Positions 1-44,728 of a stretch of 44,728 nt of DNA are shown here, piece after piece. Within the stretch, counting starts at the first letter, position 1, and each line of letters begins with the position of its first letter. The translations under genes and the position numbers were made by a program. Below the pieces are notes generated by a model. That model was not told where the DNA came from, did not search any database, and saw only the letters and a list, made by a program, of their open reading frames with translations. The DNA comes from Candidatus Dojkabacteria bacterium (GTDB lineage Bacteria; Patescibacteriota; Dojkabacteria; J137): positions 1-44,728 of the forward strand of contig JAMQHH010000028.1 of assembly GCA_025993875.1 (NCBI GenBank), given 5' to 3'.

Positions 1-1537
1 ATCTCTAGGCTCAAAAGAAAGAGTAGGTTTAGTGGGACCTAATGGCAGTGGGAAATCTAGCTTAATGAAGATTATGGCTGGTTTAGTTCAACCAACATCA
101 GGAGAAGTTATAAGATCTGGACAAAGTTATTATGTACCTCAACTAGATTTACCACTTTTTAAAAGTGATATGTCTATTTTAGAGTACTTATCATCAATAC
201 ATGATGAATGGTGGGACATTACTGACTTATTAGAAAGAAAATTTGGCATACATGATATAAATATTGAACAGACTTTAGCTACCTTGAGTGGAGGTGAATT
301 GATCAAACTACATCTTGCAATTGCCTTAACTTTAAATCCAGAAGTATTATTCCTAGATGAACCAACTAACCATCTAGATTTACCTTCAATTGAAATGTTA
401 ATCGAGTTTTTATACGAATATGAAGGAAGTTTTGTAGTAGTATCGCATGATCCATTTTTCCTAGATCAGGTTACTAATACTACCTGGGAAATAGAGGATA
501 AAAAAGCTAACAGATTTGGTGGTAACTATTCGGATTATAGAGAACAAAAAGCCGCAATATTAGAAGGTCGAGCTAGACAACATGAAGCTGCAAAGAAAGA
601 GCTAGACAAAACTAAAAAAGCTATACAAAGAGAACAGGAAAGAGCAGGTAAAAGCCGAAGAACTGGGAAAGCGCTAAAAGGTGATCGAAGTATGTCGGCC
701 GTTGAGAAAGGTTTTTTCAAAAATAAAGCAAGTGCTACAGCTGGTAGAAATAAAGCTAAGCTTGATGAAAGTGCTGAGGATGCAAAAGAGAAAATACAAG
801 CAACAAAGGCAACTCATAGAAGAAAGGCTCATGTGGCTTTAGAAACCGAAAGTGGTTCAAGAGGTAGAACACTAGCTAGAACTAATAAATTTAAAGTTGA
901 ATTACAAGACGGAAGAACATTAGTAGAGAATGCCGAAATGACAATCTCTTATGGGGATAGAATTGTTCTAACGGGAAGAAATGGTGCAGGCAAAACAATG
1001 TTTGTAAAAGCATTGCTAGGAGAATCAGCAAGCTTAAAGGCCGAAGGTGAATCTTACTTAGCTCCCGATTCTAAAGTTGTATATTTAAGCCAAAAATACG
1101 AAATAGTAGATCCAGATCTTTCTTTAGTAGAAAATATGCAGAAAACTAATAGAGATTTGAGCTATGAACAAATCAGAAAATTATTAGGTAATTTTTTATT
1201 CTTTAATCAAGAAGATATTAATAAAAAAGCATCAGTCTTAAGCGGAGGTGAAGTTGCAAGACTAGCTTTTGCAATGATAACAGCTGGCCCAGTTGATTTA
1301 TTAGTTCTAGATGAACCTACTAATAACCTTGATATTGATACCGTAGATTCTATAGTTAACGCTTTAGAAGACTTTCCTGGTGCCATAATAACTATCTCTC
1401 ATAACATAGACTTTTTGTCCAGAATAGGAGTTGAACAAGCTTATGTGATAAACGACAGAAAGTTAAAGAGATTAGGAACTATTCCGGAAAACGAAGAAGA
1501 ATTTTATGATGAGTTAATGTCAGAGTTAGAATCATAG
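1..1537 (+). CDS. ABC-F family ATPase, 5'-truncated by the window edge
   Basis: Soluble tandem-ATPase protein of the ABC-F family; members bind the ribosome E site and act in translation or ribosome protection. The frame is open from nt 2, upstream of the first start-like codon (GTG at 32), and that upstream part already encodes the strand leading into Walker A, so the true start lies outside the window. Two complete nucleotide-binding domains are visible: Walker A GPNGSGKS (about 35-58), signature LSGGE (about 284-298) and LFLDEPTNHLD (about 347-379); then Walker A GRNGAGKT (about 977-1000), signature LSGGE (about 1238-1252) and LVLDEPTNNLD. A Lys/Arg/Glu-rich linker (about 545-850) joins them, as in ABC-F proteins. 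No membrane segment is present. The subfamily cannot be assigned without the N-terminus. Confidence 0.93.
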   Translation, partial: SLGSKERVGLVGPNGSGKSSLMKIMAGLVQPTSGEVIRSGQSYYVPQLDLPLFKSDMSILEYLSSIHDEWWDITDLLERKFGIHDINIEQTLATLSGGELIKLHLAIALTLNPEVLFLDEPTNHLDLPSIEMLIEFLYEYEGSFVVVSHDPFFLDQVTNTTWEIEDKKANRFGGNYSDYREQKAAILEGRARQHEAAKKELDKTKKAIQREQERAGKSRRTGKALKGDRSMSAVEKGFFKNKASATAGRNKAKLDESAEDAKEKIQATKATHRRKAHVALETESGSRGRTLARTNKFKVELQDGRTLVENAEMTISYGDRIVLTGRNGAGKTMFVKALLGESASLKAEGESYLAPDSKVVYLSQKYEIVDPDLSLVENMQKTNRDLSYEQIRKLLGNFLFFNQEDINKKASVLSGGEVARLAFAMITAGPVDLLVLDEPTNNLDIDTVDSIVNALEDFPGAIITISHNIDFLSRIGVEQAYVINDRKLKRLGTIPENEEEFYDELMSELES

Positions 1538-1552
1538 TTTTTATTTTAACTT

Positions 1553-1640
1553 CAGTGTAACAATTATTATATTTTACACTGTGCGGTTTACGGAGGTCAC
1601 GTCAGGCCATGCTCTCTCTACCCCATGCAGTAAAACCCGC
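1553..1640. other. GC-rich intergenic segment with two inverted repeats
   Basis: Between the ABC-F gene and the next gene lies an 8-bp inverted repeat (cagtgtaa 1553-1560 with ttacactg 1574-1581). It is followed by a longer fold in which gcgg 1583-1586 pairs with ccgc 1637-1640 and tttac 1587-1591 with gtaaa 1630-1634, leaving a two-base bulge. The enclosed ~38 nt are much richer in G+C than the flanks, a common mark of a structured RNA in an AT-rich genome. No T-tract follows, so it is not a classical terminator. I could not match it to tRNA, SRP RNA, tmRNA or a riboswitch I know; strand and function are open. Confidence 0.4.
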
Positions 1641-1650
1641 TAACTTGATA

Positions 1651-1656
1651 TATAAT
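1651..1656 (+). promoter_or_regulatory. -10 box for the DUF1801 gene
   Basis: A perfect TATAAT lies 35 nt before the ATG at 1692, giving a predicted leader of about 29 nt. No convincing -35 is seen at 16-18 bp. Confidence 0.45.
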
Positions 1657-1691
1657 ACATAAAAGCTTTACTTTTAGATAACTAAAAAACT

Positions 1692-2123
1692 ATGGCCAAT
1701 ATGTTTAAACCTGTAAAAGCAAAAAATGTTAAAGAGTATATAGACTCATTACCCGATGAGAGAAAGAAAATAATTTTATTTTTACATAATCTTATTCAAG
1801 AGTGCTCCCCTTTATTTAAAAGCCACTTTGCATACAATATGCTAGGTTATGGCTCTTTTCCCTATAAAAATTACAAAAAAGAATTAATTGAATGGCCAAT
1901 AATAGCTCTAGCCAGCCAAAAAAATTATATAAGTATTTACATATGCGCCTTAGAGCAGGGAGAATATATTGTCGAAAAATATAAAAGCCTTTTGGGAAAA
2001 GTGAGTGTTGGCAAAAGCTGTATTAGGTTTAAAAAACTTGAAGATTTAAATTTGGATGAACTTAAAAAAATATTAAAAAAAGCCTCAATAAATCCGGGTT
2101 TAACCGGTCTGGATAAAGCCTAA
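1692..2123 (+). CDS. DUF1801 (YdhG-like) domain protein
   Basis: A 143-residue soluble protein that fits the DUF1801/YdhG-like fold. The N-terminal stretch with KEYIDSLPDERKK, the central aromatic strands (YGSFPY, WPIIALASQKNYISIYI) and the late GKSCIRFKKLEDL strand followed by a Lys-rich helix are typical of these small alpha/beta proteins. Family members have no firmly established biochemical role. The ATG at 1692 has no Shine-Dalgarno sequence. A second Met three codons on is an alternative start. The gene stands alone, with its own -10 box, between a structured spacer and a convergent gene. Confidence 0.8.
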   Translation: MANMFKPVKAKNVKEYIDSLPDERKKIILFLHNLIQECSPLFKSHFAYNMLGYGSFPYKNYKKELIEWPIIALASQKNYISIYICALEQGEYIVEKYKSLLGKVSVGKSCIRFKKLEDLNLDELKKILKKASINPGLTGLDKA

Positions 2124-2241
2124 AACTATAAATTTTCTTTATTACATTAATCGTGGTCTAAATTTTGCAAAGTCGGTAATCGATTTTTCGGCAGTAATTT
2201 TTGTAAACGGTTGGTGGAGTAAGAATTAAAAGAGTGTAATA

Positions 2242-3303
2242 CTACTGTTCACTTTGTTGCCAAGACATCAAAGCATTTAAGCATTCCAGACGTATTCTAT
2301 TGCTTTCGACGCCTGGATTTATCATTATTTGGACCAGGGCCTTGGCTTCCTCCAGTACATTAAACGGATGGAATTGTGCATTGGCAGGAGCATAGAGGGC
2401 AACACCTGCTTCCTTTGGTACAACAACAGGTAAAAAGCCTGTGTCTAAAACCATAGAACCATCGGGTAATCTTAAATACCTGATCGTCATAGTTCCTGTT
2501 GGTATCTTTTCACCGTTCACTTCTGTGGTCTCTTCACCGGGGACAAAGGAATTGCATTGTATAAGTTCGGGATTATACTTTAAAGCAGCCTCGTAACCTT
2601 CGAGAGGTTTTCCAAAAGTGTTGGTATTTAAACCTACCAGTAAAAATTTTGCTAAAGGATACGCAGTTTGCACTCGGCTAATAAAAGCACGTAGAGATTC
2701 GGGATCTAAAAAAGAAAATTCATCGAGGTAGATAACACTAAGTTTATCTGTAGGTATATTAGCTTGATTAAAGAATTCATCCGGATTACCTGGATCTAAT
2801 GGTAGAGCATCTGTTGTAACAAATCCATCGGCTCCAGTTGTGTCATCTTCGCCGGGTACCTTACCTCTTTGAGTTATATGTTTCCCCATAAAGTGCGGAA
2901 CTGCCCTTACCACGTGTATCCCTTGTTGTTCCAAACGCTTGCAGACCTCGCCGGCAAGGGTAGACTTTCCTGCATACATTCCACTGGTAATACAAAAAAC
3001 TTTCTGATCGTTTCGGGTAATTTCCCTTGCTATCTGGGGAGCTTTAACGGAGTACAATTTTGTATGTCTTATTCGGTATTGAGAAATATCATCTTGCGAA
3101 GGGATAGTCGGGTTAAAAAGTATTCTATTAATTTCGTTTTCCGAAATGTTTTTACCGGAAAGGTATACTGCAAATTTAATTAATGCTGTAAGTCCGGCTC
3201 TATCTAGCCATGGATTTAGGATCAGTTGTTGTAATTTCTCTTGAATAGACTTTGGGAGGTTTCTAAGCTCGGGAGACTCAAAACTAGGAGTAGTATCAGT
3301 CAT
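2242..3303 (-). CDS. Thymidine-kinase-like P-loop protein with N-terminal extension
   Basis: A 353-residue protein whose core resembles type II thymidine kinase. It has a P-loop GMYAGKST (residues 108-115), a Walker B-like strand IYLDEFSF (191-198) matching the kinase's DE-aromatic motif, and GLNTNTFGKP (224-233) where thymidine kinases have GLDxDFxGxPF. It differs in carrying about 95 extra N-terminal residues and in lacking the zinc-binding CxxC pairs of bacterial Tdk. It is therefore either a divergent deoxynucleoside kinase or a related P-loop enzyme with another substrate. The frame is open further upstream (to 3501), but that part overlaps the divergent sigma gene and has AT-driven composition; the ATG at 3303 fits the -10 box at 3331-3336. 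The gene is visibly less AT-rich than its neighbours, which suggests recent transfer. Confidence 0.68.
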   Translation of the reverse strand: MTDTTPSFESPELRNLPKSIQEKLQQLILNPWLDRAGLTALIKFAVYLSGKNISENEINRILFNPTIPSQDDISQYRIRHTKLYSVKAPQIAREITRNDQKVFCITSGMYAGKSTLAGEVCKRLEQQGIHVVRAVPHFMGKHITQRGKVPGEDDTTGADGFVTTDALPLDPGNPDEFFNQANIPTDKLSVIYLDEFSFLDPESLRAFISRVQTAYPLAKFLLVGLNTNTFGKPLEGYEAALKYNPELIQCNSFVPGEETTEVNGEKIPTGTMTIRYLRLPDGSMVLDTGFLPVVVPKEAGVALYAPANAQFHPFNVLEEAKALVQIMINPGVESNRIRLECLNALMSWQQSEQ

Positions 3304-3330
3304 TGTAATAATTTTTTTATATATTTTGCG

Positions 3331-3336
3331 ATTATA
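3331..3336 (-). promoter_or_regulatory. -10 box for the thymidine-kinase-like gene
   Basis: TATAAT on the minus strand, 28 nt from the ATG at 3303, in the 109-nt divergent spacer shared with the sigma-factor gene. Predicted leader is about 20 nt; the -35 is poor. Confidence 0.45.
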
Positions 3337-3372
3337 ATTCTTTCTTTGTAACTTTTCTACTCTGTACTTGTA

Positions 3373-3378
3373 TATAAT
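3373..3378 (+). promoter_or_regulatory. -10 box for the ECF sigma operon
   Basis: TATAAT 35 nt before the ATG at 3413, on the opposite strand of the same divergent spacer. Predicted leader is about 28 nt. No strong -35 is visible, so recognition could be by housekeeping sigma or by the ECF factor itself. Confidence 0.45.
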
Positions 3379-3412
3379 AATAGAAGAATTTGATATCAAA
3401 TAAATTTTTAAC

Positions 3413-3901
3413 ATGCTTAAGCGGAAATCATTTATCGGAGTGGTATTTAGTCGGCATAATGCCGAAATATACAGGTATCTATATATTTTAACCAAAAACA
3501 AAGAAACAGCTGAAGATCTGGCAGCAGAGGTATTTATAAAATTTATTAATACTTTTGAGCCAAAAAAATCTTCTCCGAGAACGTGGCTTTACATTTTGGC
3601 AAAAGGAATAGCCCTTAACTATTTTGAAAGCCAAAAGAATAAGGGTGTTGGTTTACATGAAGATTTGATAGAAGATGTTGCCGATTTGGATACAATCGAT
3701 AACAATATAAATTTTGACTGGGTGATAAGTGCTATTAATACATTTGTTAACCCAGAAAAAGAAGTTTTAAGCTATCGAATAGCCGGCAATCTTAGCTTTA
3801 AAGAGATAAGCCGGATAACAAGTATAAGTGCAGGCAATTTAAAAGTTATTTATCATAGAGCATTTTTAAAATTAAAATCAAAAATAAATGGAGAAAAATA
3901 A
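3413..3901 (+). CDS. ECF-type RNA polymerase sigma factor
   Basis: A 162-residue sigma-70-family protein with only regions 2 and 4, the architecture of ECF (group IV) factors that direct RNA polymerase to stress or envelope promoters. Region 2 is seen in IYRYLYILTKNKETAEDLA followed by EVFIKF (about residues 19-44) and the WLYILAKG segment (about 57-65). Region 4 is a C-terminal helix-turn-helix with LSFKEISRI and AGNLKVIYHRAFLKLK (about 128-157). The ATG at 3413 has no Shine-Dalgarno sequence. Its last 14 nt overlap the start of the following envelope-protein gene, the usual coupling of an ECF factor with its anti-sigma partner. Confidence 0.88.
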   Translation: MLKRKSFIGVVFSRHNAEIYRYLYILTKNKETAEDLAAEVFIKFINTFEPKKSSPRTWLYILAKGIALNYFESQKNKGVGLHEDLIEDVADLDTIDNNINFDWVISAINTFVNPEKEVLSYRIAGNLSFKEISRITSISAGNLKVIYHRAFLKLKSKINGEK

Positions 3902-5996
3902 AGTTATAGAGCAATTTAAGAAACTTGAGCCATCCGCAAATTGGAGAGATAAGACTCTTTCTAAACTTGTTGAACTGGAAAGCTTTTCGACTAAAAAAAA
4001 TAGTTTACCTTTCCTTAACTTATTTTTTAACTACATTAATATGAAAAAAAAGATGCTATTTTTTTCAACTTTATTTCTTGTTTTAGGGATTTTTGGTACA
4101 TCTATTATCATCACAGCTATATTCCCGAATAAGAGCAGGGTGCAACCGGTTGCACTAACACTGGAAAACAAGGATCTTATTTTAAGAAATTTTTTAAATA
4201 CAGCCCAGGCATTTAATTCAACGCAGAATTCTAATAAGTTAAGTTCTAATACCAACGCAACTGATCAACAGGCAATGTTTGCTGCAGAATCAGATTCTGA
4301 CACAAGGAAAATGGCGCTCCCATCTTTTGACATTTTGGTTTACGAGCCAAACACCCTAATTTATTCAAAGGCCAAAATGGTTGAAGGCCCTGCAAAGTGT
4401 GAACAGGGTTATTTTTTGGGCGCTTTAAATAGCGAGCCCGAAGTAACTATAGAAAACTATAGCTTTAACTCGTCCGACGCATATTCGAGCATTTCAATAA
4501 ACCAAGCAAAAAATGTAGAAGGCGATCTTGTTGATTTTTCAATTTACAAAAATACCGATTCCTACTACGAAAGCATTGTTTACAAAGGCGGAAAGTACGG
4601 GGTTAAATCAAGATCAGATTATGCTTCTCCAATGCCGGTAACTGCTCCCGCAACTATGTTAAAAGAAGACTCGCAGATAACTGTCGAAGAAGATGAGGCT
4701 GAGGCAAAAATCGAAGAGGTTTTTGGTCCTGATGTAACTTATTACATTAAAAAAGATAAAAACGAAAACGATGCCTTTGTAATTGAAAGCAGCTATTTTA
4801 TCTTTTGTAACCAGGAACAGCCAATGGTTGTAACCCCAAACCCAAACTTTTGGGCGGGTGAGGATTGGGATTCGGCAGTACAAAGTAATATTTCTTTAGA
4901 GGAAGGAGATACAAAGATAATAAGTTTAATATATTTAAATACTAATGATTATCAGGGATACTATTTTGAAACCTATGCCAACAGCATTTCTCCCGAAAAT
5001 TTAATTGTTTCGACTGAGTACTTAACAATCGAAAAAACCAAAACAACATTTGAAGATGCCGAACAAAAGCTTTCGGCACTCCTACCAGTCGTTAATTTAA
5101 AAACCGAAGAGCAAAAAACTGATATCTCTGAGGTAGATTATGAAGCTGAAAAACTGCAACAACTTCAGTATTTACAGGATAATAATATTCAAGCAATTGT
5201 AAGTAATAACACCCGAAAATCGAATAATTTTTTTAGTATTAATAACTATAGTAGCCTTATTAGTAGTACCTACACATATATGTACTATCCAGAATATCTT
5301 TCAGATAGAGACTTTTACAGGCCGGGAATAAATGGAGATAAAGAATTTGAGCGATACACTAAACTTAAAGCGGTTCCCTATCCATACTATAGCTGGGAAA
5401 ATGTTCCTCTAAGTCTTTTAAGTTATGGAACCAGCATAGAATTAAGTAATGGAGTAAGTAACTTAAATATTGAAACATTCGAAAACAAGTTTTCTGATAT
5501 AGAAATTTTAAATACAAGAATACACTCACCTGTAAAAGAAAAATCGGAAGAGAATATTGAACTGGAAATTGGCGGTAAATTGTATGGGGCAAAACTTTAC
5601 AATTATACAATCACATCGGGAGGCGAATCATATTCCCCATCTTCGCAAGGAGCCGAAGAAGGATCGGCGGATGCAAGTTTTGAGATGATTATAAATGAAC
5701 CATTAGACGAAAAACATTATTATATTATTCTTGAAGAAGGCAATTTTAAGTATTTAATTTTCGAAAACATCTGGTATTCGGGCTTTTACAAATACGAATC
5801 GGGGAATAAAGAATATTTTGCAGTAGATTCGGTTTTGGATGCCAGTTACGAGTACAGCGCTGAGAGAATTAACGAATTCGATCTAAAATTTTTAAATCCG
5901 GCAAATGAGGGTGATTTAAAAGAAATTGAAAGGGAGCTTGGTGTTGATAATAATGTTGTGGAACCTCAACCCATGCCGTTAACAGAAACCAGGTAG
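3888..5996 (+). CDS. Single-pass envelope protein, probable anti-sigma factor or sensor
   Basis: A 702-residue protein, translationally coupled to the ECF sigma gene (14-nt overlap). A charged cytoplasmic segment of about 50 residues precedes one hydrophobic helix (about 56-79, flanked by MKKKM) and a very large external domain of about 620 residues rich in Asn, Ser, Tyr and acidic residues. Topology and position fit a transmembrane anti-sigma factor: a short inner domain to bind sigma and an outer domain to sense. I recognise no known fold in the outer domain, and it is far longer than the sensor part of ordinary anti-sigma factors. Only two Cys are seen outside (in AKCEQGYF and FIFCNQEQP), which could form a disulfide. 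Function is inferred from context. Confidence 0.72.
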   Translation: MEKNKVIEQFKKLEPSANWRDKTLSKLVELESFSTKKNSLPFLNLFFNYINMKKKMLFFSTLFLVLGIFGTSIIITAIFPNKSRVQPVALTLENKDLILRNFLNTAQAFNSTQNSNKLSSNTNATDQQAMFAAESDSDTRKMALPSFDILVYEPNTLIYSKAKMVEGPAKCEQGYFLGALNSEPEVTIENYSFNSSDAYSSISINQAKNVEGDLVDFSIYKNTDSYYESIVYKGGKYGVKSRSDYASPMPVTAPATMLKEDSQITVEEDEAEAKIEEVFGPDVTYYIKKDKNENDAFVIESSYFIFCNQEQPMVVTPNPNFWAGEDWDSAVQSNISLEEGDTKIISLIYLNTNDYQGYYFETYANSISPENLIVSTEYLTIEKTKTTFEDAEQKLSALLPVVNLKTEEQKTDISEVDYEAEKLQQLQYLQDNNIQAIVSNNTRKSNNFFSINNYSSLISSTYTYMYYPEYLSDRDFYRPGINGDKEFERYTKLKAVPYPYYSWENVPLSLLSYGTSIELSNGVSNLNIETFENKFSDIEILNTRIHSPVKEKSEENIELEIGGKLYGAKLYNYTITSGGESYSPSSQGAEEGSADASFEMIINEPLDEKHYYIILEEGNFKYLIFENIWYSGFYKYESGNKEYFAVDSVLDASYEYSAERINEFDLKFLNPANEGDLKEIERELGVDNNVVEPQPMPLTETR

Positions 5997-6043
5997 AATT
6001 AGTTATCTTGAACGCTGACTTTTTAAAGCATACAATAAAAAAT

Positions 6044-6526
6044 TTATAGTTTAACCATCTTTGTTCCAATAATCTTAAATGAACTAGGTTCGAGCAAAAC
6101 TCCTAAAACTCCTTTTAAACTATCTGGTGATGTGAGTACTTTGCTAGCATCTTCAGGGACAGCTAAAAAACATCGTTTGCCATCTTTATCCCAAAGGAAA
6201 TTATCGTTTTTAGGGTTAATCAAGAATTTATATGCTCCGTTAAAAACAACTTCTCTAAAAACACAACCGTTTAAATCTATCCCAAATTTTACTACTCTTT
6301 TTGATAAAGAATTAACCTGGACATAGGCACTTTTTTCCCCTTCCACATCGCCCTGGCTATCGAGATTATAATTGTTAGCTATCGTTCCTGCCCAGTGTTC
6401 AAGTATTGGGTTATTAGGATCTATTACACAAGTTAGCTTTGATAAATCTACGCCAAGCGGATCCAATTCGGGTTTAGGTTGCTTTACGGATTTTGCTTCG
6501 GGTGTGGAATACTCTGCAGAACACAT
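6044..6526 (-). CDS. Uncharacterised protein downstream of tatD
   Basis: A 160-residue protein of unknown function. No domain is recognised and no strong signal peptide or membrane helix is seen. It opens with MCSAEYSTPEAK and a Pro-rich segment, then a mixed, probably beta-rich domain (YVQVNSL, VVKFGIDLNG, VVFNGAYKFL, KRCFLAVPED). Its ATG lies one nucleotide after the tatD stop codon, so it is probably co-translated with tatD. Convergent with the preceding plus-strand gene, 47 nt apart with no terminator hairpin between them. Confidence 0.6.
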   Translation of the reverse strand: MCSAEYSTPEAKSVKQPKPELDPLGVDLSKLTCVIDPNNPILEHWAGTIANNYNLDSQGDVEGEKSAYVQVNSLSKRVVKFGIDLNGCVFREVVFNGAYKFLINPKNDNFLWDKDGKRCFLAVPEDASKVLTSPDSLKGVLGVLLEPSSFKIIGTKMVKL

Positions 6527-6527
6527 A

Positions 6528-7391
6528 TTAAAATTTAAAATTATTTACTACAAAATTAAAAATCTCTTTTACACTTTTCGGTTCGTTTCTTTTTCCCCTT
6601 AAACTGCTAGGGGAAAGGTATGGTGCATCTGTTTCAAAAAAGATATTTTTTTTATAAAACCATTCCGGCTCTGCATCGTTGGGAATTTTACCCAATAACT
6701 TTTTGTATACCTCTCTAACATTTTCGGCAGTTTTATAGGTGATTATTGCATTTATTCCAAGCCCTAACCCATTATTCAAGGCCTCTTTAGCTTCGTCAAA
6801 ACCTCCTGTAAAAGAATGTAAAATTCCTAAAACTTTGTATTCCTTCAATATCTCCAAAACGCGCTTCTCTGTCCCTCTTGAGTGTATTGTAAGTAAAAGT
6901 TTTTTTTCCTCTGCAAGCTCCAGATGTATCCTAAAAAGCTTCTCCTGAAGCAAAATTGAATTTTCTCGTAAGACAGGTTTATCCTTTAACCAGTAATAGT
7001 CCATCCCAGTTTCTCCAATACCTATTACATTTTCGACATTTTGTTCTAACAAAGTGCTCAGTTCATTCTTAAGTGATACCAAAAATTGTTCGCTTTGTTC
7101 AAATCCTTTAAACATTTTGGCGCTCGGAATAAAAACATCAGGGTCAATACCTATAAATGACTTAACAGTTAAAGGAAACCGAATACTATTATCAATAGCT
7201 TGCTTGGAAGATTCTAAATCCGTCGCTACATCCAAAATCTTCTTCACTTCCTCTTGTTTGGCATTTTCTATAATATCCGCGATATCGGGTGTAAACTCAC
7301 CGGAATTTAGGTGGCAATGAGTATCCCATAATCCTGTGCTTCCTAGCTTTAACTTAAGGTAGTTATATATCTCCATAAAGAATTTTAACAT
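6528..7391 (-). CDS. tatD: TatD family metal-dependent deoxyribonuclease
   Basis: A 287-residue TIM-barrel hydrolase of the TatD family: cytoplasmic metal-dependent 3'-5' DNA exonucleases active on single-stranded and damaged ends. Metal-ligand motifs occur in the expected order: DTHCHL (residues 23-28), IGETGMDYYW with the conserved Glu, LTIHSRG, LHSFTGG and ETDAPYLSP with the catalytic Asp, followed by RGKRNEP. Length is slightly above the usual 255-265 because of about 20 extra residues before DTHCHL. ATG at 7391 is preferred because an extended -10 box ends 9 nt upstream; ATG at 7376 (MEIYNYL) is the alternative. Confidence 0.92.
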   Translation of the reverse strand: MLKFFMEIYNYLKLKLGSTGLWDTHCHLNSGEFTPDIADIIENAKQEEVKKILDVATDLESSKQAIDNSIRFPLTVKSFIGIDPDVFIPSAKMFKGFEQSEQFLVSLKNELSTLLEQNVENVIGIGETGMDYYWLKDKPVLRENSILLQEKLFRIHLELAEEKKLLLTIHSRGTEKRVLEILKEYKVLGILHSFTGGFDEAKEALNNGLGLGINAIITYKTAENVREVYKKLLGKIPNDAEPEWFYKKNIFFETDAPYLSPSSLRGKRNEPKSVKEIFNFVVNNFKF

Positions 7392-7399
7392 TCTCTCTA

Positions 7400-7408
7400 T
7401 TTATAACA
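7400..7408 (-). promoter_or_regulatory. Extended -10 box for tatD
   Basis: TGT followed by TATAAA on the minus strand. The hexamer ends 9 nt before the ATG at 7391, so the predicted mRNA would have a leader of about 2 nt or none. Confidence 0.45.
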
Positions 7409-7450
7409 AATTAACAGGAATTATTAGCAATTTTTATTTCTACTTAAATA

Positions 7451-7459
7451 TGCTAAAAT
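7451..7459 (+). promoter_or_regulatory. Extended -10 box for rpsT
   Basis: TGC followed by TAAAAT, matching the TGn-hexamer form of an extended -10. The hexamer ends 28 nt before the rpsT ATG, giving a leader of about 21 nt. The same nine bases precede elp3. Confidence 0.5.
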
Positions 7460-7486
7460 TCAATCTGACTATATTATTTTTTGTTT

Positions 7487-7744
7487 ATGGCCAACACAAA
7501 ATCGGCAAAAAAGGCAATTAGAGTTTCTGAGCGCAAAAAGGCAATGAACTCCAAAAGTAAAACTGGGTATAAGGAAGCCCAAAAGAAGCTTGCAAAGGCA
7601 ATTAGTTCTAAAGAAAAAAAACAATCTACTCTGGAACTGCTTTCTAAAGCCTATAAAGCTATCGATAAAGCAGCCAAGAGAAACGTTATTCATAAAAAAA
7701 AGGCTGCAAGATTAAAATCACGTTTAGCTAAAAGCTCAAAATAA
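7487..7744 (+). CDS. rpsT: 30S ribosomal protein S20
   Basis: An 85-residue, strongly basic helical protein with the S20 pattern: N-terminal MANTKSAKKAIR, KKAMNSKSKT in the first helix, and the C-terminal RNVIHKKKAARLKSRLAK hairpin that packs on the 16S rRNA 5' domain. The ATG at 7487 gives the conserved MANxKSAKK start; the TTG two codons upstream is not needed. A run of T precedes it and there is no Shine-Dalgarno sequence. It heads a rightward group with 7786-9729. Confidence 0.96.
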   Translation: MANTKSAKKAIRVSERKKAMNSKSKTGYKEAQKKLAKAISSKEKKQSTLELLSKAYKAIDKAAKRNVIHKKKAARLKSRLAKSSK

Positions 7745-7785
7745 AGATAAGGGTAGATTTGTAATTACTTGTAACATTATCTGCA

Positions 7786-8337
7786 ATGACCAAAACCCTA
7801 ATAAGGTTTGTTGATTCGTCGTTATTTCCGGCTGCAGCATTAGTGGCAGGGAAATTTTTGGGATTAATACTCACTTTTCAATTATTTGGTATAGGGTGGA
7901 CTCTAAAGCAGTATACAGAATCTTTCTTCTCGATAGGAACATCGGTTAGGTTGGAAGATCTGGCTCTAGCCACTTCGTACTCCGATCTTTTTATGTACGT
8001 TTTTATTGCGTTTTTTTTCTCGTTCTCAGTAATACGGGCGGTATTTTTTCATGCGTCGCATGTAAAGCCTTCTTTGGTAATAAAGCTTGCAAATAAAAAT
8101 CTGCTTAGCCTTATTCAATCTTCGTACAAAGTCTACAATTATGCATTTGTATGGCTTTTATTTGCATGGATAGGTAATATTTTGATATTAGTAAATGTTG
8201 CAAGAGGCGCAACATATTTATGGGTAGGCATAGTTGTTACCATATCTTCCATTGTACTTTCGGTAATTCTTCTGGAAGATTTGAATAAGGAGATCGAAAA
8301 TATAAAAAATCATCCCGGAAAATATAAATGGGAATAA
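7786..8337 (+). CDS. Four-helix membrane protein, unknown function
   Basis: A 183-residue integral membrane protein with four predicted helices: about residues 14-40 (FPAAALVAGKFLGLIL), 66-88 (LFMYVFIAFFFSFSV), 118-137 (FVWLLFAWIGNILIL) and 143-163 (LWVGIVVTISSIVLSVILL). A short acidic/basic cytoplasmic tail ends in KYKWE. I recognise no family. It starts 41 nt after rpsT and ends 4 nt before the next gene, so it is likely cotranscribed. No Shine-Dalgarno sequence. Confidence 0.65.
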   Translation: MTKTLIRFVDSSLFPAAALVAGKFLGLILTFQLFGIGWTLKQYTESFFSIGTSVRLEDLALATSYSDLFMYVFIAFFFSFSVIRAVFFHASHVKPSLVIKLANKNLLSLIQSSYKVYNYAFVWLLFAWIGNILILVNVARGATYLWVGIVVTISSIVLSVILLEDLNKEIENIKNHPGKYKWE

Positions 8338-8341
8338 TTTT

Positions 8342-8803
8342 ATGGATATAGAAAAAATATCAAAAGTTCTTGAAGGCGTTTTAGTAGGTAAAATTACGGA
8401 TATTCAAAAACACCCCAACGCAGATAAGTTAATATTACTTAACCTGGATGTTGGATCAGAAACAAAAAGGCAGATAGTAACAGGGGCTCCTAATGTAAAA
8501 ACAGGAAATACAGTATGCTTTATAACAGCGGGAAACCTTCTCCCAAGACCTTATTTAACTGAGGGCAAAGAGATAATCCTTCAGCCAAGGGATTTAAGAG
8601 GAATAATTTCGGATGCAATGCTTATGGCTCCCGATGAACTTTGCTTAGGTGATGATCACTTGGGTGTGCTAATTTTGGAGGAATCCGGTTATTTGGAAAA
8701 TGTAAAGGCAGTTAAGCTAGGGGAACCAATATTAAAGTGTGTAAACAAAAAGTTTGTTGAGGATATAATAAAATATCTCTCTAGCAGAACCGAAAAATTT
8801 TAA
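8342..8803 (+). CDS. Free-standing tRNA-binding (EMAP/PheT-N type) domain protein
   Basis: A 153-residue protein that is essentially one OB-fold tRNA-binding domain, as at the N-terminus of bacterial PheT and in YtpR and the MetRS C-terminal domain. Matching segments are GKITDIQKHPNADKL, QIVTGAPNVKTGNTV, a Pro-rich loop, ILQPRDLRGIISDAMLMAP and ELCLGDDHLGVLIL. The GDDH and RG-S-MLMAP positions are typical of the PheT version. No synthetase catalytic domain follows. A likely role is binding tRNA or aiding a partner enzyme; this is inferred from the domain alone. It sits 4 nt after a membrane protein gene and 20 nt before a methyltransferase gene. Confidence 0.82.
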   Translation: MDIEKISKVLEGVLVGKITDIQKHPNADKLILLNLDVGSETKRQIVTGAPNVKTGNTVCFITAGNLLPRPYLTEGKEIILQPRDLRGIISDAMLMAPDELCLGDDHLGVLILEESGYLENVKAVKLGEPILKCVNKKFVEDIIKYLSSRTEKF

Positions 8804-8823
8804 TATTATTTATATAAGAAACA

Positions 8824-9729
8824 ATGATTTATCCAACAGACTGGATTGACTTTGAACTTTTAGACGCAGGTGAAAGAGAAAAGCTAGAAAGATGGGGCAA
8901 TTACATTTTAAGAAGGCCCGATCCACAGGCTATCTGGGCTAAAAACTCGGCCATAAAATCTCAGTGGGATTCTGCCGACCTAATTTATAATCGAAGTGAT
9001 AAAGGCGGAGGTAACTGGGAGATTAAAAACAAAAAAATTCCATTTAACAGTACTAACAACATACTCGATATAAATCCGTGGGAGGTAAAGTATAAAGATT
9101 TCAAATTTAAAATTAAACCCACAGGCTTTAAGCATACAGGGCTTTTTCCAGAACAGGCAGTTAATTGGGAATTCATTATTAACAAGATAAATTCCTTTAA
9201 ATTGAAACATAATAAATCACCGGTTGTTTTAAATTTATTTGCTTATACGGGAGGCGCAACAGTCGCAGCGCTTTCGGCAGGTGCGATAGTAACGCATTTA
9301 GATGCTTCAAAAGGGGTAAACCTTTGGGCAAAAGAAAATGTTGAACTCTCCTTACTAAAAGACTCAAAGGTAAGATTTATACAAGATGATGCAATAAAGT
9401 TTGTGGAAAGAGAGATTAGACGGGGAAACAAATACGATGCAATAATTATGGATCCTCCGGTATATGGAAGAGGGGCAAACGGGCAACTTTGGGAGATAGA
9501 AAAAGACCTTTTTAAACTTGTGGAAAGATGTAAAGGCTTGCTTAGCAGCACTCCTTTATTTTTTCTTATAAATGCTTATGCTAATTCTTTTTCGGCAATT
9601 GCTTTAGAGAATATTTTAAAAATAATTCTAAACTCCGAGTTTAAGTCTATTCAAAGCGGGGAGGTAGGACTAAAAGCTACTTCAACGAATTTGGTTTTGC
9701 CATGTGGTATGTTTTCAAGGGCGGAATAA
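8824..9729 (+). CDS. Class I SAM-dependent methyltransferase, RlmI/RlmK-like
   Basis: A 301-residue cytoplasmic methyltransferase resembling the catalytic half of the 23S rRNA m5C/m2G enzymes RlmI/RlmK. The N-terminal part has GFKHTGLFPEQAVNW, close to the 'G-TGLFLDQ' motif of that group. The SAM fold follows with motif I in VLNLFAYTGGATVAALSAG, acidic residue VTHLDASKGVNLWAKEN, and the catalytic-loop motif IMDPPVYGRG. The substrate is probably an rRNA base, but position and nucleotide cannot be read from sequence. No N-terminal PUA domain is present. A TATAAG lies just upstream of the ATG and could be an internal promoter. Confidence 0.85.
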   Translation: MIYPTDWIDFELLDAGEREKLERWGNYILRRPDPQAIWAKNSAIKSQWDSADLIYNRSDKGGGNWEIKNKKIPFNSTNNILDINPWEVKYKDFKFKIKPTGFKHTGLFPEQAVNWEFIINKINSFKLKHNKSPVVLNLFAYTGGATVAALSAGAIVTHLDASKGVNLWAKENVELSLLKDSKVRFIQDDAIKFVEREIRRGNKYDAIIMDPPVYGRGANGQLWEIEKDLFKLVERCKGLLSSTPLFFLINAYANSFSAIALENILKIILNSEFKSIQSGEVGLKATSTNLVLPCGMFSRAE

Positions 9730-9734
9730 CTTTT

Positions 9735-10694
9735 TTATCTTTTCAGAAAGATCTCTTTTATTATTTCTTCCAAAGGAAGGGGGATAACATCTATATCGTC
9801 CACATCAAAATTTGCCGTAATGTATTTTAAAAACTCGGGAACTTTTGATTTTTGAATTTTATACATTCCTTCGCTATTTAATTCTTCCACCTTATCAAAA
9901 GAGATTTTGGAGAACTCTTTTTTGTTACTTAACGTTAATTTTATATACTTGTATTCCGAAAATCGGCTGGTTAGCTTTATAACATCTGTGTCGATAACCT
10001 TTTGCCCTTTATTTATAACGATAACTCTGTCGCATACCTTTTCTACATCGTCCATATCGTGGCTGGTTAATAAAATTGTTGTACCGTCCTTTTTTTGAAT
10101 ATGTCGTAAAAACTCCCTGATTTTTTGCTTTGAAATAATATCAAGCCCTACAGTAGGTTCGTCGAGAAAAAGAATTTTAGGGTAATGTAAAATTGAGCCA
10201 ATAAGCTCCATCTTCATCCTTTCGCCAAGAGACATTCTTCGGATTTGCGTATCTATAAATCGAGAAATATCGAGTAACTCAGTAAGCTCTTTTAGCCTTA
10301 AATTATATTTATGGTCAGAAACATTATAGATCTCTTTTAAAAGTCTAAAACTCTGCCTTGGAGTTAAATCCCAGTTAAGCCCGGACTTGTTACCCATAAC
10401 AAGACCTATCCGACTTAAAAATTCACTTTTTCTATCGCTGGGCTTAAAGCCTAACACCTGAATCTCGCCCGATGATGGATATATTAATCCAGATAACATT
10501 TTTATTGTTGTTGTTTTTCCTGCTCCATTAGGGCCCAAAAATGCCACGCTTTCACCATATTTTATGGAAAAAGATATGTCCAAAACAGCGCTTACTTCTA
10601 AAAAATTCGGCTTAAGCAGATCTTTAAAAAATCCCCGTTTTTTAAGCTTTCTAAATTTTTTGTGTAAATTTTTTACGGTTATTATTTTTTCCAT
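9735..10694 (-). CDS. ABC-2 exporter ATPase subunit (COG4586-like)
   Basis: A 319-residue ATPase of a three-gene ABC-2 exporter. Walker A GPNGAGKTTT, signature region RMSLGERMKMELIGS and Walker B ILFLDEPTVGLD are intact; the MSLGER signature in place of LSGGQ is characteristic of the COG4586 group. The H-loop is in LLTSHDMDDVEKVCD. A C-terminal region of about 90 residues follows. The chosen ATG at 10694 begins 2 nt after the upstream permease stop codon; the frame is open 15 codons further up but would overlap that gene. It works with the two permeases encoded next to it. Substrate unknown. Confidence 0.9.
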   Translation of the reverse strand: MEKIITVKNLHKKFRKLKKRGFFKDLLKPNFLEVSAVLDISFSIKYGESVAFLGPNGAGKTTTIKMLSGLIYPSSGEIQVLGFKPSDRKSEFLSRIGLVMGNKSGLNWDLTPRQSFRLLKEIYNVSDHKYNLRLKELTELLDISRFIDTQIRRMSLGERMKMELIGSILHYPKILFLDEPTVGLDIISKQKIREFLRHIQKKDGTTILLTSHDMDDVEKVCDRVIVINKGQKVIDTDVIKLTSRFSEYKYIKLTLSNKKEFSKISFDKVEELNSEGMYKIQKSKVPEFLKYITANFDVDDIDVIPLPLEEIIKEIFLKR

Positions 10695-10696
10695 AT

Positions 10697-11506
10697 CTAG
10701 CTGCTGGCCGAGGAATAGCTTTTTAATCCAAGCTTCCAAAGCCTATTTTTAAAAAATAAAAATAAAATTGCAATAAAAATTGAGAATAAGCACCAACCTA
10801 CACCTTCAAGTTTTCCCAGAGCAACCTCTACCGAAACACCACTCCCTATTAAAAAAGGCAATACTGTTAAAAAAACTGTTTTGAAGTTTCCCCACCCATT
10901 TAATGGAATATTTTTTACAAAATCATAATCTGTGAAAACAGCCAGATCTGTTATCCCACTACTTTCCCCGAGCCAAAATGCAAAAATTGCTGTTATAAAA
11001 AAAATCGAACTGGAAGCAATAATCCCACAAAATACAATAATAAAAGATAGTAAAAAATTGCTTATCTCAATATTCAGGGCATTCCAGTCCACCGATAAAA
11101 TTATAAAGATAAATCCAAACAGGTAATCTCTAACTACTGTTAGAATATCAATACTCCTGTAACTTAAAAAGAATAAAGCGGGAACCGGTTTTGATAACAC
11201 TAAATCTAACTTTCCGCTATTTATATCCGACGAAATAGCTCCGAGGTTTTTATAAACCAGACCTGCAAAAAGATAGAAATTAATCTGAGCAAAGAAAATA
11301 AAAAGCAGCATTTCGTTTTTTGTTAATCCGGCAACTTCGTTTGTGTTAGTGTAAATAACAGAATTGGCAAGTATTGCAGTTAAAATGTAAACGGTACCCG
11401 AAACAATGTTTCCCCAGTTGTTAAAAAGATATGCGGTATCTTTTTGCCAGGTGTTTACAATTGCCAGTTTTATTAAATTGTATCTTGTGGAAAAATATTT
11501 TTTCAT
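10697..11506 (-). CDS. ABC-2 exporter permease (COG3694-like)
   Basis: A 269-residue integral membrane protein with about six hydrophobic helices, matching the ABC-2-type permeases of the COG3694/COG4587/COG4586 trio. The segment NSGKLDLVLSKPVPALFFLSYR near residue 95-115 corresponds to the cytoplasmic 'G-ld-lL-rPv' motif that contacts the ATPase. Its ATG overlaps the stop of the preceding permease by 4 nt and its stop is 2 nt from the ATPase start, so the three are translated as a unit. Start context GGCAGGAAT is one of few Shine-Dalgarno-like sequences in the window. Confidence 0.85.
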   Translation of the reverse strand: MKKYFSTRYNLIKLAIVNTWQKDTAYLFNNWGNIVSGTVYILTAILANSVIYTNTNEVAGLTKNEMLLFIFFAQINFYLFAGLVYKNLGAISSDINSGKLDLVLSKPVPALFFLSYRSIDILTVVRDYLFGFIFIILSVDWNALNIEISNFLLSFIIVFCGIIASSSIFFITAIFAFWLGESSGITDLAVFTDYDFVKNIPLNGWGNFKTVFLTVLPFLIGSGVSVEVALGKLEGVGWCLFSIFIAILFLFFKNRLWKLGLKSYSSASS

Positions 11507-12267
11507 ATTCCTGCCGATTCAAACTTTCTAAAAGAGTAAATCCAAAATTTGTAAATAACAATATTAAGTGTAATTGCCCAAAAAACTGCAACAGCGAGTG
11601 ATTTAGCAAAATCAAAACTACCTATTGCTGTTATGGAATTTACCGGAGAATAAATCATTGTACCAAAGGGTAAAAGTTCAACAATATTTTTAAGCTGTCC
11701 TGGGAAAAACGTTAGCGGAATTAATGCGCCCGATAAAATACGCGTTGTATGGTTTATTGCATTTTTTATTCCCGAAACCTCCGTAAATATCAAAGATAAC
11801 GCCCCCTCAAATAGATTAAACGCGAACGAGATTGCTCCCGCTAACCCCATAAAAATTAGAAATACAGGCAGTTTTTCTAAAGTCAGTTTTAGGTTAAATA
11901 TTCCCATAACTATGCAAAATATACTAAACAGGTAGACCGGCAATGTATCGCCAATTGTTTTAAGGTATAAATAACCAACAACAGAAACCGGTTTTATAAT
12001 AATATTGGAGATCTCACCTGTAGTTACTGACTTTCGTATAGTCCTTCCCAGTTTTGTATTTGTAACAAAGAGTATTTCCCCAATACCCGAAGAAATTAAA
12101 AAATAAGCCAAAAGCTCAGTTGCTTTTTCTCCTTTTAAAATAAGATTCCAAAAAACCAAGACAAAGACAATTCCTAAAACCTTTACTAGAATTTTAGCTA
12201 CTCCTTCCAAAGGGTATCGAAATACTCTTAGAGTATAGTAAACCAGTACGGTTAAGTATTTGTTCAT
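11503..12267 (-). CDS. ABC-2 exporter permease (COG4587-like)
   Basis: A 254-residue membrane protein, first gene of the ABC-2 trio. It has six hydrophobic segments and the coupling motif VTTGEISNIIIKPVSVVGYLY (about residues 78-98), equivalent to the motif in its partner permease. Its N-terminus KYLTVLVYYTLRVFRYPLEG is typical for this group. It forms the heterodimeric channel with the protein encoded at 10697-11506. The upstream region carries TGC-TAGCAT and TGA-TAATAT, either of which could serve as an extended -10. Confidence 0.83.
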   Translation of the reverse strand: MNKYLTVLVYYTLRVFRYPLEGVAKILVKVLGIVFVLVFWNLILKGEKATELLAYFLISSGIGEILFVTNTKLGRTIRKSVTTGEISNIIIKPVSVVGYLYLKTIGDTLPVYLFSIFCIVMGIFNLKLTLEKLPVFLIFMGLAGAISFAFNLFEGALSLIFTEVSGIKNAINHTTRILSGALIPLTFFPGQLKNIVELLPFGTMIYSPVNSITAIGSFDFAKSLAVAVFWAITLNIVIYKFWIYSFRKFESAGI

Positions 12268-12370
12268 ATAATTGAGGAAAATGCTAGCAATATTATCACA
12301 ATGTAGCTTTTACAGTAGTTAGTATTGCCTAACTAATTTCAACTCTCTATTATAAAAATGCAAATTACAA

Positions 12371-12376
12371 TATAAT
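12371..12376 (+). promoter_or_regulatory. -10 box for the RluA-family gene
   Basis: TATAAT, 28 nt before the TTG start codon at 12404. The 136-nt divergent spacer holds this and the leftward ABC-exporter promoter. No clear -35. Confidence 0.4.
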
Positions 12377-12403
12377 CTAGCATATCAATTACAAAATTCC
12401 ATT

Positions 12404-13078
12404 TTGGATAACCTAAAAGTAATTTTTGAAGATAATAAAATATTAGTTGTAGAAAAACCTTCTGGAATTCCTGTGCAATCGGATTCTTCGGCTGTTCTTG
12501 ATTTAACAGCCATCTGTAAATCATATATAAAAGAAAAATATAATAAACCCGGCAATGTATTTTTAGGTCTTGTTCACAGGTTAGACAGGCCGGTAGGTGG
12601 AATAATGGTTTTTGCCAAAAACTCCAAAAGTGCAGCCAGGCTTAGTGAATTAATAAGGTTAAGAAAAGTCAAAAAAGAATATTTGGTTGTTTTGGAGGGA
12701 AACTTAAAGCAAAAAGAAAAAAAACTTGTAAACTATCTTCTTAAAGATACAAAAACAAATAAAGTTAGGGTTTTTAACAAAGCGGAAAATGGGACAAAGT
12801 ATTGCGAACTGAAATATAAAACATTGGAATACAACGAGAAAGAAAATTTAACACTGGCAGAGGTTAAATTAATAACCGGAAGACCTCATCAAATTAGGGC
12901 ACAGTTTTCGAATATTAAAAACCCAATTTGGGGAGATGTAAAATACGGAAGTAAAAATAAATCGTTTGATATTGCGCTGTGGGCTTACAAGCTGGAACTT
13001 CCTATTAATAAATATCCGGTTTTTACATCAATGCCCGATCAAAAAATTTACCCTTGGTGTGTGTTTTGTAAGTATTGA
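12404..13078 (+). CDS. RluA-family pseudouridine synthase
   Basis: A 224-residue RNA pseudouridine synthase of the RluA/RluC/RluD family, isomerising uridine in rRNA or tRNA. It shows VVEKPSGIPV (motif I), GLVHRLDRPVGGIMVFAK with the catalytic Asp61, KKEYLVVLEG, and TGRPHQIRAQF (motif III). No N-terminal S4 domain is present, so it is a single-domain type and its target cannot be named. The start is TTG at 12404, giving MDNLKVIFEDNKILVV just ahead of the first conserved strand; no ATG is available. Its 3' end overlaps the convergent membrane protein gene by 31 nt. Confidence 0.92.
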   Translation: MDNLKVIFEDNKILVVEKPSGIPVQSDSSAVLDLTAICKSYIKEKYNKPGNVFLGLVHRLDRPVGGIMVFAKNSKSAARLSELIRLRKVKKEYLVVLEGNLKQKEKKLVNYLLKDTKTNKVRVFNKAENGTKYCELKYKTLEYNEKENLTLAEVKLITGRPHQIRAQFSNIKNPIWGDVKYGSKNKSFDIALWAYKLELPINKYPVFTSMPDQKIYPWCVFCKY

Positions 13079-14451
13079 GGCGTTTCACTTTTTTTCTTTT
13101 CAAGTAAAAATGAGATGGAGAATAATCCAAAAACCATAACCGAGTAAACAAATCTAAAGTCTGGTCCAACTCCACCGATTGCAAGAGGTACAAGGTTAAC
13201 TAGAGCAAAAAACACAAATACAGTAACCTTTTTTTCTCTTTTTAAAATTACAATCAAAAACAGTAATCCTATATATATTGGGATATTCCAAAATAAATTA
13301 TATGTGTATCGATTTTGTGAAGTTGACGTAACATATTTAGATAGGGTTTCTGTTAAAAAATTGTTGGTACTCGGAGGTAAGTTGTTCTTTTCAACATAAT
13401 CTGGATCGTTACTAAAGACTGAATATAAAAATCTGCTTTCTACACTTCGGCTAAATCCAAATAAATTATAAGCCATGCACAACCTGTTAGCTAGAACCTG
13501 CTTAATATTTTTAATTATAATGCCAATAGAAGTTTTGTAAAACTCGTCCATGTAACTATCGTTATTAAGTATACTGTAGTTATAATAATCTGGATTATTG
13601 TAAACAAGATTGTTAGAGGTAATACAAGTGTATTTTTCCTTTAGATTAGAGATTGGAACTAACCTCTCAATAACTACTTTTTCTTCTTCCAGAGGCGTGT
13701 ACCCGCCGTTGAATGCTGCTGCAACCATATGGATAAGCACAGATGCATTTATAAAGTTTTGTTTTTGAACATGCAGCATTCCAAACAGTATATTGTTAAA
13801 AAACAGGAACAAGCATAAACAGCAGATCAGTAAGATTGCGGATTTTTTAAAGGTGTAAATTTTTAAAAAGTAATATGCAGCTGGAATAATCAAAATAAAA
13901 ATTATGCCGTTGTGTCTTAACAATGAGGTAGTTGTGAAAATGACTACCGCAAAGAACAAGTTGATAAAATCAAATCTACTGCCTTTAAAACCTTCTAAAT
14001 GTACCCTTTTTAATATATTGTTTAAAAAAATTACTATAACTAAAAATATCATGTTGGTGTATGCAATATCTTTCCAGAGAGTTATGTTGTAAAGACCTAC
14101 ACTCGGCATTAATGTATAAATTAAAAAAATTCCAATTAACGGTGCCTTTCTATAGTTATTCTTTATTAATGTATTAACAAAAAATGCAGGGATGCAAGTG
14201 GCAAGTAAGATTTGAAGGAATGCAACGGCAGCAGGTGAATATATAACTCTTTGAATAAGCGCAATAATTAATGTGTGAATGTACGGATGATGGTTACTAA
14301 AAGAAAAAGATTTTGCCTGGCTCCATTGATCTAAGGAATCTGGGGTCATTAAACCGGGATAAAAAGCCAAAAGCCATATAGAAAAAACAACTATTCCTGT
14401 AATAGACAAAATAAACCAATACCTGTTTCTGCTAATAAACTCTGCTATCAT
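13048..14451 (-). CDS. Polytopic membrane protein, probable GT-C type glycosyltransferase
   Basis: A 467-residue membrane protein with about eleven helices. The first external loop, after helix 1, contains YPGLMTPDSLDQWSQA followed by NHHPYIHTL. This arrangement of an acidic residue in the first loop is typical of lipid-phosphate-sugar-dependent GT-C glycosyltransferases and related DUF6020-type proteins. Further helices run to the C-terminus, which ends in a Lys-rich tail. It is last in the leftward glycan operon, after gtrA-like and gtrB-like genes. That order matches serotype-conversion modules, in which the third gene encodes the enzyme that transfers the sugar outside the membrane. Exact acceptor and sugar are unknown. 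Confidence 0.72.
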   Translation of the reverse strand: MIAEFISRNRYWFILSITGIVVFSIWLLAFYPGLMTPDSLDQWSQAKSFSFSNHHPYIHTLIIALIQRVIYSPAAVAFLQILLATCIPAFFVNTLIKNNYRKAPLIGIFLIYTLMPSVGLYNITLWKDIAYTNMIFLVIVIFLNNILKRVHLEGFKGSRFDFINLFFAVVIFTTTSLLRHNGIIFILIIPAAYYFLKIYTFKKSAILLICCLCLFLFFNNILFGMLHVQKQNFINASVLIHMVAAAFNGGYTPLEEEKVVIERLVPISNLKEKYTCITSNNLVYNNPDYYNYSILNNDSYMDEFYKTSIGIIIKNIKQVLANRLCMAYNLFGFSRSVESRFLYSVFSNDPDYVEKNNLPPSTNNFLTETLSKYVTSTSQNRYTYNLFWNIPIYIGLLFLIVILKREKKVTVFVFFALVNLVPLAIGGVGPDFRFVYSVMVFGLFSISFLLEKKKSETPQYLQNTHQG

Positions 14452-14496
14452 ATGAATTAGTTTTTAGTGGTTACTTTGTAGAAAAATTGACTAAAT

Positions 14497-15240
14497 TTAT
14501 CGGTTAGAACCTAAATTAAATTTTAATATTTCTTTTAGTGCCTGTATTCCATCTCTAAAAGCGTGTAAATGTTTTCCTTCTGCCAGGGTTCTGGGATAAT
14601 AACTTATTGGAACTATGCCAAATTTTAAGTGTTTACCTGCTGATTTATATCTAGATAATTTAGCCGTAATTTCCGGTTCTAACCCGAATCTGCTTTTAGA
14701 AACTATCTTTGCGGCAATTTCTCGAACAATATTTCCTTTTACGAGTTTGTAACAAACCTCCATATCGGGAATCCAAACCTTAATTCTCGGGTAGGTGAAA
14801 AAATTAGAAAGTAACGACAATACTTTATTGCCTATATAATTTTTAATATAAATCACTTTGTTATTTTTGCCAAATCTGTTACCGTAAACTACGTCCAGAT
14901 TTTTGCTATTCATTAAAGTAAGCAAGTCCGCGATTTCGGCAGGTTCGTATTCGAAATCTGCATCCTGAATTATTACCACATCACCTGTACTCTTTAAAAT
15001 TCCCTCGCGGACAGATTGAGATTTCCCTAAATTTTTTTTGTTCGAATAAGCAAAAACAAAATTATATGTAGACGCTAAATTGTTGATAATCTCCCCTGTC
15101 TTATCGCGAGAGGCATCGTTTATAATAATTATCTCTTTACTTGTTATAAATGGGAAAGAAACAGCGATTACTTTTTCTACTAATTTTCTGACTGTTTTTT
15201 CTTCATTATACGCCGGAATAATTATAGAGAGTTTTTCCAT
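14497..15240 (-). CDS. GT2 family glycosyltransferase, GtrB/DPM1-like
   Basis: A 247-residue GT-A fold enzyme. It opens with LSIIIPAYNEEKTVRKLVEK, has IIINDASRDKT, GKSQSVREGI and the metal-binding IIQDADFEYEP with the DxD motif, then YGNRFG. This is the pattern of dolichyl/undecaprenyl-phosphate sugar transferases (DPM1, GtrB). It would charge a polyprenyl phosphate on the cytoplasmic face. Long C-terminal membrane helices of classical GtrB are absent; anchoring may rely on the GtrA-like partner encoded 7 nt upstream. Confidence 0.87.
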   Translation of the reverse strand: MEKLSIIIPAYNEEKTVRKLVEKVIAVSFPFITSKEIIIINDASRDKTGEIINNLASTYNFVFAYSNKKNLGKSQSVREGILKSTGDVVIIQDADFEYEPAEIADLLTLMNSKNLDVVYGNRFGKNNKVIYIKNYIGNKVLSLLSNFFTYPRIKVWIPDMEVCYKLVKGNIVREIAAKIVSKSRFGLEPEITAKLSRYKSAGKHLKFGIVPISYYPRTLAEGKHLHAFRDGIQALKEILKFNLGSNR

Positions 15241-15247
15241 AGTAGTC

Positions 15248-15679
15248 TTATCTAACTTGTTTAAATACTAAGAATTTGTAAAATAAAAAACTTGAGCACA
15301 TTTGAAACGTTGTTGAAATTATTTTACTAAAAAAAATTGGTAAGTTAAGCTTGATTAAAAACCCAAATACTAAACCGCCAAACATCAAAATATTAAAAAT
15401 GCTTACAGCAAAAAACAACGGGAGCTGTTTTTTTTGATTTTTTGTATTATCTTTGAATGTAAGAAATTTTTGGAAATAAAAGGAATAGACTAAGGCTATT
15501 GTAGTCGAGATAATATTAGGCACAAAAATTATATTAAATAACTCAGCTCTAAAATTAAGAATTGCTGTTTGAAAAGTAAGAATTGCTAGATCCAGTACAA
15601 AAGCAGATATTCCACCTACAAAAAACATTATAATTTCGCGCGTAAAAAGCAAAGTAACTATTTTCTTAACAATTGTCAT
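15248..15679 (-). CDS. GtrA-like membrane protein (putative polyprenyl-sugar flippase)
   Basis: A 143-residue protein with four predicted membrane helices, matching the GtrA family. Typical features are FFVGGISAFVLDLAILT in helix 1, the NIISTTIALVYSFYFQKFLTF segment ending helix 2, and SFLFYKFLVFK at the C-terminus. GtrA proteins are thought to flip polyprenyl-phosphate sugars across the membrane. Position just upstream of a GtrB-like gene and a GT-C-like gene supports the assignment. Confidence 0.87.
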   Translation of the reverse strand: MTIVKKIVTLLFTREIIMFFVGGISAFVLDLAILTFQTAILNFRAELFNIIFVPNIISTTIALVYSFYFQKFLTFKDNTKNQKKQLPLFFAVSIFNILMFGGLVFGFLIKLNLPIFFSKIISTTFQMCSSFLFYKFLVFKQVR

Positions 15680-15714
15680 ATCGTCGTCTATCTATAATGA
15701 GTAAGCAAGGTATT

Positions 15715-17076
15715 TTACCGGTGGTTTATTATTTTTTTCACTTCTGTAATAAATCTCTCTTTAGATGCCTGGTCTCCAAATTTTGTTATTAAGTCCTTCA
15801 TTATAGAATAATTATCCCATTTTTTTAACTTAAACTCGTACAATGTTTTTACATAATTATCTATATCTGTTTCGCTTAGCTTTTTAAAAGGAGGGTTCAT
15901 TTGGTGAAATGGGTTAAAGTTAATTTTTTGAATATCGACAAGCATACCATTCGAGTTATTAATAAATTCGTGCAAGGCACCAACATTTGTGGAAATAATA
16001 GGAACACCATAAGATAATGCCTCTAGTGCCGTTAGGGGAACACCTTCCACGAACGAGCTAAATGCTAAGCAATTTATTTTTTCAAAAAAATTTTCGGGTT
16101 TTATCTTTTCATTTTTACCTACAACTCCTAAGTATTCAATTTGTTTATTTTCTCTAATTTTATTAAAAAATTCGTCGGCATACTCTTTAGTATGGTTAAA
16201 TACCGGTCCTGCAATAACAAGCCTGCTTTCGGGGTACTTTTTATTAAACCGGTTAAAAATTTCTATTAAGCTAAGTATATTTTTCTCGGGACTTATTCTT
16301 CCTAAATAGCCAATTGTAAAGGCATTGTCCTTTTTAGGAATTTTATATTCCAGATTGTTATTACCATTAAGATATGGATTGTATAAAATGGATGTTTTTT
16401 CTATAGGATACCAGGTGATTTTTTCAAAAAACTTCTTTCTTACAAATTCGCTGATAAAAAAGATATGATCTATATATTCAATATCAAAAAAAGTTTCGAA
16501 AGTTTCAAGCCAGCCTGACAGGTGTTCGTGAATAATAAAACTTATTTTGCAGTTAGGGTTAGCTCTTTTAATTAAGCTAACATTAGGTAAAGTTTGAGCA
16601 AAATATATATATTTGTATCTTAACAAAAAATAGCTTAACACTTTGTGGCCAAAAACTTTAAAGTTCTTTCTTAGCTCCTGTGCTACCGGACCGGTTGCAT
16701 GCTGAAAAAACATATGGCTTTTAAAATAGCCTTGTGTATATTCGATATGCTTTTGGGTTACCATCTCGGTACCTCCCATAAGCCCCATATTTAATGCAAA
16801 AGCTATTTTTGTGGGTGGAAAAAGCCTGTTAATAATTCTGTATACAAATGGAACAATATTATATTTAACAGGATTTAGTGTAAAATCAATAAAAAATCTA
16901 AGAAATCTTTTCAGGAACATAAAAAAATTACCGCCTGTTAATACAAAATTTAGCAGATATTCAAATCTTACAAACATATTGGATTGCAGTTTGCTTAGCT
17001 CTCTTAGCAAATTTAATTTATCAATTTTTAGATTATGAATTTCTTTTTTTAAATCATTAACTGTATTGCTATCCAT
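15715..17076 (-). CDS. GT4 family glycosyltransferase with N-terminal coiled coil
   Basis: A 453-residue GT-B fold enzyme. The first 35 residues (DLKKEIHNLKIDKLNLLREL) form a strong coiled coil, followed by an amphipathic or membrane-associated stretch (about 38-85). The GT4 domain follows, with NMGLMGGTEMVTQ, the sugar-nucleotide core IGYLGRISPEKN and LVIAGPV, and the E-x7-E motif in FSSFVEGVPLTALEALSYG. The donor sugar cannot be assigned. AAGG about 8 nt before the ATG is a weak ribosome-binding site. It lies 29 nt after the GT2 gene, whose product ends in its own coiled coil. Confidence 0.9.
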   Translation of the reverse strand: MDSNTVNDLKKEIHNLKIDKLNLLRELSKLQSNMFVRFEYLLNFVLTGGNFFMFLKRFLRFFIDFTLNPVKYNIVPFVYRIINRLFPPTKIAFALNMGLMGGTEMVTQKHIEYTQGYFKSHMFFQHATGPVAQELRKNFKVFGHKVLSYFLLRYKYIYFAQTLPNVSLIKRANPNCKISFIIHEHLSGWLETFETFFDIEYIDHIFFISEFVRKKFFEKITWYPIEKTSILYNPYLNGNNNLEYKIPKKDNAFTIGYLGRISPEKNILSLIEIFNRFNKKYPESRLVIAGPVFNHTKEYADEFFNKIRENKQIEYLGVVGKNEKIKPENFFEKINCLAFSSFVEGVPLTALEALSYGVPIISTNVGALHEFINNSNGMLVDIQKINFNPFHQMNPPFKKLSETDIDNYVKTLYEFKLKKWDNYSIMKDLITKFGDQASKERFITEVKKIINHR

Positions 17077-17105
17077 TTTTATACCTTAATATAATTACTC
17101 TATAA

Positions 17106-18026
17106 TCATCTTATCAGTTTATTTTTAAACCTGTTAATTTTAATTAATAGTTTTATAAACCAGATATTTTTTAATTGATTTAATTTGTTTTTCAGCTTAA
17201 TATTTTCGTCTTCAAGCTTAGCATGTAATTCGGTAAGTGTTTTTACCTCACCCGACTTAACTAAAAAGCTATGATACAATATGGAATAATTTTTTTGTGC
17301 GGAGATAATAACGTTTTCTATGTTTTTTACATAAGTATCTTTATGTTTTGAAATTAGTAGCGAAAATAGTTCAAAATATTTTTTTGTGCTTTGAGACACC
17401 ATAGAACCACTTCTAACTCTGTATTCAAAAAGAGGCTCTTTTATAACTTTCCATGTATACCCTGCCTCCGCTATAGATATCCACAAATTCCAGTCCATAT
17501 ATCCAAAAAAGTCGGAATCATACCCATTTACTTTTTCAAATGCTTCTTTTCGTATCAACGAGGAGGTATGAATAGTATTTTGGATTAATAAAAAATTTAA
17601 ATCCGGGTCAGGTAATTCAATAAGCTGGTCGCTGTTACCAAAATGTTTGTAAAAACTTGTTACAAAGCCAATTTTCTTTGCAGTATCTTTATTAAGTTCT
17701 GCAACTGTTTTTTGTAAGAAATCATTTCGCAGCCTATCATCTGCATCTAAAAAACAGATATAATCATAACTTGCTTGCTTACTACCAAAATTTCTGGCTT
17801 TTACAACACCTTCATTTTTTCTGGAGAACACGTGGACTCTTTTATCGCCATTCTTCCGGTAAAATTCAGCTCTTTCTTTGGATTTCTCTTCAGTAGATCC
17901 ATCATTAATAATTATTAATTCCCAATTTTGGTATGTTTGATTAAAAACCGATTGAATTGCTTCGTCAATATAATCTCCTAAATTGTAAAGAGTTACCACA
18001 ATTAACACTTTAGCTGGTTTTTTCAT
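17106..18026 (-). CDS. GT2 family glycosyltransferase with C-terminal coiled coil
   Basis: A 306-residue GT-A glycosyltransferase: VLIVVTLYNLGDYIDEAIQS, QNWELIIINDGSTEEKS, FSRKNEGVVKARNFG, the DxD metal site in YICFLDADDRL and the acceptor-region helix GYMDWNLWISIAEAG. The last ~70 residues depart from the catalytic fold and form a coiled coil (TELHAKLEDENIKLKNKLNQ) ending in a basic amphipathic tail. Cytoplasmic, probably membrane-associated. It belongs to the leftward glycan operon; the 102-nt gap upstream contains TATACT followed by an AT-rich leader and may hold an internal promoter. Confidence 0.9.
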   Translation of the reverse strand: MKKPAKVLIVVTLYNLGDYIDEAIQSVFNQTYQNWELIIINDGSTEEKSKERAEFYRKNGDKRVHVFSRKNEGVVKARNFGSKQASYDYICFLDADDRLRNDFLQKTVAELNKDTAKKIGFVTSFYKHFGNSDQLIELPDPDLNFLLIQNTIHTSSLIRKEAFEKVNGYDSDFFGYMDWNLWISIAEAGYTWKVIKEPLFEYRVRSGSMVSQSTKKYFELFSLLISKHKDTYVKNIENVIISAQKNYSILYHSFLVKSGEVKTLTELHAKLEDENIKLKNKLNQLKNIWFIKLLIKINRFKNKLIR

Positions 18027-18128
18027 TGTATTAATTAGTATAAATAATTTAGTGACCTTGCATTTGTAAAAATATTTTTGTTACCTAAACATTATAACTC
18101 ACTTTTCGGCGGAAACTCCTAATATAGG

Positions 18129-19136
18129 CTAAGTCAAGGTAGTTTTTAGAAAATGGCTTTTTTGGAGACTATTGAAAACATCAACATACTGCTGCCCACA
18201 ATCCTCAAATGAAAACAAATGGCAATTGTTTACCGCATTAGTTTTAAACTCCTGAAATTTATTTATGCATAATTCAATTTTTTCTTTCAACTTTTTATAA
18301 TTAAAATCATCGTGCTTTTGAAAAATTTCATCCGATACATATGCTAATAATTCTTTGTTAAATCCTACTAATTCCGGCATAGATCCGGAGTTAAAGCTTA
18401 CAACCGGTAGACCACTGGATACAGCTTCGATTACAGAATTTGGGCAAGGAGGATTAAGAAAAGAAAATAAAAAAATATCGCATGTGTTTAAAATTTCTCC
18501 AACCTCTTTTAGTTCCCTCGAACCATGATAAATAACATAATCTTTGTTTAGCATAGCTTTAAGATTTTGCTGCACCGGGCCAACTATGTTTAATTCAAAG
18601 GTATACTTTTCTTTCAACTCATCTAAAGCTAAAACCAAAGGCTCTAGCATCTCTCTTCTTCTAAAATTACCGGTTGTTACAAATTTTATTTTGTGACCTA
18701 ACTGTGTTTTGTTTATATTAGGAAAAAATATTGACTTATCAACCCCATTTACAATAAGTGTGTATTTATTTTTTAAAATATTGCCTAGTTTTTCAAAACA
18801 TTGCTTTTTGCTGTATTCACTTTGAAAGATAACAAAATCCGCATATCTTAGGTAAATCTCTTTTATCTTTTGGTTAAAATCTAACTGTTCCGGAGTGTGT
18901 TCCGGCTCGTAGTATATACCGTCTAGCCTTTGAATAATTTTTCCTCCCCTCTCTTTAATTCTTCTTAATATTTCAGTGTTGTATTCAACAGGAAAAAAAA
19001 TATGTTTTGCATCTTTTGAATCTTCGGTGTAAACAAATCCCGACTTATCCAGATAGTTTTTAAGATTATGCATAAAGCTGGAAACACCTCCAACACTTTT
19101 ATAATCATTAAACGGTATAAAGAATTCTTTTATCAT
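18129..19136 (-). CDS. GT4 family glycosyltransferase
   Basis: A 335-residue GT-B enzyme: N-terminal acceptor-binding half with YKSVGGVSSFMHNL, then KFVTTGNFRRREMLEP, LNIVGPVQQNLKAML, and the C-terminal donor site NPPCPNSVIEAVSSGLPVVS, with the ExxxxxxxG arrangement of the GT4 family. The ATG at 19136 overlaps the stop of the upstream methyltransferase gene by 4 nt (ATGA), which decides the start over an ATG 11 codons upstream inside that gene. Confidence 0.9.
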   Translation of the reverse strand: MIKEFFIPFNDYKSVGGVSSFMHNLKNYLDKSGFVYTEDSKDAKHIFFPVEYNTEILRRIKERGGKIIQRLDGIYYEPEHTPEQLDFNQKIKEIYLRYADFVIFQSEYSKKQCFEKLGNILKNKYTLIVNGVDKSIFFPNINKTQLGHKIKFVTTGNFRRREMLEPLVLALDELKEKYTFELNIVGPVQQNLKAMLNKDYVIYHGSRELKEVGEILNTCDIFLFSFLNPPCPNSVIEAVSSGLPVVSFNSGSMPELVGFNKELLAYVSDEIFQKHDDFNYKKLKEKIELCINKFQEFKTNAVNNCHLFSFEDCGQQYVDVFNSLQKSHFLKTTLT

Positions 19137-19849
19137 ATACGAGTACTGTTTTTTTGCAAAAGAAACCAAAGAGTACCTTCGTAAAGGTCGCTAAAATTAA
19201 CACCTTCTCTAAAAAGTATTTTCCGGGCAATTTGTTTTAACATTCTGCGAAGTCTGTCTTTTAACTTATTTCCTTCCGGCAATCCTTTACTTTTTTCGTT
19301 TATAACATACGTATCAATAATATAATAATCGTTTTTCTTTGAACGATATTCTATAAAATTTCGAGCTTCAGTTGCGGAAAAAAACCATTTATGTCTATCC
19401 TCGGCTCGTTCTAAGGGTAAGCCGTAAAACTTTATATTTGTGTCGTTATTATATGGTTTACTTTCCATATATTCCCAAAAGCTTCTCCATGGGTTAGGTA
19501 AAGAAATTAAAACATATTTCCCAGATATTTTACAAAGTTTATCGAAAATAGTATGGATGTTTTCAATATGCTCTAATACATCAAGACACATAACCAGATC
19601 GAAAGAACCGTCTTTGAAAGGGAGCTCATCATGCTCCAGGTCAATTTTTAATTGTCCGGGGTGGTCTCCAAGCCCAGTGGCAAGATATTCGGTTACTGTT
19701 TTGGGTAAATATTTTTTTAAGTATAGTTGATCTGCACCAACATCTAAAATTTTTCCCTCCAAAAACTCCATATACTTTTCGGATACAAAACGGTGCTTAT
19801 CTTCTCTGTTTATATAAACATTAGAGTTTCTAACGGATTTTGTTTTCAT
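19133..19849 (-). CDS. SAM-dependent methyltransferase in the glycan locus
   Basis: A 238-residue class I methyltransferase of the Methyltransf_11 type. Motif I is EGKILDVGADQLYLKKYLP, the acidic strand is LKIDLEHDELPF, and motif IV is FDLVMCLDVLEHIENI; KYVLISLPNPWRSFW follows. The C-terminal third is basic. Genes of this kind in polysaccharide loci usually methylate a sugar or the chain end. It is cotranslated with the next GT4 gene through an ATGA overlap. Confidence 0.85.
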   Translation of the reverse strand: MKTKSVRNSNVYINREDKHRFVSEKYMEFLEGKILDVGADQLYLKKYLPKTVTEYLATGLGDHPGQLKIDLEHDELPFKDGSFDLVMCLDVLEHIENIHTIFDKLCKISGKYVLISLPNPWRSFWEYMESKPYNNDTNIKFYGLPLERAEDRHKWFFSATEARNFIEYRSKKNDYYIIDTYVINEKSKGLPEGNKLKDRLRRMLKQIARKILFREGVNFSDLYEGTLWFLLQKNSTRI

Positions 19850-19866
19850 ATTTTTAAAAAGTAAAA

Positions 19867-20697
19867 TTAAAAAGTCACTTTAGAATCTTCCCAGGCTTTA
19901 TACAAAGACTCATTTAGTGAACCGGCGTCTATTGCTTGCAAGGGAGTTGTTAGTGAAATCTCGCCTGCTAAAACCGTTGCTGTTGGCCCTGCTTGTAAAA
20001 TTACAGCATCTAGAGTATTTTTTGAGCGAGAAATGTTTTTAAGTATCTCTTTATATTCGCTAAAAGCATTGCTTTCGGAAATTTCTATAAAAGCAGCACT
20101 TTTATGGCTTTTAATTATGCCATTTTCTATAAGAAATTTAAAAGATTTGCTCGTTTGCGGAGATTTAGGAGCTACAATTAATAAACGATTTTTTTCAAAC
20201 AGCTTTTTATATAGAGTAAGAATTTCGCCAATTGTGTTGTTTAAATACTCGTTGTAGTAAAACCCCAAAAAAAATAACGTTGCTTCTCCAAGTACTTTGC
20301 CGGAAAACATTTTTATAAATTGTTGATACTTTTCTTTGTAGAATTCATTTTGTTCTTTCCTAATTAAAACACCTATATCATTAGCATTGTGGAGGTTTTC
20401 AAAATAACTGTATGTTTTGCCCGTACGACCATATTTAACAATAATTTTATATTCGGTTTTTGTAATAAAATCATTATTAAAACCTATTAGAATTCTTGGA
20501 TTTTTTCTGACTAATACATTTTTAAGTTTTTCTTGAAGCTCCTCTGAGTAGGTTTGAAAATATATATCTTTTTTATCCAGCATCAATGTTAACTCTCCAT
20601 CTCCAAATCTTGCTATAGAAAGTTTATTATTCAGAAAGTATTTTAGCGATTCTAGCCTGCCTAGCTGTTTTATTGTTTTTCTTTGAGGAAAAAACAT
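19867..20697 (-). CDS. GT-D fold glycosyltransferase (DUF1792-like)
   Basis: A 276-residue protein resembling the GT-D fold family first described for the third glucosyltransferase of streptococcal serine-rich adhesin glycosylation. The diagnostic start SIARFGDGELTLMLDKKD contains the DxE metal-binding pair, followed by YSEELQEKLKNVL. The C-terminal part has AVILQAGPTATVLAGEIS and QAIDAGSLNES, matching the family's glycine-rich donor site. It would add a sugar to a growing glycan in the cytoplasm. No Shine-Dalgarno sequence. Confidence 0.82.
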   Translation of the reverse strand: MFFPQRKTIKQLGRLESLKYFLNNKLSIARFGDGELTLMLDKKDIYFQTYSEELQEKLKNVLVRKNPRILIGFNNDFITKTEYKIIVKYGRTGKTYSYFENLHNANDIGVLIRKEQNEFYKEKYQQFIKMFSGKVLGEATLFFLGFYYNEYLNNTIGEILTLYKKLFEKNRLLIVAPKSPQTSKSFKFLIENGIIKSHKSAAFIEISESNAFSEYKEILKNISRSKNTLDAVILQAGPTATVLAGEISLTTPLQAIDAGSLNESLYKAWEDSKVTF

Positions 20698-20701
20698 ATG
20701 G

Positions 20702-21397
20702 CTATTGTTTACACAAAAAAATTATCATTTCATCACCTTCCGGGATAATTAAGGGAATTGCTTTAGTTCTATCTACATATATTTCTGTAAATTTATGGCG
20801 AACTTTGCCCAAAATCTCTCTTACATCCCCGGGTTGTGATATTGCAATTGTATGCTTGCCGTAGGGCTCGTTTTCTAACGGGAAGCTTACATATATTGCC
20901 CCTTTAGGTTTTGTTACCCGTAAAAGTTCATTTATTACAGCTATCGGATCTAAGGTGTGTTCTAAAACATGTCTGCAATAAACAAAGTCAAAAGAATTAT
21001 CCGAAAACTCCAGTTTATGTAAATCTCCTTTTACAGCTTTGCGACCTAGGCTATTGCAATAATTAACATATTCATCAAAGAGCTCTACACCTATTACATC
21101 ATTGTAGCCTAACGAATTTAAAAACTCTATTGTCCATCCGTCACGACAACCTGCGTCTAAAATTTTAATGCTGTTTGCTTTTAACTGCCCTTTGTTAATG
21201 CCGATAGTCTCGTTTACTGGTAAATGTATACCTAATTTGATTAATTCTGGGATAATAAAGGTAAAAGATGATGCAATTTTTAGCCTAGAATCTAAAAATT
21301 CTTTTGGATCTGTCCTATACTGTAATTTTAAATATTCGCTCTTATTTGCCAGCTTGGAGGACTTATAAGATTTTTTACGTTTTAACAAATTTATCAT
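20702..21397 (-). CDS. SAM-dependent methyltransferase in the glycan locus
   Basis: A 231-residue class I methyltransferase, second of the locus. Motif I is IKILDAGCRDGWTIEFLNS, motif II IGVELFDEYVNYCNS, then VKGDLHKLEFSDNSFDFVYC and RHVLEHTLDPIAVINELLRV. An N-terminal region of about 75 residues with YRTDPKEFLDSRLK precedes the fold. It starts 5 nt after the wzt-like gene. In ABC-exported glycans, terminal methylation can be the stop signal read by the Wzt C-terminal domain; that role is plausible but inferred. Confidence 0.85.
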   Translation of the reverse strand: MINLLKRKKSYKSSKLANKSEYLKLQYRTDPKEFLDSRLKIASSFTFIIPELIKLGIHLPVNETIGINKGQLKANSIKILDAGCRDGWTIEFLNSLGYNDVIGVELFDEYVNYCNSLGRKAVKGDLHKLEFSDNSFDFVYCRHVLEHTLDPIAVINELLRVTKPKGAIYVSFPLENEPYGKHTIAISQPGDVREILGKVRHKFTEIYVDRTKAIPLIIPEGDEMIIFLCKQ

Positions 21398-21402
21398 GAA
21401 GT

Positions 21403-22680
21403 TTATTGCTTAATAAAATCCCATTTTTGATCCACATCGATAAATCCTTTTTCCATTACTTTGGAATTTGATTTAACTTTAAATACATAGTTTGCTTTTA
21501 TTTTGGCAAGTGTTTCAAAGGTTTTACTATTTCTAAAGGTAAGTGTCCCAAAAGTATAAACACCCGGGTTTAAATTGTGTTTTTCCATATACAGTGAAGC
21601 CCTATACTTCCCGGCAACAATATTTTCGAGCTTTATATTTAGATCACTAAAGGCATTAATGCAGTAGACGTCCAAATTGTCATCTCTTACAATAGGAAGA
21701 TTTATGCTTAAACCTTCTAACTTCTCTTTTACCTCAAAATCTATTACCACTTTTAAGCTCCCTTTAAGGTCTAAAACCTCTGTTTCATCTCCATTTTTAT
21801 CTTCAACTCCTATTTTTAAAAATCTTACATAATCGGAATCGAAATGTATTTTAAAGTCTCTGGAGTGAGATTCGTTCTCTCTTTTTAACTGCTTTAACCT
21901 TTCTTCTCTAGCAAGTTCTTCAAATTTTACAATTGTTTCGACAGTATCGCCATAGTGCAGTACCTGCCCTCTATCTATTAAAATTGCCTTCTGGCACAAA
22001 CTCCTAACCTGCTCAATATCGTGGCTTACAAAGAGTATTGCTTGTGCCTTGTTTCTATATTCTGCCATATATCTAAGACTTTTGTTTCTAAAGGAGATAT
22101 CTCCAACACTAAGTATTTCGTCCACTAACAAAATATCGGGTTCACAGTGGATAGCTATTGCAAATCCTAGTCTTACCCTCATTCCTGATGAATAAGTAGA
22201 AACAGGTGCATCTAAAAACTCATCAATTTCGGCAAACTGAACAATGGATTCGAATTTGTTTTTTATCTCATTTTTAGTCATTCCCAAAATAACGCCGTTT
22301 AGATAAATGTTTTCTCTACCAGACATATGTGGATGAAAACCCGCTCCAACGGCGATTAGCGATCCTACTTTCCCATTAATTGTAATTTTCCCTTTATCTG
22401 GTGGAAAAATCCCCGAAAGAACCCTTAACAAGGTTGATTTTCCCGAACCGTTTAATCCGAGTATACCTAATGTCTCACCTTTTTTTACTTCAAAACTTAT
22501 GTCTTTAAGCGCCCAAAACTCTCCTTTTCGCAATATTTCACTATCGTACTGCATTCCCAGCATGCTTCTTGCCATATCAATTGAGCCGTAATACATGCTT
22601 CGCTTTAAACTTTTTGTAAATTTTTTTGATAAATCTTCAACTTTGATTACTGTATCTTTTTCCAAGTCTTTAATATTCAT
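21403..22680 (-). CDS. wzt: Polysaccharide ABC exporter ATPase with C-terminal substrate domain
   Basis: A 425-residue Wzt/TagH-type ATPase. The nucleotide-binding domain (to about residue 240) has Walker A GLNGSGKST (75-83), a signature in YSSGMRVRLGFAIAI and Walker B ILLVDEILSVGD, the form typical of glycan exporters rather than ABC importers. A separate beta-rich domain (about 280-425) resembles the Wzt C-terminal carbohydrate-binding domain that recognises the finished, end-modified glycan. It pairs with the permease gene 18 nt upstream. Confidence 0.9.
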   Translation of the reverse strand: MNIKDLEKDTVIKVEDLSKKFTKSLKRSMYYGSIDMARSMLGMQYDSEILRKGEFWALKDISFEVKKGETLGILGLNGSGKSTLLRVLSGIFPPDKGKITINGKVGSLIAVGAGFHPHMSGRENIYLNGVILGMTKNEIKNKFESIVQFAEIDEFLDAPVSTYSSGMRVRLGFAIAIHCEPDILLVDEILSVGDISFRNKSLRYMAEYRNKAQAILFVSHDIEQVRSLCQKAILIDRGQVLHYGDTVETIVKFEELAREERLKQLKRENESHSRDFKIHFDSDYVRFLKIGVEDKNGDETEVLDLKGSLKVVIDFEVKEKLEGLSINLPIVRDDNLDVYCINAFSDLNIKLENIVAGKYRASLYMEKHNLNPGVYTFGTLTFRNSKTFETLAKIKANYVFKVKSNSKVMEKGFIDVDQKWDFIKQ

Positions 22681-22698
22681 AAAAAGGTGGTTAAATTT

Positions 22699-23556
22699 TT
22701 AGATCATTTTCTCAATTACTCTATCTTCGGAAACAAAAAATATTCTCCAGGCAAACATAAAAAATATAAAAGATATAAAGGCTACAAAAATAAACCTTTC
22801 GGGATAAATTAATTGACCATAAATTATTAGATCTCTAACTCCTCCAATTAAATACGTTAACGGGTTTAACTCGACTGCTTTGTTTAAAAAACTACTATTA
22901 GTTTCAGTTGAATATACAATCGGGGTAATATAGAATACAAATCCTAAAACAACATTAACAATTTTAGGAATGTCGGGGAATACAACATTTATTACGCTAA
23001 TTATTAACCCCATACCTGCTGCAAGAAAAAGCATAGGAAGTACAAGCAAAGGAAAGAAAATTATTTTCCAGTCGGGAATAATGCTAAACAGTAACAAAAC
23101 TATAATATTAATAACAAAGGTAATTAAAAAATTGGCAAGATGCTGGGCTGTTTGTTTTACAAGTAGTGCTTCGTGAGGGTACTTTACCTGATTAATAAAC
23201 CCAATCCCTGCATTAAGCGTATCCGATGCAGAGGTGTAAAATCCCATAAATAACCCCCAAAGGGAAGAACCTAACAATACATATGCCGGATATGGAACTC
23301 CTACATCTCCCGGATTCAAAATTCCTGTTGCATTCATTAAAACCCAGGAAATAATTCCAACAATAGGGGAAATCAAAATCCAACTTATTCCGATTAGAGA
23401 TTTTCGATATGTTGCAAAAAAGTCTCTCTTAAAAAGCTCAATAATAAGCTCTTTTGACTTTAGAATATTTTTTAACATTATTACCCAGGTTTGGAAAAAC
23501 CCAATCTTTAGCCTGTAGTTTGGATAATATATTGTTTGTTCCTTTTGAGTTTTCAT
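22699..23556 (-). CDS. wzm: Polysaccharide ABC exporter permease
   Basis: A 285-residue ABC-2-type permease of the Wzm/TagG family with six helices. An N-terminal amphipathic segment precedes ELFKRDFFATYRKSLIGISW, the conserved interfacial motif of these transporters, and the C-terminus has the ELNPLTYLIGGVRDLI motif. With Wzt it exports lipid-linked glycan across the cytoplasmic membrane. It is the first gene of the leftward glycan operon; a TATAAA at 23586-23591 (minus strand) would give a leader of about 23 nt. Confidence 0.92.
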   Translation of the reverse strand: MKTQKEQTIYYPNYRLKIGFFQTWVIMLKNILKSKELIIELFKRDFFATYRKSLIGISWILISPIVGIISWVLMNATGILNPGDVGVPYPAYVLLGSSLWGLFMGFYTSASDTLNAGIGFINQVKYPHEALLVKQTAQHLANFLITFVINIIVLLLFSIIPDWKIIFFPLLVLPMLFLAAGMGLIISVINVVFPDIPKIVNVVLGFVFYITPIVYSTETNSSFLNKAVELNPLTYLIGGVRDLIIYGQLIYPERFIFVAFISFIFFMFAWRIFFVSEDRVIEKMI

Positions 23557-23841
23557 TTGATGAAATTTTCAAAAAACTATTTCTATTTATATAAATTCTT
23601 GTTCCCCATAGAGGGAGTTTTTGAAGAGATTAGTTAATAAATATTTAATGCATGTATAAAGGATAAGCTTAAAAACATTATTATAATAATAGCAAAGATA
23701 AATAAAAATTAAAAATTTCTTATCGGCAATATCATTGTAATTCTTAACATAAGGTATAATACTCATAATTTGCAAAATGCTATTCCAGGAATTGTAAGTT
23801 CGTTTGTGCTAAATTGTCTGAAGAAATTAGATTAAGTAAGT
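23557..23841. promoter_or_regulatory. Divergent promoter region between wzm and galE
   Basis: A very AT-rich 285-nt spacer and the longest gap in the window. The leftward wzm promoter is probably TATAAA at 23586-23591. For galE the best candidate is TGC-TAAATT at 23807-23815, an extended -10 giving a leader of about 20 nt; a plain TATAAT at 23755-23760 is a second possibility. I see no credible gene or strong hairpin in it. Confidence 0.5.
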
Positions 23842-24837
23842 ATGAAAAATATTCTAGTTACCGGCGGGGCCGGATATATAGGTTCTCACATGGTTTTAGA
23901 ACTTGTCAATAAGGGCTATACTCCTGTTATTCTAGATAATTTTTCTAATTCTACCAGGCAAAATATTTTTACAATTGAAAAAATAACAGGGGCAAAATTA
24001 GAGGTGGTAGAATGGGATCTTAAAACTCCACTAGACAGCATAAAGTTACCTAAAATTGACTGTATTGTGCACTTTGGTGCGTTAAAGGCCGTTGGAGAAT
24101 CGGTCGAAAAACCTATTGAGTACTATCGAAATAACGTTACAGGTTCAATTAATTTAATAAGTTACGCCAAAAAAAAAGAAATAAAAAATATAGTTTTCTC
24201 TTCTACTGCAGCTGTTTACGGAAATCCTCCCACCAAACAGGTAAACGAGGATACTCCCACAAACCCAGTGTCCCCATATGCATTTTCTAAACTGGTGATT
24301 GAAAGGGTTTTAAATGACTCAAGCCTAGCCTATGGGTTAAATGTTGTGGTTTTTAGATATTTTAATGTGGCCGGGAATGTCGAAAATGGACTAATTGGAG
24401 ATACACAGCTCACCTGCCAAAATTTAATTCCCTCAATAATTCTTTCTCATTTAGGAATTAGAAAAACAGAGCTTAATGTATATGGTAATGATTATCCTAC
24501 TAGGGACGGCACTGGTGTTAGAGATTACATCCATGTTTTGGATCTTATTGATGCACACATAAGGGCGATAGATTTTCTTGAAGAAAATGCTGGTTTTCAT
24601 CAGTTTAACCTTGGCACCGGCAAAGGGTTTTCGGTTTTAGAAATTATTAATAAGTTCGAAGAAATTTCCAAACAGAAGGTGAAATATAAAGTTGTAGAAA
24701 GAAGACCAGGCGACATTTCTCAAATAACAACGGATTCTTCCAAGGCACTAAAAACACTTGGCTGGAAAGCTAAAAGAGATCTTTGCGAGATGATTGAGTC
24801 TTCCTATAAGTGGTATAAAAGCAATTTTATATACTAG
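23842..24837 (+). CDS. galE: UDP-glucose 4-epimerase
   Basis: A 331-residue extended short-chain dehydrogenase that interconverts UDP-glucose and UDP-galactose (or the GlcNAc/GalNAc pair), supplying sugars for the adjacent glycan locus. NAD-binding GGAGYIGSH is at the N-terminus, followed by VILDNFSNS, catalytic SSTAAVYG with the active-site Ser/Thr, and the SPYAFSK motif with catalytic Tyr and Lys. FRYFNVAGN and YGNDYPTRDGTGVRDYIHV are GalE hallmarks. Full length for the family. It is transcribed away from the glycan operon. Confidence 0.96.
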   Translation: MKNILVTGGAGYIGSHMVLELVNKGYTPVILDNFSNSTRQNIFTIEKITGAKLEVVEWDLKTPLDSIKLPKIDCIVHFGALKAVGESVEKPIEYYRNNVTGSINLISYAKKKEIKNIVFSSTAAVYGNPPTKQVNEDTPTNPVSPYAFSKLVIERVLNDSSLAYGLNVVVFRYFNVAGNVENGLIGDTQLTCQNLIPSIILSHLGIRKTELNVYGNDYPTRDGTGVRDYIHVLDLIDAHIRAIDFLEENAGFHQFNLGTGKGFSVLEIINKFEEISKQKVKYKVVERRPGDISQITTDSSKALKTLGWKAKRDLCEMIESSYKWYKSNFIY

Positions 24838-24884
24838 ACAGAAATTATTGCTCCATCGTATGCCAGGCGCAAGACAGTGTAAGT

Positions 24885-25211
24885 TTATTTTTTCCGTTTA
24901 GATAGTATCTCGATTGCTTTATAAGTAAGATCGTTAAATTTTTGCTGCTTTAGCATTGGCCTCTCAATAACATTTATAACTATATTGATTAGCTTTTGGT
25001 GCAAAAAACCTTTTATACGGCCTAAAATTCCTTTTCGAGATCTTGTCTTTTGGCTATATATGCCCGAAAGAATTTCTTTTGAATTTTCCATTCCGGGGAG
25101 AATGTAACTTATTAACATCTCCTCCTCGCTTTGAGGTTTGTTATCTATAGTTTCTCCCTGCGATTCTAAAAGCTTAGCAGTTTTAGCTAAAAATTTTTCT
25201 GCGTTTTCCAT
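24885..25211 (-). CDS. Small uncharacterised helical protein
   Basis: A 108-residue protein with charged, amphipathic helices and no clear membrane segment; the C-terminus is Lys/Arg-rich and ends in LSKRKK. I recognise no family. Last gene of the leftward four-gene operon, 16 nt after the beta-propeller-like gene. The lack of low-complexity sequence and its consistent spacing support a real gene. Confidence 0.55.
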   Translation of the reverse strand: MENAEKFLAKTAKLLESQGETIDNKPQSEEEMLISYILPGMENSKEILSGIYSQKTRSRKGILGRIKGFLHQKLINIVINVIERPMLKQQKFNDLTYKAIEILSKRKK

Positions 25212-25227
25212 AAAAATGATCTAAAAA

Positions 25228-26292
25228 CTATCTAATGGCAATTTGTGTTAACCCATAAAGCTCTGGTACCTCCATAAATGAACCGTTATTGTACTCATAC
25301 CAGCTATCTTCTTCTCCTTTAAACAGAAATTTACTACTCTCGTTGCTGATACTGCAATAATATACCGGGTTTAGGTTAGGAATTGTTTGCAATGTAACAG
25401 TTTCTTCTTTACTCGAATTTATCAGCAAAAAAGTAATTGCATTGTTATTAACAGAAGATGCAATTAACCCTCCAAAACTGCCTTTGCAAAGTAAAGTCAC
25501 ATCGGAATATATTTCGGTCGATTCTTTTGATTTTAAATCTATCTGATAAATACCTGATTTGTTGTTATCTAAATTACCCGAAAGATAAAGTTTATCCTCC
25601 AAAAAGATTGCAATATCTCCAACAGATTTTACCTGTTCGGAAATGCTTGAATAATTTAGGCTCCAAACAACTCTGCCTGTTTCCGTTGCTAAATAAATTT
25701 TTTCAGTATCTTTGAAAACTAAGGAAAAATTTTCTTCAAAGGTGGTGCTCCCAATAAGTATAGATTCGGGTACGCGCAAAACTTTTATTATTTCTCCCCC
25801 TGAATTTAAGCTCAGTCTGTGAAGCCATTTATCCGATCCATCACCTTGTAAAAAAAATATTTTATTACTATCTTTCCACAAATATTTTGAAACTCCCTTG
25901 CCGGCAAAAGAATATGAAGTTAATTTTTGAAGCTCTCTTTTAGAGAGATTATACAAATAAAGATCGAATACTCCGCTCTCCTGCCCTAAAATAGAGAGAT
26001 AATTACTTTCTGGCGACCATTGGGGATTAATCCATTCCCTTTTTTCTAATGATGCTGTTAATTCCTCCCCGTTTTCTGTTTTTAAAATCAAGGTATCTTG
26101 GCTAGATGTTCCTGCGTAAGAGTAATAAGTTTCTTCACTTTCCGACAGGTTAATAGAGTTAACCGGATAGCTTGAAATGCCTTTGGTGCCACTTATAAGG
26201 ATAATAGTTTGAGATGATCCTAAAGCGTTAATAATAAAGACAATGCAAATAACAATACTTATAATAGCTGTAACTAAATATGTTTTCCTCAT
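25228..26292 (-). CDS. Membrane-anchored, probable beta-propeller protein
   Basis: A 354-residue protein with one N-terminal signal-anchor helix (about residues 5-25, VTAIISIVICIVFIINALG) and a large outside domain. Repeated beta-strand units of about 45 residues are visible, including WINPQWSPESNYLSILGQESG and DLYLYNLSKRELQKL, a pattern like TolB/WD40 propeller blades ('WSPDG-YLAF--D-DLYVYDL'). Such domains usually act as protein-protein platforms. No catalytic motif is seen. It directly abuts the upstream gene and shares its operon. Confidence 0.6.
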   Translation of the reverse strand: MRKTYLVTAIISIVICIVFIINALGSSQTIILISGTKGISSYPVNSINLSESEETYYSYAGTSSQDTLILKTENGEELTASLEKREWINPQWSPESNYLSILGQESGVFDLYLYNLSKRELQKLTSYSFAGKGVSKYLWKDSNKIFFLQGDGSDKWLHRLSLNSGGEIIKVLRVPESILIGSTTFEENFSLVFKDTEKIYLATETGRVVWSLNYSSISEQVKSVGDIAIFLEDKLYLSGNLDNNKSGIYQIDLKSKESTEIYSDVTLLCKGSFGGLIASSVNNNAITFLLINSSKEETVTLQTIPNLNPVYYCSISNESSKFLFKGEEDSWYEYNNGSFMEVPELYGLTQIAIR

Positions 26293-26886
26293 TTAAGGAT
26301 TAAAAATTAAATTAATAATATCAACTACCAGCCCAACATAGTTTAGTCGGTCCTCGCTCTCATTATCGGGCATAAAACCTTCAGTGTAAATACCTTTACT
26401 GTTACATATAAAAGAAGATGTAATAAGATTAGGTTTTGAACCTACGATAATAAATTTATGAATTAAAGCATCGCTTTGAATTTTAGTGCAGAATTCTATG
26501 ATAGAATTGTAAAAAAGCTCTTTTTCTACATAATCCGGTTTGGGAACAAAACTCGAGGCATTTTCTCCAATGTTTACCAAATAAAGCTTGGTAATAATTT
26601 TTTTTTCAATAAGCTCTTTTCCTCTATCTAACAGGTTTGTACTATCTCTAGCCAAAATAACAGCGGTGTTAAATTCGGGATTTAACTTATAAATTTCAGT
26701 AACAATTTTATTACTGTAAGATATCGAAACAGTTATAACTGCGACTAAAACGGTAAAAAAGAGTCCTGTTACAACGGGCAACATTATTTTTAAAATTCTT
26801 TTGGAGTTAAAAAATTTATCCCTTAAAATTAAACTTTGCGATCGCAATTTACGCAAAAAAATTTTAGGTTTGTTTCTAGTGTTCAT
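26293..26886 (-). CDS. Single-pass membrane protein, possibly DUF218/YdcF-like
   Basis: A 197-residue protein: a very basic cytoplasmic N-terminus of about 32 residues, one hydrophobic helix (about 35-58, MLPVVTGLFFTVLVAVITV), then an outer alpha/beta domain. The segment NTAVILARDSTNLLDRGKELIEKK followed by LYLVNIG resembles the start of DUF218 (ElyC/SanA/YdcF) domains, in which a hydrophobic strand precedes an 'R-----L---G' helix, but the match is weak. Its start overlaps the upstream methyltransferase stop by 4 nt; its stop is adjacent to the next gene. Confidence 0.58.
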   Translation of the reverse strand: MNTRNKPKIFLRKLRSQSLILRDKFFNSKRILKIMLPVVTGLFFTVLVAVITVSISYSNKIVTEIYKLNPEFNTAVILARDSTNLLDRGKELIEKKIITKLYLVNIGENASSFVPKPDYVEKELFYNSIIEFCTKIQSDALIHKFIIVGSKPNLITSSFICNSKGIYTEGFMPDNESEDRLNYVGLVVDIINLIFNP

Positions 26887-27533
26887 TTCTTGTAAATTCT
26901 ATAAATATTTTGTTGTGAATTTTTTCCGTCTGCTCTAAAAGTTTTAATTGGCTTTATGCCAAGTTCCTCCTCTATTTTTTCAATTTCTGCTATGTCTGTA
27001 AAATGGCAAAATCTTGTGGCTCCATTGTTACCAAATGAAAGGATATAATTATTATCACCAAGGGATTTAATAATGCCTTTATTTGCTGCTGGGTTTGTTT
27101 CGAACTGCCAATATGATATGGCAACTATCCCATTTTTGTTAACCAGCTCAAGACTTTTTTTGATAAGGTACTGTCTCTCCTTTTCGCTTTTTAAATGATG
27201 TGTAATCCCAAAAGCCACTATAAGGTTAAAATTCGGATTCTGAATTTCCCACTTTGAATTTAAATCTATCATTTTAAGTTCAAAAGATTTTGAAAGTGAA
27301 TAATATTTTTTGCAGATATTAAGTAATTGTTTCGAAAAATCAATGCCTAAATAGCTTTTTATAGGGAACCCCGCCTCTGATGCCCATAGCAAAAACCTGC
27401 CGTTTCCGCAGGCCAAATCTAAAATTTTTAGTTCTCCCAGACTATGAATGTAAGGTCTTAGCTCTTTCCAACCTTCCCAGCCGTACTTTCTGGTTTGAGA
27501 AAACTGGCGGGCAAATTTAGAGTAAAGATTCAT
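26883..27533 (-). CDS. SAM-dependent methyltransferase, predicted leaderless
   Basis: A 216-residue class I methyltransferase (Methyltransf_25 type): motif I is ELKILDLACGNGRFLLWASE, then YLGIDFSKQLLNICKK, MIDLNSKW and NLIVAFGITHHL. The opening FARQFSQTRKYGWEGWKELRPY is the usual tRNA/small-molecule methyltransferase cap. The frame is open upstream to 27578, but ATG at 27533 is chosen because a perfect TATAAT at 27545-27540 lies 7 nt before it and would be inside the longer version. It heads the leftward four-gene operon and diverges from elp3. Confidence 0.82.
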   Translation of the reverse strand: MNLYSKFARQFSQTRKYGWEGWKELRPYIHSLGELKILDLACGNGRFLLWASEAGFPIKSYLGIDFSKQLLNICKKYYSLSKSFELKMIDLNSKWEIQNPNFNLIVAFGITHHLKSEKERQYLIKKSLELVNKNGIVAISYWQFETNPAANKGIIKSLGDNNYILSFGNNGATRFCHFTDIAEIEKIEEELGIKPIKTFRADGKNSQQNIYRIYKK

Positions 27534-27539
27534 ACTTAC

Positions 27540-27545
27540 ATTATA
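27540..27545 (-). promoter_or_regulatory. -10 box of a leaderless promoter (methyltransferase operon)
   Basis: TATAAT, immediately preceded by TG, on the minus strand. Its last base is 7 nt from the A of the ATG at 27533, so transcription should begin at or next to the start codon. Confidence 0.6.
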
Positions 27546-27583
27546 CATAAGTAACCAGCTTTTACTAACAACATGCAAGGTCG

Positions 27584-27592
27584 TGCTAAAAT
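27584..27592 (+). promoter_or_regulatory. Extended -10 box of a leaderless promoter (elp3)
   Basis: TGC followed by TAAAAT. The last base is 7 nt before the A of the elp3 ATG, predicting an mRNA that starts at the AUG. No convincing -35, as expected for an extended -10. Confidence 0.62.
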
Positions 27593-27598
27593 CGATAT

Positions 27599-29353
27599 AT
27601 GCAGAATAAAAACAATATTGCTAAGCTGGTAGGGCTTTTAATAAAAAACCCCAATTTTACAAAAAAAGAGCTTGATGGTTATTTAAAGATCTTTACCCGA
27701 GATAACGGAGAGCTTTTTTCGAGAGACGAGATAATTTTAGAACTAAATAAAAATTCTGCCCAAACCAAACACATTGTTAACAGATTAAAGCTAAAGCCAA
27801 CCAGAACAATTTCCGGGGTTACTACAGTCACAGTGCTTACAATGCCCTTTGCATGCCCGGGAAAGTGCATATTTTGCCCCAACGATGTTCGAATGCCTAA
27901 AAGCTACATTGCAAGCGAGCCGGGTGCTCAGCGAGCGCTAATGTTTAGATTTGACCCTTTTACGCAGGTGTATAACAGACTTCTGGCATATAAAAATATA
28001 GGGCACCCAACAGATAAGGTGGAGCTTTTGGTTTTGGGAGGGACATGGTCCTATTATCCCGAAAAATATAGAGTCTGGTTTATTAAGGAGTGTTTTAGAG
28101 CGATGAATCTTTTTGGAACCGTAAAAAAGGATGGTATCCAGAATGAATATCTAAATGTAAGGGAGTATTTAAAGTCCGATTATAATAAGGCTCTAAGAGA
28201 TAAAGAAGGTGATAAACCCTATAACCAACTTATTCAAACAAAAAATTACAAGAAAGATTTTGAAGATAGGCTGGTATTAAAAGGTAACTGGAAAGATAGC
28301 CAGTTAAAAGATTTAAAATCCGATCTGGTAAATGAGCAAAATATTAACTCAAATGCTCAAACAAGATGTGTGGGACTAGTTTTAGAAACACGCCCCGATT
28401 GTATAAATAAATCGGAAGTTTACTCTTTACGAGAGCTTGGAGCAACAAAAATTCAGCTTGGGGTACAAACGCTGGACGATTCTATTAGCATTTTAAACAA
28501 AAGAGGCGAAACTAGATCAAACGTTGAATCTGCATTTTCTCTTTTGCGGGCTGCAGGCTTTAAAATTCATGCACATATAATGCCAAATCTTTATGGTGCC
28601 ACCCCCGAAAAGGATTTTGAGGTTTACAAGGAACTTTTCGATAACCCAGATTTTAAACCCGATGAGCTTAAAATTTACCCGACATCAATTATAAGGGATA
28701 CTGAAAATTACACACTTTTTAAAGAAGGAAAATATAAGCCGTACACTTTAATTCAGTTAAGTAATCTTCTGGCCGATTGTATTGAATATACTCCCGAGTA
28801 CTGTAGACTAACCAGAATTATAAGAGATATCCCTTCGCAAGAAATTGAAGGCGGAAACAAGGTAACGAATTTAAGGCAGGTAGTGGAAAAGAAATTAAAA
28901 CTGGAAAAAAGAGTAGATAAAAATATTAGAGCTAGAGAGATAAAAAATACAATGGTAACCGAAGAAGATTTGTTCTTAGACATTTTGGAATACCAGGCAG
29001 CCGGATCAAAAGAGTATTTTTTGCAGTTTATTACACAAAAAAGAAAAATTGCGGGGTTTTTAAGGCTTTCTATTCCAAAAGAATTGGTAAATCCAGTAAC
29101 ACCCGAACTGGACGGGTGCGCAATTATCAGGGAGGTGCATGTTTATGGGCCTAGTCTAGAGCTGCAAAGCAATTCCAGAGGCGAAGCACAGCATTTAGGC
29201 CTTGGAACAAGGCTAATCGATAAGGCTAAATCTATGGCCATCGAAAACGGATTTAACAAAATTGCGGTTATCTCCTCTATTGGGACTAGGGAGTATTACA
29301 AAAAGAGGGGGTTTGAGTTAAAGAGTTTGTATCAAATAGGGAAAACTACATAG
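27599..29353 (+). CDS. elp3: Elp3-type radical SAM / GNAT tRNA U34-modification enzyme
   Basis: A 584-residue Elp3 homologue, the catalytic subunit that makes 5-carboxymethyl-type modifications on wobble U34 of tRNA from acetyl-CoA and SAM. The radical SAM cluster Cys are 86, 90 and 93 (ACPGKCIFCP), followed by the Elp3 hallmarks SEPGAQRALMFRFDPF and GGTWSYYP. The central barrel holds RCVGLVLETRPDCI and ATKIQLGVQTLDD, then AHIMPNLYGATPEKD. The C-terminal acetyltransferase domain has HLGLGTRLIDKAKS (acetyl-CoA loop) and GTREYYKKRGFE. The first-second Cys spacing is CX3C, shorter than I recall for archaeal/eukaryotic Elp3. It probably acts alone, without Elp1/2. Predicted leaderless. Confidence 0.93.
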   Translation: MQNKNNIAKLVGLLIKNPNFTKKELDGYLKIFTRDNGELFSRDEIILELNKNSAQTKHIVNRLKLKPTRTISGVTTVTVLTMPFACPGKCIFCPNDVRMPKSYIASEPGAQRALMFRFDPFTQVYNRLLAYKNIGHPTDKVELLVLGGTWSYYPEKYRVWFIKECFRAMNLFGTVKKDGIQNEYLNVREYLKSDYNKALRDKEGDKPYNQLIQTKNYKKDFEDRLVLKGNWKDSQLKDLKSDLVNEQNINSNAQTRCVGLVLETRPDCINKSEVYSLRELGATKIQLGVQTLDDSISILNKRGETRSNVESAFSLLRAAGFKIHAHIMPNLYGATPEKDFEVYKELFDNPDFKPDELKIYPTSIIRDTENYTLFKEGKYKPYTLIQLSNLLADCIEYTPEYCRLTRIIRDIPSQEIEGGNKVTNLRQVVEKKLKLEKRVDKNIRAREIKNTMVTEEDLFLDILEYQAAGSKEYFLQFITQKRKIAGFLRLSIPKELVNPVTPELDGCAIIREVHVYGPSLELQSNSRGEAQHLGLGTRLIDKAKSMAIENGFNKIAVISSIGTREYYKKRGFELKSLYQIGKTT

Positions 29354-29407
29354 TATCATTGCAAAGATGGTATCTTACTTTAAAAATTCGTTAAGAATTT
29401 TACAAAA

Positions 29408-29416
29408 TGATATAAT
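29408..29416 (+). promoter_or_regulatory. Extended -10 box of a leaderless promoter (speD homologue)
   Basis: TGA followed by a perfect TATAAT. The last base lies 7 nt before the A of the ATG at 29423. Identical spacing to the two other predicted leaderless promoters. Confidence 0.65.
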
Positions 29417-29422
29417 ATAAAA

Positions 29423-29827
29423 ATGGAAACGATGCAGTTCGGATATCATCTTATGGTTGACATATACAATGCTAGTTCAGAGATTCTTTCTTCTATGGAG
29501 AGGTTATATGATTTGCTGGTTGAGTTGCCTAAAATAGTCAGTATGAATGTGCTAATCCCACCACTTTTAGTTAGGGCAGAAAGCAATGAAAAAAGGGGAG
29601 GCAAGGATCCTGGAGGAATAACGGGATTTACACTTATAGCAGAGTCTCATATCAGCTTACACTCCTTCCCTAAAAGAAGATTTTGCAGTATGGATATTTA
29701 TTCTTGCAAAGAATTTAACAAAGATATAGCTATTAGGTACATTTGCAGTTGCCTTGAGACAGAAGATATTGAAATAAACTTTACCAGCCGCGGAAATAGG
29801 TACCCAGCAAGCAATCTTGTTAAATAA
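29423..29827 (+). CDS. speD: SpeD-family pyruvoyl-dependent decarboxylase proenzyme
   Basis: A 134-residue proenzyme of the prokaryotic AdoMet decarboxylase family, which self-cleaves to create a pyruvoyl group. The processing site is AESHISLHSFP, with predicted cleavage between Glu74 and Ser75. Ser75, His80 and Cys95 have the same spacing (5 and 20) as the catalytic Ser63/His68/Cys83 of the Thermotoga enzyme. By family name it makes decarboxylated SAM for spermidine synthesis, but no spermidine synthase is nearby and the convergent neighbour is agmatine deiminase. SpeD homologues with arginine or ornithine decarboxylase activity are known, including from CPR bacteria, so arginine decarboxylase is a serious alternative. 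Its stop codon directly abuts that of the deiminase gene. Confidence 0.88.
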   Translation: METMQFGYHLMVDIYNASSEILSSMERLYDLLVELPKIVSMNVLIPPLLVRAESNEKRGGKDPGGITGFTLIAESHISLHSFPKRRFCSMDIYSCKEFNKDIAIRYICSCLETEDIEINFTSRGNRYPASNLVK

Positions 29828-30898
29828 TTAAGACGGCTGTTGGTGTAAAATACAATGGATATTTCCCCCGCCAATCAGTATTTCTTTTGAATAGATTCCG
29901 ATTACTTTATAGCCTTGCATTATCTCTTCAAGCTGTTTGATTGCTATATTATCAAATTTATCATTAAAAGTTGGGACAATTACAAATTTATTGCCAATAT
30001 ATAAATTAACATACGATGCTGGCAGACGTTGTTTATATTTTCTTTCTAAAGTGCCGGAAACCTTTTTTATTCCGTTTGCTTCTTTAGCTGTGATAAAGAT
30101 TGGATCGGGTTGATGCAATTTATGGATCTTTAGTTTTTTCCCTTTTGCATCTACTGCATTGCTTAGAATGTTATAGGCAGAAAGTGAGACTTGATATTGA
30201 GGATCTTCCTTATCTTCGGTCCAATTGATTATAACCTCCCCATTTTTTATGAACTGACATATGTTATCTACATGACCTAATGTTTCATCGAATCTTAATC
30301 CTAACTCCAGCCAAATAATTTGACTTACACCTAGGGCTTTTTTTAAAATTTCTTCTGCTTTCTCGATAGTTAGCTCTGGATTTCTTCTTGCATCCAAAAC
30401 GCTTTCCTTTGTAGTAATAAGTGTCCCATCTCCATCTGTAGTTACGGCTCCTCCCTCAAGAATAATTTCATACTTTTTTACAGGAATCTTTTGAGAACAA
30501 GCTATGGCGTAACCTAGGCTGTTATCATCACTCCAATCTTTATAGCATTCTTCGCCCCATGCGTTAAAATCCCACTTTACACATTGTAACTCTCCGTTAA
30601 CTTTTATATACTCTGGGCTTGTATCTCTAATCCAAATATCATTATATCTTAAAGGAATAATTTCAATATTTTCTTGACCAGCAAAAATTTTTGTAACTTT
30701 TGTGAGACTCTCTGTATCAACGCCCAAATAAACTTTCTCGAATTTAGAAATGATTCTAATAATATTAACTATTGTAGATTGGATAGGCACTGCATTATTA
30801 CGCCACACATCTGCCCTTGTAGGCCAGAGTACCCATGTTGCAGCATGGTCAAAAAATTCTGCTAAAAATTGTTTGTTTTGTTTTATTTTAATCCCCAA
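29828..30898 (-). CDS. aguA: Agmatine deiminase
   Basis: A 356-residue guanidino-group hydrolase converting agmatine to N-carbamoylputrescine and ammonia. Family motifs: FFDHAATWVLWPTRADVWR near the N-terminus, NDIWIRDTSP, FNAWGEE, LEGGAVTTDGDGTLITT, ETLGHVDNICQF with the catalytic His, and the nucleophile Cys349 in IGGGNIHCILHQQP. No ATG is available; TTG at 30898 is chosen because two -10 boxes lie just upstream. The frame remains open to a TTG at 30928, which would sit between and inside those boxes. It converges on the speD homologue with no intergenic base and is followed upstream by a regulator gene on the same strand. Confidence 0.92.
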   Translation of the reverse strand: MGIKIKQNKQFLAEFFDHAATWVLWPTRADVWRNNAVPIQSTIVNIIRIISKFEKVYLGVDTESLTKVTKIFAGQENIEIIPLRYNDIWIRDTSPEYIKVNGELQCVKWDFNAWGEECYKDWSDDNSLGYAIACSQKIPVKKYEIILEGGAVTTDGDGTLITTKESVLDARRNPELTIEKAEEILKKALGVSQIIWLELGLRFDETLGHVDNICQFIKNGEVIINWTEDKEDPQYQVSLSAYNILSNAVDAKGKKLKIHKLHQPDPIFITAKEANGIKKVSGTLERKYKQRLPASYVNLYIGNKFVIVPTFNDKFDNIAIKQLEEIMQGYKVIGIYSKEILIGGGNIHCILHQQPS

Positions 30899-30910
30899 TA
30901 TTAGGCAACT

Positions 30911-30939
30911 ATTATATAGAAATCCCAAGTATTATACCA
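30911..30939 (-). promoter_or_regulatory. Tandem -10 boxes for aguA
   Basis: Two minus-strand TATAAT hexamers, at 30936-30931 (preceded by TGG, an extended -10) and 30916-30911, 14 nt apart. They would give leaders of about 26 and 6 nt to the TTG at 30898. Two start sites could allow separate control. Confidence 0.5.
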
Positions 30940-31038
30940 GCATCTTGCCATACCCAAAAGCAACCCGTACCGGATGATTATCAAGTGCATTTAATGTTTC
31001 ACATAGTAAGTAGCCCGAATATTGGGAATGTAATTGCG

Positions 31039-31075
31039 TTATCTCATAAGATAAAATCGAAAATAATTTGCGATT
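31039..31075 (-). other. Two small inverted repeats after the TrmB gene
   Basis: ttatct/agataa (31039-31044 and 31049-31054, 4-nt loop) and aatcg/cgatt (31055-31059 and 31071-31075) lie side by side just beyond the TrmB stop codon. They could fold in the 3' end of the trmB transcript, or the first could be a protein-binding palindrome upstream of aguA. No T-tract follows, so a terminator call is weak. Confidence 0.25.
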
Positions 31076-31089
31076 AAGATTGATATTTA

Positions 31090-31875
31090 TTATCCAATGA
31101 GATTCCACATTGCTTTGTGAAGCGCCTTAAAGCTAAGGGAAATATGCTTTGATTTTATTAAAGTTGCTATTAAATTTTCTGGATCAAGTTGAACAATGGC
31201 AAGATAATCATCAAATATTATATAGTCTGAAAACATAAACATATCACTCTCATCTTGAATTTTAAGAAATTTTGTATGATATTTAGGCTCGTTGATCTTT
31301 GACACAATTTCCCTAGATACTTTCGAGTCAATTATTATATCCCAAGCTTCCCTTTTAGGGTTGGAATGAAAAGAGTTGGTCCAAGTCTCGACAGAATTTG
31401 GGAATACTTTGTAGTATTTTTCAAGATCGGCAAATGAAAAATATTTCTCACTCTTAAAGCTTAAATCATATAAGTACTTTATCTCCTGTATCCCTTTATA
31501 ATACTTAACCTCAACCTCTGTATTCTCCCTCACCTTTGGAACAATGCTGTAGATTGTTTTTACAATATCAGGCATATTTTCCTCCAGCTTTTTAATATCC
31601 CACTTTTTCTGCTCCATTAAGAACTTAAGCTTTTCGGGATCTTCCGCAACAATCATCCTTCTTTCCCCATAGTTTGTTTGGCTTATAAGTCCTTTTTTTA
31701 TTAATTCCTCGACAGTATTATGAGTGGTAGATCTTTTTATACCTGTTTCCCGAGAAAGGTTCATTATAGTGTTTGGACCACTTTTTAAAAGGGTTAGGTA
31801 ACAGGTTGCTTCTTTATCTGTTAGTCCAAAATCCAGCAGATAATTTCTAATAGGCTTATCTCCTTTACTACTCAT
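31090..31875 (-). CDS. TrmB-family transcriptional regulator
   Basis: A 261-residue regulator of the TrmB type. The winged helix-turn-helix occupies residues 10-70: LLDFGLTDKEATCYLTLLKS, NLSRETGIKRSTTHNTVEEL, KKGLISQTNYGERRMIVAED. A coiled-coil linker follows (about 75-110, FLMEQKKWDIKKLEENMP) and then an effector domain ending in LHKAMWNL. TrmB proteins are commonest in archaea and usually sense sugars; the effector here is unknown. The aguA gene is next downstream on the same strand, making polyamine/arginine control possible. A strong promoter and a palindrome just past its predicted start site suggest autoregulation. Confidence 0.87.
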   Translation of the reverse strand: MSSKGDKPIRNYLLDFGLTDKEATCYLTLLKSGPNTIMNLSRETGIKRSTTHNTVEELIKKGLISQTNYGERRMIVAEDPEKLKFLMEQKKWDIKKLEENMPDIVKTIYSIVPKVRENTEVEVKYYKGIQEIKYLYDLSFKSEKYFSFADLEKYYKVFPNSVETWTNSFHSNPKREAWDIIIDSKVSREIVSKINEPKYHTKFLKIQDESDMFMFSDYIIFDDYLAIVQLDPENLIATLIKSKHISLSFKALHKAMWNLIG

Positions 31876-31899
31876 AAAACTGATTAAAAAAATAAAAAT

Positions 31900-31915
31900 G
31901 TCAAAAATTGTTGAC
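31900..31915. promoter_or_regulatory. Candidate operator palindrome at the TrmB-gene promoter
   Basis: gtcaa (31900-31904) and ttgac (31911-31915) form a 16-bp imperfect palindrome. It begins 3 nt after the predicted transcription start (about 31918), where a bound repressor would block initiation. Autoregulation by the encoded TrmB protein is an inference from position. Confidence 0.42.
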
Positions 31916-31924
31916 TTCCCGACG

Positions 31925-31953
31925 ATTATATACCAATTTCCCTTATCTGTAAA
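31925..31953 (-). promoter_or_regulatory. Sigma-70-type promoter of the TrmB gene
   Basis: Minus-strand TTTACA (31953-31948) and TATAAT (31930-31925) separated by exactly 17 bp. This is the best -35/-10 pair I find in the window. The predicted leader is about 43 nt and holds a palindrome. Confidence 0.7.
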
Positions 31954-31982
31954 GGAGAAAAAAGTTCCAGTATTTTGTCAGT

Positions 31983-32054
31983 TGGACCCAGCCGGAGTCG
32001 AACCGGCCTCTTACGAATGCGAATCGTATGCTCTACCAAATAAGCTATAGGCCC
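31983..32054 (-). tRNA. tRNA-Ala (anticodon CGC)
   Basis: A 72-nt minus-strand cloverleaf. Acceptor arm GGGCCTA pairs with TGGGTCC and includes the G3-U70 wobble pair that identifies alanine tRNA. The D-arm contains TTTGGTAGAGC, the anticodon stem is TACGA/TCGTA with loop TTCGCAT (anticodon CGC, reading GCG), and the T-arm is GCCGG-TTCGACT-CCGGC. Discriminator base is A. The CCA end is not encoded and must be added after transcription. It lies 21 nt downstream of a glycosyltransferase gene on the same strand. Confidence 0.95.
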
Positions 32055-32075
32055 TTTTTACCATTGCAAAAAGCT

Positions 32076-33170
32076 TTACAAATTTAAATCTTTAAAAAGC
32101 TTTATATATTTTTCCGAAATGCGCTGCCAATTATAATCTATTATAGCTTCGTTTGGAAACGCCGTTAAAGGGGGGTTTTCAACTACATTTAGCATTGCAT
32201 CTGTAATATCGTTTGGCTCTAGGCTTTTACTAAAAACGAAGTTAGGTAAGTTAAGTTCTAAAAAAACAGGAATTTTTGATAAAATAATAGGACGCTTTAA
32301 GCTATAGGCTTCAATTGCAGGAAGTCCAAACCCCTCAAAATTACTGCACATAACTATGGCAGAGGCATTTTGATAGAAGGCCTTTAACTCTTTATCTTCA
32401 ATATACCCTAAAAACCTTACCCTGTTAGCGATATCCATTTCCTTTACAGTTTTAAAAATATTGTTAAACAACCATCCCCGTTTTCCGATTATTATGTAAT
32501 TAAAATCGGGGAAATCTTTAAGAAATTTTGCAAAGGCACGTATGGTCGCCTCGTAATTTTTACGGGGCTCTACCGTTCCTACCGATAAAAAATATTTGCC
32601 GCTAATTTTATATTTCTTTTTTACTTCCTTCCAATCGGCTCCTTCTTTATAAACCCAGCTGTTTAACCCGTTGTAAAAGTTAAATACCTTTTCTTCTTTA
32701 CACTTTAGTAACCGAATTATCTCTTTTCGGCTGGTTTCGGATACTGTAATTATTGCCTTAGAAAACCTAACAGCCAAAAACGATAAAATTTTAAAAAGCA
32801 TTCTCGATTTAAAGGTAAAAAATTCCGGGTGGGTAATAGGTGTAAGATCGTGAATTACCTGCAATGTTTTTGGAAATAATACAGAAAAAATTAGGTTGGA
32901 AGGAGAAATTAAAAAATTAACTTTATGTTTTCGAGCCCATAAAGCAGATCTTGTAATCCATAGTAAACCTGGTTTTTTGGATTTTATCTCTATAACCTCA
33001 ACGTTTTCTGGAAAATTAAATTCAACTAAGGTATCCTTATTATGGGTGAATAAAAAATACCTGTTCTCCAAGTCACACGCTGGCAAATTTTGGCATAATT
33101 CAAATGCATAATAACCAATACCGGCCCGTGTTAAACTTAACGGTGTGGAGTCTATTGCAATTTTGCCCAT
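32076..33170 (-). CDS. GT4 family glycosyltransferase
   Basis: A 364-residue GT-B enzyme. IAIDSTPLSLTRAGIGYYAFEL is the typical N-terminus of mannosyl/rhamnosyl-type GT4 enzymes. Further motifs are VIHDLTPITHPEFF, VSETSRKEI, FLSVGTVEPRKNYEA, FNYIIIGKRGW and the donor-binding CSNFEGFGLPAIEAYSLKRP with the E-x7-E pair. Donor and acceptor are unknown. It stands apart from the main glycan locus, upstream of the tRNA-Ala gene and divergent from recF. A minus-strand TACTAT at 33185-33190 could be its -10. Confidence 0.9.
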   Translation of the reverse strand: MGKIAIDSTPLSLTRAGIGYYAFELCQNLPACDLENRYFLFTHNKDTLVEFNFPENVEVIEIKSKKPGLLWITRSALWARKHKVNFLISPSNLIFSVLFPKTLQVIHDLTPITHPEFFTFKSRMLFKILSFLAVRFSKAIITVSETSRKEIIRLLKCKEEKVFNFYNGLNSWVYKEGADWKEVKKKYKISGKYFLSVGTVEPRKNYEATIRAFAKFLKDFPDFNYIIIGKRGWLFNNIFKTVKEMDIANRVRFLGYIEDKELKAFYQNASAIVMCSNFEGFGLPAIEAYSLKRPIILSKIPVFLELNLPNFVFSKSLEPNDITDAMLNVVENPPLTAFPNEAIIDYNWQRISEKYIKLFKDLNL

Positions 33171-33216
33171 AGTAAAGGGAAAAAATAGTATTCATTATGT
33201 TAACATTTTATCACTT

Positions 33217-33222
33217 TAAAAT
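33217..33222 (+). promoter_or_regulatory. -10 box for recF
   Basis: TAAAAT 19 nt before the ATG at 33241, giving a leader of about 12 nt. A second TATAAT at 33232-33237 is too close to the ATG to serve it. Confidence 0.35.
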
Positions 33223-33240
33223 ATTTAAATTTATAATTTG

Positions 33241-34344
33241 ATGCTTAAGAAAATAGTTTTAAAAAATTATCGAAATATTTCAAACTTAGAGATAGAAGTA
33301 GGGGAAACAGGAAATCTGATTATTGGAGATAACGGAATTGGAAAAACAAATTTTGCCGAATCTATTTTTTATTCTGTTTACGGAAAACCATTTAGAACAT
33401 CGGGGTCAATCGACGATTTTATCGGCCCTGAATATAACTTCTCCAGCGTATTAACAAAGTGGGGTAACGGAGAGATATTGGAGGTAAGCACCCAGAGATC
33501 TATGGAAAAAAAGATTACGAGGAATTTTAAGCTTAATGCCAAAAAGGTATCCACTAAATTGCTGCCAAACAAGTTTCCAGTACTGGTTTTTGCTCCAAAC
33601 ACTGTTGATATTATTAATGGAGAACCAGTTTTGAGAAGAGACGAACTTGATAACTTTCTTGCTATAATATTTTCAGAATACAGGGAGGAACTCGATCGAT
33701 ATAAAAATCTCCTTAAAAATAAAAATGCTACACTTAAAATGCTATCCGAAGGCAAAGGTGGAATTGATACCCTAGAATTTTGGAATAAAGGGCTTGCAAA
33801 ATCAGGCAATTATTTAAATAGTAAAAGAAGGTGGCTTTTAGCATACTTTAATTCAATTCTGGAAAGCACTCAAAAGAGTACAGGCTTTTATAACTTTAAA
33901 GAGAAGGAAAGGGAGCTGTTAATTGTTTTTAATCCAAGCATACAGGCTATAGAGGAAAACTATGAGGCGACATTTTTTAAAAAGCTTCAGGATAATATGC
34001 AAAAAGAGATAATAGTGGGCAAATCTCTTTATGGACCGCAAAAAGATGATTTCAGCATACTTTTGGATGGTAAGGAGTTAAGATTTTTTGGCTCGCGAGG
34101 TCAGCAAAGGATTGCCGCCTTGCTTTTAAAAATTGCACAGTACCAAATTGTTAAAAAAGAGCTTGGTGTGTCGCCGGTTTTAATTTTAGACGATATTATG
34201 TCGGAACTGGACTTCGGAAACAGAACTAAAACAGGGCAATTTTTACTTACGGAGAAAATGCAATTTTTTATTACCAGTGCAGATAAAAACGAGATTCCCA
34301 CAAATATTTTACAAAATTCTATAAACCTACCTGCTTTCCTTTAG
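33241..34344 (+). CDS. recF: DNA replication and repair protein RecF
   Basis: A 367-residue SMC-like ATPase that loads RecA at single-strand gaps together with RecO and RecR. It opens with LKKIVLKNYRNISNLEIEV and Walker A GDNGIGKT (29-36), then FAPNTVDIINGEPVLRRDEL, the typical RecF YGPQKDDFSILLDGK, signature SRGQQRIAALLLKIAQ and Walker B VLILDDIMSELD. Full length. ATG at 33241 is preferred over the adjacent in-frame TTG at 33238. The last 18 nt overlap the convergent zinc-ribbon gene. It is not beside dnaA/dnaN/gyrB here. Confidence 0.95.
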   Translation: MLKKIVLKNYRNISNLEIEVGETGNLIIGDNGIGKTNFAESIFYSVYGKPFRTSGSIDDFIGPEYNFSSVLTKWGNGEILEVSTQRSMEKKITRNFKLNAKKVSTKLLPNKFPVLVFAPNTVDIINGEPVLRRDELDNFLAIIFSEYREELDRYKNLLKNKNATLKMLSEGKGGIDTLEFWNKGLAKSGNYLNSKRRWLLAYFNSILESTQKSTGFYNFKEKERELLIVFNPSIQAIEENYEATFFKKLQDNMQKEIIVGKSLYGPQKDDFSILLDGKELRFFGSRGQQRIAALLLKIAQYQIVKKELGVSPVLILDDIMSELDFGNRTKTGQFLLTEKMQFFITSADKNEIPTNILQNSINLPAFL

Positions 34345-34689
34345 AAGATATTCCAAATCGCTTATACTGTTAATCTTTTCTAACGCAATCATAACATCTA
34401 AAATCTCCTCTTCTGCAATTTTGGGGCTGTTGGAGAATTTACTAATTTCATTTGGAAGTATATCGGAGATTACCGAGGCTCTTTTAGCATTTACACCTCC
34501 ATCGGGCATAATATTTACCTGCATTAGGCTAATATTTCCGCAATTGCTGCACATTACACGACACATAAACCTGTCTGGATCTTTGTTTACTATTTCAAGA
34601 TCGTGTTTAGAATGCTTTGCCCCACATCTATCACAGAAGTTTGGGATAAAGTTTGGTATATTTTGTAGTAATTGATTAAATCCGTCCAT
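34327..34689 (-). CDS. Zinc-ribbon protein of unknown function
   Basis: A 120-residue protein whose N-terminal half contains two Cys pairs, FCDRCGAKHSKHDLEIV and VMCSNCGNISLMQV, about 27 residues apart: a four-Cys zinc ribbon. The C-terminal half is acidic and helical (KIAEEEILDVMIALEKIN). I recognise no named family; ribbons of this form occur in RNA-polymerase- or ribosome-associated proteins, which would fit its place at the end of the rpoB-rpoC-rpsL-rpsG operon. That link is inference from position only. Confidence 0.7.
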   Translation of the reverse strand: MDGFNQLLQNIPNFIPNFCDRCGAKHSKHDLEIVNKDPDRFMCRVMCSNCGNISLMQVNIMPDGGVNAKRASVISDILPNEISKFSNSPKIAEEEILDVMIALEKINSISDLEYLLKESR

Positions 34690-34731
34690 ATTAGCAACTA
34701 AATTCTACCACTGCTAAGCGTTTTTTTCAAT

Positions 34732-35100
34732 TCAACCTAGATTTATAAATTCAAAATGTTCAATTACTAAAGGGATTTTGTAAATTATACCCACAAAATC
34801 AACCCTCCATGGCTCTAACAATTTTCCATTGGATACAAGCCATTTATTGATAGTTCTTTTTAAGCTTACCTTTTTTTGATGTGATAGAGATGAATAGATA
34901 TTAAAAGGAGAATTGGGCCTTTGGCTTTTTACCTCTACAAAAACAATAAAATCGTCGGGAGATTTTAAAATTAAATCGATCTCTCCCCCTTTTTGAGTAA
35001 AGTTTCTTTCAAGCTCTAAAAAGCCTTTCTTCAACAAAAAAGATAAAGCTATACTCTCTGCGTTAGTCCCTTTTTGCCTGGTAGATATAATTTTATCCAG
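34732..35100 (-). CDS. yraN: YraN/UPF0102 endonuclease-like protein, non-canonical start
   Basis: A small PD-(D/E)XK-fold protein of the UPF0102 family, related to Holliday-junction resolvases. The catalytic core is clear: GGEIDLILKS then FIVFVEVKSQRP. The first canonical start, TTG at 35037, would cut the family's N-terminal helix. Upstream, the same frame encodes STRQKGTNAESIALSFLLKK, which aligns with the 'G--AE--A--YL---G' region of YraN. That extension reaches a TAG at 35103 without any ATG, GTG or TTG, leaving CTG (35100), ATT (35091) or ATA (35088) as start. The coordinates given use CTG. An alternative is a sequencing error or decayed start. Confidence 0.78.
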   Translation of the reverse strand: MDKIISTRQKGTNAESIALSFLLKKGFLELERNFTQKGGEIDLILKSPDDFIVFVEVKSQRPNSPFNIYSSLSHQKKVSLKRTINKWLVSNGKLLEPWRVDFVGIIYKIPLVIEHFEFINLG

Positions 35101-35126
35101 CTATGTTTTTTAATAATAAAGGGGCT

Positions 35127-35594
35127 TTATGCAAACTGGCTAAATGCTTTATTAGCCTCTGCCATTTTGTGAACATCTTCCTTTTTCTTAATTGCCGAAC
35201 CTTCCTTTTTGTAGGCATTGATAATTTCTCTGGAAAGGCTTTCGTAAAACTCAATATTTTTTCTGGAACCTCGTGCTGCCTCTAAAATCCACTTACATGC
35301 AAGGGTAAATTGCCTGTTACCATTTACAGGTACTGGTACCTGAAAATTAGCACCACCTACTCTTTTTGATCTAATCTCCAATTTGGGCTTAATATTTTCC
35401 AAAGCCTTTTCAAAAACTTCGATTCCAGCAACTTTTGTTTTGCGCGAAACATCTTCGAGCATTTTATAAACTATATTTTCTGCTACGGATTTTTTGCCAT
35501 CCTTCATTACATAATTAATGAATTTTGCAAGATCTTCACTTCCGAAAACAGCATCCGGCTTGATTTTTCTTCGTACTGCCTGTTTACCTCTCAT
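35127..35594 (-). CDS. rpsG: 30S ribosomal protein S7
   Basis: A 155-residue S7, the primary binder of the 16S rRNA 3' major domain. It starts MRGKQAVRRKIKPDAVFGSE and shows KFINYVMKDGKKSVAENIVY, IKPKLEIRSKRVGGANFQVP and the C-terminal AEANKAFSQFA. Full length for the family. It follows rpsL by 28 nt, the normal str-operon order, but fusA and tuf do not follow. Confidence 0.97.
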   Translation of the reverse strand: MRGKQAVRRKIKPDAVFGSEDLAKFINYVMKDGKKSVAENIVYKMLEDVSRKTKVAGIEVFEKALENIKPKLEIRSKRVGGANFQVPVPVNGNRQFTLACKWILEAARGSRKNIEFYESLSREIINAYKKEGSAIKKKEDVHKMAEANKAFSQFA

Positions 35595-35622
35595 ATTATT
35601 TTATATATAAATCCTAATTAAA

Positions 35623-36081
35623 CTATTTTTTTGCGCCTTCCTTTGGCTTTTTTCTGCCATACCTGCTTCTTGCTTGTCTTCTATTGTCTACCGCTGCAGA
35701 ATCAAAAACCCCTCTGACAACCTGGTATTTTACTCCAGGAAGATCTGGCTTTCTACCAGCTCTAATTAAAACTACAGAGTGCTCCTGAAGGTTATGTCCT
35801 TCGCCTGGAATGTACGCAGTTACAATCTGCTTGTTCGATAAAGAAACTCTAGCAATTTTACGTAAAGCTGAGTTAGGTTTTTTAGGTGTCATAGTTTTAA
35901 CCGCAACACAAACTCCCCTTTTATACGGGTTTTCTGCTTTGTAAAACTTGTTTTTTATACTATTGTAATTAAAGTGTAATGCTTTAAATTTTGTACTTTC
36001 CGAAAAGATTAGCCCCTTAAATCGGGTATTTCCGACTTTAGGTTTTCTTCCTTTTCGTACTAATTGAGAAACTCTTGCCAC
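35623..36081 (-). CDS. rpsL: 30S ribosomal protein S12, with 24-residue insertion
   Basis: A 152-residue S12, the decoding-centre protein (about 124 residues in E. coli). Conserved parts: [11 protein letters not shown] at the N-terminus, [12 protein letters not shown] (the first Lys, 67, corresponds to E. coli Lys43), [19 protein letters not shown] and [12 protein letters not shown] with Asp113 at the beta-methylthio-Asp position. Two oddities: about 24 extra residues between the N-terminal tail and KRGVC (insert within residues 16-52), and Pro112 where E. coli has Lys88, a streptomycin-resistance position. Start is GTG at 36081; no ATG is in frame nearby. Confidence 0.95.
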
Positions 36082-36102
36082 AATATAATGTATTAAAAAA
36101 TA

Positions 36103-39100
36103 TTAAACTCTCATAATTTTTTGTATCTCGATATCCGAAATCTCTGCTTTTTCCCCCTCTTCATCTTTTTCTTTGTTTTCGATCTGCTCATCCTCTTCAA
36201 TAAGCCCTAACTTTTTCTTTAGTACCTTTCCTAATGGTACCGGGCGGCCAATTATAACATTTTCTTTAAGTCCTCTCAAATAATCCACTTTACCCATAAT
36301 TGCTGCATCAGTTAAAACTCTTACCTGTTGCTCAAAAGAGGCTGCAGAGAAAAAGCTTTCTGTTCGTATTGAGGAGTTGGTAATCCCCATTAATACTCTT
36401 TCGTATTTAATTGGTTTTTTGTCTGCTTTACCCAAAACTATATTCTCTTTTTCTATGTCCAATACGTCTGCAAAGTCTCCTGCTAAATACTGTTCACTTC
36501 CTCCTGCATCTGTAACCATCCCGTATCTGCCCATTTGTCTGGCAATAATTTCCAGATGCCTATCATCTACTTCAAGACCCTGAATGCTATAAACATCCTG
36601 CACTTCCCTAATAATGTAACTTTGGGCATCTATCATTCCCCTTAGCTTTGCAAGCTCCTTTGGATCACTTGACCCTATTGTTAACTGAGTTCCTTTTTCA
36701 ACTGTATCGCCATCTTTTACCAAGAATACTGTATTGGGTTCTGCCTCTTTCTCTATCTCAATATTTTTTGTTCCAAGAACTGTTAGGTATTTTTCATCTA
36801 ATTGTACTTTCCCATCTACATCACTTTTTAACTCTTTCTTTCCTTTTTTAAATATTGTATCTCCCTGTTGTATTTTATCCCCTTCTTTTACTGCTACAGT
36901 GTATCCGTCTTTTATTTCAAACTTCTTTGCAAACTTCTTTTTTGCTTTTATTCTTACCTTGTATCCTCCGGTTTCTTCGATAATTTCAACTACACCAGGT
37001 TCGTCGGCTAACAATGCTAATGCTTTTGGCGTTCTTGCTTCTAAAAGTTCCTCTACTCTTGGTAAACCCTGTGTAACGTCTGTTTTTACGGCTCTAGCAC
37101 CAGATTTACTTTGTAAAGTAAGCTGTGTTGTAGGCTCGCCAAGTGCCTGTGCTGCAATAATTCCGGCTGCTTCACCGATATCAATAAGCTTTCCTGTCCC
37201 ATTATCGTATCCATAGCACTTGGAGCATACTCCGTGGGCTACACTACACGTTAATGGACTTCTTACTAATACACTGTTTATCTCTTCAATCTTTTCTATT
37301 TGTCTGGCGTTCTCGATTGAGATAGCCTCGCCCTTTTTAACAATAATCTCTCCTGTTTTAGGATTGGATACGTTTTCTTGTGCTATTCTCCCCTTAATTC
37401 TATTGGAGAAAGTTCTTAATCTTTTATCACTTCTTAACACCTTTATTCCGCCTTCTGTTTTACAATCATCTTCTGAAGTAATAATGTCTTGTGCTACATC
37501 TACCAGTCTTCTTGTTAAATAACCCGAATCAGCTGTTCTTAAGGCTACATCGGCGAATCCTTTTCTTGCTCCTCTTGCCGAAACAAAGTATTCGAAATTA
37601 GTAAACCCTTTCTCAAAATTACTCTTTAACGGAAGATCTACGATGTTTCCTGATGGGTCTGTTACATACCCTTGTACTCCCGAGATCTTTTTAACCCATG
37701 CACTTACAGCAATAGCTCCTGAATTTTGCAGATTAACAAGATTATCAGAAGTAGATTTGGCAAGTGCCCAAACATCATCTTGAATTTTGTCGGCATAGTT
37801 TATCCATTCCTCTTTCTTTTTCCACCTCAATTCGTTTGCTGTAATAAAACCCTCGTTATAGTCACTTATAAGCTTTTTTTCCAATTCCTCATACTGTTTT
37901 AGACTTTTCTCTACTATCTCCTTTGCTCCGAATCTAAATTCACTTATAGAAACGGAGAATCCGGATCGTCCTGCATACTTGAACCCCAAATCCTTTATTC
38001 TATCCAGACAATCAATTGCAGTATCTCGGCCATATCTGTTAAAGAGTTCGCCCGAAAGCTGAGTCATATCGGATTTCCCTAGCACCCTATTTATATATTC
38101 GTGCCCTTCGGGAAGCGCCCTATTAAATATTGCTCTACCCGGAGAGGTGATAATAATCTTACCCTCTACAAGAGTTTTTGCAGGCTCGTTAGTTTTTAAA
38201 GTATCTAAATTATATGCTGTTATAAGTTCCTCTGGTGAAGAGTAAACTCTCGATCCAGCTTCTAAACTCGCAGGAATGTTTGTTAAAAGATACAAACCCA
38301 TAGCCATGTCTTTTTCTACTCTTACAATTGGTACACCATCTCTAAGGTTGAGCATGTTATGTTTTGCCATCATTTTTTCTTTTACCTCTTCTACTGCTGC
38401 ATCCGAAAGTGGTAAGTGAACAGCCATCTGGTCTCCGTCAAAGTCTGCATTAAATCCGGTACATACCATTGGATGTAGTCTTATAGCATTACCTTCAATA
38501 AGAACAGGGAAGAAGGCCAAAATACTTTGTTTATGAAGAGTTGGAGCTCTGTTTAGTAAAACCGGTCTATCGTGGCTTACTTCCTCCAAAATATCCCATA
38601 CCTCATCGGTTCGCAACTCAAAGATTACCTTTGCTTTTGCTGGGTTGGCTGCAATTCCCCTACCGATAAGTTCCCTGATAATAAATGGTTTAAAAAGTTC
38701 CAAAGCAATATTTTTGGGAATACCGCATTGGTGAAATTTTAGTTCTGGTCCGGGAACAATTACTGCGCTTCCCGAGTAGTCTACCCTTTTACCCAAAAGA
38801 TTTTGTCTAAATCTTCCCTGTTTACCCCTTAACATATCTGACAGAGATTTAAACGGCATCTGTCTGGAATTTAACGATGGTGCTCCGGGTTTATGGTTGT
38901 TATCTAAAAGAGAATCTACAGATTCCTGTAACATTCTTTTTTCGTTTCTCAATATAATCTCAGGGGCTCCTAATGCGATAAGTCTTTTAAGCCTGTTATT
39001 TCTGTTAATTACTCTTCTATACAGATCGTTTAGATCGTATGTTGCAAAACGTCCTCCAGGTAATTGAACAATTGGTCTTAAATCCGGCGGAATTACGGGT

Positions 39101-40068
39101 AGAACTTCCATTACCATCCACGATGGGTTTACTCCCGATTTCTTTAGCCCTTTTAGTAATCGTAATCTCTGAATTAATTTTGCTTTTCTAAGATCCGATT
39201 TTGTAGAAGCCAGTTCTTTTTCCATTAATTCAATCTCTTTATCGATCTCAATCTTACTTAATAGATCTCTAATAGCTTCGGAACCCATATCTGCTTTAAA
39301 AAAGTAAAAGCTGTAGGAGTCTAATAACTGAAACTCCTCCTCCGAAAGAGTGGTACCTAGCGTTATGTTTTGGATTAAAGCTTTTAGATCTACAAATTTT
39401 TTCTCGATATTCTCCTCTTTTTGCTTGTATGCAGATTTTATTCGGGCAATCTCCTGCTTTTCGTTGTTTAAAATTCTTTCGACCTGCAAGCCTACTTTCT
39501 CTTTTTCCTTAGATCCTTTTTTTATTAGTTTCACCTCTTTCTCGAACCTTTCGGACACCTCTTTAATTTTTTCCTGCATCTCAGATTCTATCTCCTTTAG
39601 CTCGTTTTCCTGTACAGAAACTAATGCATTTAGCACTTTCTCCCTTTCCTCTTCGTTTATCTCTGTTACTGCGTATCGGGCATAATAAATTACTGTTTCA
39701 AGTTTCTTTTGCGGAATTCCAAGTATCATTGCCAGTTTGTTTGGTATACCGTTAGAAAACCACACATGGGTAACCGGTGATGCAAGTTTTATATGTCCCA
39801 TTCTCTCTCTTCTTACTCTTTTGTGAGTAATCTCTACTCCGCATCTGTCGCAAATAATTCCCTTGTATCTTACCTTTTTGTATTTTCCACAGTAACACTC
39901 AAAGTCTTTGGAAGGACCAAAAATCTCCTCGGCCATTAACCCCCCGGGCTCTGGTTTAAATGTTCGGTAGTTTATTGTTTCGGCTTTTGTAACCTCTCCT
40001 CTTGACCAGTTTAAAATATCTTCCGGCGAAGCTATTGAGATTCTTACCGCATTAAAATCTTTAAGCAT
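36103..40068 (-). CDS. rpoC: DNA-directed RNA polymerase subunit beta'
   Basis: A 1321-residue beta' subunit. N-terminal zinc-binding domain with CYCGKYKKVRYKG and CDRCGVEITH; clamp region GHIKLASPVTHVWF; active-site loop NADFDGDQMAVHLPL carrying the three Mg-chelating Asp; bridge-helix/trigger-loop region SARGARKGFADVALRTADSG; second zinc site built from DDC and CSVAHGVCSKCYG. A Lys/Glu-rich coiled coil at residues about 140-215 extends the clamp. The C-terminus ends in an acidic tail. It follows rpoB by 36 nt and has no Shine-Dalgarno sequence. Confidence 0.98.
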   Translation of the reverse strand: MLKDFNAVRISIASPEDILNWSRGEVTKAETINYRTFKPEPGGLMAEEIFGPSKDFECYCGKYKKVRYKGIICDRCGVEITHKRVRRERMGHIKLASPVTHVWFSNGIPNKLAMILGIPQKKLETVIYYARYAVTEINEEEREKVLNALVSVQENELKEIESEMQEKIKEVSERFEKEVKLIKKGSKEKEKVGLQVERILNNEKQEIARIKSAYKQKEENIEKKFVDLKALIQNITLGTTLSEEEFQLLDSYSFYFFKADMGSEAIRDLLSKIEIDKEIELMEKELASTKSDLRKAKLIQRLRLLKGLKKSGVNPSWMVMEVLPVIPPDLRPIVQLPGGRFATYDLNDLYRRVINRNNRLKRLIALGAPEIILRNEKRMLQESVDSLLDNNHKPGAPSLNSRQMPFKSLSDMLRGKQGRFRQNLLGKRVDYSGSAVIVPGPELKFHQCGIPKNIALELFKPFIIRELIGRGIAANPAKAKVIFELRTDEVWDILEEVSHDRPVLLNRAPTLHKQSILAFFPVLIEGNAIRLHPMVCTGFNADFDGDQMAVHLPLSDAAVEEVKEKMMAKHNMLNLRDGVPIVRVEKDMAMGLYLLTNIPASLEAGSRVYSSPEELITAYNLDTLKTNEPAKTLVEGKIIITSPGRAIFNRALPEGHEYINRVLGKSDMTQLSGELFNRYGRDTAIDCLDRIKDLGFKYAGRSGFSVSISEFRFGAKEIVEKSLKQYEELEKKLISDYNEGFITANELRWKKKEEWINYADKIQDDVWALAKSTSDNLVNLQNSGAIAVSAWVKKISGVQGYVTDPSGNIVDLPLKSNFEKGFTNFEYFVSARGARKGFADVALRTADSGYLTRRLVDVAQDIITSEDDCKTEGGIKVLRSDKRLRTFSNRIKGRIAQENVSNPKTGEIIVKKGEAISIENARQIEKIEEINSVLVRSPLTCSVAHGVCSKCYGYDNGTGKLIDIGEAAGIIAAQALGEPTTQLTLQSKSGARAVKTDVTQGLPRVEELLEARTPKALALLADEPGVVEIIEETGGYKVRIKAKKKFAKKFEIKDGYTVAVKEGDKIQQGDTIFKKGKKELKSDVDGKVQLDEKYLTVLGTKNIEIEKEAEPNTVFLVKDGDTVEKGTQLTIGSSDPKELAKLRGMIDAQSYIIREVQDVYSIQGLEVDDRHLEIIARQMGRYGMVTDAGGSEQYLAGDFADVLDIEKENIVLGKADKKPIKYERVLMGITNSSIRTESFFSAASFEQQVRVLTDAAIMGKVDYLRGLKENVIIGRPVPLGKVLKKKLGLIEEDEQIENKEKDEEGEKAEISDIEIQKIMRV

Positions 40069-40104
40069 AATTTATTATTTTAATATTTAACTAGTTTAGA
40101 ATAC

Positions 40105-43100
40105 TTAATTTATTGTAAAATTTTCCAGCTCCTCTTTATTTTCCGCTATAGTTTGATCGGTAGCGCCGACAGAATCGACTATCTCCTCTAAGGCCATATC
40201 ACCTCGTTGAGTATCGAGCTGTGCACCTATTTTGTCTAATTTAATACTTAAACCGGCAAGCTCTTTATCTAATACATTAAACGATTCCGGAATATTTGGA
40301 GCTGTAATTTTATTACCTGTAATTATGGCTTTATATGCAGCTGCTCTTCCTACCACATCGTCTGATTTAATTGTTAACATTTCGTGCAGCACCGATGGTA
40401 CGCCATGTGCTTCTAATGCCCAAACCTCCATTTCTCCAAATCTTCTACCTCCACGCTGTGCTTTTCCTCTAAGAGGTTGCTGAGTTACCAGTGTATATGG
40501 GCCGGTGGATCTTGCATGTACCTTATTATCGGCCAAGTGATCCAGTTTTAGAAAATATTTTGTTCCAACGGCAACTTTGTTTGGAAACTTTTTGCCTGTT
40601 CTTCCATCATAAAGGTCAATTTTTTCCTCGATAGAAACACCTTCTTTTTTGGCAAGATCTAGTACAGGGTCAATTGAATAATCTCCAAATGGTTGAACTT
40701 CGGCTTTTACACCTAATTTTCGACATATATTTCCAACATGCGCTTCGATAAGTTGCCCTACATTCATTCTTTTAATCATTCCAGTCGGATTTAATAACAC
40801 ATCTACCCTTGTACCTTCTTTGGTAAATGGCATATCCTCTTCGGGTACTATTTTGGTAATTACACCTTTTTCTCCATGAAATCCTGTTAGTTTATCTCCA
40901 ACCGAAATTTTATGTGTTTTGGCGACCCATACCTTTACCTGCTTTATAACTCCAGAGTTAAGTTTTGCTCCAGAATTTTTATCTAAAACCTGTGTGCCGA
41001 TAACAACTCCTTTATCTCCATAGGGCATTCTTAAAGAATTATCTCTTACATCCCTGGAGTATTCGCCGAAGATAGCTCTAAGTAGTTTTTCTTCTGCGGT
41101 AGGCTCGGATTCTCCTTTTGGAGCAATTATTCCTACCAATATATCGCTCGAATCTACACTTGCTCCAATTCTTACTATTCCCGATTCATCAAGATTTCTT
41201 AGGGCATATTCACCGACTCCCGGTATATCTCTGGTTACTTGTTCTGGCCCTAGTTTCGTTTCTCTAATTTCTTGAATGTATTCTTGTATGTGTACAGATG
41301 TAAGCCTGTCCTCTTTTACGACTTTCTCTGAAATAATAATTCCATCTTCAAAATTATAACCGTCAAATACCAAATATGCAGTTACAAGGTTAACTCCTAA
41401 TGCTAGTTCTCCGTTTTGAGTGGAAGGTCCGTCTGCTAAAACGTCTCCAGCTTTAACAGTACTGCCCTGCATTACAATTGGGGACTGGCTAAAGCAGGAA
41501 TTTTGGTTGGTTCTTGTAAATTTCTCTATAAAGTAGCTTTTCTTTCCTAGTTCCTTATCTTTATAGTCAACAACAATTTTTCGGGCATCCACATATATTA
41601 CTCTACCTTCTCCTTCGGCATAAACAACTCTTCCTGTCGCCTTGGCTGCATCTTTTTCGTAACCTGTACCTACAATTGGAGATTCAGGATTAATTAGCGG
41701 GATTGCCTGATTTTGCATTTTCGATCCCATTAATGTTTTAATGGAGTCGTCGTTTGCTCCAAAAGGAATTAATGCTAGTCCAAGCCCTGCAATCTGAGAA
41801 GGAATTATATCGATAAGGTCAATTTCGTGCACATTAACCTTGGTATATCTTTGCCCGTCTCTTACGTATGTACTTTCCTCTAAGATATTTTTATCGTTAT
41901 CTACATTTATATTAATACTTGCAATTTTATGTTCAAGTTCTATATCTGCATCTATGTAAATAACTTCATCGGTTATGAATGGGACCAACTTAAACTCTTT
42001 TGCTTCAATATCATCGATTTTTTCTACCATCGATGTTGTTAGTTTTTCTCCTTTTTTTATAAGCACTTTGCCTTTAGAATTTGTTAAGTCCTCCTCCATG
42101 ATACGGCCAACAAGCTCTTTTTTCTTCTCTGTTTTACCGTTAAATTTGTTTTTTACAACATAGTAAGGTGCTTCCAAAAATCCATACTCATTTATTCTGG
42201 AATATATTGCCAATTGATTTACCATACCAATTGATGGTCCTTCGGGAGTTGTTACAGGGCAAAGTCTGGAGTAGTGGGAGTTGTGTACATCTCTTACAGA
42301 GAATGTAGCCCTCTCTTTAGTTAATCCTCTTGGACCTCCTGCTGAGATTTTTCTTTTGGCCTCCAGCTCGCTAAATGGATTCTCTTGATCCATAAATCTT
42401 ACTTGCGCACTGCTCCCAAAAAACTGATTAACTGCCGTTACTATTGGTCTTGTATTAATGAGCATTGCCGGAGTTACTTTCTCTTCTACGGAATAAGTAC
42501 TCATCTTGTCGCGGATATTTTTCTCCATTGAAAGTAGCCCACCTCGTAGTTTTTCTGTTAAAAGCTCGTTTACCCCTCTAATTCTCCTATTGCTTAAACT
42601 ATCAATGTCGTCGGGCTCCCGTTGACCGTTATTAAGTTCAATTAAGGTTTTTATAACTTCCACAATATCTCGCTTTTTAAGAGTGTAATCGGATATTGAG
42701 ATATCCTCCTTAATTCCTAGTTTTTTGTTTAATTTGTATCTTCCGATTTTTCCTAAGTAAAATCTCCTTTTATTAAAGAAAATATTATGAATAAGCGCTT
42801 TGGCATTCTCAAGGGTTACTGTATCTTCCGGTCTTAGTTTTCTATAGATATCTATTAAGGCTTCCTCCGTATTTTTTGTAGGATCCTTTTTTAATGTAGT
42901 TTCGAGAATACTCGTTTCTCCTTTATCAACTCCCCCAAAAACTCTCAATATGTCTTCATTGGATGAGTATCCGAGTGCTCTTATTAATGTTGTTAAGATT
43001 ATTCGGGGCCTTTTTTGTAAAAGCTTTATACTCATTACTCCGTATTTATTCATTTCGAATTCATACCAGTTTCCTCTATGAGGCATTAGTTTTACCGAAT

Positions 43101-43554
43101 AAATTTTTTTCTTTGGAGTGGAGTTTTTGCTTTCTCCAAATAAAAGTCCTTCAGATCTTAGTATTTGAAAAACAACAACTCTTTCGTTCCCGTTAACAAT
43201 AAAAGAAGCTCTATCTGTCATCAAAGGAACGTCTGTAAGGTAGATTTTTTGCTTTTTTATCTCACCACTTTTTTTGTTGAGAAGCCTTACATTTACATGA
43301 ACAGGTACTTCGTAGGTTAAGCCAAGTTTTTGAGCTTCCAAAAAGCTTATTTTGGATTTTCCCCACTCTACTTCCTGAAACTCAAGCTCCCAGGAATTCC
43401 CGTTATAGTCTAAAACAGGGTTTATTTCGTCAAAAATCTCCTCAAAACCGTCTTCAACAAAGTTTCGAAAAAATTTCTTTTGCGCCTCTAAAAAATCAAC
43501 ATCCTGGTGCGGAATAGGATTTTTGGTTAGCATTATCCTTTTATTTGCTGGCAT
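40105..43554 (-). CDS. rpoB: DNA-directed RNA polymerase subunit beta
   Basis: A 1149-residue beta subunit, shorter than E. coli (1342) because lineage-specific insertions are absent. Recognisable parts: DFLEAQKKFFRNF at the N-terminus, FIVNGNERVVVFQ, the fork-loop/rifampicin region FGSSAQVRFMDQENPF, SRLCPVTTPEGPSIGMVNQL, GVNLVTAYLVFDGYNFEDGI, and GEKGVITKIVPEEDMPF near the active centre. At rifampicin-contact positions it has Arg386, Ala399 and Lys402 (E. coli Gln513, His526, Arg529). ATG at 43554 abuts a TATAAT; ATG at 43533 is an alternative start that would leave room for a short leader. Confidence 0.98.
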   Translation of the reverse strand: MPANKRIMLTKNPIPHQDVDFLEAQKKFFRNFVEDGFEEIFDEINPVLDYNGNSWELEFQEVEWGKSKISFLEAQKLGLTYEVPVHVNVRLLNKKSGEIKKQKIYLTDVPLMTDRASFIVNGNERVVVFQILRSEGLLFGESKNSTPKKKIYSVKLMPHRGNWYEFEMNKYGVMSIKLLQKRPRIILTTLIRALGYSSNEDILRVFGGVDKGETSILETTLKKDPTKNTEEALIDIYRKLRPEDTVTLENAKALIHNIFFNKRRFYLGKIGRYKLNKKLGIKEDISISDYTLKKRDIVEVIKTLIELNNGQREPDDIDSLSNRRIRGVNELLTEKLRGGLLSMEKNIRDKMSTYSVEEKVTPAMLINTRPIVTAVNQFFGSSAQVRFMDQENPFSELEAKRKISAGGPRGLTKERATFSVRDVHNSHYSRLCPVTTPEGPSIGMVNQLAIYSRINEYGFLEAPYYVVKNKFNGKTEKKKELVGRIMEEDLTNSKGKVLIKKGEKLTTSMVEKIDDIEAKEFKLVPFITDEVIYIDADIELEHKIASININVDNDKNILEESTYVRDGQRYTKVNVHEIDLIDIIPSQIAGLGLALIPFGANDDSIKTLMGSKMQNQAIPLINPESPIVGTGYEKDAAKATGRVVYAEGEGRVIYVDARKIVVDYKDKELGKKSYFIEKFTRTNQNSCFSQSPIVMQGSTVKAGDVLADGPSTQNGELALGVNLVTAYLVFDGYNFEDGIIISEKVVKEDRLTSVHIQEYIQEIRETKLGPEQVTRDIPGVGEYALRNLDESGIVRIGASVDSSDILVGIIAPKGESEPTAEEKLLRAIFGEYSRDVRDNSLRMPYGDKGVVIGTQVLDKNSGAKLNSGVIKQVKVWVAKTHKISVGDKLTGFHGEKGVITKIVPEEDMPFTKEGTRVDVLLNPTGMIKRMNVGQLIEAHVGNICRKLGVKAEVQPFGDYSIDPVLDLAKKEGVSIEEKIDLYDGRTGKKFPNKVAVGTKYFLKLDHLADNKVHARSTGPYTLVTQQPLRGKAQRGGRRFGEMEVWALEAHGVPSVLHEMLTIKSDDVVGRAAAYKAIITGNKITAPNIPESFNVLDKELAGLSIKLDKIGAQLDTQRGDMALEEIVDSVGATDQTIAENKEELENFTIN

Positions 43555-43560
43555 ATTATA
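43555..43560 (-). promoter_or_regulatory. TATAAT abutting the rpoB start codon
   Basis: A perfect TATAAT ends immediately before the ATG at 43554. If used, transcription would start around 43548, inside the third codon, and translation would begin at ATG 43533 with a leader of about 15 nt. Otherwise the operon promoter lies further up in 43561-43633, which also has a ggtac/gtacc hairpin (43588-43601). Confidence 0.35.
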
Positions 43561-43633
43561 ATAGAGTAAACAAATTTAAATTATTTTGGTACTTATGTAC
43601 CCTATAGTTTTGTTTAAATCGTGCCGTATACGC

Positions 43634-43663
43634 AAAAAAACTACTATTATCCCATAGTAGTTT
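43634..43663 (-). terminator. Rho-independent terminator of the surface-protein gene
   Basis: A perfect 10-bp stem (43654-43663 with 43638-43647), loop of 6 nt, followed on the minus strand by seven T (43640-43634). It lies 115 nt after the surface-protein stop codon and upstream of rpoB, so it separates the two transcription units. Confidence 0.82.
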
Positions 43664-43777
43664 AAATTTCTTCCAATTTATATTATTATTATTCTGACCA
43701 AAATTTTTCTGCAAAAAGTGTAGGTATTTATAACACAGAAACATCTTTTTGTAAAGACAAGAAAGTATATTTTGCCA

Positions 43778-44728
43778 TTAACTTTTTTTTCGAAACCTTT
43801 TAGTAAATAAAAGAAGAGCAGGAAGCGGGCTAGTTCCTCCTCCTGCAGCACTAACTGCTAATCCCCCAGCAAGTAAAATTAAAGGAGTAACCAAAACTAC
43901 TTTAACTACCTCTGTTATTGCTTGGTTTGCGTTGGTACCTTCTTCTTGTCCTTCCCCACTTAAAGCTATTAGAGATTCCTCTTCTGTATCTGTAACTGTA
44001 TTAACAGGGTTTGATTCAGGAAAACTCTCAGGTGTTGGTGTAACTGTAACTGTCGGTGCTGCTGTTGGGGTTGGGATTACTACCGGTATCTCTACTGTAA
44101 AACTCTCCTCACTGCTCTCTCCTATCTTTTGTGTTATTTCCTCTCCATTGTTATCTATTCCTGTTGTATATCCTTCTACCTTCCAACTGTATTCTTTTTC
44201 TTCTGTTAATGTTATCTCTAATTCCTGTTCTGTTCCCTCTATCTTTTCTACTGTTTCTAATATCTCTCCATCCAGATATACATGGTACCTTTCTACCTCG
44301 CTTTCTTCTGTATCCGTCCATTGTAAGGTTGGATTTAAATTATCTATTGTTACATCTACAGGATATTCCAATGTTAGTTCCAATACTTCGGGATTTACTG
44401 TAAATGTTACTTCTTCCATCTCTCCGCTTTCTACATCTCCTGCTCTTAGTGCTGTTACACTCCAGCTATGTTCTCCTATTAATTTTGTTCCTGCATATTG
44501 ATACTGTGATTCTTCTGTTGTAGCATTTAGTTCTCCATCCAGATATACAAGATATCTTTCTACTGTTGGATCTACCGAACTTTCCCAGTCTAAAAGTGGT
44601 TTTGTATCTGTTATTTCTTCCTCGTTTACAGGATAAACTGGATTAAATTTTATTCTGTAATTTGGATTATCTAAAGAAGCTGTAAAGTTTAGAGAAAATT
44701 CGGATGTAGAGCCCAGGTTATTTGTAGC
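43778..44728 (-). CDS. Fn3-repeat surface protein, C-terminally anchored, 5' end beyond window
   Basis: The frame is open to the right edge, so only the last ~316 residues are seen. Two fibronectin-III-like beta domains repeat with a period of 89 residues: PLLDWESSVDPTVERYLVYL and PTLQWTDTEESEVERYHVYL, each followed by DGE and a WSV/WKV strand. A Pro/Thr-rich stalk (IPTPTAAPTVTVTPTPE) and an acidic spacer come next. The end has a hydrophobic helix (VVKVVLVTPLILLAGGLAV), a Gly-rich turn, a second short hydrophobic stretch and a basic tail KRFRKKS. This layout is that of a cell-surface protein held by its C-terminus; no LPXTG motif is seen. The ATG at 44419 is internal, not the start. Confidence 0.8.
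   Translation of the reverse strand, partial: ATNNLGSTSEFSLNFTASLDNPNYRIKFNPVYPVNEEEITDTKPLLDWESSVDPTVERYLVYLDGELNATTEESQYQYAGTKLIGEHSWSVTALRAGDVESGEMEEVTFTVNPEVLELTLEYPVDVTIDNLNPTLQWTDTEESEVERYHVYLDGEILETVEKIEGTEQELEITLTEEKEYSWKVEGYTTGIDNNGEEITQKIGESSEESFTVEIPVVIPTPTAAPTVTVTPTPESFPESNPVNTVTDTEEESLIALSGEGQEEGTNANQAITEVVKVVLVTPLILLAGGLAVSAAGGGTSPLPALLLFTKRFRKKS
44266..44548. repeat. 267-bp-period direct repeat within the Fn3 gene
   Basis: The 16-nt sequence ctccatccagatatac occurs at 44266-44281 and 44533-44548. The 267-nt (89-codon) offset matches the protein repeat unit, so the domains arose by tandem duplication and retain DNA identity in places. Confidence 0.75.

Follow-up and report, generated by a model that had tools for sequence, protein, structure and literature searches.

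The window analysed here is a whole contig (C25; 44,728 nucleotides) from a genome of 929,965 bases (about 930 kb) that is 96% complete; the source is a small bacterium with few genes, most likely one of the Dojkabacteria (WS6) within the Patescibacteria. Besides rpoB, rpoC and the gene for ribosomal protein S7, the contig carries a speD homologue and an agmatine deiminase gene (aguA), both with intact reading frames, followed by a regulator gene:

29423..29827, + strand: SpeD homologue, 134 aa, ATG start, best read as a pyruvoyl-dependent L-arginine decarboxylase of the SpeDA type (Pfam AdoMet_dc, AlphaFold, Foldseek, tree)
29828..30928, − strand: agmatine deiminase (AguA), 366 aa with the TTG at 30928 as start, or 356 aa with the in-frame TTG at 30898 that the original prediction used (TIGR03380, PDB agmatine deiminases)
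31090..31875, − strand: TrmB-type transcriptional regulator (Pfam TrmB, 7.2e-13), on the same strand as aguA and upstream of it

The genes speD and aguA stand tail to tail with a spacing of zero, the TAA of speD (29825-29827) abutting the complement of the aguA TAA (29828-29830). The speD gene is preceded by an Elp3 gene, and the TrmB-type regulator may, judging from its position, be tied to the pair. Base composition gives no sign of a recent foreign insertion, the GC contents of SpeD (37%) and AguA (34%) being ordinary for the contig and inside the range of the window. By eye, a TATAAT-like box can be recognized about 8 bases ahead of the speD ATG (window 29409-29423), with no evident ribosome-binding site; this arrangement suggests an mRNA that is leaderless or has a very short 5' leader.

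The original prediction had named an agmatine deiminase as the immediate neighbour of SpeD, and the profile search agrees, with AguA scoring 400 bits against the agmatine deiminase model TIGR03380 (cut-off 381.8). Among solved structures, it is most closely matched by the agmatine deiminases 1vkp/3h7c, and comparison with 1vkp shows retention of the motifs NDxWxRD, FNAWG, EGG, GHVDN and GGNIHC. Judged by its equivalog profile and catalytic motifs, AguA is an agmatine deiminase. The closest Patescibacteria relatives (38-39%) occur in clusters with putrescine carbamoyltransferase (PTC) and an antiporter, while in other members of the phylum AguA has AguB (16 loci) and/or a caldomycin-synthase-type gene (14 loci) for a neighbour. 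L070, L072 and L077, from three Patescibacteria genomes that share a genus, carry a PTC-type gene, an amino-acid antiporter and AguA in a row, which by gene content is a catabolic agmatine deiminase cluster. Carbamate kinase belongs to the catabolic AgDI operon; none was detected among the adjacent genes scanned at these three loci.

The SpeD reading frame matches Pfam AdoMet_dc (E=3.4e-22), and Foldseek returned the Thermotoga maritima AdoMet decarboxylase (AdoMetDC; 1tmi, E 2.3e-10, TM 0.88 on target) as the best PDB match to its AlphaFold model (mean pLDDT 97.1). The Ser75/His80/Cys95 residues and the ESHIS processing site of the original prediction are present as described, the site reading AESHIS. 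Profile, fold and the Ser/His/Cys processing residues place SpeD in the class 1b AdoMetDC/SpeD superfamily. Against the NCBIfam AdoMetDC equivalog TIGR03330 it falls below the cut-off (68.4 versus 75.65 bits), which is not decisive by itself, as other members of its clade score from 64.9 to 85.6 bits. The codons of the processing residues and of the altered active-site positions, as aligned to the Thermotoga enzyme, are as follows:

29645..29647, + strand: Ser75, predicted self-processing site giving the pyruvoyl group; aligns to Thermotoga Ser63
29660..29662, + strand: His80; aligns to Thermotoga His68
29705..29707, + strand: Cys95; aligns to Thermotoga Cys83
29603..29605, + strand: Lys61, replacing Thermotoga Phe49
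29666..29674, + strand: Phe82-Pro83-Lys84, replacing Thermotoga Trp70-Pro71-Glu72

In an alignment of 113 homologues, K61, F82 and K84 of SpeD occupy the positions of Thermotoga F49, W70 and E72. The classical homologues, which include the solved Thermotoga and Aquifex enzymes and the second copy in tandem SpeD pairs, show Trp-Pro-Glu at 70-72; position 49 is mostly Phe, and of the W70-type homologues with a residue at that position nearly all have Phe. From Thermotoga ligand structures such as 3iwb-3iwd and from human ligand complexes, we take F49, W70 and E72 to be contacts to the adenosine part (adenine and ribose). Pro83, in turn, is taken to match a site described in the literature as conserved among AdoMetDCs but not among SpeDA enzymes; finding the proline here is compatible with a SpeDA. 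Because SpeD keeps this Pro while its nearest relatives carry Ala or Ile, the published mark was left aside as a test.

In the SpeD tree, 16 W70-type rows, including the Thermotoga and Aquifex AdoMetDC, form one side of a branch with support of 99/89 that appears in every one of 200 bootstrap trees, and row L061 joins them there as a 17th. The window SpeD lies on the opposite side, together with L094 and L002, in a tree of few columns and several long branches whose finer placement is unsure. The original prediction, an arginine decarboxylase, had been staked on SpeD lying outside the canonical AdoMetDC clade, as it does here. The placement is anchored by classical AdoMetDCs, close relatives and gene neighbourhoods. 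Neither its grouping in the tree, nor retention of W70/E72, nor a SpeE partner in the genome connects SpeD with AdoMetDC, and the view that it is not a classical AdoMetDC is supported at the level of sequence and context.

To survey gene neighbourhoods, 84,980 named species genomes were scanned and the best 80 loci of the SpeD clade were taken. Of these 80, 23 have an agmatinase or a caldomycin-synthase/deoxyhypusine-synthase-type gene no more than 6 kb away, and SpeE is near one (L125), which carries a W70-type SpeD as well; W70-type SpeDs also adjoin SpeE in L177 and L182. In the deltaproteobacterial loci of the clade, an agmatinase (TIGR01230, above cut-off) usually begins 7-30 bases past speD. 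L126 and L143 encode a caldomycin (1,9-bis(guanidino)-5-aza-nonane) synthase (NF002699, above cut-off), which in Thermus has been demonstrated to couple two agmatine molecules (PMC10981699). The copy scanned at the archaeal locus L166 is an ordinary deoxyhypusine synthase and is uninformative on agmatine. A Microcystis phage, MaAM05, has SpeE, agmatinase SpeB and two SpeD genes, one classical and one of the window's kind, in a row (L176:1989-4767). The cluster is a possible complete arginine-to-spermidine route, and the presence of both SpeD kinds together provides an internal control for our reading of SpeD. Phages yielded only distant SpeD relatives (best 34%) and no AguA-SpeD pair, and no relative of the window SpeD was found in the viral contigs.

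Other arrangements recur around the SpeDA-type genes. A caldomycin-synthase-type gene adjoins the SpeDA-type gene at five loci, four of them Patescibacteria-like (L106, L126, L142 and L143) and one, L168, gammaproteobacterial, and these loci are predicted to encode an arginine-to-caldomycin route without putrescine. In many Patescibacteria (L097, L098, L099, L114, L135, L136, L158 and others), an EamA-type transporter and/or a sensor histidine kinase follows the SpeDA-type gene within a few kb, with a sensor histidine kinase in 22 of the best 80 clade loci and a response regulator too at L094:5303-9410. Such loci are possibly units for the export and sensing of agmatine or a guanidino-polyamine.

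Family searches of the whole window genome, which contains one SpeD, detected no spermidine synthase SpeE (PF01564), extending to the genome the original prediction that none is present. They likewise detected no CN_hydrolase and hence no AguB, no agmatinase (SpeB) and no deoxyhypusine-synthase-type gene (PF01916). No OTCace_N domain of an ornithine, putrescine or aspartate carbamoyltransferase was found in the genome, while all 14 control genomes have this family. The sole amidase in the genome is GatA, and AguY (PMC12283126) is accordingly absent. Because AguB, SpeB, AguY and PTC are not encoded, unless in the unassembled part of roughly 4% where a downstream gene may still sit, the known ways of making putrescine from agmatine or N-carbamoylputrescine are absent. 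ATP formation through carbamoyl phosphate was rejected, as the genome has no carbamoyltransferase of any kind, and so was use of agmatine by a deoxyhypusine-synthase-type enzyme to form caldomycin or homospermidine. The original prediction thus divides: its arginine decarboxylase is well supported by the non-classical SpeD with changed F49/W70/E72 positions, by the lack of SpeE and by clade neighbours that consume agmatine, whereas its proposal that the carbamoyl group could feed ATP formation or putrescine synthesis is not supported, the genome having no carbamoyltransferase, AguB, agmatinase or AguY.

AguA was found in 1 of the 86 genomes of the class, that of the window, and SpeD in 6 of the 86; the window genome has one copy of each. 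We estimate the chance adjacency of two such single-copy genes at about 2 in roughly 900 genes, and the zero spacing together with the single copies argues for a shared role. Across the phylum, 26 of 380 Patescibacteria genomes have AguA, 68 have SpeD and 3 have both (4.7 expected), so that SpeD is present in 3 of the 26 AguA-bearing genomes; a general SpeD-AguA partnership was rejected, co-occurrence not being above chance. AguA was absent from beside SpeD at all other SpeD loci examined, and among everything searched the adjacency was seen solely in the window genome. Two other Dojkabacteria of the same family (G005 and G006) have SpeD without AguA, and therefore SpeD can do without AguA. 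The pair is a local arrangement.

SpeD homologues that decarboxylate arginine or ornithine and not AdoMet, invoked in the original prediction, are a real precedent (PMC10407285, PMC9992855), the latter paper covering phage cases. Published SpeDA enzymes (Li et al. 2023) occur with speB, speY or aguA-aguB, lack AdoMetDC activity by assay, and are distributed over bacteria, CPR and DPANN (PMC10407285). Like them, the window combines a class 1b SpeD fold, the S/H/C processing residues, a genome without SpeE and an adjoining agmatine-consuming gene. The published cases have an onward route to putrescine or homospermidine (speB or aguA plus aguB, mostly with speY), whereas the window genome has aguA alone of these. 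In the speDA cluster of Ca. Diapherotrites (PMC10407285), SpeDA is also linked to agmatine deiminase, but in that cluster AguA and AguB form a fusion and SpeY is encoded as well, while the window AguA is solo and convergent. The catabolic AgDI operon (AguA, PTC, antiporter) uses the same AguA family; the window genome differs from it in lacking PTC and in having a predicted arginine decarboxylase in place of agmatine uptake.

With SpeD lacking a SpeE partner and accompanied by an agmatine-using enzyme, as expected for SpeDA, the best reading of SpeD is an enzyme of this type, for which we infer the substrate from the context of the clade. SpeD would process itself to a pyruvoyl enzyme and decarboxylate L-arginine to agmatine, which AguA would deiminate to N-carbamoylputrescine and ammonia. 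It is likely that the two proteins act in this way and that the route ends there with no known next enzyme; the end point at N-carbamoylputrescine and ammonia follows from the absence of the searched downstream families. N-carbamoylputrescine would then be exported, or taken by an unrecognized enzyme, and the two-gene route would release CO2 and NH3 and consume protons.

It is unlikely that SpeD, as an arginine decarboxylase, belongs to a pathway separate from AguA, with AguA acting chiefly on agmatine that neighbours supply by scavenging and the agmatine of SpeD being exported or serving in signalling. Such a separation would fit G005 and G006, the lack of a co-occurrence excess in the 380 genomes, and the EamA transporter and/or sensor histidine kinase adjoining SpeD in many CPR loci, but the only AguA among 86 genomes directly abuts SpeD, and no agmatine importer was recognized among the window proteins scanned. 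We consider it quite improbable that SpeD is a pyruvoyl L-ornithine decarboxylase (SpeDC) making putrescine directly. These enzymes do occur in CPR with a common fold (PMC10407285), and the tree has the SpeD clade and the ETSH-type rows on one side; SpeD does not cluster with those rows, however, and at the Gln, Thr and Phe of the SpeDC marks Gln/Thr/Phe/Tyr it has Ala73, Glu74 and Ser81, by a mapping deduced from published text and phage homologues. Moreover, none of the putrescine-using enzymes searched (SpeE, deoxyhypusine-synthase type) is in the genome, and the adjoining AguA would be left without a role.

A bona fide AdoMetDC feeding an aminopropyltransferase missed by the SpeE search, such as one of the BpsA type, is highly improbable. 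BpsA-SpeD fusions occur in the same phylum, but SpeD scores below the equivalog cut-off, lies outside the W70 clade and has lost the equivalents of W70 and E72, and there is neither SpeE in the genome nor BpsA (PF01861) within the window.

Returning to the SpeDA-AguA route, the analysis establishes the genes, the predicted fold, the processing residues, the clade and the lack of the downstream families, while we infer substrate, flux and purpose; the route may serve to take up protons and give off ammonia, to trade with a host cell, or to supply a further enzyme. One tentative possibility is an arginine route cut to two enzymes in an ultra-small bacterium, which would use protons and release ammonia with no energy gain and no polyamine, N-carbamoylputrescine passing to a host cell or to a new enzyme family. 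Enzymes of the SpeDA type have been described before; what is new is the pathway's apparent truncation. If the reading is true, the gene that would receive an AdoMet decarboxylase annotation in Dojkabacteria and in many other Patescibacteria encodes an arginine decarboxylase, and in the metabolism predicted for these bacteria, which are probably host-dependent, agmatine production takes the place of spermidine synthesis. The dead end at N-carbamoylputrescine raises the question of what role agmatine and its derivative have in a cell making no polyamine by any route searched.

The survey also showed a BpsA-type aminopropyltransferase domain (PF01861) fused to a C-terminal AdoMet_dc domain in single ORFs of about 457 aa (L056:442-1815 and L062:445-1815). 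No paper describing such a fusion was found in the literature searched. The AdoMet_dc site of both fusions reads NSNLVIHTWPE, and AdoMet_dc lies inside frames of about 430-480 aa in many more Patescibacteria genomes, mostly of family f54.
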